A stretch of DNA of 64,000 bases from Malania oleifera (taxonomy: Eukaryota; Streptophyta; Magnoliopsida; Santalales; Ximeniaceae), in the NCBI RefSeq assembly GCF_029873635.1, contig NC_080423.1, positions 92,301,191 through 92,365,190 on the forward strand, in the 5' to 3' direction. The translations under genes and the position numbers were made by a program. The notes beneath the pieces were generated by a model. The model saw only the letters and a program-made list of their open reading frames with translations. It searched no databases and was not told the DNA's origin. Each line of letters begins with the position of its first letter. Within the stretch, counting starts at the first letter, position 1. Of the stretch, positions 1 to 64,000 are shown piece after piece.

Positions 1-85
1 TTGAGATTTCAACGGAAATTATGCAAGACGGAAATCGATTGCCATTTCGATTTCAAGGGTGACGGAAATCGGAAATTTCGACAAT
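1..85. repeat. dispersed repeat, cut by the window edge
   Basis: The first ~80 bases read as the reverse complement of 5450-5520: both contain the same run from ACGGAAATCG through a block resembling TTTCGATTTCAAGGGTGACG. The sequence is rich in GGAAATTTCG and therefore partly self-complementary. Because 5450-5520 lies inside the Gypsy element, the two are most simply independent copies of one repeat family rather than ends of one transposon. The family is not recognised. Confidence 0.55.
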
Positions 86-88
86 TTT

Positions 89-985
89 GTGGAAATTTAA
101 GACCATAGGTATACATCAAGGTTCTACTTTGAGTCGTTATGTTTTTGCTTTAGTAATTGATGAACTTATTAGAAATATCCAAAATGAGATTCCTTGGTGT
201 ATGTTGTTTGTAGGTGATATCGGGTTAATTGATGATAGTAGGAGCAGAGTGGAATCTAAGTTAGAATTTTGGGGAGTCACATTAGAGTCTAAAGGGTTTA
301 AGATAAGTAGGAATGAGACATAATATATGAAATATAATTTTAGTAATGTTAGGAGTGGTAATGAAGAGAAGATTAAACTTGATAATCAAAAGATTAATAG
401 CACTAATAGATTTAGATATCTTGAATCTATTATGCAAGTGAAAGGGGAAATTAAAGAAGATGTAGTACATAGAATTAAAATAGGTTGGGAAAAATGGAGG
501 AGTGCGTCATGTGTGTTGTGTGATTGTAGAATACCCTTAAAATTATAAGGAAAGTTTTATAAGATAACTATAAGACCAACTATGCTTTATGGTTCAAAAT
601 GTTGGGCAACTAAGAAACGACATACACAAAAAGTAAAAGTTGCTAAAATGTGAATGTTAAGGTGGATAAGTGATATAACATTAAAAGATAAAGTAAGAAA
701 TGAGCATATACACAATAATTTAGGCATGACACTGGTTGAAGACAAGATAAGGGAGGGGTGGCTTAGATGGTTTGGGTATTTGAAATGTAGGCCTAGTAGA
801 GCACATGTGAGGAGGAGTGAGTTAGTTATTGTGAAAGGGATAGAGGTAGGCTTAAAATAACTTGGAATGAGGTAGTAAGGAAGGATTTAATAGCCCTCAA
901 TCTAATAGAGGAAAATGCTCTCGATAAGGTGAATTGGCAAAAAAGGATTCATGTAGTCGATCCCACCTAATTGAATCGAGAATTG
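89..985 (+). mobile_element. RTE-clade LINE, 3' fragment (copy 1)
   Basis: This is the back half of an RTE-type non-LTR retrotransposon: part of the reverse transcriptase palm, the thumb and the C-terminal region. It aligns along its length with the better copy at 28625-30223. Shared landmarks are HQGSTLS, the RNKTEY-type region (here SRNET followed by a stop), FRYLESIMQ, CNNLG-like text and the final segment ending in ATCCCACCTAATTG. The catalytic FADD box reads VGDI, so the enzyme is dead, and several stops and frame changes are present. The element is 5'-truncated, as is usual for LINEs. The terminal GTTGTTG tail seen in copy 3 is not preserved. Confidence 0.8.
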
Positions 986-1029
986 TAAGATTTTAACAAC
1001 TATGCTCTAATATAGAAGGGAGGGATTGA

Positions 1030-4000
1030 ACACATTTGGGTTTTCCCTTATTGTTCTGGCTTGAGAGATTCTTATGATCCTTCTATTAGAGGTTTTTTAT
1101 GTGTTTTAATATTATTATTTTATTAGGATGTTAATTAGTGAGAGTTAGTAAGGGTATTATTGTCATCAGAATGTATTTGATTTGTATTATAAATAGAGGG
1201 AGAGACCTATCTTCAAGTTAGGTCATTCATTTAATCAAAATCTCAACATGGTATCAAAGTGTGATCCAACCTAAGCCTTATCATACTCAGCCGTTGTTGG
1301 AAAACTCCTTCGTGTTGCTGCCCTTCTCAAATCCATCTTCACTTTTCATTATTTCACAAAACCAACCATATAGCCAAAAAAAAGAACCCTCTAGAGCCTA
1401 CCTCCACAAAACCTCATCTCTGGCAAGGGCCCCACACACCGTCATGCACCGGCCAACTGCCAATAGTGCCAACCGCACGTGCTGGCACGTGAGAGAATTT
1501 CTCACTGCCTTTTTTTTTTTTTTCCTTTGCCATGTTTTGATTCCTTCTCTAGACCATATTATCAAGCTGTTGGGCATGTTCTTTGCTCAAATATCTAACC
1601 TTTTTCGACTAGGCACTTGTGGTAATCGGTTAGTTGTTGTTTGGTGTTTGTAAAGGCTTCTTTGTGAGTTTCTTAGAGTAGTGGCAGTGTTTGTAAGTTG
1701 ATTTGTGAGGCTATGGCAGTGCTATATCAATTGGTAATTCGTTCACCTCGTTCATGGTGGTGTTGGTTCTTAACATTGTTTGTGATTGTCCTGATTAGTT
1801 TTGATTGCTCTTCTTGTTTGACATTGGTGTGGCTGCTTGTTTGTGAGTGTTGGGTTGGAGTCTATGAATCCCAAAAACATGTTTCCTTCATCACTGCCAT
1901 AGATAACAACTCAAAAGTTTGATGGAAAAAATTTGTTCAATGGTCTAAAGTTGTTCAGGTTTTTTTAGCATGTTTAGGAAAATCTGACCACTTGCTCCAA
2001 TCTAATCCTTTTGATGAGAAGAGAAAAGAAGTGTGGATTCAAGAAGATGCCTTGATTGTTTCCCTTTTGTGGAATTCGATGGAGCCACAGATTGCACTGA
2101 TGTACGATATGTGCAAGGAGATTTGGGATTATACCAAGTTTCTATACTTTAGTAACATTACATGTGTATATATGATTTATCTCAGGAGTACTTTCAGCTA
2201 TAGCAAGGAGATAGGAGCATTGGAGATTATTTTGGAGAGATGAAACGTATTCATGACGAGCTTAGCGTCGTGCAACCTATAACCACCGATGTTCGTGAGA
2301 TGCAAAAGTAGAGGGCACAGATGCTTCGAGTTCTAGTGGGCTTGAGACCTAAGTTTGAGGCAGTACTGTCCCAGATACTTAGTAGTGTAGAGTTGTCATC
2401 ATTTGTTGTTGTTTATTCTCGTGTCCTTTTTGATTCATTTAGCACACATTCTCCGGTTCTTGCATTTGGCTTTGAGAGGATAACTTTTGCTACATAGGGT
2501 GTTTCTAATTCTCTATCAAACAACTGTTGAAGTTATCGATGTGGTTTGAGTGGTTGTGGTGGTAGAGATGGACTTGGTAGAGGCACTCCTCGCAAGTGCA
2601 CTCATTGTGGACAAGGTAATCATAGTATTGAGCAGTGTTGGGATTTCCACGATAGACCTTCACATGTTGCCAATGTAGTTGCCATCAACTCCACACCTTT
2701 GGGGCTGAGTGGGGGGCAATGTACTTTATCCATGTTAGAGGAAGAGTATTCCAAGTTCCAACAATATCAAGCGTCACAACAAGCTTCTCTTCCTATTCCA
2801 TCTCTTGCCCAAACAACTAATCCCATATTATGCTTGTCATCCAGTACTTCTCGTCCTAGTCCTTGGGTCATAGACTTAGATGGCACTGATCATATCATAG
2901 GTACCTAATTTCTTCTCTACTCTTTAGTATCCTACAAATTTACCTTGTGTTACTCTTGTTGATGGATCCACTGACCACCACTGTCGTCGGTGGAATTGAG
3001 ACTATAGATCCCACTTCTTTTATTTTTCTTTCTTCGATTTTGTATTTTCCCAAGTTTCCTTTCAATCTTATGTCTGTTAGCAAGATTAGTAAATCTATGA
3101 ATTGTTTAATAACATTCTTCCCTAATTTTGTGGTTATTTAGGATTTGAAGACGAGGAAGATGAGTGGTAGAGGGCGCAAAGCTAGTGAACTTGATCACTT
3201 TGAGCACTATCTCCTTCTACCACTTGCACTGTTGTTGCCACACCTCCCCACTGCAAAAGTTGAACGTCTTGTTCCTAATTTGAGTTTTGTATCTAGTCTT
3301 GATTGTGAGTCTTGTCAATTGGGAAAATACCATTGCATTCCTTTTGCTTCTCAAGTAAATAAACAGGCTACAAGCTTTTTCATAGTAGTCCATTCTTATG
3401 TTTGAGGTCCTAGTAGAGTTGTGTCCAATTTGGGTTTTCGGTACTTTGTAATATTTGCAGATGATTATTCAATAATGGCTTGGCTATATTTAATAAAAGA
3501 TCGTTTCGAGTTATTTCGTATATTTTGTGCATTTTTCTCTAAAATAAAGACTCAATTTGGTTAGCCAGCTCGAGGACTTTGAAGTGATAATGCTAAAGAG
3601 TACTTTAGTTCACAATTCACTACTTATTTGATTCAGGTTGGTATTGTCCATCAATCATCCCGTGCCCACACTCCTCAACAATATGGGGTCGCAGAGAGGA
3701 AAAATAGACATATCCTTGAAATCACTCGTATCTTACTTTATCAAACGCATGTACCTGAAGTGTTTGGAGTGATGCTGTACTTATTGCTTGCTATATGATC
3801 AATAGAATGCCATCCTCTATTCTTAGTGGTAAAATTTCCTACTCCATTCTCTTTCCTAATTCACCTTTATTCTCTCTCCCTCCTTATATATTCGAGTGCG
3901 TGTCCTTTGTTCATCAACTAACTCCTGGGGTGGATAAGTTGGATCCTCGTGCTATAAAATCTGTTTTTTTGGGCTACTCATATACTCAAAAGCAATACTA

Positions 4001-4733
4001 TGTCATAGTTCTATGCTGCACTACTTTGTTTTTGCAAATGTTACCTTCTTTGAGTCTACACCTTACTACACCCAGTGCTTGAGTGCTTTTGAGCTCAATG
4101 AGTCTCTTCCTCTGCCTAATCTTCCAAATTCTAGTTTGCTGTCATTGCCCAATCAACAATCTAAGTCTCCATGTAGTTCGAGTCATTCTCATCATCTTGA
4201 TCTTCCTAGTTTGCATGTGCATTCATGACGGCTGCTCCAAGGAAGAGAGTCCCCTCTAGCTTCTACTATCATGCCTTTGGTTTCCTTGTCTAATGATCAT
4301 ATTTCCCATGATGTTGATCCTCCCTTGCTGTTCGAAAAGGCAAACGCACATGCACCCAACATCCCATTTCCAACTATGTTTGTTATGACTTCTTATCACA
4401 TTCCTATTATTATTTTGTTTCTGCTCTATCATCTACTCCCTTCCTAAATCTATTTCGGAAGTCTTAGCCCACTCTAGGTGGAGGAATGCTATGGTTGAAG
4501 AGATGAATGCTTTTCAGGACAATGACACTTGGGACTTGGTATCTCTTCTCCTGACAAGTCTGTGGTTGGTTGTCGCTGGGTATACATTGTGAAAGTCAAC
4601 TTTGATGATTCTGTGGCTCATCTGAAGGCTCGTCATGTTGCTAAGGGGTATACTTAGGTGTATGGTTTGGATTATTCTAACACTTTTTCTTCAATTGCCA
4701 AACTTACATCAGTATGTTTGTTCATCTCCTTGG
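1030..4733 (+). mobile_element. Ty1/Copia LTR retrotransposon fossil, 3' part missing
   Basis: The 5' LTR ends at 1248 with CTCAACA and is followed at once by TGGTATCAAAG, a primer-binding site for initiator tRNA-Met. Parts follow in Copia order: gag with a zinc knuckle (CTHCGQGNHSIEQC, about 2597-2639), protease (about 2850-2890), integrase (about 3290-3800) and the start of reverse transcriptase (about 4480-4733). The element is heavily broken, with well over ten interruptions, and looks old. It is cut at 4733 by the LTR of the next Gypsy element; I did not find its remaining RT, RNase H or 3' LTR. The left LTR boundary is uncertain (about 1020-1130). Confidence 0.8.
1249..1260 (+). other. 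Copia primer-binding site (initiator tRNA-Met)
   Basis: TGGTATCAAAGT directly abuts the LTR end CTCAACA. This is the usual minus-strand primer site of plant Copia elements, one base away from TGGTATCAGAG. Confidence 0.75.
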
Positions 4734-5135
4734 TGATGGAGGACCACCTATACCCCCTAGGCTGCCCATTCGGTACACGTATTTTAGGCATAGGTTTAGG
4801 AAGGTTTGGAAAAGATATGTATGGAGGACCTCTTTTTATTTTTTTTTGTAGACTTTTTTTTAGTATTTGTAATTGTGTTTAGTTGGGTCCTATTTGTAAA
4901 TATGTGTTAGTTGTATTAGTGGTTTAAGTGCTAGATGTGCTAGTGGATGTACAATTATTGTTTGAATTAGATTGTAGTTTTCCTCTCTATCCATCTCTAA
5001 CTCCCGCAGGTTCTGGAATTCTTCTTCTTCTTCATCCTCCTCTCTTCTCTTTTTTCCTTCTTGTATCTCTCTTCTAATTCTGTCTCTCACCCCTGTTCTG
5101 GTGTCTCCCTTCTAATTCTTCTTCTTCTTTGATTT
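4734..5135 (+). repeat. Gypsy LTR (probable 5' LTR)
   Basis: Matches 12479 onward through the stretch with GACCACCTAT, TGTGTTAGTTGTATTAG and the CT-rich zone. Similarity fades after about 5130, so the expected TACATCA end and primer site are not seen. It could instead be a separate truncated LTR of the same family. Confidence 0.65.
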
Positions 5136-5823
5136 TGAAGGTCAACATTTAGATCAAGTTCCAACTACTGTTTGATGACTATTTTCTTAAGAATTGGAGA
5201 GTAGGGACTGGAGAAATTGTTGGACTAACATTGGAATTCGATGGGAAACTCAATTTGTACTCCAATTCTTTGTCAAGGTGAATAACTCTCATTTTCTTGT
5301 TTATTGTGTGTACTAGGGAAAATTCATAGTTGCATAATTCCAAGTTTCTTATTACCTTTTTTTTTTTTTTTTTTGGTAACAAAAAAGGATCTTCCCTTTG
5401 CTTTATAAATTCCCCTAGCTAACTAATCATTGCATCCTAAATTTCCACTTTCCGTCACCCTTGAAATCGAAATGGCAACCGATTTCTGTCTTGCCTAATT
5501 TCTGTCGAAATTTCAATGAATTATCGGAAATTTATCGAAATCTTGAAATTTAGCGAAACTTGTCAAAATTTTTACTATAGAATAAGATTTATTTAGAATT
5601 CAAATGTGAGATTTAGACGCAAAGTGAAATTCCTCTCTTAATTTACCCTTTTTTTTTAATTAAGGTGAAAAATTAAACTTACAACAACATTTTATTGGAA
5701 CATTCATGTCTAAATTATCTTTATTTTTATAATAAATAATATCTTTAATTGATTATGAATTCATTTATATTAATCTAATATGTTTAATGCACATTATATT
5801 ATGAATATGTTTAATACACATTA
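5136..5823. other. non-coding stretch inside the Gypsy element
   Basis: Contains a T-run (about 5359-5374), the second copy of the GGAAATTTCG-rich repeat (about 5450-5540) and AT-rich sequence with a short direct repeat ATGTTTAATRCACATTA near 5780 and 5810. No coding sequence is seen. Confidence 0.5.
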
Positions 5824-6345
5824 GTGCTTTAAAAGGCGTTATTAAGGCGCGCGTCGAGGCGATTTGGGCCTAAAATGCACTAAGGCGCAAGTAGAAATGC
5901 GTAAATCCCAAAAGGCGTACACCTCAGGGGAGAAGGCGTATGAGTCTTCTGTAAAAGCTTGCCTTTTACGCCTCAAATCTCAAGGCGTACGCATTGAAGC
6001 TTCTTCCCTTATGCTCTCTCGACGAAGCCTCCAGTGAGTCTTCTCCTCGACGATAGCCTCTGCTCTCTCTCCGACGATTCCTCCAGCACCTCCTCTCTCT
6101 TCGACGACTCGACGGTTGCTTCCAATGATTTGTCTCTCTCTGATGAGTCGACATTCCCTTCCAAACTCTGATCTGCCTCTGACGACTCCTGATGTATTTT
6201 GTCCTTCGACGAACCCTTCGGAGTTGTCTCCTCTCTGCAGCGACCCTTTGCAATCTCTTACCTCTTTTCGCGACCCTCTCGTACTCTCTACCACTGTTGG
6301 CTACAACTGGCTTTTAGAAATTAGAATCTTGAGACATTTTTAATT
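5824..6345. mobile_element. Mutator-like MITE fragment
   Basis: Starts GTGCTTTAAAAGGCG and continues with many AAGGCG/GCGTACGC words, as does the complete element at 59915-60529, which begins GTGTTTTAAAAGGC. The matching right terminus is not found, so this copy is truncated or has a rearranged right side. Its right part (about 5990-6300) is CG-rich and contains repeated TCTCTCGACGA-like words whose origin I do not recognise. Confidence 0.45.
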
Positions 6346-6559
6346 TGGCTTGGCTCATCCTTATTTTTTAAAAAATTCTTATATATTGTTTGTGTTTGTT
6401 AGTTAAAACTTAAATTGGCCTATATGATGTTTAAAAATTATGTTCTTATATTTTTCTTTATCATTTTAAAAATTTTCACATTTTTTTTTATTATATATAA
6501 ATTGATTTTATTTATTAATTATTTTAAAAATATAGTCCCAAAATGCTTATCCCAACCTT

Positions 6560-6670
6560 TTTAGGGTACCAAGCTAACCTTTCAGCCTTAGGTTAATTTA
6601 GAGTTCAAGTTTGAGGAAGGTAACCTTGAGGAGTTTAATGATGTAGGGTACCAAGCTAACCCTAGGCATG
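6560..6670. repeat. short direct repeat before gag
   Basis: AGGGTACCAAGCTAACC occurs twice, at about 6563 and 6645, 82 bp apart, just upstream of the Gypsy gag. It is a local duplication or an insertion footprint. Confidence 0.5.
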
Positions 6671-8395
6671 CTCCACATTCCCCTAGGCATGGTTGTGAAG
6701 ACTATGGATATGTTACAGAAAAGGTCAAGGTTGATGTGCGTGGTTATGATGGGAAAATCGACTTGAGCTCCTTTTTAGAATGGGTATTGGAGATGGAGGA
6801 TTTCTTTAATTGGTACCGTATATGGGGTGAGGATGAAGTTTGGTTTGCCAAGATGAAACTTGTAGGACTGGCAAAGAGGTATTGGCAATCTCTACAACAA
6901 GCTCTAGACTAGTTGGGTGAACCTCCTAGTACTTGGTGGGAAGTGATGAGACAATTATTGTAAGAATAGTACATCCCTCCCTTTAAGAGCCAGTTGTTCA
7001 GTGAGCTCTTAAACCATAAACAAATCACTAACGTGGGCAGCTACATTGATCGATTTGAGGAACTGATGCTTAGGAGTGGTGTTGTTGAGGTCACACATCA
7101 CATTGTAGCTAGGTTTGTGAATGGTCTTAAGGAGGATGTCGGGTGAGAGGTTGAGTTGTTCTCTCCAGAGTATTTAGAGATAGCCTACAGAAAGTGCTTG
7201 TCATCGAAAGGTACCTTAAGAGCTCTTGTAGGTCTTCATCTCAAGTGAGTGAGTCAAAGTCAATCCAAATCCTTTCCTCGACCTAGGCCTACCATCCCTT
7301 GTCTACCCCTATAGAGAGCTCTACGAAGCAAATAGAGTCACATCATATTGTTCGCTCTAGTGGACTCAGTATTCCTCAAGCTAGTAGCTCATCTTTGCAG
7401 TGTCATTGTTGTCATGCTAGAGGTTGTATTGCTGCTCGTTGTCCCTAACGAGCTTTAGCTTTAGAGTGTGAGACTGATGATATGGCTGATTGTGAGGATC
7501 AGGTTGTAGATGCTTTTGAGTACTCTTGGGAAATGAGGGTGAGCTTGTGGATGATTTTGAGGAGGATGACTATCAAGTTAGTGTGGTTAGGTGTGTCTTC
7601 TCCATTACCATGGATATTGAGAAGTGGAAACGAACCACTATTTTCCTCACATACATTTGTTGTGGCGATGGGAGATGTAAGCTTGTTATTGATGGGGTTA
7701 GTAGCATGAATGTGGTCTTCAAGGCTGCTCTAGGAAGATTAAACCTTAAAGGAGGGCCACGCCCTCAGCCTTCTAAGGTGAATCGGGTAAATAGGACAAA
7801 TCTACAAATTATTGAGAGGTGTCTTGTACCCATCCAAATGGGAGATTATAAAGATGGGGTCTATTGTGATGTACTCCTGATGGATGGGGCTCTCATGTCC
7901 TGTTAGGGTGACCATGGTTATTTGATTATGACGTAACCAATCATGGTAGGGAAAGCACTTGCATGTTTAGGCACAAAGATAAGAACATCATTTTGATCCC
8001 TACAAAGCCCACTCTGAAAGATCCTAAGGAACAAGATAATCTATAAAGCCCCAATGCAAAGAAATATTCACTTGCTTGATCATAGACTTTTGAGGGAGAG
8101 AGCTTAGAAAATAGGTGCATTTTAGCAGTCATCGCTCGAGAGGTTCCTTCTGAGGATCAAGAATCTTCATGTGAGTGACACATGAGGTAGGAGAGTTGCT
8201 AGTTCTCTGATGTTGTGTCTAGAGAGTTAACTAGTGAGCTACCACCAATGCGAGACATTTAGCATGCCATAGGTCTCATTTCAGGTTCACAGTTACCTAA
8301 CTTGCCACATTATAGGATGAACCCTAAAGAGTGTGCTGAATTGAATAAACAAGTAGAACTCGTTGACGAGGGTTTTGTGAGACATAGCCGTAGGG

Positions 8396-9795
8396 ATTGT
8401 TTGTAACCACTTATGCAGAAGTGCTTTTTAGGAAAAGTGCTGAATTTAATTAGTGCTGATGGTGAGTGCTGAACTAGAAAAGTGCTGAAAGTTATAAGTA
8501 GTGTTTGGCTGTGTTTAAAATAAATGGTATTTTACTTTTATTATAGGGTACTATATGATTATTTTTAAACATATTTTAAATTATAAATATTAATATTTTT
8601 TAATTAACAATTTCACTAATAACTATTTAAATTATTTATAATTAAAATTTAAATATTTACTATTAAAAAAATAATGTAAGATTATTATTTTTAATTAATA
8701 ATAATCTTATTATTAATGTATATTTTAACATATTGCTATCACATGAAATTATGATAAAAATAATATTATTAATTAAATTTAAAATATTAATTTATTTAAT
8801 ATTAATTTAAATCAATAAGTAGTTCTTGTTCAATCCAGAATCGAATTATAATAACTAATATGTATTTTTAAATATATTTTAAATTAAAATATTTATATTT
8901 ATATAATTAAAATTTTAAATGATAATTACTTTAATTTTATAATTAAAATTTAAATATTTTCTATTAACTAAAATAATATAATATTATTTATTAATTAACT
9001 ATCATCTTGTTATTAATGTATATTTATAACATATGATTATCACATTAATTTTATGTTAGAAATAATATTAATAACTAATTAAAAATTTTAGTTTATTTAA
9101 TGTTAATTTTAAATTTATAGATGCTTCTTTTATTCATTCAAGAATTTGTAAGTCTTTTTAATTAATAATTAATAAGTTATAATGCATAATAAAATAATAT
9201 ATGATTAATTTTTAATTGATAATATGTTAACTGTTATTTTTAATTAAAATTTAAATATTTTTATCAAGTAAAAATAATATAATATTTTTATTGATTAACA
9301 ATAATCCTTTTCTTAATTTATATTTATAACATATGATGATCATATTAATTTATGTTAAAATAATATTATTAATTAAATTAGTTTTTTAAATTTTAATATT
9401 AGTTTAAACTTTAAATTAATAGATGGTTTTTCTTCTTCATTTTAGAATTGAATTATGTTTCGTTAATAATAAAATATATATTATAATACATAATAAAATA
9501 ATATGTGATTATCTTTTAATATATTTTTTAATTTATAAAATAGCCACTAAATTTTTTATATTTACAGAATTGACCCCCTATGAATAGTGTCACTTATAAG
9601 TGAACAAAAAGTTGTCTTAGATTGCTTATCAAAATTCACTTAAATAGTTCTTAGAATAGTGGTTTTGGAAAGGTACTTATTGCAATAAATGTTTGTTGTA
9701 GTGCAAGTCAAACGCCACCTTTTTGTAAAAGTTCTTATTTTAAGTTATAAGTGCTATAAGCACTTTTTTTTTTTTAAGTGCTTTCAAATGGGGGC
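8396..9795. mobile_element. non-autonomous DNA transposon (MITE-like) inside Gypsy RT
   Basis: About 1.4 kb of very AT-rich sequence interrupts the Gypsy reverse transcriptase region. Its ends are imperfect inverted repeats rich in AAGTGCTT: the left side has TTTGTAACCACTTA and AAAAGTGCTG, and the right side read in reverse has ATTTGAAAGCACTTAA and AAAGTGCTTATAGCAC. Inside each end comes a GGCGTTTGACTTGC / AGTGTTTGGCTGTG pair. No transposase is encoded. A hAT-type origin is a guess from the termini; no clean target duplication was seen. Confidence 0.55.
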
Positions 9796-9842
9796 TTAAC
9801 CCATGTGCTGTACCTACTCTCCTAACACCAAAAATGATGGAT

Positions 9843-10040
9843 GCCCCCGGGCATAAGCTTAGGTGATAAGGAGGTTCACCAGACGGCCTTGGACAAAGGT
9901 GAAGTATAGGGTTCAAACCTTGCCACCTGCAACGCACATCCGCGATTTATCTCCTACGTGTTGGCTGAAGGCATGGCTTGCGTAGGCGTGAGATTAGTTT
10001 GGCGCGTATGCCCAGGAAACCTGGCGTATCCAAAAAAAAA
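9843..10040 (+). mobile_element. tRNA-derived SINE with 12-bp target duplication
   Basis: The body starts GCCCCCGGGCATAAGC, has a pol III A-box-like TAAGCTTAGGTGATAAGG, a good B-box GGGTTCAAACC near 9910, and ends in a 10-14 A tail. The perfect repeat AAAATGATGGAT stands on both sides (9831-9842 and 10041-10052). The target is the reverse transcriptase region of the Gypsy element, so the SINE is younger than it. I cannot assign a named SINE family. Confidence 0.85.
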
Positions 10041-12478
10041 AAAATGATGGATCTTGGAGGATGTGTGTGAATAGTAGAGTCGTTAACAAAATCACCATCT
10101 AGTGTAGGTCCCCTATCCTTAGACTTGAGGATATGCTTGACATGCTAGCTGGCTCTAGTCGGCACTCCAAGACTGACCTGTGCAGTGGGTATCACCAAAT
10201 TAGAATTATAATGGGACATGAGTGGAAAACGGCCTTGAAGACCCAGGATGGTTTGTTCGAGTGGTTGGTCATTCCATTTGGACTTTCTAATATGCTCGAC
10301 ACTTTTATGAGGGTTATGACACATATTCTACAGCCATTCGTAGGAAAGTTCTTAGTGGTTTACTTTGATGATATACTGGTCTACATAAAGTCTTGGGAGG
10401 AGCACGTGATACATCTTTATGAGGTTTTTGCCACCTTTAGGGAAGCGAAGTTGTTTGCTAACCTCAAGATGTGTAGCTTCCTACACTCTAGTGTGCTATT
10501 TCTTGGTTTGTGATTTCTGCGCAGGTAATAGCCACCGATCTGGAAAAGGTTAGAGCCATTAGAGAGTGGCCTAAGCCTAGGACTATTACTGAGGTTTGTA
10601 GTTTTCATAGGGCATTTTGGCACCATCATGGCTCCTATCACTGAGTGCTTGAAGAAAGGAGAATTTCATTGGACTCCATTAGCTACTAGAGCCTTCAGAG
10701 ATTTCAAATAGAAGATGAGTGAAACACCTGCACTTAGGCATCTGAACTTTAGTAGAGTTTTTTAGGTGGCTTGTGATGCCTCTGGGATAGGTATAGGTGG
10801 GGTCTTGAGTTAGGAGGGACATCCAATAGCATTTTTTAGTGAAAAACTCTCAGATGCCAAATAGAGATACAACATATATGATAAAGAGTTTTATGTTGTA
10901 GTGAGGTCCCTCCAACATTGGACATGCTACTTATTACCCCAAGAGTTTGCACTATTCTCTGACCACCTTGCTTTGCAATGTCTGACCTTGCAGAAGAAGT
11001 TGAGTGCAAAGCATGCTGGTCAGGTAGAGTTCCTCAATGAGTACGCTTTTGTTCTCAAGCATCATTTCGGTGTTGAGAATAAAGTGGCAGATGGCTTTAG
11101 GTAGCAGTTATTCTCTATATCTTGAGAGCTGAGGTCATTGGGTTTGATAGTCTGAAGGACAAGTACTCCACATGTGGGATTATCTTTCAGGAGGTGAGTG
11201 AGGGCCATTGAAGGAATTTTGTAGATTTCATCATTCGGGAGGGATACCTATTTAAAGGCACTAGGTTATGCATTCCCTGTACTTCCTTTAGAGATCTTTG
11301 AGTTTGGGAATTGCATGCTAGAGGGTTAGCTGGTCACCTAGGGAGGGATAAAATCATTGCCTTAGTTGAGGAAGTTTTTATTGGCCTTCCCTAACGAGAT
11401 GTTGCTAGGATGGTGTCTGAGTGTCGCACCTGTTAGCTGTTTTCTTCTGCTCATCAACCCCAAACTGATGGGCAGACTGAGATTGTGAATCATAGTCTTG
11501 ATGACGTGCTTAGGTGTGTTGTGGGAGAAAAACATGGCAATTGGGACTTGGTGCTGCGTACTGTTGAGTTTGCTTGTAATAATTCTGTGAATAGGTCCAT
11601 GGGTAAGAGCCCTTTTTGAGTGTGTATTCGGTTACAAACCCTGTGCACCCATTGATCTCGTTCCTTTGCCACCAGATGCCCGTATTGGGACTTGATGTTG
11701 TTGTGGGAGAAAAATAGGGCAATTGGGACTCCGTGCTGCGTATTTTGGAGTTTGCTTATCATAATTCTATGAATAGGTCCACGGGTAAGAGTCTTTTTTG
11801 AGTGTATATTCAGTTACAAACCCCGTGCATCCATTGATCTTGTTCCTTTGCCACTGGGTGTCCGTATTTCTGAGCTTGCTGAGTCTTTTGTCCATCACAT
11901 TCATGAGCTGCATACTGAGGTTAGGCAAAAACTTGCTATGAGTAATATGGATTATAAGCTTGCTGCAGATGTACATTGTAGAGCTAGAGAGTTTAATGCA
12001 GGTGATAGTGTCATGGTTCGCATAAGACCTGAGCGCGACCTGAGAAATTCATTTAAAAAGCTCCACGCTCATGCCATTGGTCCTTTCCTCATCCATAAGA
12101 AACTTGGACCTAATGCATATTTTCTTGATTTACCTACTCATATGACCATTAGTCCAGATTTTAATGTAGAGGATTTGACATCTTACTAAGGCACTTTTGA
12201 GCCTCTTGGTTTGCCATTTGATGCTCATGCAGGTTCAGATGCTCCTCAGCCTCCCTCTATTTCTCGACCACAGGAAATAGTGGAGCCCATCTTGGATGAT
12301 GAGTTCGTGACATCTCCTCACGGTGGTTTTCATCGCTACTTGGTTCAGTGGAGAGGTCGCCCGAGTCAAATGATACATTGCTTGCTGAGGATGATGTTTG
12401 TAATGACGCTCCTGACTTGCTGGGGTCATATTTGCAGTCCCACTCTGCGGAGCTGAGTTCCTTTCAGCCGGGGGAAAA

Positions 12479-12725
12479 TGATGGAAGACCACCTATGCCC
12501 CCTAGGCTGCCCATTTGGTGCACGTATTTTAGGCGTAGGTTTAGAAAGGTTTAGGAAAGATGTGTATGGAGGACCTCTTTGTATTTTTTAAGAGACTTCT
12601 TTTAGTATTTGTAATGATGTGTTTAGTTGGATACTATTTGTAAATATGTGTTAGTTGTATTAGTAGTTTAAGTGCTGGACATGCTCGTGGATGCAAAGTT
12701 ATTGTTTGAATGAATAGCAGTTTCC

Positions 12726-12771
<46 letters not shown>

Positions 12772-12958
12772 CAGGTTCCTGCTGTTCTTCTTCTTCTTCT
12801 TCCGTATCTCGCCTCTCTTCCAATTCTGTCTCTTACCTCTGTTCTGTTCTTCCTCTTCTCTGTGCTTCTCTTTCTGTCTTGTTCCCCTACTGCTGCTGCT
12901 GATGCTGCTTCTCTTAATTTTATCTATATATACCAACTTTAATACCTGCCCTACATCA
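12479..12958 (+). repeat. Gypsy 3' LTR
   Basis: 480 bp, TGATGGA to TACATCA, preceded by a polypurine tract. Contains a (CT)n microsatellite at about 12730-12768 followed by TTC-rich sequence, as in the copy at 4734. Confidence 0.8.
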
Positions 12959-13281
12959 GGTGGCATTGACATTAGCAAACCACTTGAATAGTTCTCTTAA
13001 TACTTTTTGCTTTTCATTTGGCTTTTTAATTTTTTCCCCCTTGTTTTTGGAAGCATGGATTTTGAACCTTGGATTTGGATTTGGGTTGAATTGGAAAATT
13101 TTCAATGCAATTTTATATTATATCTTATCCAAATCAAATACAACTCCAAATCCAAGGGCTCTCCAAACATAGGGTTAAGATATTTAAAAAGAACTTGTTG
13201 GATGTTTCTTCATGCTAATGATAAAATCCATTGTCAAAGTTTAATTTTTTCATCTAACATTTTATGTGATCTTAATTTCAG
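12959..13281 (+). other. 3' part of the intron before the TFIIS exon
   Basis: AT-rich sequence ending in a pyrimidine-rich tract and TTAATTTCAG at 13272-13281, a good splice acceptor. It contains an imperfect inverted pair (AACCTTGGATTTGGATTTGG near 13064 and CCAAATCCAAGGGCTC near 13142), perhaps a small MITE. Confidence 0.6.
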
Positions 13282-14244
13282 ATTGGAAAACGACTTCGTC
13301 ATCTCACGAAACATCCAAGGGAGAAAATCCAGGTTGTGGCTTCTGACTTGCTTGATAAGTGGAAAAAGATAGTCATTGATGAAACAACCAGAAATAAGAA
13401 AAATGGTAGCATAGAAAATAAATGTTCAACCAAGATGGAGGTTGCAAAAGCAGAGACTGCCAGAGTTGAGAAGGTTCAGAAGTCAGGAGCTGTAAAGATC
13501 GAGAAAGTTGAGAAATCTGAGACTGTCAAGGTTAAGAAAATTGATAGAAGCAATTTAGTGAAACCTGGGAGTATTTCAACCACAGAAACTATCAAGGTTG
13601 AGAAAAACAATGGTGGTGCTTTTAAGGTTGAAAGGATCTCCAGGGAAGAGAAACCAACTTCGAGCATGAAGAAACCATTGCAAGCACCCAATGGCCCCCC
13701 TAAGCTGACTTCAATGATCAAGTGCAATGATGCTTTGCGCGACAAAATTCGTGAGCTCCTTTTAGAGGCCCTGTCCAGAGTTGCTTGTGAGACCGATGAG
13801 CACATGAAGGATGAAGTAGACGCATGTGATCCAATAAGGGTGGCAGTCTCCGTGGAATCTGTGATGTTTGAGAAAATGGGCCGATCTAATGGGAGCCAAA
13901 AAGTTAAATACAGGTCTATAATGTTCAACCTCAAGGACTCAAACAACCCTGATTTAAGGAGAAAAGTTCTTCTTGGTCAGGTTAAGCCTGAGAGGCTTAT
14001 TACGATGGCTCCGGAAGAAATGGCAAGTGATCAAAGGCAACGTGAGAATAAACAAATCAAAGAGAAAGCCCTGTTTGATTGTGAGCGTGGTGGCGCACCA
14101 AAAGCCTCCACTGATCAGTTCAAATGTGGTCGTTGTGGGCAGCGCAAGTGTACTTACTATCAACTGCAGACCAGGAGTGCAGATGAACCCATGACAACAT
14201 TTGTGACTTGTGTAAATTGCAACAACCATTGGAAGTTCTGTTAG
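13282..14244 (+). CDS. TFIIS: transcription elongation factor TFIIS, 3' exon
   Basis: TFIIS rescues backtracked RNA polymerase II in the nucleus by stimulating transcript cleavage. This exon opens after TTAATTTCAG and stays open for 320 codons to the stop. It starts inside the N-terminal LW domain (IGKRLRHLTKHPREKI, then VASDLLDKWKKIV), passes a long charged linker with repeated VEK words (KVEKSETVKVKKI, IKVEKNN), then the central polymerase-binding domain (about residues 135-255, DALRDKIRELLLEAL to RLITMAPEEMAS). It ends with the zinc ribbon: ligands in FKCGRCGQ and VTCVNCN, and the acidic catalytic pair in RSADEPMT. It stops at WKFC, as the family does. The roughly 60-80 residues normally before the LW helices are missing here; exon 1 must lie beyond the inserted transposons or outside the window. 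The open frame and intact zinc ribbon suggest a working gene, but a 5'-truncated copy cannot be excluded. Confidence 0.93.
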   Translation: MGKRLRHLTKHPREKIQVVASDLLDKWKKIVIDETTRNKKNGSIENKCSTKMEVAKAETARVEKVQKSGAVKIEKVEKSETVKVKKIDRSNLVKPGSISTTETIKVEKNNGGAFKVERISREEKPTSSMKKPLQAPNGPPKLTSMIKCNDALRDKIRELLLEALSRVACETDEHMKDEVDACDPIRVAVSVESVMFEKMGRSNGSQKVKYRSIMFNLKDSNNPDLRRKVLLGQVKPERLITMAPEEMASDQRQRENKQIKEKALFDCERGGAPKASTDQFKCGRCGQRKCTYYQLQTRSADEPMTTFVTCVNCNNHWKFC

Positions 14245-14640
14245 GGCATATTTTCTGTTGCAGTGATAATTGGGTGGTCACAGATGGACAGCTGATTAGC
14301 AGTGAAGTTCCATCATTCTTTATAACGGTTCAAAAGCTTATGCTTTGGTCTTTGTATGTCTCTTTCAGACGAATCCTTTCTGGCATAATTAATTGCTATA
14401 GGGATAATTTGTTTCTGGCATAATTAATTGCTATAGGGATAATTTGTTTTTCAAGCTTTATCCAAGCGAGTTATTTAGATGTACAATGTATGGGTAGTTG
14501 CAGAAAAAATCTGTGCCAAACCCTGAGTGCATTTTATTGAATCTAAGTTTTCTTCCCTAGGCTTATTTGGCTTCTCGATCATGTTTGTACCCATAATGCA
14601 TTGCTTATTCTATTCAAAGAGTTCTTATTCTATTCAAAGA
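14245..14640 (+). other. TFIIS 3' UTR and flank with tandem duplications
   Basis: After the stop codon comes AT-rich 3' sequence. An exact 35-bp tandem duplication (TTTCTGGCATAATTAATTGC...) occupies 14377-14411 and 14412-14446. A second, about 20-bp duplication (CTTATTCTATTCAAAGA) lies at about 14604-14642. No classical AATAAA is evident. Confidence 0.6.
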
Positions 14641-14961
14641 CTTTTCGTGCTGAACAAAGTTACTATGTTTAATTAGTCCATAAAGAGATTTTGTCAGTTG
14701 AAAAAGCTGCATGATTCTCAGTTGAATGGGGCACTGAAAAACTTGAGATTTCACCTAAAGTAATTTGCGTTTGGCAAGTTGCAACAGCAGACAGCAAAAA
14801 CATACCATGCCAAACATGCTTTCGGGTTTCAAAAGAAGCACAAAATGGGAGCCCTCTCATAACAATTTTGCACAGGCAGTGGAAGCTTCCATCCATGGCT
14901 GACATGAGATCTGAGTCTGGTATCAACCTGGGTTCTTTTGTTATGTTTTATTTTTTCATTT

Positions 14962-14966
<5 letters not shown>

Positions 14967-14998
<32 letters not shown>
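14967..14998. repeat. (GT)n microsatellite
   Basis: About 15 consecutive GT units. Confidence 0.9.
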
Positions 14999-14999
<1 letters not shown>

Positions 15000-15001
<2 letters not shown>

Positions 15002-16334
15002 CAATGTGCTCATTGCCTCATGCTTGTGGCTGAATTTACTTGAGTAGATTAACAGGACCTACAATCATATGCCTGTCTGTGCAGTGTAGACATTAATTAT
15101 GTATTATTATTAGTTTTTGTATTTACCTATCCATTTATTTTGTTTTAGTTAGTTAAAAAAAGTGCGGTGTAAGAGTAGTTCCTAGCACATTTGGCATGTG
15201 ACCAATTAGTGCAAAAATCGGGCCAAGTTGGAAAATCGACATCAAGAAAGACCTTAAGGAGTAGAAAGGTAAAAGACTTTGAAGGAACAATACTCTGAGA
15301 TTTGTAATGATGCAATCTACTTACGAATTTGGCATGGAGAAATTCCTATCCCTACAAGTCTTTCTCCATGTGTACTCCCTTGAGGAGGTTGAGTTTTTGA
15401 ATAATCGAGTTCAAATCCTATTGAGGATTAGGAGAAATTATTATATACACTTGATGTATTGATTAGTCTGTTGATTGGTACTCCTAGGTCTGTAGGCAAA
15501 TTATGTCTTGTGATGATTATTTTGAGCTCTCAATTAATTAATTTATATTACGATGTTAGTAGGAGTATAAGAGTGCAAAACTTGGACCGAATTAACAATT
15601 AAGTCAAGACTTCGAGGAGCAGTACAGGAAACATTCGATTGTCCCTTGTGGGATTTGCAATTCACTATTTGGCATGCATGGATTCCCTCTAAAGTCTTTC
15701 TCCTTGAGCATTCCATTGAGATGTTTGACCCGCCAGTGGAGTGAGGGAAAATATAGAGAAAAAGAAAGAATAAACCCTAGGGATTTTTCAAAGAAGTGGG
15801 TCTAAACATTTCAACTTGTGACAAATATAATGAGATAAAAAATTGATTGAATTACAGAAGCAGAATAAAAAAAACAATCAAAATTCATTATCATTTCTCT
15901 ATCACAACTTTTGAACATTCTGAATTTGAGCTTTGCAATGTGTTCTTATGAAACTATTCCTCTTCACATTCGCATACCCCTTTGGCCCATTTTTCATAAT
16001 TGTAACAAAATTGGGTCTTTAATACTTCTTTTAGTTTCCTTAAAATATGTTCAAGGTTTCCCTTTGGCTTTGAAAAAAAAAATGATTTTGATGTGATTTG
16101 TAAAACTTTAGATCCATTCTTAAAAATTTTAAAAGAGGCTAAATTTTAAAAATTTTCGTTCCTTTTGGTGATGCAATTGAGGACAATTTTACTTTCTCGA
16201 ATATTTTGCACTCAATCTCTCACCTCCCACCTTACTGGGTACTAAAAAAATCATAATTCTCTGGCCATTAAAGGGGTGCATTTTCGCATTTCACATCACT
16301 GGTTCATTGTAAATGATAGTGCACTTGTGCAAAA

Positions 16335-16369
<35 letters not shown>

Positions 16370-18330
16370 ATGCACAAAAGGAAAAATTCCATATGCCTCA
16401 TCTTCTTTCCATCACCACACAAGCCTAGCCAACCATCCTCTGTTCCTCCAAAGTTTGTCTAATTCCTCCTAATTTTCAAAATTAAGGCCTAATAAAATCT
16501 TAATCTTCTAATTAAAGTCCAAATATTTTCAATTTTTTACAATAAAGCCTAATTGGACTTTAATTTTAAAGTTAAGACTAAATTGAACCGTAATTAAGCC
16601 TAATCTCATTGTTGGAACTTCTAATCCTATTTTAACACCTAAATTGTCACTAATCTTGCTTTTACTTTTCATCATGTGTTCTTTGGTGGGATAGGGCCAT
16701 TTGACCGAATGTCCTTCCTCTGCATTGCCCTAAGTGGTGACCATTCCCTATTGGCTAAAATTTCTTTTATCTTTTTTGTTGGGACATTTGTCCTAATCTA
16801 CCTAAAACCTTAATACCCAACCAATAAGCATCTCCCAACACACCACCTTCCTTCCTCACTTTTTCACCTTATAAATACTCTTTGGGGCTTGGGGCAAGAG
16901 ACATACAAATTTCCCAAAGCATTCCCCCGCTATTATCTTCCTCATCCTCCTCTCTACCTTCACTCCCAATACCTCGCTTTCACTCTCTCAAATAGCAAGA
17001 GAAAAGAAAAAGTGAAAAAGGTGTAAGAAATTGAAAGAAAAAGAAAGAGAAGATGACGAAAGTGTGAGAAAAATCATGTGGGAAAAGGAGAATTTCTTTA
17101 TACTTGAAGTCTTCACTCTTCTACCCTTTCTAATCTCATTTTTCATTTATAAGAACATCATTTTTTCCATACAAGAAAGTGAGAGAAAGATAAGTGGTGG
17201 AAGGATAATTTCTTCATATGTGAAGCTCTCACTCTTCCACTCTTTCTAATTTCATTTTGCATGCTAATAAACCGCTTCTCCACAAAAAGAAAAAAAGAAG
17301 ATAAAATTAGCAAGGAGAATTGAAAGTATTGTATTTTCTTCCTTTTCTCTTTCTTTTTTCTTTCTTATTTCTTGTCTTCGTAGTTCCCCTACAAGACTCT
17401 TCTTTTTGTATTTTGATCTTAAATACTATCATCATTTTGATTTGAGAATACCCATGAAATAAAAATATTCAAGACATGAAGTGAAGTCATTAAAATGATC
17501 TTCATGAAACAAGCTAGTTTGTTACATAAAAATGACATTCTTTATCAATCACTTTATAGTATTGCATTGAGTTCATGTGTTTGAAGTTTGAAGTCCAAAA
17601 TGGGTTGTTTGAAAGGCATTGTAAATTTATTTTTAAGGGTACATTTCGTGCTTTTGGACATACTTTGTAGAAAAAATCATTTTCACTCAACCAAAAGATT
17701 CATGACCACTTCCTAGTTTGACCAGACTTTGATCATACTCATTTTTTTCACCCTTTGAGTTATTTTACAAATAATATATCATTTTAAAGCTTTGAAAATT
17801 TTGTCATGCACAATTTGGACCCTTAAAAGTAAATTTATGACCATTTTTATTCAAACTAACAACATGAATTGCACCTCTCATGGATATATAGTTCTTGAGA
17901 TTCAATTTTGGACTGATATTGTAAACTCATATCATTAAATCATGTGACCTATCACCTATCTTTTTGAAGTCCCATAAGTCTAGGTTCAAGAGGTGGTACT
18001 TTTGTCTAAATTGAAGATTTGTGGAGGAAGTTATTGGCTACTGTGCATAGGTTGTTCAAATGGACATTGGTTTTTTTTTTTTTTTTCAAATATTGTGAAT
18101 AAGTTCATGTTTTGACGTGGACCTTTAACTTTGAAATGACAGAATTTTTTTTTTTGTTTAAACCAGGTGGCATCATGGTACCTAAATGGAGTTCAAGAGA
18201 GGTCCTCATTTTTAGTTACAAGTAATCTCCTTTCTTAAATAGAAGATTTGTTTAAAGCTCTTTCTTGTTTCTGATATGGTTCTTGATTAAAGTAATAATT
18301 AATTACTTAAAAATTTTGACATCCCAAATT
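15000..18330. other. intergenic stretch, no gene seen
   Basis: Contains a diverged duplication (about 15280-15395 and 15600-15730, both with TTTGGCATG and AAGTCTTTCTCC), a 42-base A run at 16337-16378 and an LTR-promoter-like stretch (CACCTTATAAATACTC near 16864 followed by GGGGCTTGGGG and a CT-rich leader). A second diverged duplication is at about 17088-17150 and 17203-17262. The TATA plus leader suggests part of an old LTR, but I could not find its ends. Confidence 0.4.
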
Positions 18331-18339
18331 TCCAAAAAT

Positions 18340-19325
18340 ATATGTTTAATAAATAACAAAAGATATTTTAGGTGAATTAAGGGAAAGATTCTCGAATAGC
18401 AAAGAAAGTTGGTGGTTGGATAAAGATGTCCAAAAAACCGTAAAGACAAAAAGAATTTGGTATAAAACATTGTAAAAATGTAGAAACATGGATAACTTTG
18501 AAAAGTATAAGAAGACAAGAAAAGATACAAAAAAGGCTGTTAGTGAAGTTAAATAGGTTTGTATAATAGATTAGATATAAAAGAAGGGGAAAGAGATATA
18601 TTTAAACTTGCTCAAATTAGATAAATAAAGAGTAAGGATTTAGGAAATGTAAAATGTATAAAAATGAGGATGATATTTTCTTAGTTAAGGATGAAGACGT
18701 TAGAGAAAGATGACGAAATTAATTTAGTAAGTTGTTTAATGAAAATTAAATAGAAGGCTTAAACTTTGATTTGACAAGTAAGGAAAAAACTAAAAATATT
18801 ATATTTATTCGTAAAATTAGAGTTAACGAAGTTTATTTTGCACTAAAAAAATGAAAAATAGGAAAGCTATAAGATCAAATAGCATCCCAATTGAAGTTTG
18901 GAAATGCTTAAGTGATAACAGAATTATATGGTTAAATAATTTATTTAATACAATTATAAAAATTAAGAAAATGCAAGATAAATGAAAGAAAATTACTTTA
19001 ATACCTATATACAAAACTAAAGGAGATATTAAAAATTGTAATTGTTATTGTGCAATTAAACTTAAGTCATACTATGAAACTGTGGGAAATGGTAGTTGAA
19101 CAAAGATTAATGTTAATTACTATTGCAGGGGGGGGGGGGGAGTAGAAGGGGTAGAGATAGATTTAAAATAACTCGGAAAAAGATAGTTAGGATTTAATAT
19201 CCTTGAATCTGTCAAAATAAATGGTTCATGATCACATAAATTGGCAGAAAATGATTTATATACCCAATCCCACCAAGGGGACTTAAGGTTTGGTTTTGTT
19301 ATTTTTTTTTTGTTGTACAAAATAT
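18340..19325 (+). mobile_element. RTE-clade LINE, internally deleted (copy 2)
   Basis: The left part matches the region between endonuclease and reverse transcriptase (WWLDKDVQKT-like, then KKMQD words) and overlaps copy 3 from 18725 on. After TTGAACAAAGATTAATG near 19114 the sequence jumps to the 3' end of the element (AGTAGAAGGGGTAGAGATAG), so about 1 kb of RT core is missing. It ends TTGGTTTTGTTATT with a T run. Many stops are present; it is a dead copy. A run of 13 G lies at the junction (about 19129-19141). Confidence 0.75.
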
Positions 19326-19389
19326 TTTACTTCTTGTTTAAAAATTTTATACCGCCTCAATGCATTCATTATTCACCTAGTCCTTGAGG

Positions 19390-19640
19390 GTCCGTTTAGA
19401 TCAAAAATTTTGGTGAGAAAAGAAAAGGAAAATAAAATGAAAAAGAAACCTATTTTTTAATGTATTTTTCTCTTTATATCAAATACCACTAAAAATAAAA
19501 ATTTATTCTAATATGATTCAAAATTAAGGAAAATTAAATGTGAGTGATGTATAAAACCAAATTTTTGTTTATTGATTTGATATATTTTTTATTTTCTTTT
19601 TCAATTTCGTTGACAACCGAACATGAGAAATTAGATTCCT
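19390..19640. repeat. dispersed AT-rich repeat related to 24457-24884
   Basis: Shares the word order GGATCAAGAATTTT-like start, TCTAATATGATTMAAA, TGATGTRYAAAA, TTTTTGTTTATTGATTTGRYATATTTTTT with the tandem pair at 24457-24884. Non-coding; family not recognised. Confidence 0.5.
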
Positions 19641-21253
19641 TCTTTTCTTTCTTTTCCCTTCTATTTTCCAAGTTCCAAAAAGGGCCCATGAATCTCTTGG
19701 GCTAGCTCCTTCCAAGTGTGCCCAGAAGGCATCCTTTGGCCCAAGCTTGCCAAATAGCCTAAAGGATTTTGAATTCATTTAAAGAGGTTTTATTTAAGTC
19801 TTATTCACACTTTCAAAAAAAAAAAAAAATTTGTTAGTACTATATTGTTATATTTTTTTAGTATGCTAAATGATTCATAATTTACAATCGTAATAGAGAA
19901 GGTTAAAAAAAAAAAAAGATGAAGGATAAATATGTCATTTTAATATATAAAAAATAATATAGTGTGGATGACATAATTATAATAAGGAGTTGTTAGCCTT
20001 GGTGTATTCCCAAGAGGGGGGTGAATTGGAATTTTAAAATTTATTTTTAGGTTAAGCTAGATGTTAGCATTATATCACAACCTAGAGTCTTTTTATGCAA
20101 TCTCAAATGCGCAGATAAATGTAATAAGCGGAAATTTAAATCATGTGCATCATTCACACTATAACATACACGTGCAGGAATATAAATTGTGAAAATATAA
20201 ACACACACACGATATATTATCAGGGTTCGGCCAATACTACCTACGTCCCCGCCTCTAACTCGTAAGCCCGAGGATTCCACTAATGCTCACTTAACGGGTG
20301 GAGTGATACTGGTTACAACCAGGCAATTAGCAAGGCTGACCTCAACCTACACCTTACTTGGATGGTGCATCTATCTTTCCTAATCAGATTTAAGTCAATC
20401 CGGGACTATTCAACAAGACTAGTCTTCCTCTTCAAGCTCGCGCCTGGAATACAACAGATATAAAAAAATATGCGTACAAAAAAACACTTCTTACATAAGC
20501 AAATGTGTACCACTATGCACAAAATAATCAATGCACCTTAAGAATGTATGAATTATAAGCTTGGTGCTCTATGTGTGCAATCAACACTCAATAAGATGTA
20601 TAATCTCAAACGTGCACAGAGTATTCTAACAAGCTAATCTTTGAAAGCAAAGTATCAAATCTCAATATCAGATTAATGTTTCAAAGATACTATCAATAAT
20701 ATTCAAACGAACTCAAAAAATATTTTCTCAAATTGTATCAAGTACTAGAATTGTTTGAAATCAAACTTTGTAAAATATTTTGCACACAAAAATACAGGCT
20801 AAGGTACCTTGCAATATCTATGCAAGAACCATAAGCCTCAAAGTCTTCCGACACAAGGTTTATTAAATAAAATTAGTGGGAGAACTTTAAGTTTTACTCT
20901 CAATAATAAAATCAAACAATAAACACAATAAATGAGAGTATGAGCAAATGAGGATTAAGCACAAGCACTCAAAACATACTCACAACACTTGAAAGATCAA
21001 GGAAAATGAAGTTTTGGAGTGTTTGGGAGTAGTATAGGCTAATATTTGATTTTTGATTTTGAGAGAATTTGGCCTTAATTATTTTTGCTAATCCTTACTA
21101 ATCTAAGCAAATGAACATGTATATATAGATAAGGGGAAATTTTTGACCGTTGGGGACCCAATGGGGATAATTAGAAAAGTTTAAAACAAATTTAGAAAAA
21201 TTAACCCAGTTTACCCTTTTTACTTTTGGTAAAAATTAATTTAACTTGAGAGA

Positions 21254-21439
21254 TTTGGGTGCCTAGTCTGAGGTTTGGGTGCTCGAATAGACTCAGTCAA
21301 AAAATCAATTTTTAAAGGTTCGGGCGCTCGAAGTTAGGGTTAGTTGACTGAACAAAAGTCAGAAGCATTCTGTTCAAGGTTCGGGTGCCTGGATATAAGT
21401 TCAGTCACCCGAGGCCTTTTTGAACGCAGTCGCTCGGGT
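21254..21439 (-). promoter_or_regulatory. palindrome array of LTR F (left part)
   Basis: Degenerate copies of TTCGGGCGCTCGAA / TTCAGTCRCCCGAA start at 21254, 21274, 21319, 21339, 21380, 21400 and 21425: pairs about 20 bp apart. They lie about 126 bp upstream of the minus-strand TATA. The array resumes at 23835 beyond the inserted LTR A. Confidence 0.5.
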
Positions 21440-21466
21440 TGGTGAAAAGTGCTCTGACACTTGTTC

Positions 21467-23169
21467 TGTAGAGACCCAAAGAATTATAGTAATTAAATAA
21501 TAAAAGAAATGAGAGAAAGAGGAATTTTTATAAAAGGGTACAGCAGGGCCTCGTCAACGAGTGTAGAAGTGCTCATCGACGAGCAGAATCTTGGGCTCGT
21601 CGACGGGGACGTGCATCTCGTCGATGAGAACTTACCAAGAGACCTGTTCTAGGGTCTAAAACTCGTCAATGAAGAGACGGTATTCATCCACGAGATCCCT
21701 TCATTGACTCGTCGACGAGGCGACGTGTCTCGTCGACAAGTCCACGTGGAAAAGCTTTCTATATGAAGCCTAAAACGGATTTTCAGTGAAAGAATTTTTC
21801 TCTCTCTCAGTTTCTCTCTCTAAAAATAGGTTTCTCTCACTTCTCTCTAGGTTTTCGGTTTCTTCTCTCCCCGGTTCTATGATCAAAAGCTACCATGGTG
21901 ATCCTGGGAAGATTCTCTACAACATAACCAGAGCAAAATGTTGATTTGAAAAGTTTGGAAACCATCCCAAAACTAGGGTAGGTGGATTATTTGAGTATTT
22001 CCAGTATTACCTAGTTCATTTGAGTTTAGATTTTGTATTATATAAGAATATACTAGAGTTTTATGAAGTAAAATCAGGGTATTATATTTTCAGGAATATG
22101 GTGTTTTGGGGACCTTGCAGGAGTGGGTTGAGGACCCCAGTGGATATATTTTCAAAAGCTCAGGTAAATGATGAATAGTTTATAATTCCGAAGATGGAAA
22201 AATGAAAAAAAATTCTAGGTATTTAGTTGATTGATAGGATATATATAATATTTTCAGGGTTATAAAATTATAAATGTCAAAGGTGTAATTTAGAACGTTA
22301 GTAGGCGAACTTAATTACGAGGTAAGGGAAATGTGCTATGTTAGGAATTTTAGTATAGTTATCAGCAGAAATTACATGTTTTACCAGATTATTATTATTC
22401 AGATTATAAAATATTTGTATAGTAGAAAATACAGATTTCAGAGCATGTGAATCTATTTATTTAAATCGTGTGGCATAAGCCATAACAGATTAATACAGTA
22501 ATTATACAGGTTACAGATACCATGTTTTACAGTATATTAGTAGAAAATGTTAGGTAATATATATGCTCTATAGAATGATAAATTTTCAGTATACATATAG
22601 ATAGAAATTTTACAGAATATTTAGAACCCTGATTTATATAATTTTCAAGATACCATGATTTACAGTATATGTATAGAAACATATATTTTTAACATTTTTC
22701 AGAATACCATCTTTTCAGAACCATAACACCTTGATTTTCAGATACTCAGACAGATATACAGATATTAAATATTCAGTCAGTTATTCAGATTTTCAGATTA
22801 GTTTTGTAGTATTATGGTTATTTCAAAATCATGGTAAAACAGTAATATATAAATATCAGTTACATATATATATAGTATCAGATCCTGATGGACCAGATTC
22901 AGTCAGCAGAGCACAGTACTGTAACTATTTTCAATTTAGAGTGCAACCACATAACTCTTATAGTATGTGAATTTTTAGCAGTCGATCGTGTCTATGTTGT
23001 AGATAGGCTCCCCGTCAGTTAGGGTTGAGAAGGCCGATCTGACTTTCGGAGTTCAGTTGACTTATTTTGGTCAGCCAACCAGTGATAGGTCCCGTCTGCG
23101 GGCCGCACAACCCTGTCATGAGGGGTTAAATCATGACTTTCAGTTATCAATCTAGGGAATTTTTCTTAA

Positions 23170-23211
<42 letters not shown>

Positions 23212-23832
23212 TTTACAGAAATCGTAGACATACCTATGAATATTAGCAGTATTATGAATAGAAAATTCAGAAAAATAATTTATGTTAAGTAACATAGATA
23301 TGAGCTATATTGTACATTATTTATACGTGTTTTCTCAGATTTTGTTATTTATGGTATTTTTAAATCAGATTTTATAAATATATAAACTCACCTACCACAC
23401 ACTAGTAATAGCATATTTCGTCTTACTGACCGTTGTCTCATCCCAGTGATTTAATATTTTTCAGGTGATCCAATTAGGCGAGTAGATCAGACTCGTAAGT
23501 AGAGGGGACCACTATACTGCCCTATCTGTAGGGTGAGTGTTTTTGGGAAATCATTTATGAGTAGTCTTTAGGTCCAGATGAGGGTATTTTGGGGAATGAC
23601 TATGTATGCATATTTTGGAAAAAATTCTAACACTCTCGTATTGTATATATTGACATGGTTGTATATATATTCTGCTTTCACGCTACATAGGTAGTTTATT
23701 GTATTTCAGATTCAACGGTTCCTATTTGAACCGTGATGGTGGTTTAGTTTTATGAGAAGGTATCAGAGTAGTGAAATTTTACAGTTTATATTTATATGAA
23801 AAAAAAATGGCATGAAAAATCAGGTCGTTACG
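21467..23832 (+). mobile_element. solo LTR A, nested in LTR F
   Basis: Begins TGTAGAGACCC and ends CAGGTCGTTACG; the family end is CAGGTCGTGACA. Exact 5-bp target duplication TGTTC at 21462-21466 and 23833-23837. 2366 bp, no coding sequence. In order: eight-copy TCGTCGACGA array, TATA (CTATATGA, 21759), CT-rich leader, AGGTAAGG-like words, an (AT)n run at about 23172-23208, the block CTTACTGACCGTTGTCTCATCCC (about 23422) and ATTTTTCAGG (about 23455). Together these mark a transcribed LTR. Confidence 0.8.
21551..21739 (+). promoter_or_regulatory. TCGTCGACGA palindrome array of LTR A (4+4)
   Basis: Eight copies start at 21551, 21573, 21597, 21618, 21663, 21684, 21709 and 21730. Spacings are 22, 24, 21, 45, 21, 25, 21. 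The TATA box follows 20 bp after the last copy. Several copies are imperfect (TCGTCAACGA, TCATCGACGA). Confidence 0.7.
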
Positions 23833-23834
23833 TG

Positions 23835-23958
23835 TTCAGTCGCTTGTGGACGGTAGGTTCATTTCTGGTTCGGTCGCCCAAAGCCAAGTTAAACCACTGA
23901 CTTTTTAGCAGTTCAGGCGCTAGAGGTGTTTTAAACACGAAGGATTCAGTTGCCCGAA
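23835..23958 (-). promoter_or_regulatory. palindrome array of LTR F (right part)
   Basis: Continues the F array after the inserted LTR A: TTCAGTCGCTTGTG (23835), TTCGGTCGCCCAAA (23869), a weak copy at 23889, TTCAGGCGCTAGAG (23912), TTCAGTTGCCCGAA (23945). Another, CGGTCGACCGAA, is near 24096. Confidence 0.45.
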
Positions 23959-24456
23959 TCCTCATGATTTTGATCCTTTAAGTCCAATTTTAAACCAATT
24001 GATTCCCCTGATTATGTAAGTGATATAGGGACTGTTTGTGCATTTGTTTAGGGACCTAAGGACTTTCTATTCTATCAGAAAAATTCAGCGTCGGTCGACC
24101 GAATGGTGATTCCTAAGGTCTCTCTAAGGTCTTGAACTTATAGTCCTACATGCATGATATGCGGATTATTACAGACCTCAGATGATTATTATTACAGACC
24201 CAGCGAAATGAAATATAGATTACAACAATTAAAAACATTTCGAGTCTTCATTTTTCTCAAGTTGTCATGTGTCATTAATATGATCTTCCTAATATGGTCC
24301 TGCACACAAACTTGACAAACGTTAAATACCAAAGTATTTGTCATAATCAAAACAAGGTATGACTTATGGGGTCAACAAGAGTTTTGTTTGAGTGTTGGTT
24401 TGGATCAAGAATTTTGTTGAGGAAAATAAAAAATACAAAAAAATTATTTTAGATAA

Positions 24457-24884
24457 TACTTCCTCCATACATCAAATGCTATTAGAAATTTTAAAAAAAT
24501 TCTAGTATGATTAAATTTTAATGAAAATTTAATATTAATGATGTGCAAAATTAATTTTTGTTTATTGATTTAGCATATTTTTTGTATTTTATTTCTCATT
24601 TTATTTTGCAATTAAATATGAAAAATTAAAATTTTTTTAAATTTTTCTTTACTTTATCCAACATTTTCTATACTTCCTCCATACATAAAATGCTATTAAA
24701 AATTAAAAAAAAAATCTAATATGATTAAATTTTAATGAAAATTAAATATTAATGATGTGCAAAATTAATTTTTGTTTATTGATTTAGCATATTTTTTGTA
24801 TTTTAGTTCTCATTTTATTTTGCAAGTAAATATGAAAAATTAAAAAAAATTTAAATTTTTCTTTACTTTATTCAACATTTTCTT
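24457..24884. repeat. 214-bp AT-rich tandem duplication
   Basis: TACTTCCTCCATACATMAAATGCT begins at 24457 and again at 24671, and the following about 210 bp are nearly the same in both copies. A more diverged single copy lies at 19390-19640. Confidence 0.8.
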
Positions 24885-25164
24885 TTTTTTAAATAGGACG
24901 GAAAGTCATTATAAATATATAATTATATTAAATTTTCTTTCAGCCAATCATGATTACCAATGAGAAAAATGATTTATCTCGAGTAATGATGGTACGAGCC
25001 TTAGTGTCTTAAAGCATCTGCATTTGCCGATATCTTGACCCGTGACATATGTCACGGCTGTACCAATTATTATACAAATTTAATTTATATAGTTTTCTTT
25101 TATTAAATTTGTGTCCAATAAATAATATAATGCTACACAAACTTATGTGCCATGATTTAACGGA

Positions 25165-25330
25165 CAGAATTTTTTTTTTTTTTTTGGGTAACGAGTCCAC
25201 TTAGGCATGAAGTCCTGATGTGGACTCATTGGAGCGGCGGGAATAAGTTGCGGCCCACACGAATAAATAAAACATTAAACACATCAGTAGTCCAGCGGAA
25301 GGTGGGTGCCATCTGGCATTGCCACATTGT
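25165..25330 (-). repeat. SINE-like dispersed repeat (copy 1)
   Basis: Starts with a T run (25170-25184) then GGGTAACGAGTCCAC and AGTCCAGCGGAAGGTGG; read on the minus strand it ends in an A tail. Shares TAGGCATGA, AATAAATAAAACATTAAACRCATYAGT and GTCCAGCGGAAGGTGG-like words with 31020-31140 in intron 3 of the PRC-barrel gene. Family and borders are not resolved. Confidence 0.45.
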
Positions 25331-25448
25331 CATTTGTCGTCATCTGGGGAGCGTATTGCTTCGCACGTGGCTGCTGAGTCTTTCATGGCAACCACCTCAG
25401 CAGGCTGATTTTTATTTAAGTTCATTTGTTTCTGACCTTGTAATGCGT

Positions 25449-25522
25449 GGCCTATTAGCTCAGTTGGTTAGAGCGTCGTGCTAATAACGCGAAGGTCGCA
25501 GGTTCGAGACCTGCATGGGCCA
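25449..25522 (+). tRNA. trnI-AAU: tRNA-Ile(AAT)
   Basis: A 74-base gene that folds fully: acceptor GGCCTAT/ATGGGCC (the last pairs include a wobble), D arm GCTC/GAGC, anticodon arm TCGTG-CTAATAA-CGCGA with anticodon AAT at 25483-25485, variable AGGTC, T arm GCAGG-TTCGAGA-CCTGC, then an encoded A. Both internal promoters fit (A box TAGCTCAGTTGG, B box GGTTCGAGACC). TTTT at 25533-25536 is the likely pol III stop. It decodes AUU/AUC/AUA codons after wobble editing of A34. No intron. It is a nuclear-type gene, not a plastid insertion. Confidence 0.96.
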
Positions 25523-25532
25523 AAGTTTAATG

Positions 25533-25536
25533 TTTT
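25533..25536 (+). terminator. pol III T-run terminator of tRNA-Ile
   Basis: Four T residues 11 bp after the mature 3' end of the tRNA. Confidence 0.7.
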
Positions 25537-25539
25537 CAA

Positions 25540-26784
25540 AAAACTTATTCAATTATTTTTCAGTTTGCCGTGCAAACAGAAACAGATGCGTGAGAATAAA
25601 ACGGTCTAGTTCCCGAAGGGAAGAGAAGACTGCATTTTCAGGTGACGCTCTCCAAGAAATCCAAGTTCTGAAATTAATTAATTTTAAATTTGCCCAGTCT
25701 TTTTCTTTTCTTCTCTTTTCTTTTTTTGGTGAATTAATATTTTTCAAGAATTTTACTTTTTGAAATGAGTATACGAATTTTACAGAAATATTTTTATTTT
25801 GTTTACAGTATATTATTAGCATTCGCATGATTCATATGTTAGTATTTGATTGAACATGAGACTACAATCAAGCATTTTAATAATTACATTTATATTAAAA
25901 ATAATTATATTTTTCAGCGCATAACCCGTAAAAAATATATACTGTCTATGCTCTAATAATTTAAATCATCATAAAAAATTGTTTCACATAATAATCTGAT
26001 TAAATTATATAATGAAGGCTGAGCAATTTCAAAATTTCAGCAACTATTATTGTAACACAATAATACCGTTTTACTCTTATTCTTATCGTTTTTTACTCAT
26101 GAAATTAATAACACGAGAATGAAATTTTCCATTGTTTTATTGGGAATCCTTCACTAAATGTGAGATTTCATTTCACTAAAAATACATGAAATCTACATAA
26201 GACTGAACAAACCAAATAATTTGCTGCTATAATTAATTACATGTTCCGAACTAAAATATTTTCACCTCATTCCATTCCATAAACGAATCCTGATGAGTAC
26301 GCACTTCTAGATAAAACTCCAGTGTCGATGGCAAAAACAAACTACCAAGCGTACTATTGTTGAGCTCCATGATTCATCATCTTTTTGAACATGCTCCAAG
26401 GGTATAATATAAGCAAGGCCGGTGCTTGCAAGGCGCGAGCAGAGAGGAGCGCAAAGCATGGAGTTTTCGCTTGTCTCTTCTTCTCTGCTTGAGCTACAAG
26501 AGCCCGCGATGATTACGAATGCCATATATGCCGACACTTATAACAGATGAGGTTACACTCAGAAGCCCAGGTTCTGAAATAAAACACTTGCACCGAGTTC
26601 AGAGGGAGTATCAATAATATAAATATATGAGAGATTGCACAATAATAAGCAACCTAATTAAAAAGGGCAAACAGAAATTAAGGAGACAGCATTACAAATT
26701 TACAACCACTACAAATATATTTACATGTGAGGGCCACACAACATGACCAAGCCCCCACTGCAGCTGGGTTCACAGCTCTACAGA
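25540..26784. other. intergenic and 3' UTR of the PRC-barrel gene
   Basis: The right part (about 26560-26784) should be the 3' UTR of the minus-strand gene. The rest is AT-rich with no recognised gene or transposon. A 76-codon open stretch on the minus strand near 26310-26540 has no recognisable domain. Confidence 0.4.
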
Positions 26785-29700
26785 TCATAAATAGTCCATT
26801 GGAAGATCCCAATCATCTTCTGTTTCTCTCATTTTTGGATGGTGCTTCTGGCTACTAAAACTTCTCCGTGTTCTCCGACGACGATCTGATTGAACAGGTA
26901 TTTTAGAGACTGAGTATTCTCCTGGACCATCAGTGGACATCCCCTCCTTCAGGGACTTGGTGTCATAGAAACCCTGGTACATATAACATACAGACCATTT
27001 TACAATTGAGTGTGAAAAAATATCGTTTTAATAGCAAGCTATTGACCAAAGCTTTTGTTTTAAACTAATGAAAGGGATCACATATTGTCTATTCTCAACA
27101 CAAATGAGACATTATTCTCATTTTAGTAGCTTAAATACATGACAGGAGGTCCTGGCATTGGTTAGCATTGGTTAACAATCGCTTTTTGCTCGTGTCTGCA
27201 TGTGCATTATGCACCATATTAAGCAATGAAGATTTGCATATGCGAGTGAAATAAATATGAAAGGGTGTAATAGCAGTCCTGTTGTGTGACTTGTGTCCAA
27301 TTTTGCATTATCATTTACACATCCTTACAGTGGCTGTGCTAAATGTCTATTCATAAACTGAATAGGCAAACCTAGTCTGACATGAAAATTTTATAGGAAG
27401 ATTTTCATGCATCCAAAAGAATGAATTAAATATGCAGCAACACTTTTTAGGGGGTACTGCGAGGATAATGCAAAGCAAACACAAAGCACAAATAATAGTT
27501 TCAGTACACAGAAAAATACCTTTGTCAGCCTCTGTAGGCATGAGGCTGCAGCTTCATGCACGACAACTGTGTCAGATACAACTTCTAGCACATCCTCAAC
27601 AAGCAAGGCATAGGTGGTTACCTGCAATCATATCTAGAAAATTGCATTTAACTTCACACATCAGTCCTATAGCATGAAACTGAACATGCAATTGTCATCT
27701 AATCAAGAAATGTGTGAACTTCCCCAAGCCAATGGTTCGACCATGGGACATTCATATTCTAGCTTCGGACCTCTAGAAGGGATGTGGAGGGCTTGGAATG
27801 GGGATGCCGGGATGGAGTACCCCTTGGTTTATAACTTAGGCCTGATAGGCCTTCCAATGGACCCACCAAAAAAAATGTATTAGCTATATCATAATCTGCA
27901 TTTTTTTTCTGGAATAAATGTTTCATGCCGCTGCAGCCTTCTTCTTTATATATAAACTTTGCAGTTAAAATTTTTTTCACAAGAAAAATTAAAAGCATAG
28001 ATCAGTCTACATACCAAATTAGATGGAATAATGGAAATTCCAAATGAATCAAGCTCAAGTGATTCAACAACCCCAGAGTTAATGTTGAAAGTGTATCCCC
28101 GAACCTTTAAGAAAATGTGCACAAATAAGAATATAATTTTACAACGGGTAATTATATACTTAAAATTCAGTGCAGAAATCATAGACTAACCCTTCCAATC
28201 TTTCGTTGACTGGGTGTTACAACATTATATCCTACCTAATAAATTGTACAAGTTAAGCTCCCAAAAGTCAGAAGTTGTCACAAAATAATAGAATTAGATT
28301 AGTAAACAATGGGCTATTATTAAAAAGCACAAATTCACCCCCCATCCAAAAATCAGACTCAACACTGAACAGCATACAATTACAAAGTACAAATATATTA
28401 ATTATAGTTTTTTCTACTTCTAGTGTTAAAAGAACAGAAGAGGAAAGTTTCAACTATGAGTCTTCCAGAAAAGAAATTAGTTTCTATCCATGTTTTAGTT
28501 AATGACAAAAGCTCTATCCTAAGAATTTGTTGAGGTCATCTCCACTGTCTTAGCACATGATTGAAATCAGGCTTGGCCAGCATTTAAACTGAGCATTCAT
28601 TTTTCTGAATCTGGTTTTTCCTTAGTAAGTTGTTTAACGAAAACCAAATAGAAGGCTTAAACTTAGAATTGTCAAATGAGGAAAAGACTAAAAATATAAG
28701 ATTTATTCGCAAAATTAGAGTTAACGAAGTTAAGTTTGCACTAAAAAAGATGAAAAATGGGAAAGCTATGGGACCAGATAACATCCCAATTGAAATTTGG
28801 AAATGGTTGGGTGATAACGGAATTATATGGTTAAATAATTTATTTAATACAATTGTAAAAACTAAGAAAATGTCAGATGAATGGAGGAAAAACACTTTAA
28901 TACCTATATACAAAAATAAAGGAGATATTCAAAATTGTAATAACTATCGTGGAATTAAACTTATAAGTCATACGATGAAACTATGGGAATGGGTAGTTGA
29001 ACAAAGATTAAGGTCAGAAACGAAGATCTCAGAAAATTAATTTGGTTTTATGCCTGGTAGATCTATCATAAAAGCTATTTATCTTTTAAGAAGATTAATG
29101 GAAAGTTTAGAGAAAAGAAGAGGGACTTGCATATGATATTTATTGACCTTGAGAAAGCATATGATAGGATACCTAGGGAAGTTCTATGGTGGGTTGTAGA
29201 AAAAAAGGGGTGTATGTTGTAGGTATACCGATGTCATTAAGGATATGTACGATGGAGTAATGACTAGAATAAGGACTATAAATGGAGAAACTAGAAAATT
29301 TCCAATTACCATAAGTGTACATCAAGGATCTGCTTTGAGTCCTTATCTTTTTACTTTAGTGATGGACCAATTAACTAGGAGCATTCAAAAGGAGGTTCCA
29401 TGGTGTATGTTGTTTGAAGATGATATTGTATTAATTAACGAAACTAGGGACGGAATAGAGGCTGAATTAGAATTATGGAAAGAAGCTTTGGAATCTAGAG
29501 GCTTTAGGATAAGTAGAAATAAAACAGAATATATGAAATGTAATTTTAGTAATGATAAGAGGAATATTGGAGACAAAGTTAAACTTGATGATGAAGAAAT
29601 AAATAGCACTTGTAGATTTCGATACCTTGGATCTATTATGCAAGCTAAAGGAGAAATTGAAGATAATGTAATGCATAGAGTTAAAGTAAGTTGGGTAAAA

Positions 29701-32700
29701 TGGAGAAGTGCTTCAAATGTGCTATGTGATCATAGAATACCCTTAAAATTGAAAGAGAAGTTTTATAGGACAGCTATAAGACCAACTATGTTATATGGAT
29801 CGAAATGTTGGGCGACAAATAAACATAATATCCAAAAGGTAAAATTTGCCGAGATAAGAATGCTTAGATGGATGAGTGGTATAACATTAAAAGATAAATT
29901 AAGGAATGAACATATTCATGATAAGTTAGGTGTAACTCCTATAGAAAATAAGATAAGGGAGGGATGACTCAGATGGTATAGACATTTGCAATGTAGGCCA
30001 GATAGTGCACCTGTGAGGAAGAGTGACTTAATTACTGTGGGGGGCAGTAGAAGGGTAAGGGATAGGGGTGGACCTAAAATAACTTGGGAGGAGATAATGA
30101 CTAAGAATTTAATATCCTTGAATCTATCAAAAGAAATGGCCCATGATTGCATAAATTGGCGGAAAATGATTCATATAGCCAACCCCACTTAGTGGGACAA
30201 AGGCTTGGTTTTGTTGTTGTTGTTGGTTTTTCCTTATATAAATTTCCTCCAAGTAAATATTAATTAAGAAAAAAAAAAACCGCCTCTTTTTGATGATTGT
30301 TTGTTTCCCAGGTCCTCCTTCCAAAGCTTTGTGAACGAAACTGCTCAGGCATAATAAATAACGCACATGATCCACAGAAATTATTTCAGCACAATTCAAG
30401 GATTCAATTGACATTTAAAGTTTCCACAAGAGTGCGTCTCAATTCAGCACAACTTAGGACACTCATATATTTGAGAACTTCAAAAACCAAACAATTTTCA
30501 AGACTTGAGTATCGATGCCTACATATTCTGATACCTGACATCATATTAACCACCATCAACAATGATGCAACTTGATGAAACCTTATCCCAGCTACTTGTG
30601 TAAGCTATACAAGTTCAATTTTGCAATCAAACACACAACATAAGAATACAAACATCCAGGATCCATGTTAATACAATTTTATTCAAAGGTTTTATGTCAG
30701 GTTTCTCCCAACCTTCCTTTCTCTTCTTGGTTGTAGATTGTTGTCACATATTGTGGACACGGAGATCAGGTTTGGTTTTTAGTGTCAACACTATGTTTTA
30801 TCCAAATCTACACAAATCCAAATCTAAGGTCCAGATTCTATGCTCTCATATGTAGGGCAAGGGTTTAGATAAGCCAAAAAAGACTTGCATCCCAAGAATA
30901 TCGTATCTCCTCTACTAAACCTATGCCACATAAACAATGTTTGTCACCCAAGCCTTTTGTGACGTGATTTTAAAGGAGGAGATAGGTATCTCATGAGTCA
31001 TGACACCTAAGCTTTTTCCAAAATGAATCCACCTAGGCATGAGAATCCAGAGCCATTGTAACAAGGGGCCCATGCAATAAATAAACATTAAACGCATTAG
31101 TTGTCCAGCGGAAAGTGGATGTTGCCTGGCATGCCATTTGTAAACCAAACACATTAGACGTTTCAACAGGCTAGCAATACAAGACTTAAGTATTGACATC
31201 TACATACTCTAATACCTTACATCATATTAATCACCATCTACAGTGATGCAACTTGATAAAGTCTTATCCCAGTTACGTGTGTTAGCTATACAAGTGCAAG
31301 TTTGCTATCACGCATAGAGCACAAGAATACAAACATCCAGGATCCAAGTTCATACAATTCTACTTAGAGGTTTTATGTCAGGTGTCTCAGTAATGAAACT
31401 TTCCCTTCTATCAAGATGGAAATTAACCCAAAAAATAAAAACAATTATAATTGCTATGAAAATTTATCTGAAATAGCATTTCTACTTGAAAATCCCTCAA
31501 CACAGGCAAACACAAGCTTGTAGCATTCCTAACGAAAATATCATTCTTCCATTCCACTCCATGACAAGAGCTGGCAGTTCAAACTTCAAAGTTGTAAGTA
31601 CTGCTTGGCAAAGCAATATTACTCACTACTTTGCGATGTGTTATATTCTAAGAAATCCAGAAGTAAGGTCAAAATTATAATTGCGTAATGCAGTTTATTA
31701 TCATCTCCATATCATTCCCAGCATGAGATAAACATATGGGAGCTCATCAATAGCATGTTTACTGTGCAAAAAGCAGCCTAGACATGCCAAATGTTAATTG
31801 CCCATGATGGAAAAAATAGAGACTACTGTGTTCCTTTTGTATGACATGGTTAAAAAATTGATGGATTAATTCTGGCATTGAAGATCTCTTGCACAAGGCC
31901 CACCAGAATTTTTTTTTTTTAAAATGTTACATTTGGAAGTTGAAACACTCAATGGATGATACATTGATAATTCATGTTTCCACAAGATTTAGTAACAAAG
32001 AAAACAAGAGCCCATACCAGCGTTTCCAGTCCAACCATTTTAAGTTCATATTCCATCACTCTCTCATCACGGAGAAGCACAACATCACCAACCTGGGAAG
32101 AATAACACATTGAAAATATCATCTCTCTCAGGATGCTTTACAGTTACAAGTTTGAGATACACATAATCTTCCTCGTGCTTATATTTTTGAAACATCTGAA
32201 ATAGCTACTAAGAGTTTTTTCTCGTACAACTTGGCAATGACTATTACTAAACCATAAAGTTATATTGTCTGTTTACCAATGCAATATAGCCTTCATTATC
32301 CATTCAGAGTCTCAGACACTAGTTTCAAGTCAAAAAGGCAAAATGAACAAAGTCAATTAGCATGGGCAAAAGGTAATCATAATTTGCTTAGAAACTCCAA
32401 AAAGGCATAGGAGATAAATTGAAACCTCTGGGACTATTATTTAATAACAATTTAGGGGATCATATGTTAAAGATCCAAATTTAAGGGACTATTATTTAAA
32501 ATCTAGGGTACTTGCCACTAGGTTTTGTTCCCATTTACAGCTCAGTCCATCAGTTTCAGAAATAGGCAGCTCCACCTAAACTTTTGCAACATATGTTGAA
32601 CAAGGTCCAAATTGCTAGTGCTGCTAAGAAAGTTGACAGAAATGCAGAAATTATATCATACAAGCATCACCATGGCATGGATTGTATCCATACTGCCAGT

Positions 32701-33421
32701 GATTATCATGTGAGGGGATGCGTCGGCAATAATGCCATAAATATTCATGAAGGGATTGAGAAGTTAAAACATGCTGCTCTTCAAATGAATATTAAGAAAA
32801 GTTAAAGCACCCTGCACTTCGCATGAATACTAATCACAATGTGTCAATTCTTAACCAACTGATCAAGGGTAATATGGGCGTACATAAACCACATGACACT
32901 CACATGGTGCCACTAAAGCATTTCAATTAAATTTCTCAATTATGTTACAATTTGGACCTATATGCAATGTAATATAAGTTTTAAAGGGGTCAGCTTTTTT
33001 GAAACTAACGAACTAAGTGATAATTAAGATAAACTGGATGACTTAGTTGTAATCTTCCCTAAAAGATATATTGATATATTTTCCCCCCCCGCCGGGGGGG
33101 GGGGGGGGGTGGGGTGGGGATCATTGAATTTTCAAAATTGGGCAGTTGTGGCCCCTACTTGACTATACATGAACCCATCTTGTTAGAGAAACTAATAGAA
33201 GGGGGCATGTGTTAAACCTTGTGATACAACTAATTAGAGGCTGGGTCCTAACTTCCAGACCATAAAAAATAGATTAAGCTGGACTCTAACCTCTCAGTCT
33301 CAATAATGCAAGTCCCACACTATGTTGTGCTTATCTTCCTAGAATTAGCGTGTAACCTGCCTGCTTACTGGCTGGGGTAACATTACACATTCTGATTTTG
33401 TTAAGTTATTTTGTGTGTGTG

Positions 33422-33467
<46 letters not shown>

Positions 33468-35779
33468 TAATATAAGAAAATCTACCTGGAAAACTTCCTC
33501 TAGAAGAAACCTTTCTGATTCCCCAGAAAGCAAGTTTGGCCTCACTTCTACAACCAATACCACCCACTGAAGAACAAGAAGTCAAAATGAGGGGAAAAAC
33601 TCAGACTTTAAAAAAGTGCTGACCCACTACTAAAATCAAGTGACAATTTCAGAATGGCAAAGATTGTAGTGGCACATTTTTGCAATGGGGTTCTTGAGTG
33701 AATGGCTAGGTGTGTAAATTTTGAAGTTCACTAGTGTTACTTCAGAATCTTTTGATGATAATCAACAGAAGTAAAAGACTAAAATCTCCAGAGGCCAACA
33801 GTTTTCACAATAATCTGCCTTCATGGTAAACTTCAAATTTAGCTAAAAAGCTCTTAGTTATGTATATTATGTACACATTTTTCAAATAGGTGTATTAGGT
33901 AACTAAGTTTTTAGTGTCATCCTGCTCAAAGAATTTTATTTAAGATTATAAGTCATGCAGATGTCTAATCTAAGTTGAAAATAGTGACAGTGTGGTATTG
34001 ATGAGTAATTTGGATCATAAATCTCAAATGTTGTCTGAATGTCTGATTCCCTTAAATGTTCTAAACTTAGCAATCCCAAACAAGAGCTAAACTTTGGGTT
34101 GATAGTAAAGTATTGAGAAAAACTTTGGGTTGATGGTAAAGTATTGAGAAAACTACCAAATTGAAACCAAAAATTATCAGACATTCTTTGAAAGGGGAGA
34201 AAGTAGTAGCCAAGCGTACAAATAGATCAATGCAAGGAAGGTTCATTGTTTAGCTCCAGTAACATTGGTTTCTGTGCATCTGGTTCACAAAATCAGTTCA
34301 TAAAGATAATATTTTCTATTATTATTGTATAAATAAAAGAAAAACTTCATCAATCTTCAAATTTGTTTACCATTGTCATAAAAGCTATCTAAATTAAAAT
34401 GACCATATTCTTAGTTTGATAATGTTTTAGACTAGAGCAAGTTGACTAGCTCCCATATTGATCCATGTGTACATTTTATTTTACTTAAGAAAAGGGGATT
34501 GAAAGAAGGAATAGAGTGTACAATGGCCCACTATCATGTATTGATCACAACAATGTCCACTTCCATGAACATACACATATTCACCAATTGCATTTAAATT
34601 TATCCTCTTAGAGGCAAGAATAGTAATTATAAACTGGTAAATGATCCACACATTGATACACGTTATCTTTAGTATTTTTTTAATAGGAAAGGTTTATCCT
34701 TGCTATTCAAGATAGATTAACATCATGTCGTGCCTATTAGCAAATGTGCTACCAATACCCGAGTAAATTAAGAAACCACTGTGGGGAATGGGGAAACTAT
34801 GTTGGTTAATTTTCCATTGCGTGGTATTTTAGAACATGGAAATAGAACGTTGGATTTGGAACTCCATGGTTAACTTTGTCTGATTCCACGATCACAATTC
34901 CAAAGTCCAAAATGCAAGATAAGGGTTCAAAATTTTCAATTTTTTTTTCTTCACCAAAAAATGTTGTTCATAAAGTGGTGTTCAAAAAAAAAAAAAAAAT
35001 TTGTTGTCCGTGGTTCTTCTCTTTGGCTGATGAAATAAATGGTGTTCTTAAAAGTAACAATAGCAAATGATGTTCATGAAGGAAACTATTCTACTGCAGC
35101 GAAAGTTGCATAATTCAATGAAAGAAAAAAACATATTGCTCACAGAGGCAGTGTCCACCCAAAGCTGCGAGACGAAACCCAAGCTAAGAGCAGATTGCAT
35201 GCTGATAACTTGCTTGGCAAGTATTCTCGATCTCCTCATCACTTGCCTTCCGTTCTTCAACCCCCGCCTTCCATGAAGCTTCACAGACTCCTCAATCTTC
35301 GAACCGGCACATTCGGAATCTTCAATTCGGACCAAATAATCTTCGTCTTGTTTCAAGCCTCCCTCTCTCTTTCTTCTTCTCTTCTCACCCTCTGAACCAT
35401 CCTTCAACTCAAGAAAATCAACCACGCTGGTCTCACCATTAATTGGACTACTTTGGGGGCCGAAATGCTTCTCTTCTTTCTCCTTACACCCTAATTCGCT
35501 GTTAAACTCGTAGTCTTCTGACCCTGCCACTCCCAAATTTCCACTAAAATTTGCAGAAATCCTTGATTTTGCTTCGTAACCACTCGCAGCGAACCGCAGA
35601 CCACCATTTCCACAGCCCTTGCTGCCTGAATTGGAAGCAACTGATAGGATTGAAAATTTTCGGGAACCCACCTTTCGCATTGGTGCATTTCTTGGTCTTT
35701 GACAGCTCCTGGTGAACCCTAATTCCCGAATTTGAACGCCATGGGAGGGTTGAAAGGTCGAGAAAACGCAATCACACAT
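26785..35779 (-). CDS. chloroplast-type PRC-barrel domain protein, seven exons
   Basis: Coding exons on the minus strand: 35779-35144, 33566-33486, 32092-32018, 28235-28191, 28104-28015, 27621-27520, 26973-26785 (stop included). Each junction has GT/AG and each exon is a multiple of three (636, 81, 75, 45, 90, 102, 189), so all introns are phase 0 and the product is 405 residues. The first ~60 residues are basic and Ser/Arg-rich (KFSILSVASNSGSKG), like a plastid transit peptide; residues 95-180 are charged and probably disordered. Two PRC-barrel repeats follow: about 183-262 (RSRILAKQVISMQ, FVSQLWVDTAS, VVLVVEVRPNLLSG, VGDVVLLRDERVM) and about 266-343 (GYNVVTPSQRKIGRVRGYTF, GVVESLELDSFG, VEDVLEVVSDTVVV). 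A basic linker and the tail DDWDLPMDYL end it. PRC barrels are small beta domains first known from photosynthetic reaction-centre subunit H and RimM; the role of this plant protein is not known to me. The start ATG sits in AGCCATGTGT; an in-frame Met at residue 34 is the alternative. Confidence 0.9.
27622..28014 (-). other. intron 5 of the PRC-barrel gene
   Basis: 393 bp between CATCTAATTTG|GTATGT and TTGCAG|GTAACC. Contains a GC-richer patch at about 27720-27880 ending CCACCAAAAAAAATG on the plus strand, which could be an old SINE insertion; no target duplication was confirmed. Confidence 0.5.
28625..30223 (+). mobile_element. RTE-clade LINE with 13-bp target duplication (copy 3)
   Basis: The best-preserved RTE copy here: 1.6 kb, 5'-truncated. 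Reverse transcriptase text is readable: KMKNGKAMGPDNIPIEIWK, NTLIPIYKNKGDIQNCNNYR, FGFMPGRS, HQGSALSPYLFTLVMD, the catalytic box as FEDDIVLI (family FADDIVLI, so the alanine is changed to Glu) and FRYLGSIMQ. It ends GGCTTGGTTTTGTTGTTGTTG, the usual RTE-type microsatellite tail. The exact repeat TGGTTTTTCCTTA flanks it (28612-28624 and 30224-30236). A stop replaces a Gln codon before FGFMPG (29038-29040), and frame changes follow near 29130-29220, so it is dead. Inserted antisense in intron 3 of the PRC-barrel gene. Confidence 0.92.
30499..30706. repeat. intronic duplicated segment, copy 1
   Basis: Runs from CAAGACTTGAG to TTTTATGTCAGG and is matched at 31180-31388 with many substitutions. Period 681 bp. 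Shared words: ACATCATATTAA, GTGATGCAACTTGAT-like, ACAAACATCCAGGATCCA. Confidence 0.8.
31020..31140 (-). repeat. SINE-like dispersed repeat (copy 2)
   Basis: Shares CACYTAGGCATGA, AATAAATAAACATTAAACGCATTAG and GTCCAGCGGAAAGTGGA with 25200-25320 near the tRNA gene. It sits between the two copies of the intronic duplication. Confidence 0.5.
31180..31388. repeat. intronic duplicated segment, copy 2
   Basis: See 30499-30706. The copies differ at many sites, so the duplication is old. Confidence 0.8.
33083..33119. repeat. C8-gcc-G16 hairpin and G-run in intron 2
   Basis: Eight C, then GCC, sixteen G, T, GGGG, T, GGGG. A perfect hairpin on either strand and a possible G-quadruplex. The exact length may be unreliable in any assembly. 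Confidence 0.85.
33426..33468. repeat. (AG)n microsatellite in intron 2
   Basis: About 20 AG units, interrupted near the end. Confidence 0.85.
34087..34152. repeat. short tandem duplication in intron 1
   Basis: AACTTTGGGTTGATRGTAAAG TATTGAGAAA occurs twice in a row with one difference. Confidence 0.75.
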
Positions 35780-35870
35780 GGCTAGTGTTGAGATTGGGCT
35801 TCACCCTACCGGCTTCGGATCCTCTCCCTCGTAGGGGCAGAGATCCTCTTTGCACTGTTGCTGACAGGAA
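35780..35870 (-). promoter_or_regulatory. 5' UTR and promoter-proximal region of the PRC-barrel gene
   Basis: GC-richer than its surroundings, directly upstream of the start codon, then passing into very AT-rich DNA. No firm TATA box could be assigned. Confidence 0.4.
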
Positions 35871-36922
35871 TCAAAGAAACGAAAATCAGAAATAAAAATT
35901 TAAAATTTAAAATTTAAAAGAGAAATTAAAAACTTAAAAACAGCAATATATTTATTTATTATTTATAAAATTAATACAAATTAAAAATTCAATTAAAAAA
36001 ATATTAATTTTCATCTTTAAATCAAAACATTATAATAATAAAATTAAAATAATAAAATTACAAATAATGCATATTAAAAAAATGATAAAAAAATAAAATT
36101 TTTTATAATTATTTTATTTAATTAATTTTAAATTAAACTTTACAATAAAATTTTTATTGAACATGATAATTAAAAAATAGTAAAAGTATTTTTTTAATTG
36201 ACTTTATTATTATTTTTAAAAAATTATGTATATTTTTTTTAATTGTATTTAAATTGATATGATTATTTAATTTTAATTTTAATTTAAAAGTATATAAAAT
36301 GAATAATTTAATTTAAAAATATTATTTTTAGATATTAAAATTTTTGGTAATAAGTTGTCAAAATAATTGAAAATCATACAATATGATTTTCAGTTTTTTG
36401 ACAAACAACTGAAAATCAACCAAAAAAAAAAAAATGACACACATTTTTATAATTTATTTTTTCACCATAGAAAAAATTTAAATTTTTGTAAATTCTAATA
36501 AAATATGAAATAGATTTTAAAACTTTTTGAAGCAATTTTTGCTTCAGAAAACAACTTTGAGATTTCTATATTTCATTATCAAAATCTTGCTTTTATTTTA
36601 AGAATCACTTTTAAACTTTACCATTCTCACTTCCATAAAACATGCTCACTGAAGATAAATAATTCATAATTAAACCCTTGGAAAATTTTGAATTAGTTTT
36701 CTTTGCATTTAAATATGACATAACTATTCGCCCAAAGTTCGTGTATCCTCATTTTTTTTTTTTTGAAATTATTTTTGCATCACAAAAAGCAAGGAGGGAC
36801 AAGCCCACAAAGGCTTCTACTACTCTTTTTATTTTTTTTGGTAAAAGAGGGTGGCACCACAAAGGCTTCTACTACTTGTACAATGGCTCTACAATAGTTA
36901 AGAACAAAGAAATATGTCAAAC
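35871..36922. other. AT-rich intergenic stretch
   Basis: No gene seen. Contains a T run near 36752 and the direct repeat CACAAAGGCTTCTACTACT at about 36807 and 36858. Confidence 0.5.
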
Positions 36923-36938
36923 AAAGATCTAAAGGCAA

Positions 36939-37264
36939 GCCCCACAGGCATGACGCGGTAGAAAGGCGTCAGCACATAAGAAGGAGCATCGGAGGTTCAA
37001 TTCCAAGTAGATACACTCACGAAACCAGCGGTACTTGTGGATGATGAGAATTTACTCTGTAAGTCAACGGGAATCGTGGATGGTGAGAGTTTTCTGTGAG
37101 CAAGCAGGAACCATGGATGGTAATGGAGATGTGTCCCAGGGGTCGGGTTGACCGAACGTCCAACTGATGCACGGAAACTGTGCCCGCATTCCAGACTTTG
37201 CCTGTTGTCGCACCAGGGAGTCCGAAGGGCTTGTTGGTAGTTAGAATTCCTATGTAATAAAAAA
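36939..37264 (+). mobile_element. SINE-like retroposon with 16-bp target duplication
   Basis: Flanked by AAAGATCTAAAGGCAA at 36923-36938 and 37265-37280. The body begins GCCCCACAGGCATGACGC, has a B-box-like GGTTCAATTCC at about 36994-37004, contains three related GGATGRTGAGARTTT/CCATGGATGGT words, and ends TAATAAAAAAAA. The clean duplication and A tail show LINE-driven insertion. At about 325 bp it is long for a simple tRNA SINE; the family is unknown to me. Confidence 0.8.
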
Positions 37265-37337
37265 AAAGATCTAAAGGCAAACATTCTAAAAATGTTTAAT
37301 TTTAAAAATTAACTACTTCTAATGATTTTTAATATTG

Positions 37338-37665
37338 AAACATAAATTAAGGAATAAATATATTCGTGGTAAGTTAGGTGTAACTCTTATAAAAGATAAG
37401 ATTAGGGAAGAACAATTCAAATAGTATGGATACTTGCAATGTGGGTCATATAGTGTACTAGTGAGGAAAAGTGAGTTAATGACTGTAAGGGCAATGAAAG
37501 GAATATGGATGGACCTAAAATAATTTAGGAGGTGACAGTGACTAAGAATTTAATATTTCTAAATATGTCAAAAGAAATGATCTATGATCGCATAAATTGG
37601 GAGAAAATGATTCATATAACCAACCCCACCTAATGGACTTAAGATTTGATTTTATTATTGTTATA
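37338..37665 (+). mobile_element. RTE-clade LINE, 3' end only (copy 4)
   Basis: Matches 29880-30215 of copy 3 (AAGTTAGGTGTAACTCYTATA, GAAAATGATTCATATARCCAACCCCACC) and ends GATTTTATTATTGTTA. Only the last ~330 bp are present, in no open frame. Confidence 0.75.
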
Positions 37666-37761
37666 ATGACTTTTAATAATTTTGAGAAAATTTTATTCAG
37701 TATCATATTTTATTTGAATTCACAAAAAATAAGAAAGAAGAAAGAAACAAAGTTCGGATAT

Positions 37762-38030
37762 GAATCTTGTTGTTAATTATTTAAGTTTCCACATGACAAG
37801 CTGCAGAGAGTGTCTAAAGTGACTATTAAAATAATCCAATATTTTGATTATGAAATATTGAAGTTCCAAATCTACTTTTTAAAGCAAAAGCTGCTTCCGA
37901 GAAATTTCAAAACCATAAAAACTTAAATTTTGGTAAGAATTAAAAAACATGTGAAATCTTGTCCGTTAATTATTTAAATTGCCACATGGCAAGCTCTTGG
38001 GAGTGTAAAGGACGATGGCCCTCTACCCTA
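37762..38030. repeat. diverged direct repeat pair
   Basis: CTTGTNGTTAATTATTTAARTTNCCACATGRCAAGCT occurs near 37768 and 37962, about 195 bp apart. Confidence 0.5.
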
Positions 38031-38327
38031 CCAAGGAGAGGATCCAAAGTCACAACCTCCACTGTGAGCTTCATGCGCCATGGCTTACCCGTAGGAGTTT
38101 CCCAATCATTCCCAAATTTTAAATTTTATTTTTAATCTAGTCCTTTGATAGTGTAAATTAAGATATTTGCATAAAATACAAGGTTGGTTTGTGAAATTCA
38201 GACTTGATATAAAATTAAATTTTAAAATAAAATTATATTCTTGTATTTGATTTGTGAAATCAAGGGTATAATCGTATTTTGATAAAATTGTATTCTAACC
38301 AAAATATGATTTCTATGAACAGAGATA

Positions 38328-39629
38328 TAGCGCCCCGAACCTGGTGGGGGCCCGAAGTGCTATTCTCCCTGCATATATCTTTGATACCATCATTATAACA
38401 ACCCGAACTCAAAGTGGGGTACCAGGTACACCTGATCAAAAATCAATGTAAAACACGCAGCAAAAATACTTCAAACCTCAAAAATTATACCAGAGTTTTA
38501 AACCATCTCATTTACATAAGTATCTCCCCAAAAATATTAATACAACCTGAGGTATACAAAACATATCTATATACAAGTACATCCAGCACTTACTTCAAAC
38601 CAAAACTTCTAGTCCCGCCACAGAACTCCCTAAGCTCGGCTCCCTATATTTCCTGAAATGTTGAAATTATTAGGGTGAGACACTTTTTCAGTAAAACGGA
38701 ATACATTATTATCAGTGTGTGGCTATATGAGTTTTAGTATAGTAAAAACGCATCCATTAATTAAATTAACTTCAATTGAGAAATCATGTAAAACTGTACT
38801 CACACTTATATATTTGAAAATATTTACTTTCTTCTCAAAAACATGTTTTGACTTAATAAATTTCCCTGTGTACGTAAATTCACATATGTGCATAAAAGAA
38901 TATCTTTGAATGGATAATCATATAACATCATGTATTAACCCCACATGATCGGGTTGTGCGGTCCGAAAACTGGACTTAGTCATGACTGACCTACCACCAG
39001 GCTAAGTCAACATACTATATCTATAAGTATGATTTACCTACCCAGCTGGTTCAGACTCTAGGGGGTACTGTACTCTTCTCTGGCCAAATCGACTGTCTAC
39101 TGCCTACACTTTCACAACAGGGTGGCTGCACTGGCATATCTCTATAGCTACGGTACTGAACTTCCTTTACATCTTTGGTCCATTTGGGTTCTTAAACCAT
39201 ATAATGCAATTTACAAAATAATACAGCAACATGATCTCATTTTCACAATTCGGTATAAAATCGTCATATCCACAAATTAGTATGAACTTGTCATATTTAT
39301 AAATCGATATAAAACGGTCATACTGTAACTCTATATAAAACACTGTCATACTATAACTTTCTTTAAATTTGTCATATCATAACTTTGAATAAAACCATAT
39401 CCTTGTCTATATAATACCATAAAAAACAATAGATTTAGTTATGCAATAATAGCCAATCTCATGCCACACAATTTAAGTGATAGCTTATAATATAATAAAC
39501 AGTTCGAGAAAAATATACTTTACTAAAAACAGGGGTATGATCATCTCCAAAATTTTATTTAACTTATAATATAAGTTTTATAGGAAAAAATATATGATTA
39601 TCCTTACTCACTTTAGTTTTTCCCCAAAT

Positions 39630-39670
<41 letters not shown>

Positions 39671-40246
39671 GTAAACCCAAAATCATTATTTTCATATGCC
39701 CAATTATTTAGAAAATCATAAATAACATTCCAGTAATCATATGTGTCACTTTAATCGGTTAACTCAAAAAATAACTGACATAATTTATTCTCATTATCTT
39801 ATTCCTTGAGTGGTTCCTACGATATCCAAACAACAAATCCACTCCAATTAAAATGCTAAGGATCGAACCTAGGACCCCGAAACGATGTTTATCCTTCAAT
39901 TTGTCTGAGTTTTGGGGAGAAATTGGAGAGAGAGAGAGAGAGAGAGTGAGTGAGAGTCCGCAGTCCTAGAGAGAGTGAGTAAAATTTTCCTTAAAAGAAA
40001 ATGAATTTAGTCCAATTTATAGGTTGTTGCGCCGGAAGAAACCGTTGATGATTTCAATGGTTTGGTCTTTAACTAAACTATTTTACCGCATATTTACCTT
40101 TAACGGCCCTCGGTAAATCGAAACAGTTGACGATTTTCCTAAATTCCACCAAACCGTTAACGGCTTGGTATGCACCAAACCAAATTCTTTCCTTTTTTTA
40201 TTTATTATTTTCCAGATCTCTACAAGAGAAATCATGATTCTAATAC
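38328..40246 (-). mobile_element. solo LTR B
   Basis: 1919 bp between exact 5-bp repeats AGATA (38323-38327 and 40247-40251). On the minus strand it ends GGTTCGGGGCGCTA, like LTR C (GGTTCGGGGCGTGACA), and carries in order a palindrome cluster, TATA (CCTATAAATTGG, about 40010-40021), a CT-rich leader (39930-39980), and the shared block TTACTGAAAAAGTGTCTCACCC (38673-38694) followed by ATTTCAGG. No coding sequence. Termini are less canonical than in A, C and D, so borders carry some doubt. Confidence 0.6.
40040..40165 (-). promoter_or_regulatory. AACCGTTAACGG-type palindrome cluster of LTR B
   Basis: Copies or part-copies: AACCGTTGATGATT (40040), AACGGCCCTCGG (about 40102), AACAGTTGACGATT (40122), AACCGTTAACGGCT (40152). 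Spacing is less regular than in the other LTRs. The cluster begins about 18 bp upstream of the minus-strand TATA and ends 81 bp from the LTR start, as in A (84) and C (70). Confidence 0.45.
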
Positions 40247-40259
40247 AGATAGATTAGAA

Positions 40260-41170
40260 TTGATCTTAATTTTATGGAATCATACTCACTTTATAATTAT
40301 TAATAAAAAAATGCTAATAACATTAATTATTATTGTTATAATAAAAATAATAACAACTAATTAATAATTACAATAATAATATTATTTATTACTATAAAAT
40401 AATAATAACAACAAGAACAATTTTACTAATAGAAAAGGCCAAAATAATAATAATTATTATAAAAATGATACTAAAAATAATGAAAAATTCTAATAATACT
40501 AATTATTGTTGTTATAATAAAAATAATAACAACTAATTAATAATTACAATAATAATATTTATTACTATGAAAATAATAATAACAACAAGAACAATATTAA
40601 TCATAGAAAAAGCTAAAATAATAATAATAATTTTAAGGATAGTAATTATTTTAAAAATAATAATAACAATAATAAAAAATAATTATTATGCTAATAGTAA
40701 TCACTATTATGAAAATAATATAATAATAAGAATAATAACCAAATAAAAACAACAACAAATTATAATACTAATTTTTATTATTATAATTATAAAAAAGTAA
40801 CAACTAATAATAATTGCGAAAAAATAGTTACAACTAATAATAATATTTATTAATATTAAAATAATAATAACAACAAGAACAATTATAATTTAAAATACAA
40901 GAATAATAAATTAAGGAAAATAATTATCATAAAAAATTATAAATAATAACAACTAATAATAATTACAATGACATAATATTTATTACTAAAAATAATAATA
41001 ACAAAAAGAACAATAATAATGGTAAAAAGAAAAAGATAATTATTATTATTTTAAGGATAATAATTAGTATAAAATAATAATAATAATAATTTTAATAACA
41101 ACAACAAATAATAATATTAACACTAATAAAAGTCACTGTTATAAATTGGAAAGTAATAATGCAAAATTAA
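40260..41170. repeat. AT-rich trinucleotide-like tract with internal duplications
   Basis: About 900 bp built almost only of AAT/ATT/AAC words. Longer blocks recur, for example AATAATAATAACAACAAGAACAA-like words near 40405, 40578, 40865 and 40996. Confidence 0.7.
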
Positions 41171-41639
41171 ATAATTATTTACTAGTGGATTTTAAAAAAA
41201 AAAATACTTATTTTTCATTATAGAAGTCGTGGAAGAATATTAAATGTTGGAAAGAAATTGAAACTAGATTTCTACACTCATTTCATGTTACTAACTTAAC
41301 ACAATAGTTGCATTTCAAAAATAATTTTAGTTTTATGTTGATTCTATTCCTCTCTCAATTTCTTTTCAATTTCAATTTCATTCCGAAAACAAATGGAGGG
41401 CAAGAGTGTTTCAAAAGAATTGGGATACAATGGCAAAAAATAGCATGTAATTCCACCCTTCATACAAATTTTAAAGAGTTTTGATCCATGTTTATTTGGA
41501 GAATGATAGAAGGTTTAAATGTTTGCTTAAAATGATATTATCGATTTAGTGATCTAATGATGATTAAGTGTAATTTCATCGATCAAGCAATGTTGTCGAT
41601 TTTTGTTATTTTAATTGGTTGGGAGAAACTATATAAACC

Positions 41640-42122
41640 AAAGTTTTGAAAATCGAATCGGACCGACCGGTTCAATCCGATTTGGCTAGAACCGCTACAT
41701 GTCCAGTCAGAGTGTTAGTTGAAAACTTGAAATGATGGGAATCGGCCAAGAACTGACTAACTCAGTGCAAACTGGTCAGAACTAGCGTGACTTGGGTTCA
41801 TTGTCAGGTCAACCCAGTTCAATTATTTTAATGTAAAAATTATTTTAAAAAATATTTTTATGTTAAAATGTTAAAACTCATTTACCTAATTTTGTAAATC
41901 AAAACTCTAAAAATTTAAAAAATAAAAATAAAAAAATAAAACAAAATAATTATTAACAACCTTAAAACTAAATATGTTATGAATGTATATGACATAATTC
42001 TTAGATATCTTCTATTTTTTATTATTTATAATTATGAATTTATATATATAAATATATTATGAGATCATGTTGATGTCTTCAATTCGACCACCGGTCCAAT
42101 CGGTTTGATTTTCAAAACCATG
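41640..42122. mobile_element. Mutator-like MITE with 9-bp target duplication
   Basis: Imperfect terminal inverted repeats: left AAGTTTTGAAAATCGAATCGG plus ACCGACCGGT; right read in reverse CATGGTTTTGAAAATCAAACC plus GATTGGACCGGT. The exact 9-bp repeat ATATAAACC flanks it (41631-41639 and 42123-42131), as expected for Mutator-superfamily insertion. 483 bp, AT-rich interior, no transposase. Confidence 0.8.
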
Positions 42123-42131
42123 ATATAAACC

Positions 42132-42643
42132 CTATTGCGATTTAACTCAAAGTCAATAAGCTAGTGATCTTATTATGATAATGAATTCTTCTATGATTTT
42201 TAAAATAATGAAAAGTATTACACCATTAATTTATGTTACTCAAATGTATTAAAATACCAAAATACGCATGTATTTAATATTAATATATTTTAATTAATTT
42301 TTATTAGTATCATATATTATGTTTAAAGTACTAAAATATCCCATCCATCTACGAGAGGTTATTTCTTATTTTCATGCACAAAAGCTAATGGCATATTCAA
42401 TTTCAAATTTAACACTTACAATTTATATTAACTTAGACTTGGAAGTATGAAATTTAGATATTAATTTTTTTAATTTGTGTGAATTTAAATATATATATAT
42501 ATAATTATACTCATTTTTTTTTATGAATTCACAAAAATTTTAAATTCAAACATCGAAATCTAGACTTCCAACCATTACCAATTAATTTTAAATCTAACAA
42601 GTTACAAATAAAAGTAAATGGATAGAAAAATATATTCTTGATG
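42132..42643. other. AT-rich intergenic stretch
   Basis: No gene or recognised repeat apart from a short (AT)n near 42491. Confidence 0.5.
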
Positions 42644-42718
42644 ATTAATGTAAGAACCCGATTTGTGTTGTACGGGTTAATTATGTAAAAGGGGGGTAAA
42701 AAGGGAATTCTACAGACT

Positions 42719-42906
42719 TCGTCGACGAGGCCATAATTCGTTGACGAAGGCAGAAGGCTTCTTGTTGATGAAATTCAAAGGTTTGTCGACGAGGAAAAGC
42801 CGAGAGGTTTAGAAAAATTTAAATATCAGGGTTCGTCGACGAAATAGCTGCCTTGTCGACGAAATCCCTGAAGACTTCGTCGACGAGGACACAAATTCGT
42901 CGACGA
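42719..42906 (+). promoter_or_regulatory. TCGTCGACGA palindrome array of LTR C (4+4)
   Basis: Copies start at 42719, 42738, 42762, 42783, 42833, 42853, 42877 and 42897. Spacings are 19, 24, 21, 50, 20, 24, 20, nearly the same as in LTR A although the sequence between copies differs. The TATA-like word follows 20 bp later. Confidence 0.75.
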
Positions 42907-43816
42907 AGCCTCTCGGGTCAAAGGCTTTTAAAATATCTTTGGGGGTTGCTTTGGGGCTAAGTTTTCCCAAAAGCTCTCCCTCTCTCTCTAAAACTCTCCC
43001 TACACTCTCTCTCTCTAGTTTTGTTTGTTGATCGTTGCCCGATTCGTAAATCCATGGTTACTGCGAGGATCAGTAAAGGATTCTCTACGTTTCTAGCATA
43101 TCGAAATCTCGATTTGAGCATTTTCGGGTTTCGGGCTAAAATCGAGGTAAGGCTCGATTTTTATTTCTGATTCAGTAAATGTGTAGTAGTATGGATTGTA
43201 AGCATATACTGTACGGTGGTTTGTAGGTTTTGGAGCCTCGGTTCATAGTTTTGAGGACCGTAGAATTCATAGTTGGATTTCGGGTTAAGGTAAGGGGATT
43301 CTGTTTATATCAGTCCATTTTTGAAATCAGGATCGGTAAACTTGTGGGTTACGATCGTATGTATGTTATAACTACTTATTTGAAAAAATCTATCGGGTAA
43401 AACTACGGGATTTTTGGGTTACAATTTTTCGGGAAAATTGGGGATTTCGGGTATCATCTCTACTTTGTTTGGAAAACCATTTGTTTTGTTAAAACTATAT
43501 TATTGAGATGACTGTAATCCATATTTGCATAAACTGTATACTTGAAATTGTAATTGATATAATTTGCCGTAAATCAAATAAGTGTAGTATGTATGGATGT
43601 ATGAATTTGTTCCAGATATTTGTAAAACAGTTATGTGACGGCTAATTACTGTATGTTGAAATGTATAGGGACGTGAGTTCCAAAATGATTCCAGGTTTTG
43701 TGAAATTGGCTAGGGGTGGCTAATTACCGTATGCCGAGAGTGAGCGGCTTTATATTTGAGGGTGTGAAATATCACCATTTTAATTCCTGTTGGTCACCGA
43801 AGTGGTGTGAGCTATA

Positions 43817-44130
43817 TGCTACATCATATGAAGCAATGGATTCACTATTGGGCCTAGGTCGTCGTAGGGTAGTTGTACATGTGGCAATGTAATCGTGGTG
43901 AGACTAGGTGACCTTGTGTAGTTGCATATGTAACAATGTAATCACTATTGGGCCTGAGTCATAGATCTTCATAGTTGCATGTGTAGTAACGTAATCGCTG
44001 TGAGACTAGGTGACCTTTGTGTAGTTGCGTATGAGGCAATGGATTCACCAATGGGCCTTGATCATTGCAGCGTAGTTGCGTATGTAGCAATGTAATCGCT
44101 GTGAGATGGGGTGACCAAGTGTAGTTGCGA
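43817..44130 (+). repeat. about 50-bp dimeric minisatellite inside LTR C
   Basis: About six units start with GTAGTTGCRTATGTRRCAATG and alternate between two endings, TGTGAGACTAGGTGACC and ATTGGGCCTAGGTC, giving an approximately 102-bp higher-order unit. Confidence 0.7.
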
Positions 44131-44790
44131 ACTAGTGTGACGACACTGACCGTATGTATGTATGTATGTATGTATGTATGTTGGGTATTGTATGAACTGG
44201 AATGGTTTTTGTGGAAAATACTGGAACTGTATGTATTTGTTTGAAACTGTACGAATTGTTTCAAATTATATCGTATGTATAGTGTTTTGAAGTATGTAAA
44301 ATGACACTGGTATGTCACACACTGATATAAACTATTATCTTTCTTACTGAGAGGTGTCTTACCCTGAATGTACGTACAATGTTTTTTTTTTTTTTCAAGT
44401 CCTTCTGGTAGCGGTAAGTAGCATCCTAGCATTTGGGAGCAAGGGTGTCGTAGCCATTGCTAGTACCTTTTAGGTACGAGTTTTGGTATCCAGGTTGTCG
44501 GGATAGTTTTGTAGACACCTGGGGGTATGTTTTGTAATATGAGAATGTATATCCTAACTCGTATGGTATAGACTCTGGTATGACACTAGTTATGTATGAA
44601 AGACCATATTTCGCAGCGTATTTTGATGAGTATGGACGTTTGTATGTATGTATATAGGGCATCCGTGCACCCCACGGGGTCGGACCCTCTTTGTATGTTG
44701 TATCATGTATGTTTTAATTGATACAAAAACAGGTTAGGTTACTTTATTCACACCTGGGACCCATTTTCGGGTTCGGGGCGTGACAATTAA

Positions 44791-46769
44791 TTTCTTTTCT
44801 CATTAAAATTATATAAAAAACTATAGTTAATTTTTCTTCTCAAAACAAATTACAAAGAAATCCATGGTTAGCTCATGGTTAAAAATTACAAAAAAAAATC
44901 ATAACTAATATAATTATTTAATAAAAGAATTGAGTTTGAAGTATCAATTTAATTTGTGGTTTTAGCCGATTTATTGATTGTGGATTAGAAACATTTATCT
45001 TTGATTTAATAGAAAATGTTGTAAAAATGCTAAGCTAATTTTTCATAAAAATTTAATGAATTTATTTAATTTTCATAAATCTATAAAATTATTTAATCAT
45101 AAGATTCTTTGAAATATAGTCTAAAATTTTCTTAGTATAATCATGAAATTTTATAAAATATAGATAAATAATAAGTTGTACTTTTCTTATGAAAGAAGTA
45201 TAGTTCATTATAAAAATAATATATAATTAATAAAAATAATTTTAAAATAATAACATATTTTATTTTTAATATAAATTTGCATGAACAAAAATGAATAATA
45301 GAAAAATATATTAATTTACAAAGAAAAATAACTATGATTTTTTAAAAAATTTTTAATCATGAATTAATATAGATTTCTTTGTACTTTGTTTTTGGAAGAA
45401 AAATAAACAATGCCTTTTTTGTAATTTTATGGAAAGGAAAATCAATTGTGAATTTTTAATTTATTTTTGAAAGAAAAATATTTATCTTTCGCTTATGCAG
45501 GCTAATGTATGAGTTGTCATTATTTTATTAGATTAGTTTACAAATAACGTGGTAGTCTGGTAAACTCAGTCTATCTAATATTTTTTTCTCTACAAAGACA
45601 CTTGTAAATAGTCATAACTACAAAAGAAGAAGGGAAAAAAAAATGGACACAAACTATGCAAGCACATCTTATTTTATTTACTTTGCTTTAAACTTATTCA
45701 ATTTTGTTGTTTACGATTTTTAAGGAGTTATGAAAAGAGTAAAAAAAAATTATTCCTTCTAACTTATAAATGAAGGTAGCTTGGATATCATCTACAACTT
45801 TGTTAATTCTTTTTTTTTTTTTTTTTAAGTTATTTTAACTTCATGGTGATGAACTTTTAAAATTAATAATATAATAACTGCAAGCAAAGAATCCCTTTAG
45901 AAAGCCTCTAATATTATTCACTACTTTTACAACTTATACTTATCTTAAAAATAAGGCAACTAGAAATAAGTGTCTAACACTCGACCCTTATCTATTGGAA
46001 CGCATTATCTTATCTCAAAATAGCTCCCTCGATTTTGAATTTAAATATTACATCATATCCTACAAATTAAGATGTTAATGTTATCATTCTTTTGACCTCG
46101 ATTGATTAATTATTTGACAAAGATGACTTGTTTCATAAGTGAAAATTGGATTGGATCCTAATCCCCCATATCCCATGTTATGCCATACTTCTTTCCCACA
46201 TTGTATTTAGGATAAACTATTATGTTTTAAGTTATATTTCTGCTTGATCACAATGTCCAACAATCGATTTTCTCTTCCATGTGCTCTGACCGCACACAAA
46301 TAAAATAATAAACACTAATAAAAATGAATTTTTTTAATTAAATAAAAAATAATTACATAAATTTAAAAAAATATATATTTTTCATCGACAACTCCCATAT
46401 CCACCACTTTCATCTAAGACTATAAAGACAGAAAAAGCTGTAACTTGTGAGTAACCCATTACAAATTCAACCATAGTGCCATAGTCACTAATTTTAAAAA
46501 TAATAATAAAAATATATAATATAATTTTAAAATTTCATAATTCTTGTGGACCCCACTTTGGAAAATTAATAAATTGGGTTAAGAAGCATATGTTGGCGTA
46601 CCTTGCGTGGCTACTCTGAGGAGTTTCCACAAGGTGCCAACCCAAATTGAAAATCCCAATAAAAAATGCATATATTTTTTTACAAGAAAAGACTCTTTTG
46701 ACTGCTATGATTGCGCCACGTGTTAGGTGTAATTAGGAGCATCAGCTTCGTGTGCATGAAATTCACTCA
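44791..46769. other. AT-rich intergenic stretch
   Basis: No gene or recognised transposon. T runs near 45810; otherwise plain AT-rich DNA. Confidence 0.5.
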
Positions 46770-47005
46770 CCCTCTAGTAGGGGTGGCAAAATAGGTCACA
46801 ACCTATCGGGTGACCTATTACCCTTCTGTTTAGAACAGGTTTGAGTTTAAGAATGAGAGATCCATTTATAAATGGATCAACCCGAACTTAACCTAGTTAA
46901 TAAATAAGTTAGTTGGGTTTAGGTCGGATACCCTCTGGGTCATCCCTTTAACTTTTTTTATAAAAAAAAAAATTTTAAGTTCTCTTATATATATATATAT
47001 ATATA

Positions 47006-47455
47006 TGTTGCTATCGGAATTTGTCTGGAATAACTTGGATCAATCACAATTTCAATCACCTGCTAAGAATGAAAGGAAAAAATGGCTTGGAGGACTTAAG
47101 GAAATCACTCTAATGCCTAAGTTAGGCAATTTAGAAGGATTATGTGGTTGCAACTATGGAGGAGTGAGTGAGAATGAGATAAGACGTCTTACCTTCTTTA
47201 TGAGATCCTTTTTATAGACATTTGACATACTTCCTTATTGATTTTCCTACTAATAGATATTTATTTGGATCATAAGGGTTACTAGGTTACACTTTAGCTA
47301 TGGATATGTTACTAAGGTAAAGATTAGTGTACTACTCCTTGCTTTAATTAACGGATGTTACCTCTTTTATATTAATCCATTGATGTCTTTTCGCTTTTTA
47401 GTTTTACGTAAGTTAATGTCGAGTTTAATGTTGGGGTCTCTTTTAGGTTATATCA
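47006..47455 (-). repeat. 3' LTR of the Tat-like Gypsy
   Basis: TGTTGCTATC to GGTTATATCA on the plus strand, matching 54967-55432. Confidence 0.7.
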
Positions 47456-47576
47456 GTTACCTCCCTACTCTCGAGTATTAGAGTTACCTTTTTGGTTCGA
47501 GAGTAGTATACTACATTTACTATAAGTCTTTTTATTATCATGAGATTTGGATGAAATCATAATATAGACATCTTTG

Positions 47577-48790
47577 GGTCTCATGAGTGGTGCTCATCAG
47601 ATGGGCCAATACTCTATTGAGTAGTGTTCGTTTTCTTGTTGCCTCGTGATTGGTGCTCATTAGATGGACCATTTTTTTTGTTGAATAGTGCTCGTCTCTT
47701 GTTGCCTTATAAGTGGTGCTCATTAGATGAACATTTTTAAGTATCATGAGTTGTGCTCATTAGATGGGCCAATTTTTTTGTTGAACAATGTCTGTTATGA
47801 GTAGTGCTCATTAGATGGGTGTAAAGATTGGCATGTTAACTTTTTGTTTTAATTAATCAATGTTACCTCGTTTCTACTGATCCCTTGATGTCTTTTCATA
47901 ATTTAGTTTCACATAAGCTAATGTCAAGTTTAATGTTGGGGTTTCTTTTAAATTATATCAGTTCCCCCCCCTACTATCGAGTCTTAGAGTAACCTTTTTG
48001 GCTCAAGATTATATTGCATTTACTATAAGTCCTTTTATTATCACGAGATTCTAATTAAATCATAAGATATACTTCTTTGGGTCTCATGAATGGTGCTCAT
48101 CAGATGGGCTAATACTTTACCGAGCAATGTTTGTTTCTTATTGCCTCATGAGTGATGCTTATTAAATGGACCAATTTTTGTTGAACAGTGTTCCTCTCTT
48201 GTTGCCTTATGAGTGGTGGTCATTAGATGAGCATTTTTGGTCTTATGAGTGGTGCTCATAGATGGACTAATTTTTTTTTTACGAGCAGTGCTCATATCTT
48301 GTTGCTTTATGTGTGATGCTTATTAAATGGACATTTTTGGGCTTCATGAACAATGCTCATCAGAAGGACCAATTTTTTACCAAGTAGGGTTTGCCTCTTG
48401 TCACCTTATGAACGGTATTCATCAAATGAGCATTGTTGGGTCTCATGAGTTATGCTCATTAGATGGGTCAACTTTTTATTAAACGGTGTCCATCTCTTAT
48501 TGCTTTATGAATAGTACTCATCAGATGGGCATTTTGGGCCTCATGAGTAGTGCTCATCAGGCAGGCCAATTTTTTGCCGAGTAGTATCTATCTTTTGTTG
48601 CCTTATAAGTGGTGCTCATTTGATGAGCATTTTTGGGCCTCATAAGTGGTGCTCATAAGATTTACTTGTTTCTTAATGCCTTATGAGCAATGCTCATCAA
48701 ATGGGCATTTTAGGGTCTCATGAGTGGTGATTATTAGATGGACTATGTCTCGGCAAGTAGAGCCCACTTCCTAGGTCGATTTTCCTAACA
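47577..48790 (-). repeat. minisatellite in the 3' region of the Tat-like Gypsy
   Basis: Degenerate tandem units with the core TGAGTGGTGCTCATYAGATG, repeated about every 50-60 bp and alternating so that two units give roughly 115 bp. The array is split: 47820-48090 repeats the LTR end and polypurine tract (a second copy of 47330-47570), so a block of about 0.5 kb was duplicated in tandem. The core is itself an inverted pair (TGAG...CTCA). Confidence 0.8.
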
Positions 48791-48817
48791 TTATTTGCAT
48801 CTCATGAAACCTCGTGG

Positions 48818-49097
48818 TTCATGCCATTCCTTTTTCTCCTATAAATAGTCACTCTCCCCTTTTGTTATTCTCCTCACTTGGAAGGGAAGTATTTGAAGGT
48901 ATGTTCCCTTACTTCTCCCTCAATGATTTCATTGGCATCCCTAGAATGTTTTCTCTTTAAATTTGATTTACTTTTTTTGTGGTGATAACCTCCTCCAAGT
49001 TGCTATATTTTTTAGCTCGCACTATTATTTATCTAATATTAGCTTTAGGTTTCTACCTTATGGAATTTATGAAGTCACAAGATTGTAGAGTTGTTGT
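48818..49097. other. internal remnant of the Tat-like Gypsy
   Basis: Contains a TATA-like CTATAAATAG near 48840 and CT-rich sequence; no coding sequence. It lies between the minisatellite and the left border of solo LTR D. Confidence 0.35.
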
Positions 49098-50674
49098 CAA
49101 GGTGTGACGTCCCAATTTTTGTACAAATTTTTTTTTTCAATAATAAATAAATAATCACGTCATCCACAACACACACAAATCGGCCACGTCAACAATCCTA
49201 CTATCATTTATACGACCCGACCCGCATTGGGTACCGGGTAAAAAGTTATTTTATTATACAACCTAACAGCGGAAGACAATATACACATATCAGTTAGAAT
49301 ACAATACCCAGAGTATCAATATACACATAAATACACAATACTATCTTATACCCAAAAATAATATAATCCTAGGGAATCACACCTCCCTAGTCAAAACTCA
49401 CCCTGTATCTCAAGGTCCCAACTCCTTATGATCACAGAGCTCTACTACCTAGCTTATCTTTGTCCCCTGAAAAATTTAGATAATTTGGGTGAGACACATC
49501 TCAGTAAGAAGGAATAAATTATTTACAGTGTGTAGTCATATGAGTACAATTATAATACACTTTACTTTTCAAATCATCATTTCATCTGAGAAAATACATT
49601 AATATACACATTCTCATGATCGTATAGATATACAACAAAAGTTTTTACAAGCTTTAAAATCATTTATCAAATTCAATGATTTCCAACACATATTTACCTG
49701 TGAAGTTCCTGAGAATAGGGAAGATTATCCGCCCATACAGGTAGCTTCCCTCTGCCCTAACACGTTATGCAATCGGGTATGACCACATTTGATACCTATC
49801 AGGGCACTCACCTTGCTCAGTAAGCCCTCAGGCGGAGAGTTTCACTTCGCCTCAATTATTTATATTATTAACTCACGCGGTTCCATTTCTCAATTTTATC
49901 ATTCTTTATTTCTCAATTTCCATTCTTTCTTTCATTTCTCATTTTAGCAAATTTTATCATTCTTTCACTTTTCATTTCCACTTTACTTTCCGGCTCATGA
50001 GTATCCTCGGTATCAAATACCAACATCACGTCTGTAACTCATGGCCACCCTGAGGATCTTTCTATACATGCCATGCTTCCCCCCATGGTCAAGGTTGTAC
50101 GGCCCGAAGGCTGGATCGAACCGCGGTTGGCCGACCTGGTTAAATCAAATATCATATCACATATCACGTCTGTAGTACGACTGGCCGGCCTAATACCCTG
50201 ATCAGGACTCAGGGGGCCCAACAACCTTACACAATGGCATAGTCGACTGTCATGCCACACGCTCCAAGAGTCCGTGTGGTTACACTAACACCACTCGCAA
50301 CGGTACCGTGCTCAATATCATAACCATCCAACAAGGTTTACCACCACATACCCACAATCATTACACGGTATTGACATTTCATCAATTATATTCCAGTATA
50401 TCACAATTCAGTTCAATATAAATATTCTCCTCATTTTCTATGCACATTTCATCATCTCGTAATATCATATATCATATTTCATGTATTTTTCACATTTTCC
50501 CAAAATACTCATATCCACAATTTGTACAAACTCATTTCTCATGCAAATAATTTCCACTCACAAATAAATACCACTTTTCATTATTTTCCAATATCAGTAA
50601 TTCACAAAATCTCATTTTCTAGGCAAAACATTGCATTTCGGAAGAGAAAAACAAAAAGGGGGAGTTTCAGGGCT

Positions 50675-50813
50675 TCGTCGACGAACACAAGTCTTCATCG
50701 ACGAGAAAATACCGAGAGAGGTTCCGGGGTAGCCTGAATTTCGTCGACGAACACAGGATCTCGTCGACGAAATTTGTGAAGGACTCGTCGACGAAGGTCG
50801 GGCTCGTCGACGA
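50675..50813 (+). promoter_or_regulatory. TCGTCGACGA palindrome array of LTR E (2+4)
   Basis: Copies start at 50675, 50695, 50741, 50761, 50785 and 50804. Spacings are 20, 46, 20, 24, 19: the same pattern as A and C with one pair missing from the first group. Five of six copies are perfect palindromes. TATA follows 9 bp later. Confidence 0.75.
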
Positions 50814-51383
50814 AATCCTGTTTTATAAGAATGAAAAATCCGGGAGAAATATCATATTTTTTTACGAAACCTCTCTCTCTCTCTCTACGGTTCTCTCTCC
50901 CTTCTCTCTACGTTTTCGGCCCCACCAGTCGTTAGATCGACGATCCGAAGTCACCACGATGCTCCTGGCGGAGTTCTCTCCAAATTTGCTAGAACAGATC
51001 ATGGGAGAAAGTTAGTTGGAAATCATCCCAAAGTTGAGGTAAGGCTTTTTAAGCCATATTTGGTATTGCGCTAGTTAGAAGAAATGTTGTGCGCATGAAA
51101 ATACTGAAGTTTAATACTAGGGGCTTTCAGTTTTGGAGTTTTGGTCAGGAAACCCATCATGTGTTAAACTTGAATGCCTTTGGGTGAAGACTTTCTACTC
51201 AATATGTGGGTTTTTGACAGTTGAGGAAAATATTGTATACTTAGAAATACTGAACTTTAATTCTGAGATTTTTCATTTTCAGGGTGTTAAGTTAGGAACC
51301 CTGCGGGTGCGAGACAGTTTTATTAGGGGCTTTCTAAGAATTAGGTAAGGGGATAAACTAAGCTAGTACTGTTTTGGAAAATG

Positions 51384-51427
<44 letters not shown>

Positions 51428-51595
51428 TCATTTGATTTATGGAAAATGTATATGAATATATACCTTATATTTGCAAAATACTGTGAAAATGATCGTATGT
51501 TGAATATGTGGAAAATCTACTGTGTGGCATGAGTAAAAATGTTGTGAAATGCTGTTTTCTGGAAATGTGGATGAGATGGATTTTTATGATGGAAA

Positions 51596-51870
51596 ACCGG
51601 CGTATGGGCCGAGATGTTTTCACATATATATATATATATATGTGTGATTTGCCGGCGTATGGGCTGTGTTATGTGATTTGTTGGGGTACGGGCCGTGCTA
51701 TGTGATTGTGATTGCCGATGTACGGGCCGTGCTATGAGATGTGATTTTCCGGCGTACGGGTCGTGCTATGTGATTACTGTTTGCTAGCGTACGAGTTGTG
51801 CTATGTGTAGCCAGCGTACGGGCCGAGCTATGTTAAAATGTGTAATACCGGCGTACGGACCGATGATTTT
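51596..51870 (+). repeat. GCCGGCGTACGGGCC minisatellite inside LTR E
   Basis: About eight degenerate units of the form GCCGGCGTACGGGCCGTGCT-ATGTGATT at 25-50 bp spacing, with an (AT)n run inside the first interval. The CCGGCGTACGG core is near-palindromic and rich in CpG. Confidence 0.75.
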
Positions 51871-52355
51871 CATGATACACGTATATATGTGAAATGATAT
51901 GATTGATGTGAAAATAAATGATATGAGATATTTATGTATCACGGTTTTAGTATATGTATATGATATCAGAACCTGGTTGGCTTGGTCTAGGCTAACACTT
52001 GCACGGTATCGTTGCTATGTGTCCATGGTTCTCGTGATCATGATATCTATGTTAATGCCGCTGTACGGAGTGGTGTGAGATTGGATGGTCGATGTGGTTA
52101 TGTTTGAGGAGTGTGCTGCTATCGCCCCTGGTGTACGGACCAGTCTGGGTAGACCCATCGGACCTACAAACTAGACTATCGACTTGACAGTGGTCGGCCA
52201 ACCATTGCCAGGTCCCACCTTCGGGCCACACAACCCAGTCATGTGGGGGTTATACATGACAACAGCCAGCTAACCTACCAGGGATTGTTTTATGTTATTA
52301 TTATTATGACATAAGTTGAGATATGTTATGAAAATGCAGTATGTTCTGCCATGTT

Positions 52356-52356
52356 G

Positions 52357-52420
<64 letters not shown>
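52356..52420. repeat. (AT)n-(GT)n compound microsatellite
   Basis: About 13 AT units followed by about 19 GT units inside LTR E; another (AT)n run is at about 52871-52910. Confidence 0.9.
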
Positions 52421-52424
<4 letters not shown>

Positions 52425-52867
52425 CCAAATTTGATGAAACAGTACTAAATGTGTTATATATGATATATGTTGAACACGAATTACTCATGTTGCCACACAC
52501 TAGTATTAGTTTATTTCCCTTACTGAGAGGTGTCTCACCCCTAAATCTTATACATTTTTCAGGAGCCCCTGATAGGAGAGCGGAAAAAGCCCCGCTAATC
52601 TAGAGCAGTGTTTGCCCTCTTTGGAAGGGTAAGTTTTTGGTAGGGACAGTTAGGATTTTTATGGGAATTGTCCCTAGATTTATTTTTGGGATGTATATAC
52701 CGAGAGATAGTGTTTGTAGTACTCTGGTATGTATTATGCACATTATGATGAGATGTATATGATTTTATACTTTCTGCTGTGTAGGCTTCTGCTGTATGTT
52801 TTGTTATATCCCTTTACCCACGGGTCCAGGTGGATGGTGACCTGCTGAGTTGTGATGTTTTATGTTG

Positions 52868-52913
<46 letters not shown>

Positions 52914-53884
52914 GAAAAAATGAGCAGGTCGTGACAAATTCTCATTTCAATATTTTCTTAGAAATTACTCATCGTTATATTTTACACTCCAAAATACCAT
53001 AATTTAAAATCACTCAAATGCCACACAGTTTATCTGATATTTATATCATAATAATTTTCAGACAAAATATCATATGCTCATTTTCACATATTAATTCAAA
53101 TAATAATTTTAAAATACTGCTATAATTTATTCTCCTTACCTGACTTACTAAGAGACTCGTTAGGACCCAAATCTTATGTCCTTGGCGCCTGAAATTTAAC
53201 TCATTCAATTTGCATTTTTCTCAAATTAATTAATCTATTTCTCCAAAATAATACCCATTTAACCTTCCCTAGGTTCCATATACCTCAAATTAATATTTTA
53301 ATCTATTATTTAAAACCCCCACTTAATTTTCTAAATTTTGCTTGCGGGTCCCAAAATTACACCCACGGCGCTCACCTGGGCCCTAAATTTCAGAAATCCT
53401 ACTTCAGCCCTAGATGCTCAATATTTTAGTATTTCTAAATTAATGCTAATTAATTAAAAATAAGCCCTTTAATAACCCAAGCAATCAAAATTTAGGGTTT
53501 TGGCCCAATACCCCCACGAGAATTCTGTCCTGCTAGACTTGTAGAGAATCATCCCTAGATTCTCGTGGTGGTATCCGTTAGTCAATTGAGCATATATTTT
53601 GCAAGAAATTAAAGAAAAAGGGGAAAATGACTTACCTTAGGGAATACGCTTACGTCACTCTTACCACCTATCCGCTCTGATAGAAATGATGGCAGCGGCG
53701 AATGGAGTCCAGTGGTATCTTCAGATTTTCGATCGGCTAAAATTTGTCACGAAATCGAGGAGAGAGAGAGAGAGAATGAGAGGAGAGAGAGAGAGAGTTC
53801 AGAAGCTGCAGGAAAAGAAGAAAAGAAAAAGTAAAGAAGAAGATGAAGAAGAAGAAGAAGAAGAAATCCTAAAACTGGAAGTTT

Positions 53885-53888
53885 CAGG

Positions 53889-53935
<47 letters not shown>

Positions 53936-54060
53936 TATTTAATTAATATTAATAATAATATATTTTATTAATAAAATAAAAATAAATTTTATTTAATTAA
54001 TTTTTTTCTTTTTTTTTAAAAATCTGATTAATTAATTAATTAATTAATAATTATTATTTA
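53885..54060. repeat. (TAA)n and (TTAA)n tract in LTR D
   Basis: About 15 TAA units at 53891-53935, then TTAATTAATTAA-type sequence. It occupies the place of the palindrome array in related LTRs. Confidence 0.8.
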
Positions 54061-54966
54061 TTATTATTTTTATTTTTTTGGGAATCAATCCACTAATCTT
54101 CTATATCCCTTTTTGGGGTTATTACACAAGGTGACCAGTGTTACTCCATGATCCATGTTTTTGACCTCTAGAGTTGCATTGATAAAATGATGTATGAACT
54201 ATTTCAACATCTCTTCCTCTCCTTGAACAAGGCTCATTAAGTGGGCTAAAGTCTTTGCCATTTTTGGCTGCCGATGAAATGCCCCACAAACTGTTGCTCC
54301 ATCTAGGAAAAGACCCAATTGAGTCGAGTTTCAATGTTTGGTACCATGCCCTAGTATTCCCCTTTAGGGTTGCCACAAATGCTCGGTGCATCAACATTTT
54401 GAAGATGTTGAGGTGGTCCAGGTGATTGACGACCCACCATGTCCTTCTATGTTGGGCATCTTGAATTTACTAGGAAGAGGGATCTCCATTATTTCCTTGA
54501 TAAAGGAGTAATCATAAGATCTAACTGAGATTTCCCCTATTAAGGATTCATTGTGATATTCTTTTACCAACTTTTCCAGTTGATCAATTTTTTGAGTTTT
54601 TCTTTAAATTTCTGGGACTGTTGCTCATTAACGCCAACTTCTATTTTATTTATCGGATCTAATATTTTCAAGGCAGCTTCATATGGTACCATTGCCTTAC
54701 CCTTAGGTATTGTTTCTACTTGAACAACCACTAGGCCATGTTCTATATAATTTTTTTTTTCTATTGTAAGACATGTCCTCCACCCTCCTTTGGAAGACTA
54801 GAATTTGATCTAAAAACACAATTTGCAGCAAATTGTCTAATGATGGGGAGTGAATGGACTAGGAAGATTGATCCCTAGCTATATGTTCGGACTTAAAATT
54901 GCGTGATGTAACCATGATTGAGTTTTAGAAAGAAATCCTTCAAAGTTTCCCATAAACGACAGCAAA

Positions 54967-55432
54967 TGTTGTAGTAAAAAATTGTCTAAAAGAATTTGAA
55001 TTGATCACAACTTCAATTATTTGCTAAAAAAGAAAAAAAAGAAAAAAAGAACACGTCTTGGAGGGTCTAAAGTGTATTCCAATGGATTGTTCCGATGCCT
55101 TAATTTGGGAATTTGAAAGAATTATGTGATTGCAACAATAAAAGAGTGAGTGAGAATGAGATGAGATGTCTTACTTTCCTTAAGTAGTCTTTTTTGTAAA
55201 CACTCAAAATTCCTTCTTATTAGTTTTCTTGTTCATGGATAATTATTTAGATGACAGGGGTTACACTTTGGCCATGGATATGTTAGTAGGGAGTAAAGAT
55301 TGGTGTACTAATCTCTTGCTTTAATTAACGAACGTTGCCTCCTTTCTATTGATCCTTTGATAGTTTTTCATTTTTTGGTCTTAAAAAAGTTAATGTCGAG
55401 CTTAATGTTAGGTTCTCTTTTAGATTATATTA
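54967..55432 (-). repeat. 5' LTR of the Tat-like Gypsy
   Basis: Aligns with 47006-47455 (shared GTGAGTGAGAATGAGAT, TTACACTTTRGCCATGGATAT, TTAATGTCGAGYTTAATGTT). Confidence 0.7.
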
Positions 55433-55929
55433 ATATATAAATTATGATAATTGATTGATGTCCATATATTTTTTAAACAAATTAATAGAGATAAGATACA
55501 AGTTATATAACTACTTTTTTTGAAATATTTAAGAGAAAAAAATAATAAATAGATTGTAAGCACCATTTTTTTAAATTTAAATATATATATTATAAAATAT
55601 TTAGACATAAAATAATAAATAAGTGTTATGAACTCACAAATGTTAAGATATTAATAAGAAAAGAATAAAATAAATATTTTTTTTTTTTAAAAAATGACTT
55701 ATATTTGATGAAGTTTCAAAGAAAAAAATTAAAATAAATATATTATATATTTTTTAATGAATACTTAATGGTTACTCATTTATACCCCTTTTATTATTTA
55801 AGCAAGTTTAGATCCACCCATTTACAAACAGTTCAAATTTTATCGAGTTTAACTAGAACTTGGTCCATTTAAGTTTCACGGGTTTATGATCCAACCCGAA
55901 TCCGACCCTTTGATACTCCTACCCTCCGG

Positions 55930-56023
55930 TATATATTTGTATTGGCGACCCGAAACGCTCCTTAGAAGAGTCGTTAAAGGGTGTTCCGAGTCCTCCTCCC
56001 GGCGTTCCCCCCAAACTCCCCAG
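55930..56023 (+). other. possible promoter and first exon of a host gene
   Basis: Immediately right of the hAT-like insertion: TATATATTTG (55931), then about 80 bp of GC-rich sequence (GGCGACCCGAAACGCTCC...) ending CCCCAG|GTACTTTCCC, a donor-like site, followed by T-rich intron-like DNA. No downstream exon could be recognised, so this may be only a GC-rich patch. Confidence 0.3.
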
Positions 56024-58400
56024 GTACTTTCCCGATTCTCCTTCCTTCATCATTTGGAGATTTTAGCTTTTTGTTTGATCATTTGACTGTTTGTTTGTTT
56101 GATGATACCTGAATCAATGTTAGGACCAATTGTTTTTGGTTTTGATTTCTTATTCATCGAAGCTTTGTCACCGTATGTGCTCCCAACGCTGTTGGATCTG
56201 GTTAGGGTTTGAGTTTTTGTTTTTGTTTTTGTTTTTTTTTTAATAGATTTTGGACGCATGTTTGTTATCGAACAATTAAGTTGCTCATAGGGCCGTGTGT
56301 TTATGCTGTTATTTTCGAATCTTTGTTCAAGGATTGAGAACGTTGACTTGGAACTGTGAGATTGTTTCAATGCATAACCAGAAATTTTGCTTCCCCTGAC
56401 AAGAACTTGTTTTGTTCTCTGTATGTGCTAATTAAGTGTTTTATAAGATTTGCGTAATTTGTTTATTTATTGTGGACCTTCCCTGTGGGGGTCCAGGAAA
56501 AAATATGCCTTAGGATTTTCCTTTTCTCTGTAGAAAAACACTGAAACAATTTTGGTTGAAAAATATTTTTGGAATCTTTCCTTTTATGCAAAAATATGGT
56601 TTGCACAATTAAGTCATCTTTTGGTACCACTGTTAAAAATGTGAAAATAAAACCAAGAAAGTGAAGGAATTAAAAACTAAAAATTGAAAATTGACAACCT
56701 GTTTAGTTTGAGTTCCCAAAATAGAAAAAAGTTAAAAATCTAACCAAACGTGTGTTTATTTTTATCCTTGGTAAAATAAAAATTAAAAAATATAATTAGA
56801 ATTATGGAAAATACTAAAGGGTGTAAGTTAAAATATATTATAATGAAAATAAGAATTACTCTAATTATTCTGTAAATAATTATATTCTGAACTTACTCTA
56901 ACAATTCTATTATATATTTAAAGGTAAAAAAATGGTGAAAGTGTTTTTTGGATGATTTTTCGCATTTTTAGAAATTTTAATGATGTTCTTATTTGAATTT
57001 TATTTTAAAGTCTCATGGAAATTTATTTTTAATTTTTCTTTGTTATACAGAATTGTTTAAGTCAAAAATTGAATTCATGATATTAAAAGACTGCAGTAAT
57101 GGGTTGCTGCAACAAGTGAAAACCAAACTGTCTTTGCATAACAGCTTAAAATAGACAATAGAATGGAAAACTTGCAAAGTAGTTAAGTGTGTTGTCCTCA
57201 CCTGCTTTTCTGCCGGCCCGAAACAAGCACATAATTAGAAAACAAAAATAATAACAAACATCTCGTAAGGTCTCTTATATCATCAAAGCATTTTTGAAAA
57301 TAAATGGTTGTCTGTTACCTCTACATTGTGGTGGCCAAGTGATAGAAATCCTAGCGAAGGGCTGTCACTTCTAGCCATCATACCCAAAATGGTAGGAATT
57401 CTTGTCGATTATATGAAGTATGTTCCCCAAAGTTTGTGAGCCAAGTGATAAGAACGCTAATCATCATCCCCAACCTACATAACCATAGATGATAGAAATA
57501 TTTACTGATTGATTGAAGTCTTAGTTTTTATTATGTGCAAGGAATTATGAGGGAAAAAATATTTTTACTCCAATACTATAAAACATGGCTTTTTTTATTA
57601 TTATTTTTATTTTTTTAATGGATATTAGGGTACAAATAAGTTATGAATTGGGCAGAATAGTGAACCCAAGAGCTCATTATGCATCCCAACTTTCCTTGCA
57701 TTCTTCCTACTATTCTTCCCAAGAGCTTATTATGCATCCCAACTTTCCTTGCATTCTTCCTACTGTAAAATTTATATTCTTTCAATGCAGTGCAAAAGAT
57801 GGCAGATCATCTTTCAAATCAAGTTGAAAATTTAACTAAACATCAAGTTTCATTCCAAATTCTATTATACTCAAATTAAATTTAGAATCAAATCCAAGCA
57901 TAATATTTCTTTCAAATTAAATTAAGAATCCAACCCAAGCATAATATTTATTTCAAATCATAGTGTTTGAATCCCCCAGTTCCTTGAAACTAAACAAGCA
58001 TTTAGATAACAAAGTTCCTGGCCCCAAGTTGCTAAAACTAGAGCAATAAATAGAATTTTCTTGTCTTCATGAAGCGTTCGATTGCTCTTTGCCTAATTTT
58101 TCCAATGCCTTTTTTGCTAGTGGTGTAGGCCCCTACCTCCCATACTTGCCCAGACCTTCTTGCCCTCCTTTCTTTCCCCTTGAACCCCTTTTTTCCTCCT
58201 TTTTTCTCCACTCTTGCTGAACACCTTGTTGCCATCTTCGATAGCCTCCCTAGCAATCACAATTGACAGCCGCTAGCCTCATCTTGTCCAACCCCCCCAC
58301 AAAGCCACCTTTTTGTTATTATTATTATTTACTATAAAAGTTGAAAAAAGACCATGGGTAGAGGTCCTTATGCAGCCACCCTCCTTGCTGTAGCTCTAAA
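56024..58400. other. intron-like or intergenic stretch
   Basis: AT-rich, no gene seen. Contains a 53-bp tandem duplication at 57668-57765 (AAGAGCTYATTATGCATCCC...) and a shorter one at about 57868-57955 (AATCMAAYCCAAGCATAATATTT). Confidence 0.45.
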
Positions 58401-58429
58401 CTATGTTCTCTCTCTCTCTCTCACGCATT

Positions 58430-59520
58430 TATGTGTTTGTGAGTGAGTGTGTGCATATAAGATAGTGGGTGTGTCTGCGAGCCGGTCACATGCATAATAA
58501 GAGGCTTTCTAATAATAGATGCATGCATGTGTGTGAGCTTCCATGTGAGTGTTAGTGTACATTTGTTATGCATCATATATGATTTTGAACGAGTGAACAT
58601 GAAGGAATATATGCATGTTCTTGGGTGTTTGAGTGTGTGCTTGTATGCTAGTTATGCATGTGTACATAAGCATGCATGTGGTTGAATTTGTATGCATGAC
58701 AATATATGTATGTAGTATGTACATGTGGGAGTGTAAATGTATGTATAAGTATGTAAAATGCATGTATGGATATGAATCACTTGGATATAAATAATTATAC
58801 ATGCATTATGATATGTATTTATGCATGATGGTGTTTGCATGTGCTTGTGTGTGTATAATGTATAAGTGTTCGTGCTTGTATTTATGTGTGAATGCATGTG
58901 TGTAGATGTGAAAGTGTATGCATGCAAGCATGTAGGTGTAGGCATGCATGGATATTTGTCAACGTATATGTATATATATCCATGTGCATGATATATGCAT
59001 GTATGAATATGCATGTAGATATATATGCATAAATTTGTCAATGCATATTGGAAAATGTGTGCTTGCTTTTATGCTTGATGAGTGCATGTGAGCGTTAGCA
59101 TGCATGCATGAATGTGGATGTGTCTGTATCTACAAGATGAATTTTTCATGAGTATGGTCATATGTGTGTGCGCATATATGGGCATGCATGTATGTGTGGG
59201 TTCATGTGCATGGGATTGTGAGAGCATGCATGATGGTATGAATGCAAGGTGAATGCATGCATGTGTGTATAATAAATTAGGTGAATGTAAGTTAGAATGT
59301 ATACATGTATGGATGTACGCATCTGTTTGCATGCAAGTTAGATATATGAATGAACATGTTAGTAATTAGATGCATGGATGCGTGTAGATTAAATATGATT
59401 CTACATATATGTAATGTGTGTATATGTGTGTTGGGTGATTTAATATACACGTGTGTGTGTGTGAGCATGGATGTGTGAGTATGCATGTGTGAGTATTAAT
59501 GTGCATATATGTGCTTAATA
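58430..59520. repeat. 1.1-kb degenerate (TGCATG/TGTATG) simple-sequence region
   Basis: Almost entirely alternating purine-pyrimidine words: ATGCATGTGTG, GTATGCATG, ATATATGCATG. No fixed unit length. The long minus-strand reading frames here (His/Thr/Tyr/Cys-rich) are products of this composition, not genes. Confidence 0.85.
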
Positions 59521-59914
59521 TCATGATACTTATCATTTTCTAACATTATTGTTGGTATTATAAAAAAAATCTCAAAATGTGGTTTGTTCAAAAAATTTGA
59601 AGAAAATTCAAAAAATATTCCTAGTTTTTAAACTAATTTAAAATACATTTGCATGTCATCTTGCACCTTTTACTGTAATTTTATTACCTTTTTGCATGCG
59701 TGTGAATCATCTCATCAATGATGGAGTGCCAGAGATAGGGCATTTTAAACCTTATTCATTTAGCTATGAGGGGACATTTTGTTTAGTTCAATCACTTAAA
59801 TTGAGTTACCTAAGTGATTATATTAAATGTGGTACTTTTCCATTTATGTGATTTGCATATTTTCTCTTTTGTTTGTATTTTTTTTGCATGCTCTTGTTTC
59901 TTGCATGATACTGA

Positions 59915-60529
59915 CTAGTGTTTTAAAAGGCTCAATTGAGGCTCGCCTCAAGGCAAAGCATACTTAAAACGCCTTGAGGCTCAATCTAAAATACCAAATT
60001 CCAAAAAGGCTAACGCATTACAAGTTGAGGCTCACGCAATTTTACAAGAAGCACACCTTTTGCGCCTTTTTAGTTGAGGCTTATGCATTTTGGGTGCGTG
60101 ATTCTCAAGTTAGACTTGGTTAGAAAATTTTAATTGCATGTTTGTATAAAAAGAATGTCATAATATGAGTTTATTTGTAAAACTCTTGAACCTCAACCTT
60201 TCCAAAATAACTGGATTTATATCTTACATCATGAAAATAGTTTGAACTTTGTAATGGCATAGCTATCTCTTGTCATGATTTATGTTATATTCAAGTTAGC
60301 AATTTTTGAATGGCCAACAAGTATTTTTCAAAGTACATCTAGTTTTTCTTTTTTACATTATATTTGTGATTTAATAATTTTTACTTTATTTTAAGTATAT
60401 AATTTATTTAACAAATTTTTATCTTAAAGAACAAATTCTCAAAAGGCTTATGCCCCAACGCCTTAAGGCTTACGCCTCACCTTTTAAGGGCTAAAATGCC
60501 TCACCTTATGCCTTCACCTTTTAAAACAT
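59915..60529. mobile_element. Mutator-like MITE
   Basis: Terminal inverted repeats GTGTTTTAAAAGGC (left) and, read in reverse from the right, ATGTTTTAAAAGGTG. The interior is rich in GAGGCTYACGC words. The 9-bp duplication TGATACTGA lies at 59906-59914; its right-hand partner TGATACT-GA is interrupted by solo LTR G (TGATACT at 60530-60536, GA at 62357-62358). About 615 bp, no transposase. Related to the fragment at 5824. Confidence 0.8.
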
Positions 60530-60536
60530 TGATACT

Positions 60537-62351
60537 TGAAATTAGGAATAGTTTCCCAAGAGGGAGGTGAATTGGGATTTTAAAATTTATTTCCCTTTTT
60601 AATTCTATTATTTTATTACTTCAATTAATACTTAGATGTAACCACAAGATTAATAAACTCAACCAATGAATAAGATAATTAACCACTTAATCAATAATAA
60701 GAAAATTTGCTGAACTAGTATAAGCTTTGTGTTAAATAAAAACTCATGCACAATTCCTCCCAATATTAAGCTTTTAAACAAGCTTTCAGATTAATAAGTT
60801 AAGAATGATTAACCAATGTAGTCCCTTTCGGTTTCCGTAATCAATGTTGATCAATCCAAAACAAATTATCTTTCGGTTTATTTAACAACCAAATACTTAG
60901 TTTTTCAATTTTAGAACAACCACACAAATTGTAAATATCGCTGAAAAATAAAGAGCAGGGAAGAGAAAGAATAACACGAGACTTTTATGAGGTTCGGCTT
61001 CAACACAGCCTACGTCCTCGCCCTTGGCAAAACCTACCAAAGGATTCCACTATTTGCAGCTCCTTTACCGGGCGGAATAACACCGATTACAATCACTCCT
61101 TTGTTAAGGCTAGAGCCTGCCTTCTCCAAACAATATATCTGCGTTTGGTCATTGATCCAATAACCTGGAATTTTCCAAAATCTACAAGAGAAACAATAAG
61201 AAGATTGTGTACAAAGAACGCTCACACAAAGAGCAAGTTAGTACAATTCAAAACTATGTACTTTAAAAGATAAATATCAAGAATGAAATACACTTTTGAA
61301 GCTTAACAAAAATTTCACCAAACTCCCTTTTCTCCAGATGAGAAATCAGCAATATAACTTCAGGGATTGATGAACAACAATCTCAGAATCACAGCATTTT
61401 CAGTTTGCAAGAGATGAACAAGATGAGACTTTGAGAGCAAGAGAGCTTATGAGAGATTTTCAAAACTTGGTATATTTTGACTTAGAAGAACCATGTATTT
61501 ATAGGCAATCAGACTTGTTTCTTTGTTGCTAAAGTTTCCTTTGAGTGTTTCCTAAGATTTTAGAAAGTTTGGAGCCCAAGCAACTGTTATTTAAAATATT
61601 AAATTTTAAAAAAATTTGCCTGTTGAACAGTGTTCAGATGACTGAACACTTGAGTTTAGTCATCTGAGGTTTTTGAGTCGTAAAAAAAATGAACTGGACA
61701 CAGGGTCAAACGACCGAAGATGAGGTTCAGATGACCGAAGAGTCGGGTTCAGATGACCGAAGTCCAAGTTCAATCATCTGAACTGCTACTGCCTGTTTCT
61801 GTTTCCTCCCAGAAAATCTTCGGACGTCTGAACTTATTCTTCAGACGTTTGAAGATAATCTTCAGTCATCTAAAGTTGAAGTTCAGTCATCTGAACTGAC
61901 TTTCTTTTTTGAATTTTTCTCTTTTAGTGATAAAAACTGATTTGCTCTCTTTCTTTTAATCTTTATAAAACTTATTTCGGGAATTTTAGAAAATCTCTAA
62001 GTTCACATAATCCCCAAGAAAGCTTCAAAAGATATTTCAATAAATATTTAACCCTTGAAGTACTTACATTGGTTTTCCTAAAAATCTTATTTGCTAATCT
62101 TTGAGATCTTCCACTTCCTTTTTTGCTTTCGAAGTCCTTTGGATGTTTGCATGAGCTTGTTTTAGCTTCCCTTGCTTTGGTCAATATTAAGCTATATTAA
62201 GCTTCTTGTTGACTCTTCTTGAAGGTCATCTAACTTGATGGTCCACAATAATCTTTGTTTTCCTAAAACATCATAACTTAACTTTTTCAAGTTAAAATGT
62301 CCTTTGTTTGTTATCACCAAAACTGATTGCAAAAGCCTAGTTAGGCCAACA
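60537..62351 (-). mobile_element. solo LTR G (Copia-like)
   Basis: On the minus strand TGTTGGCCTAAC to CTAATTTCA; exact duplication ATACT (60532-60536, 62352-62356). 1815 bp. Shares with LTR F the CCCAAGAGGGRGGTGAATTGG-like end and the GTTCGGCTTCAACAC...CCTACGTCC...GGATTCCACT block. Minus-strand TATA (CCTATAAATAC, about 61495-61505) with the palindrome array upstream. No coding sequence. Confidence 0.8.
61633..61895 (-). promoter_or_regulatory. TTCAG-N4-CTGAA palindrome array of LTR G (2+4+4)
   Basis: 14-bp imperfect palindromes (TTCAGATGACTGAA, TTCAGTCATCTGAA, TTCGGACGTCTGAA and others) start at 61633, 61655, 61705, 61726, 61748, 61769, 61819, 61840, 61861 and 61882. Spacings are 22, 50, 21, 22, 21, 50, 21, 21, 21. 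The array lies about 128 bp upstream of the minus-strand TATA. Confidence 0.75.
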
Positions 62352-62355
62352 ATAC

Positions 62356-64000
62356 TGATGAATCGTTATTGTATAATTAATTTAATGATAACGGAATTTG
62401 AAAGTATGACATCCTTTTGAAACTCTCAAGGTGAGAGTAGTCACTGCAGTAGCGGGATTGTTCAATATTAAAAGGTTGGTAAACTAAATCAACATGGAAG
62501 AGTTAGTTAAGTTCAAAAGGATAATCAAAGGCTAATGATATACCATCAATTGATTGGGCGTATAAGAGGCGTTGATACCTTGACAATGATACCTTACTTT
62601 TGCATAATCGCACTCTTGAATTCTATTTTGATTACGTTAAGTAGGATTATTAATTCAGGAACTTTTGACTTATGACTCTTATTTAGAGGGGTTATCCACT
62701 TGAAGTTTGTTACAAGTGGGAAGTTTTGTGTTGAGGGCTCACGGTGTAATTTAATTGTATTATCATGTAAGTGTATATTGGGGTTTCCATATTGGGGTTA
62801 TATATACATATTATAGCCAAGGGTTAAAACTCTAAGGCAATTTTCATTTGATGATAGTGGAAATTGCGTATGGGTTCTGTGGACATAGGCAAATTATCGA
62901 ACCACGTAAATTCATTATTTTTCTTATCTCTTTTTGAGATTTATTTGTTTTTCGTATTTGGTGTGTGTGCGCGCGTGTGCATAACCTTAGGGCGTGATTT
63001 CACAACAATTGGTATCAAAGCACCAGGTTCATGCTAGTTTTTTCTAGGGTTTGCTTCTGGATTGTACCAAGGATGAGCGAGATGAAAACTAGATTCGAAA
63101 AGTTCAATGGTAGAGGGAACGTTAGCTTGTGGCAGATGCGAGTGATTGATTTGTTGGTTGAACAAAAGGTTTATAGGCTTTGACAAGAAAGAAATTAGAG
63201 AATATTGATGAAGATGATCGGATGGAACTAGAATTGATCGCTTTCTGTACTATCTGATCTTGTTTGGCAGATTCTATAATATTCTATGTGACAGAGGGGA
63301 AAATTGTCAAGGGTTTATGGATGAGTTGGAAATCCCGTATATGTTGAAGAGAATACTAACAAATTGCTCTTGAAAAATTCATTTTTGATTTCTTCATATG
63401 CTTGAGGATGAAGATCTAAATCAACATATGAATCAATCCAATCAGATTATCAATGGTTTGCTCAAAGTGGATGTGAGGATTGGCGATGGAGATAAAATTT
63501 TGATGTCGTTATCAACCCTTCCTTCTTCTTCTGAACATCTGGTTATGAAACTACTCTTGGGAAATCCATTTTAAGTTATGAAGAGGTTTTTGGGGTTCTT
63601 AGGTCAAATGAGACTAGAAGAAAACTCAACAAAGAGGATAATGAATTAGGGGGCTTGGTTGCCAAGGCCGAACATAGGAGAGGGAGATCCTAGGAGAAGT
63701 ATACCCAGAGGTGCAAATCGAAGTCTAGATCAAAGGCCAAGAAGTTAAGGGGTGTCATTAGCAGGATTGTCCTTTTTGGAAGAAAGAGGAAGACAAGAAA
63801 TACCGCCCTTCAAGCTTTGTAAGTGTGGTTACAGATAGTTCAGACAACGAAGAGCTCTTGCTTGTTGCTTTAGGTAACAATTTTTTTTAGGATACTTAGA
63901 CTATGGATTCTGGTTGTTCCTTTCATTATTTGCCCATATAGGGTGTGGTTTGATACTTACTGGGAATGTGATGATGGATCAGTAGGGTGATCATCCTTGT
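62356..64000 (+). mobile_element. Ty1/Copia (Tork-like) fossil, 5' part, runs off the window
   Basis: The 5' LTR ends CACAACA at 63007; the primer-binding site TGGTATCAAAGCA is at 63010-63022. The LTR contains GTGGACATAGGCAAATTATCGAACCACG, as Tnt1/Tork LTRs do in similar form. Gag starts near 63073 (MSEMKTRFEKFNGRGNVSLW) and the start of the protease (DSGCSFHYLP) is near 63900. Several interruptions are present; the copy is broken. The LTR start is probably near 62356, next to the MITE/LTR G insertion point. Confidence 0.75.
63010..63022 (+). other. Copia primer-binding site (initiator tRNA-Met)
   Basis: TGGTATCAAAGCA, two bases after the LTR end CACAACA. Confidence 0.8.

Follow-up and report, generated by a model that had tools for sequence, protein, structure and literature searches.

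Repeated boxes in the U3 region of Tnt1-type tobacco elements differ between subfamilies and drive the promoter. Sireviruses are defined by a primer-binding-site (PBS) junction, a polypurine tract and a C-rich integrase signal, and palindromic repeated motifs ("RM boxes") were described in 2010 for 13 elements, in which they precede the TATA box (PMC2829016, in the part available). These high-copy U3 boxes carry a CGG-CCG signature in 12 of the 13 elements, Tnd-1 being the exception, and they vary from one element to another with their symmetry kept, as in GTCGGACGTCCGAC of Usier and CGGTCGACCG of Vitis. The available part of that paper yielded nothing on step length, grouping or an in-place switch of cores, and the word "spacing" occurs there only in a reference title. 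The LTRs of the maize elements Ji, Opie and Giepum have a palindrome-rich cis region of high sequence variability, for which the accessible sections of two papers stress small RNAs and secondary structure (PMC5311732, PMC10760457). In the VANDAL transposons of Arabidopsis, arrays of short motifs also lie in non-coding parts, the type of motif differs between related elements, and coevolution with a sequence-specific protein, the element-encoded VANC, has been invoked (PMC5735166, in the portion seen).

The palindromic box array as an object is already known from the RM boxes. The array considered here lies in LTR G of the window, by which we mean the whole 64,000-nucleotide stretch of Malania oleifera DNA that was analysed (positions 92,301,191-92,365,190 of contig NC_080423.1; Table 1). 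LTR G has TG...CA ends and is flanked on both sides by the 5-bp duplication ATACT. A preliminary description of the window had reported ten 14-mers with steps of 22-50-21-22-21-50-21-21-21, and these are found exactly, at 61633-61895. It had also given the motif as TTCAG-N4-CTGAA, a form that is exact in two of the ten boxes; the set fits better as near-palindromes of the type TTCRG-N4-CYGAA, from which five boxes show no mismatch, three show one and two show two. The reported distance of 128 bp between array and promoter is likewise correct, the TATA box CTATAAATA starting 128 bp beyond the array (in LTR-sense numbering the array occupies 457-719 and the TATA box begins at 848). An RM-box element is expected to have eight or more palindromic boxes in U3 ahead of its TATA box, and LTR G has ten. 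Most of them read CAG...CTG, in contrast to the CGG...CCG of the described RM boxes; no box carries the CGG-CCG signature on both sides, and four carry it on one side (61705, 61726, 61748 and 61819). When the 263-bp array was shuffled 5,000 times with its dinucleotides kept, the number of matches at up to two mismatches averaged 0.59 and never exceeded 5, against the 10 observed, and 2,000 shuffles of the whole of LTR G gave a mean of 2.7 and a maximum of 10 against 12 observed. Taken with the reversed-pattern controls given below, these shuffles rule out a chance origin of the arrays. Coincidence with a CpG island was considered as a further RM-box trait: the observed-to-expected CpG ratio is 0.93 over the array and drops to 0.00 across the 300 bp that follow, with values of 0.9-1.1 also in parts of U5 and a G+C content of only 0.44.

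Table 1. Coordinates, in the window, of LTR G with its boxes and signals and of the three TCGTCGACGA arrays. Slashes set off the steps between groups.
Feature	Positions	Strand	Basis
Target-site duplication ATACT, left of LTR G	60532..60536		
Solo LTR G, assigned to a Sirevirus (Copia) family, 1815 bp, TGTTGGCC...TTTCA	60537..62351	-	ends and target-site duplication
C-rich integrase signal CCAATTCACCTCCCTCTTGGGA in LTR G	60554..60575	-	
TATA box CTATAAATA of LTR G, 128 bp from array	61496..61504	-	
Box TTCAGATGACTGAA, TATA-proximal pair	61633..61646		
Box TTTAGTCATCTGAG, second of TATA-proximal pair	61655..61668		
36-bp spacer, pair / middle quartet	61669..61704		
Box GTCAAACGACCGAA, middle quartet	61705..61718		
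Box TTCAGATGACCGAA, middle quartet, first copy	61726..61739		
Box TTCAGATGACCGAA, middle quartet, second copy	61748..61761		
Box TTCAATCATCTGAA, middle quartet	61769..61782		
36-bp spacer, middle / distal quartet	61783..61818		
Box TTCGGACGTCTGAA, distal quartet	61819..61832		
Box TTCAGACGTTTGAA, distal quartet	61840..61853		
Box TTCAGTCATCTAAA, distal quartet	61861..61874		
Box TTCAGTCATCTGAA, distal quartet	61882..61895		
Target-site duplication ATACT, right of LTR G	62352..62356		
TCGTCGACGA array in LTR C, 4/45/4, steps 22,24,21/45/21,25,21	21550..21740		
TCGTCGACGA array, 4/50/4, steps 19,24,21/50/20,24,20	42718..42907		
TCGTCGACGA array, 2/46/4, steps 20/46/20,24,19	50674..50814		

The family to which LTR G belongs was collected with the TATA/U5 part of the LTR as query. 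From 8,099 first-look candidates 40 were scored, namely the window copy and 39 others at 90-92% identity, and 30 loci, the window's own included, make up the G-family sample. The Sirevirus criterion for the PBS was an LTR end/PBS junction CA/ATTGG together with TATCAGAGC; the solo LTR of the window lacks such a junction, and CA/ATTGGTATC is present in six of the 30 loci (L022, where the junction reads TATCAAAGC, L027, L028, L031, where the match sits past another LTR end, L034 and L038). A C-rich integrase signal, located some 20 bp from the end of the LTR, occurs in the window LTR and, by a strict pattern, in 17 of the 30 loci. The LTR start could be located in 11 of the 30: it is preceded by the polypurine tract AGGGGGAG-AT/TG in L024 and L031 and by a shorter variant in L029, and the remaining eight have unrelated flanks, as expected for solo or 5' LTRs. 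Furthermore, L088, an internal piece lying between the two G-type LTRs of one element, contains gag_pre-integrs and rve followed by RVT_2 (E 5.9e-69), which is the Copia-type pol order with integrase ahead of RVT_2. The G family thus has the PBS junction, polypurine tract and C-rich signal of the RM-box elements, and by these hallmarks LTR G is classified as the solo LTR of a Sirevirus. By the same hallmarks its array counts among the palindromic RM boxes known since 2010.

The layout of the array recurs well beyond the window. The reading in the preliminary description depended on other G-family LTRs carrying the array with a preferred spacing, and they do: in the 30 copies, 225 of 294 steps measure 20-22 bp and 52 measure 49-53 bp. 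Corresponding counts are 89 and 20 of 124 steps in the arrays of L001-L016 (leaving out L002, which overlaps L001), 127 and 30 of 178 in those of L047-L066, and 44 and 13 of 77 when each of 11 clusters is represented by one array. The reversed motif gave no arrays in the fetched loci. In the 1.49-Gb (1,494-Mb) genome the exact motif TTCAGN4CTGAA was counted 31,681 times and its reversed pattern 1,557 times, and the excess is far greater for pairs of motifs, with 5,244 against 4 at distances of 1-31 bp and 3,160 against 1 at 31-61 bp. Among the 50 distinct pairs listed, which are the first ones on contig C1, 33 are spaced at 20-23 bp, three at 29-30 bp and 14 at 41-44 bp, which is two steps; none of these 50 falls at 15-19, 24-28 or 31-40 bp. 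The gaps between Sirevirus box groups are mostly 50-51 bp, and inner groups with a gap on both sides hold four boxes in 12 of 13 instances, a count that omits 17 of 39 arrays as too ambiguous to parse. The group on the TATA side often has two boxes and the distal group four to seven. Where a TATA box was found, it lies 124-129 bp away in 19 of 26 arrays and 94 bp away in three. Since this layout is common to the Sireviruses by descent it amounts to one observation rather than many; the copies are old, and much of the scatter is decay. The classical form TTCGGN4CCGAA is also enriched genome-wide (22,419 against 1,471), which means that one genome holds several box alphabets side by side. The CGG-CCG signature is not a defining feature of the genus Sirevirus.

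When arrays of different Sirevirus subfamilies are read in LTR sense, they have recognisably the same linkers and spacers (gaatttc, box, gattaag, box, 36-bp spacer) and differ in the cores of their boxes. Four core classes were named by eye: ACGT/ATGA-like, to which G itself belongs, AAGA/TCGT, TNGC/GCGC and TTGA/TCAA. Core positions 6 and 9, which flank the central dinucleotide, were compared in 23 of the 39 arrays and have an identity of 0.84 within classes and 0.27 across them, a contrast that is partly built in by drawing the classes from the cores. Orthologous comparison of linkers and spacers in the same arrays gives 0.80 within and 0.67 between classes, with mean linker identities of 0.64-0.73 for the individual class pairs, and in 178 of 184 between-class pairs the linkers agree better than the core does. 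Class-free tests do not share the built-in contrast, although their array pairs are not independent: in 37 arrays, N4 cores are 0.751 alike within arrays and 0.583 between (0 of 300 permutations), and linkers show a slight excess, 0.514 against 0.501 (18 of 300 permutations). Where linker identity is 0.75-0.80, core identity has a spread of 0.22, about twice the binomial 0.11 (over 206 of 741 pairs, those that pass a size filter). The cores of an array have thus changed together on a skeleton that stayed in place, as two pairs of loci illustrate: L013 and L052 agree at 65/76 linker positions and 68/80 outer-arm positions and at 5/16 in the core, and L051 and L059 have identities of 0.81 in linkers, 0.94 in arms and 0.20 in the core. 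Transversions (A to T, A/T to C) are among the core changes, which therefore are not due to CpG decay alone.

Boxes might come to resemble one another by recombination with no reader at all, through slippage, unequal crossing-over, gene conversion or template switching during reverse transcription, and the arrays do bear marks of such events. A whole quartet with a 37-bp spacer stands in tandem copies in L059 (G000:C1:8573000-8576300), which shows that arrays can be enlarged module by module. L055 has a flank that falls in the class-1 clade (with L049) and an array like that of L059 (core 18/20, linkers 92/121), and exchange of arrays between lineages by recombination appears to explain at least this one case. 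Motif evolution by tandem repeat formation is also what the consulted part of the VANDAL study describes (PMC5735166). Nevertheless, linkers that are nearly unrelated from unit to unit within an array are orthologous across core classes. That they were not carried along with the cores argues against tandem duplication, slippage and ordinary gene conversion; conversion would need to be confined to about 14 bp per unit. Duplication of single units as the source of box likeness gets no support from the linkers either, the one module duplication in L059 notwithstanding. We consider homogenisation without a reader unlikely. A shared mechanism that creates and keeps arrays, the first of two options in the preliminary description, is not needed for the change of cores, though L059 does show one duplication of a quartet with its spacer. 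On a tree of the flanks of 35 of the 39 arrays, the four class labels need 7 changes, where 3 is the least possible and 16.3 the mean after shuffling, and starred branches force at least three changes for class 2 and two for class 4; the tree warns of long branches, and the changes on it give no count of independent switches.

The palindromes could also matter as RNA (or cruciform) hairpins that supply small-RNA silencing or have themselves been shaped by it. The palindrome-rich regions of maize Ji, Opie and Giepum are small-RNA hotspots according to the available parts of two papers citing Bousios et al. 2016 (PMC5311732, PMC10760457). In such a hairpin, N4 would be the free 4-nt loop of a 5-bp stem, yet it is this N4 that stays uniform inside an array and changes from one array to another. 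Arm changes compensated by a second change, counted over 369 units, do not exceed expectation at four of five positions (0 against 2.2, 0 against 0.1, 6 against 8.1 and 2 against 3.2) and are in mild excess at positions 4/11 (8 against 4.0), in a test that is weak because many of the changes are post-insertion decay. A hairpin function as the main explanation is in our judgement improbable; exploitation of hairpins by the host is compatible with the arm and core results. In contrast to the emphasis in the maize studies, the turnover of cores on a fixed skeleton suggests that the boxes are read as DNA.

The second option of the preliminary description, one protein class of changing specificity, is the better supported inside the Sireviruses, where the cores change together and the linkers are orthologous. 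We favour with moderate confidence a model in which a shifting sequence-specific reader binds the Sirevirus boxes as dimers in cooperative quartets and controls the LTR promoter. The array of LTR G would be a U3 regulatory array, corresponding to the RM boxes of Bousios et al. 2010, with each 14-bp box a putative binding site for a DNA-binding factor that is probably a dimer. At a spacing of about two helical turns, the dimers bound to a group would lie on one face of the DNA, and four boxes to a group would allow cooperative binding; the assembled complex may then set the activity or the methylation state of the downstream promoter. The specificity of the factor, or the paralogue used, would have shifted between Sirevirus subfamilies, and the boxes of an array would have followed by base changes in place. 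We infer the factor, its binding as a dimer, the cooperativity and the promoter effect from the pattern of the boxes. Phasing applies to the steps within groups; the 50-bp gaps are out of helical phase (50/10.5 = 4.8 turns) and speak against it.

The preliminary description set LTR G beside LTRs A, C and E, which are taken here to be the window's three TCGTCGACGA arrays. Pairs of TCGTCGACGA are strongly over-represented genome-wide (20,830 against 0 and 27,879 against 1 in reversed controls), and of 130 steps in 20 fetched loci, 64 measure 19-21 bp, 32 measure 23-25 bp and 25 measure 44-51 bp. Of 23 arrays, 17 fill at least seven of the eight slots of a template made of two 20-24-20 quartets with a gap of about 46; a long-short-long control, equally free to search gap length, is filled as well by 3, and a plain ladder, which lacked that freedom, by none. 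Consistent with this template, triples of steps run short-long-short in 41 cases and long-short-long in two. A simple count of groups was abandoned for these arrays, as it gave one-unit inner groups in seven cases and a missed unit (44-46) mimics a gap. LTR C itself (21467-23832) is a solo LTR with the duplication TGTTC and a terminal CG in place of CA, and TTTGGTATCAGAG or a close variant follows the 3' end in 5 of 20 copies of its family. Downstream of one such copy, at 2.4-4.2 kb, RT_RNaseH is followed by Integrase_H2C2 (in two of three pieces searched). RT_RNaseH ahead of integrase is the Gypsy order, and from these domains, which lie beside a copy of the family, the TCGTCGACGA LTRs are taken to be of Gypsy type. 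The TATA orientation of the Gypsy-type arrays was assigned automatically and is rough, with a TATA-like word in 18 of 23; for LTR C it gave the minus strand, which the PBS after the plus-strand end contradicts.

LTR G and the TCGTCGACGA LTRs are thus of separate families, as had been proposed, and indeed of different superfamilies, Copia (Sirevirus) and Gypsy type. The proposal that grouping in fours and steps of 21 and 50 bp recur in both holds as far as quartets with roughly two-turn steps go; in detail the plans differ, with gaps of 50-51 bp and even steps of 21 in the Sireviruses and gaps of about 46 bp and steps of 20-24-20 in the TCGTCGACGA type. A universal 21/50 rule is rejected, because 20-24-20 with a 46-bp gap describes the Gypsy-type arrays better. 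As judged from their arrays, then, two superfamilies share quartets at two-turn steps and differ in boxes, gaps and TATA distances, a likeness that is a single comparison between two lineages. A third array in the window, of ATGAG-N5-CTCAT 15-mers at 47583-48734 with CTATAAATA at 48839, departs clearly from this plan, most of its steps being 36/37 or 61-63 bp, and the plan therefore does not hold for every array. The whole might be no more than ancestry, the arrays being old and decaying Sirevirus furniture, the class differences ancestral polymorphism plus recombination, and the Gypsy likeness a coincidence. One skeleton common to all Sirevirus arrays, the comparison of only two lineages and the different plan of the third array all fit this account, but coherence of cores at some ten sites within an array needs more than drift, and so does the excess of paired motifs (5,244 against 4; 20,830 against 0; 27,879 against 1). 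Ancestry by itself is a very unlikely explanation. A wider form of the reader model is tentative, and we regard it as doubtful though conceivable: a plant DNA-binding protein family, host or element encoded, would read helically phased palindrome quartets in both Copia Sirevirus and Gypsy LTRs, each lineage tracking its own member and its arrays being recoded box by box whenever the reader changes, in a key-and-lock arms race.

VANC of the VANDAL transposons would be the closest analogue of the proposed reader system. There are two differences, as far as the portion of PMC5735166 consulted goes. VANDAL motifs accumulate by tandem repeat formation, whereas Sirevirus units change in place and their linkers stay; and VANC is an element-encoded anti-silencing protein that binds its motif and removes methylation, whereas the carriers here are LTR retrotransposons, which are not known to encode a reader. 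No report of the step length, the quartets or in-place core switching was found in the literature searched, of which Bousios et al. 2016 may contain some. Relative to the print found, the additions are the layout, the switching of cores against kept linkers, and an argument that favours one shifting reader. What reads the Sirevirus palindromes has been a question since 2010. Fixed spacing and grouping now define a target for the search, namely a factor that occupies four boxes at a time with two turns from box to box; the core classes that occur naturally on a common skeleton offer a ready-made test of its specificity. If a single shifting reader exists, plant LTR promoters would have many sites recoded together with the intervening DNA not copied, and a similar architecture would have been reached in two retrotransposon superfamilies.

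Several smaller observations concern the surroundings of these arrays. Directly to the right of LTR G lies a Copia-like element (62352-63030) with a PBS-like ATTGGTATCAAAGC around 63010, and LTR G may have inserted into an LTR of this element. A Sirevirus-like LTR with decayed boxes of the TTCGGNCGNCCGAA type (21274-21446 and 23835-23958) is split inside its box array by LTR C. LTR elements often target palindromes, according to the title of one paper, and the position of LTR C fits such targeting (PMC6911290). The pentamer ACAGG/CCTGT, picked out from many k-mers, is over-represented in the linkers and spacers of both array types, for example in ACACAGGG, with counts of 7 against 1.6 and 9 against 2.0 expected from shuffling. 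Finally, tandem GC-rich repeats with CCGGCGTACGGGCCG units lie at 51643-51807, downstream of the TCGTCGACGA array that begins at 50674.
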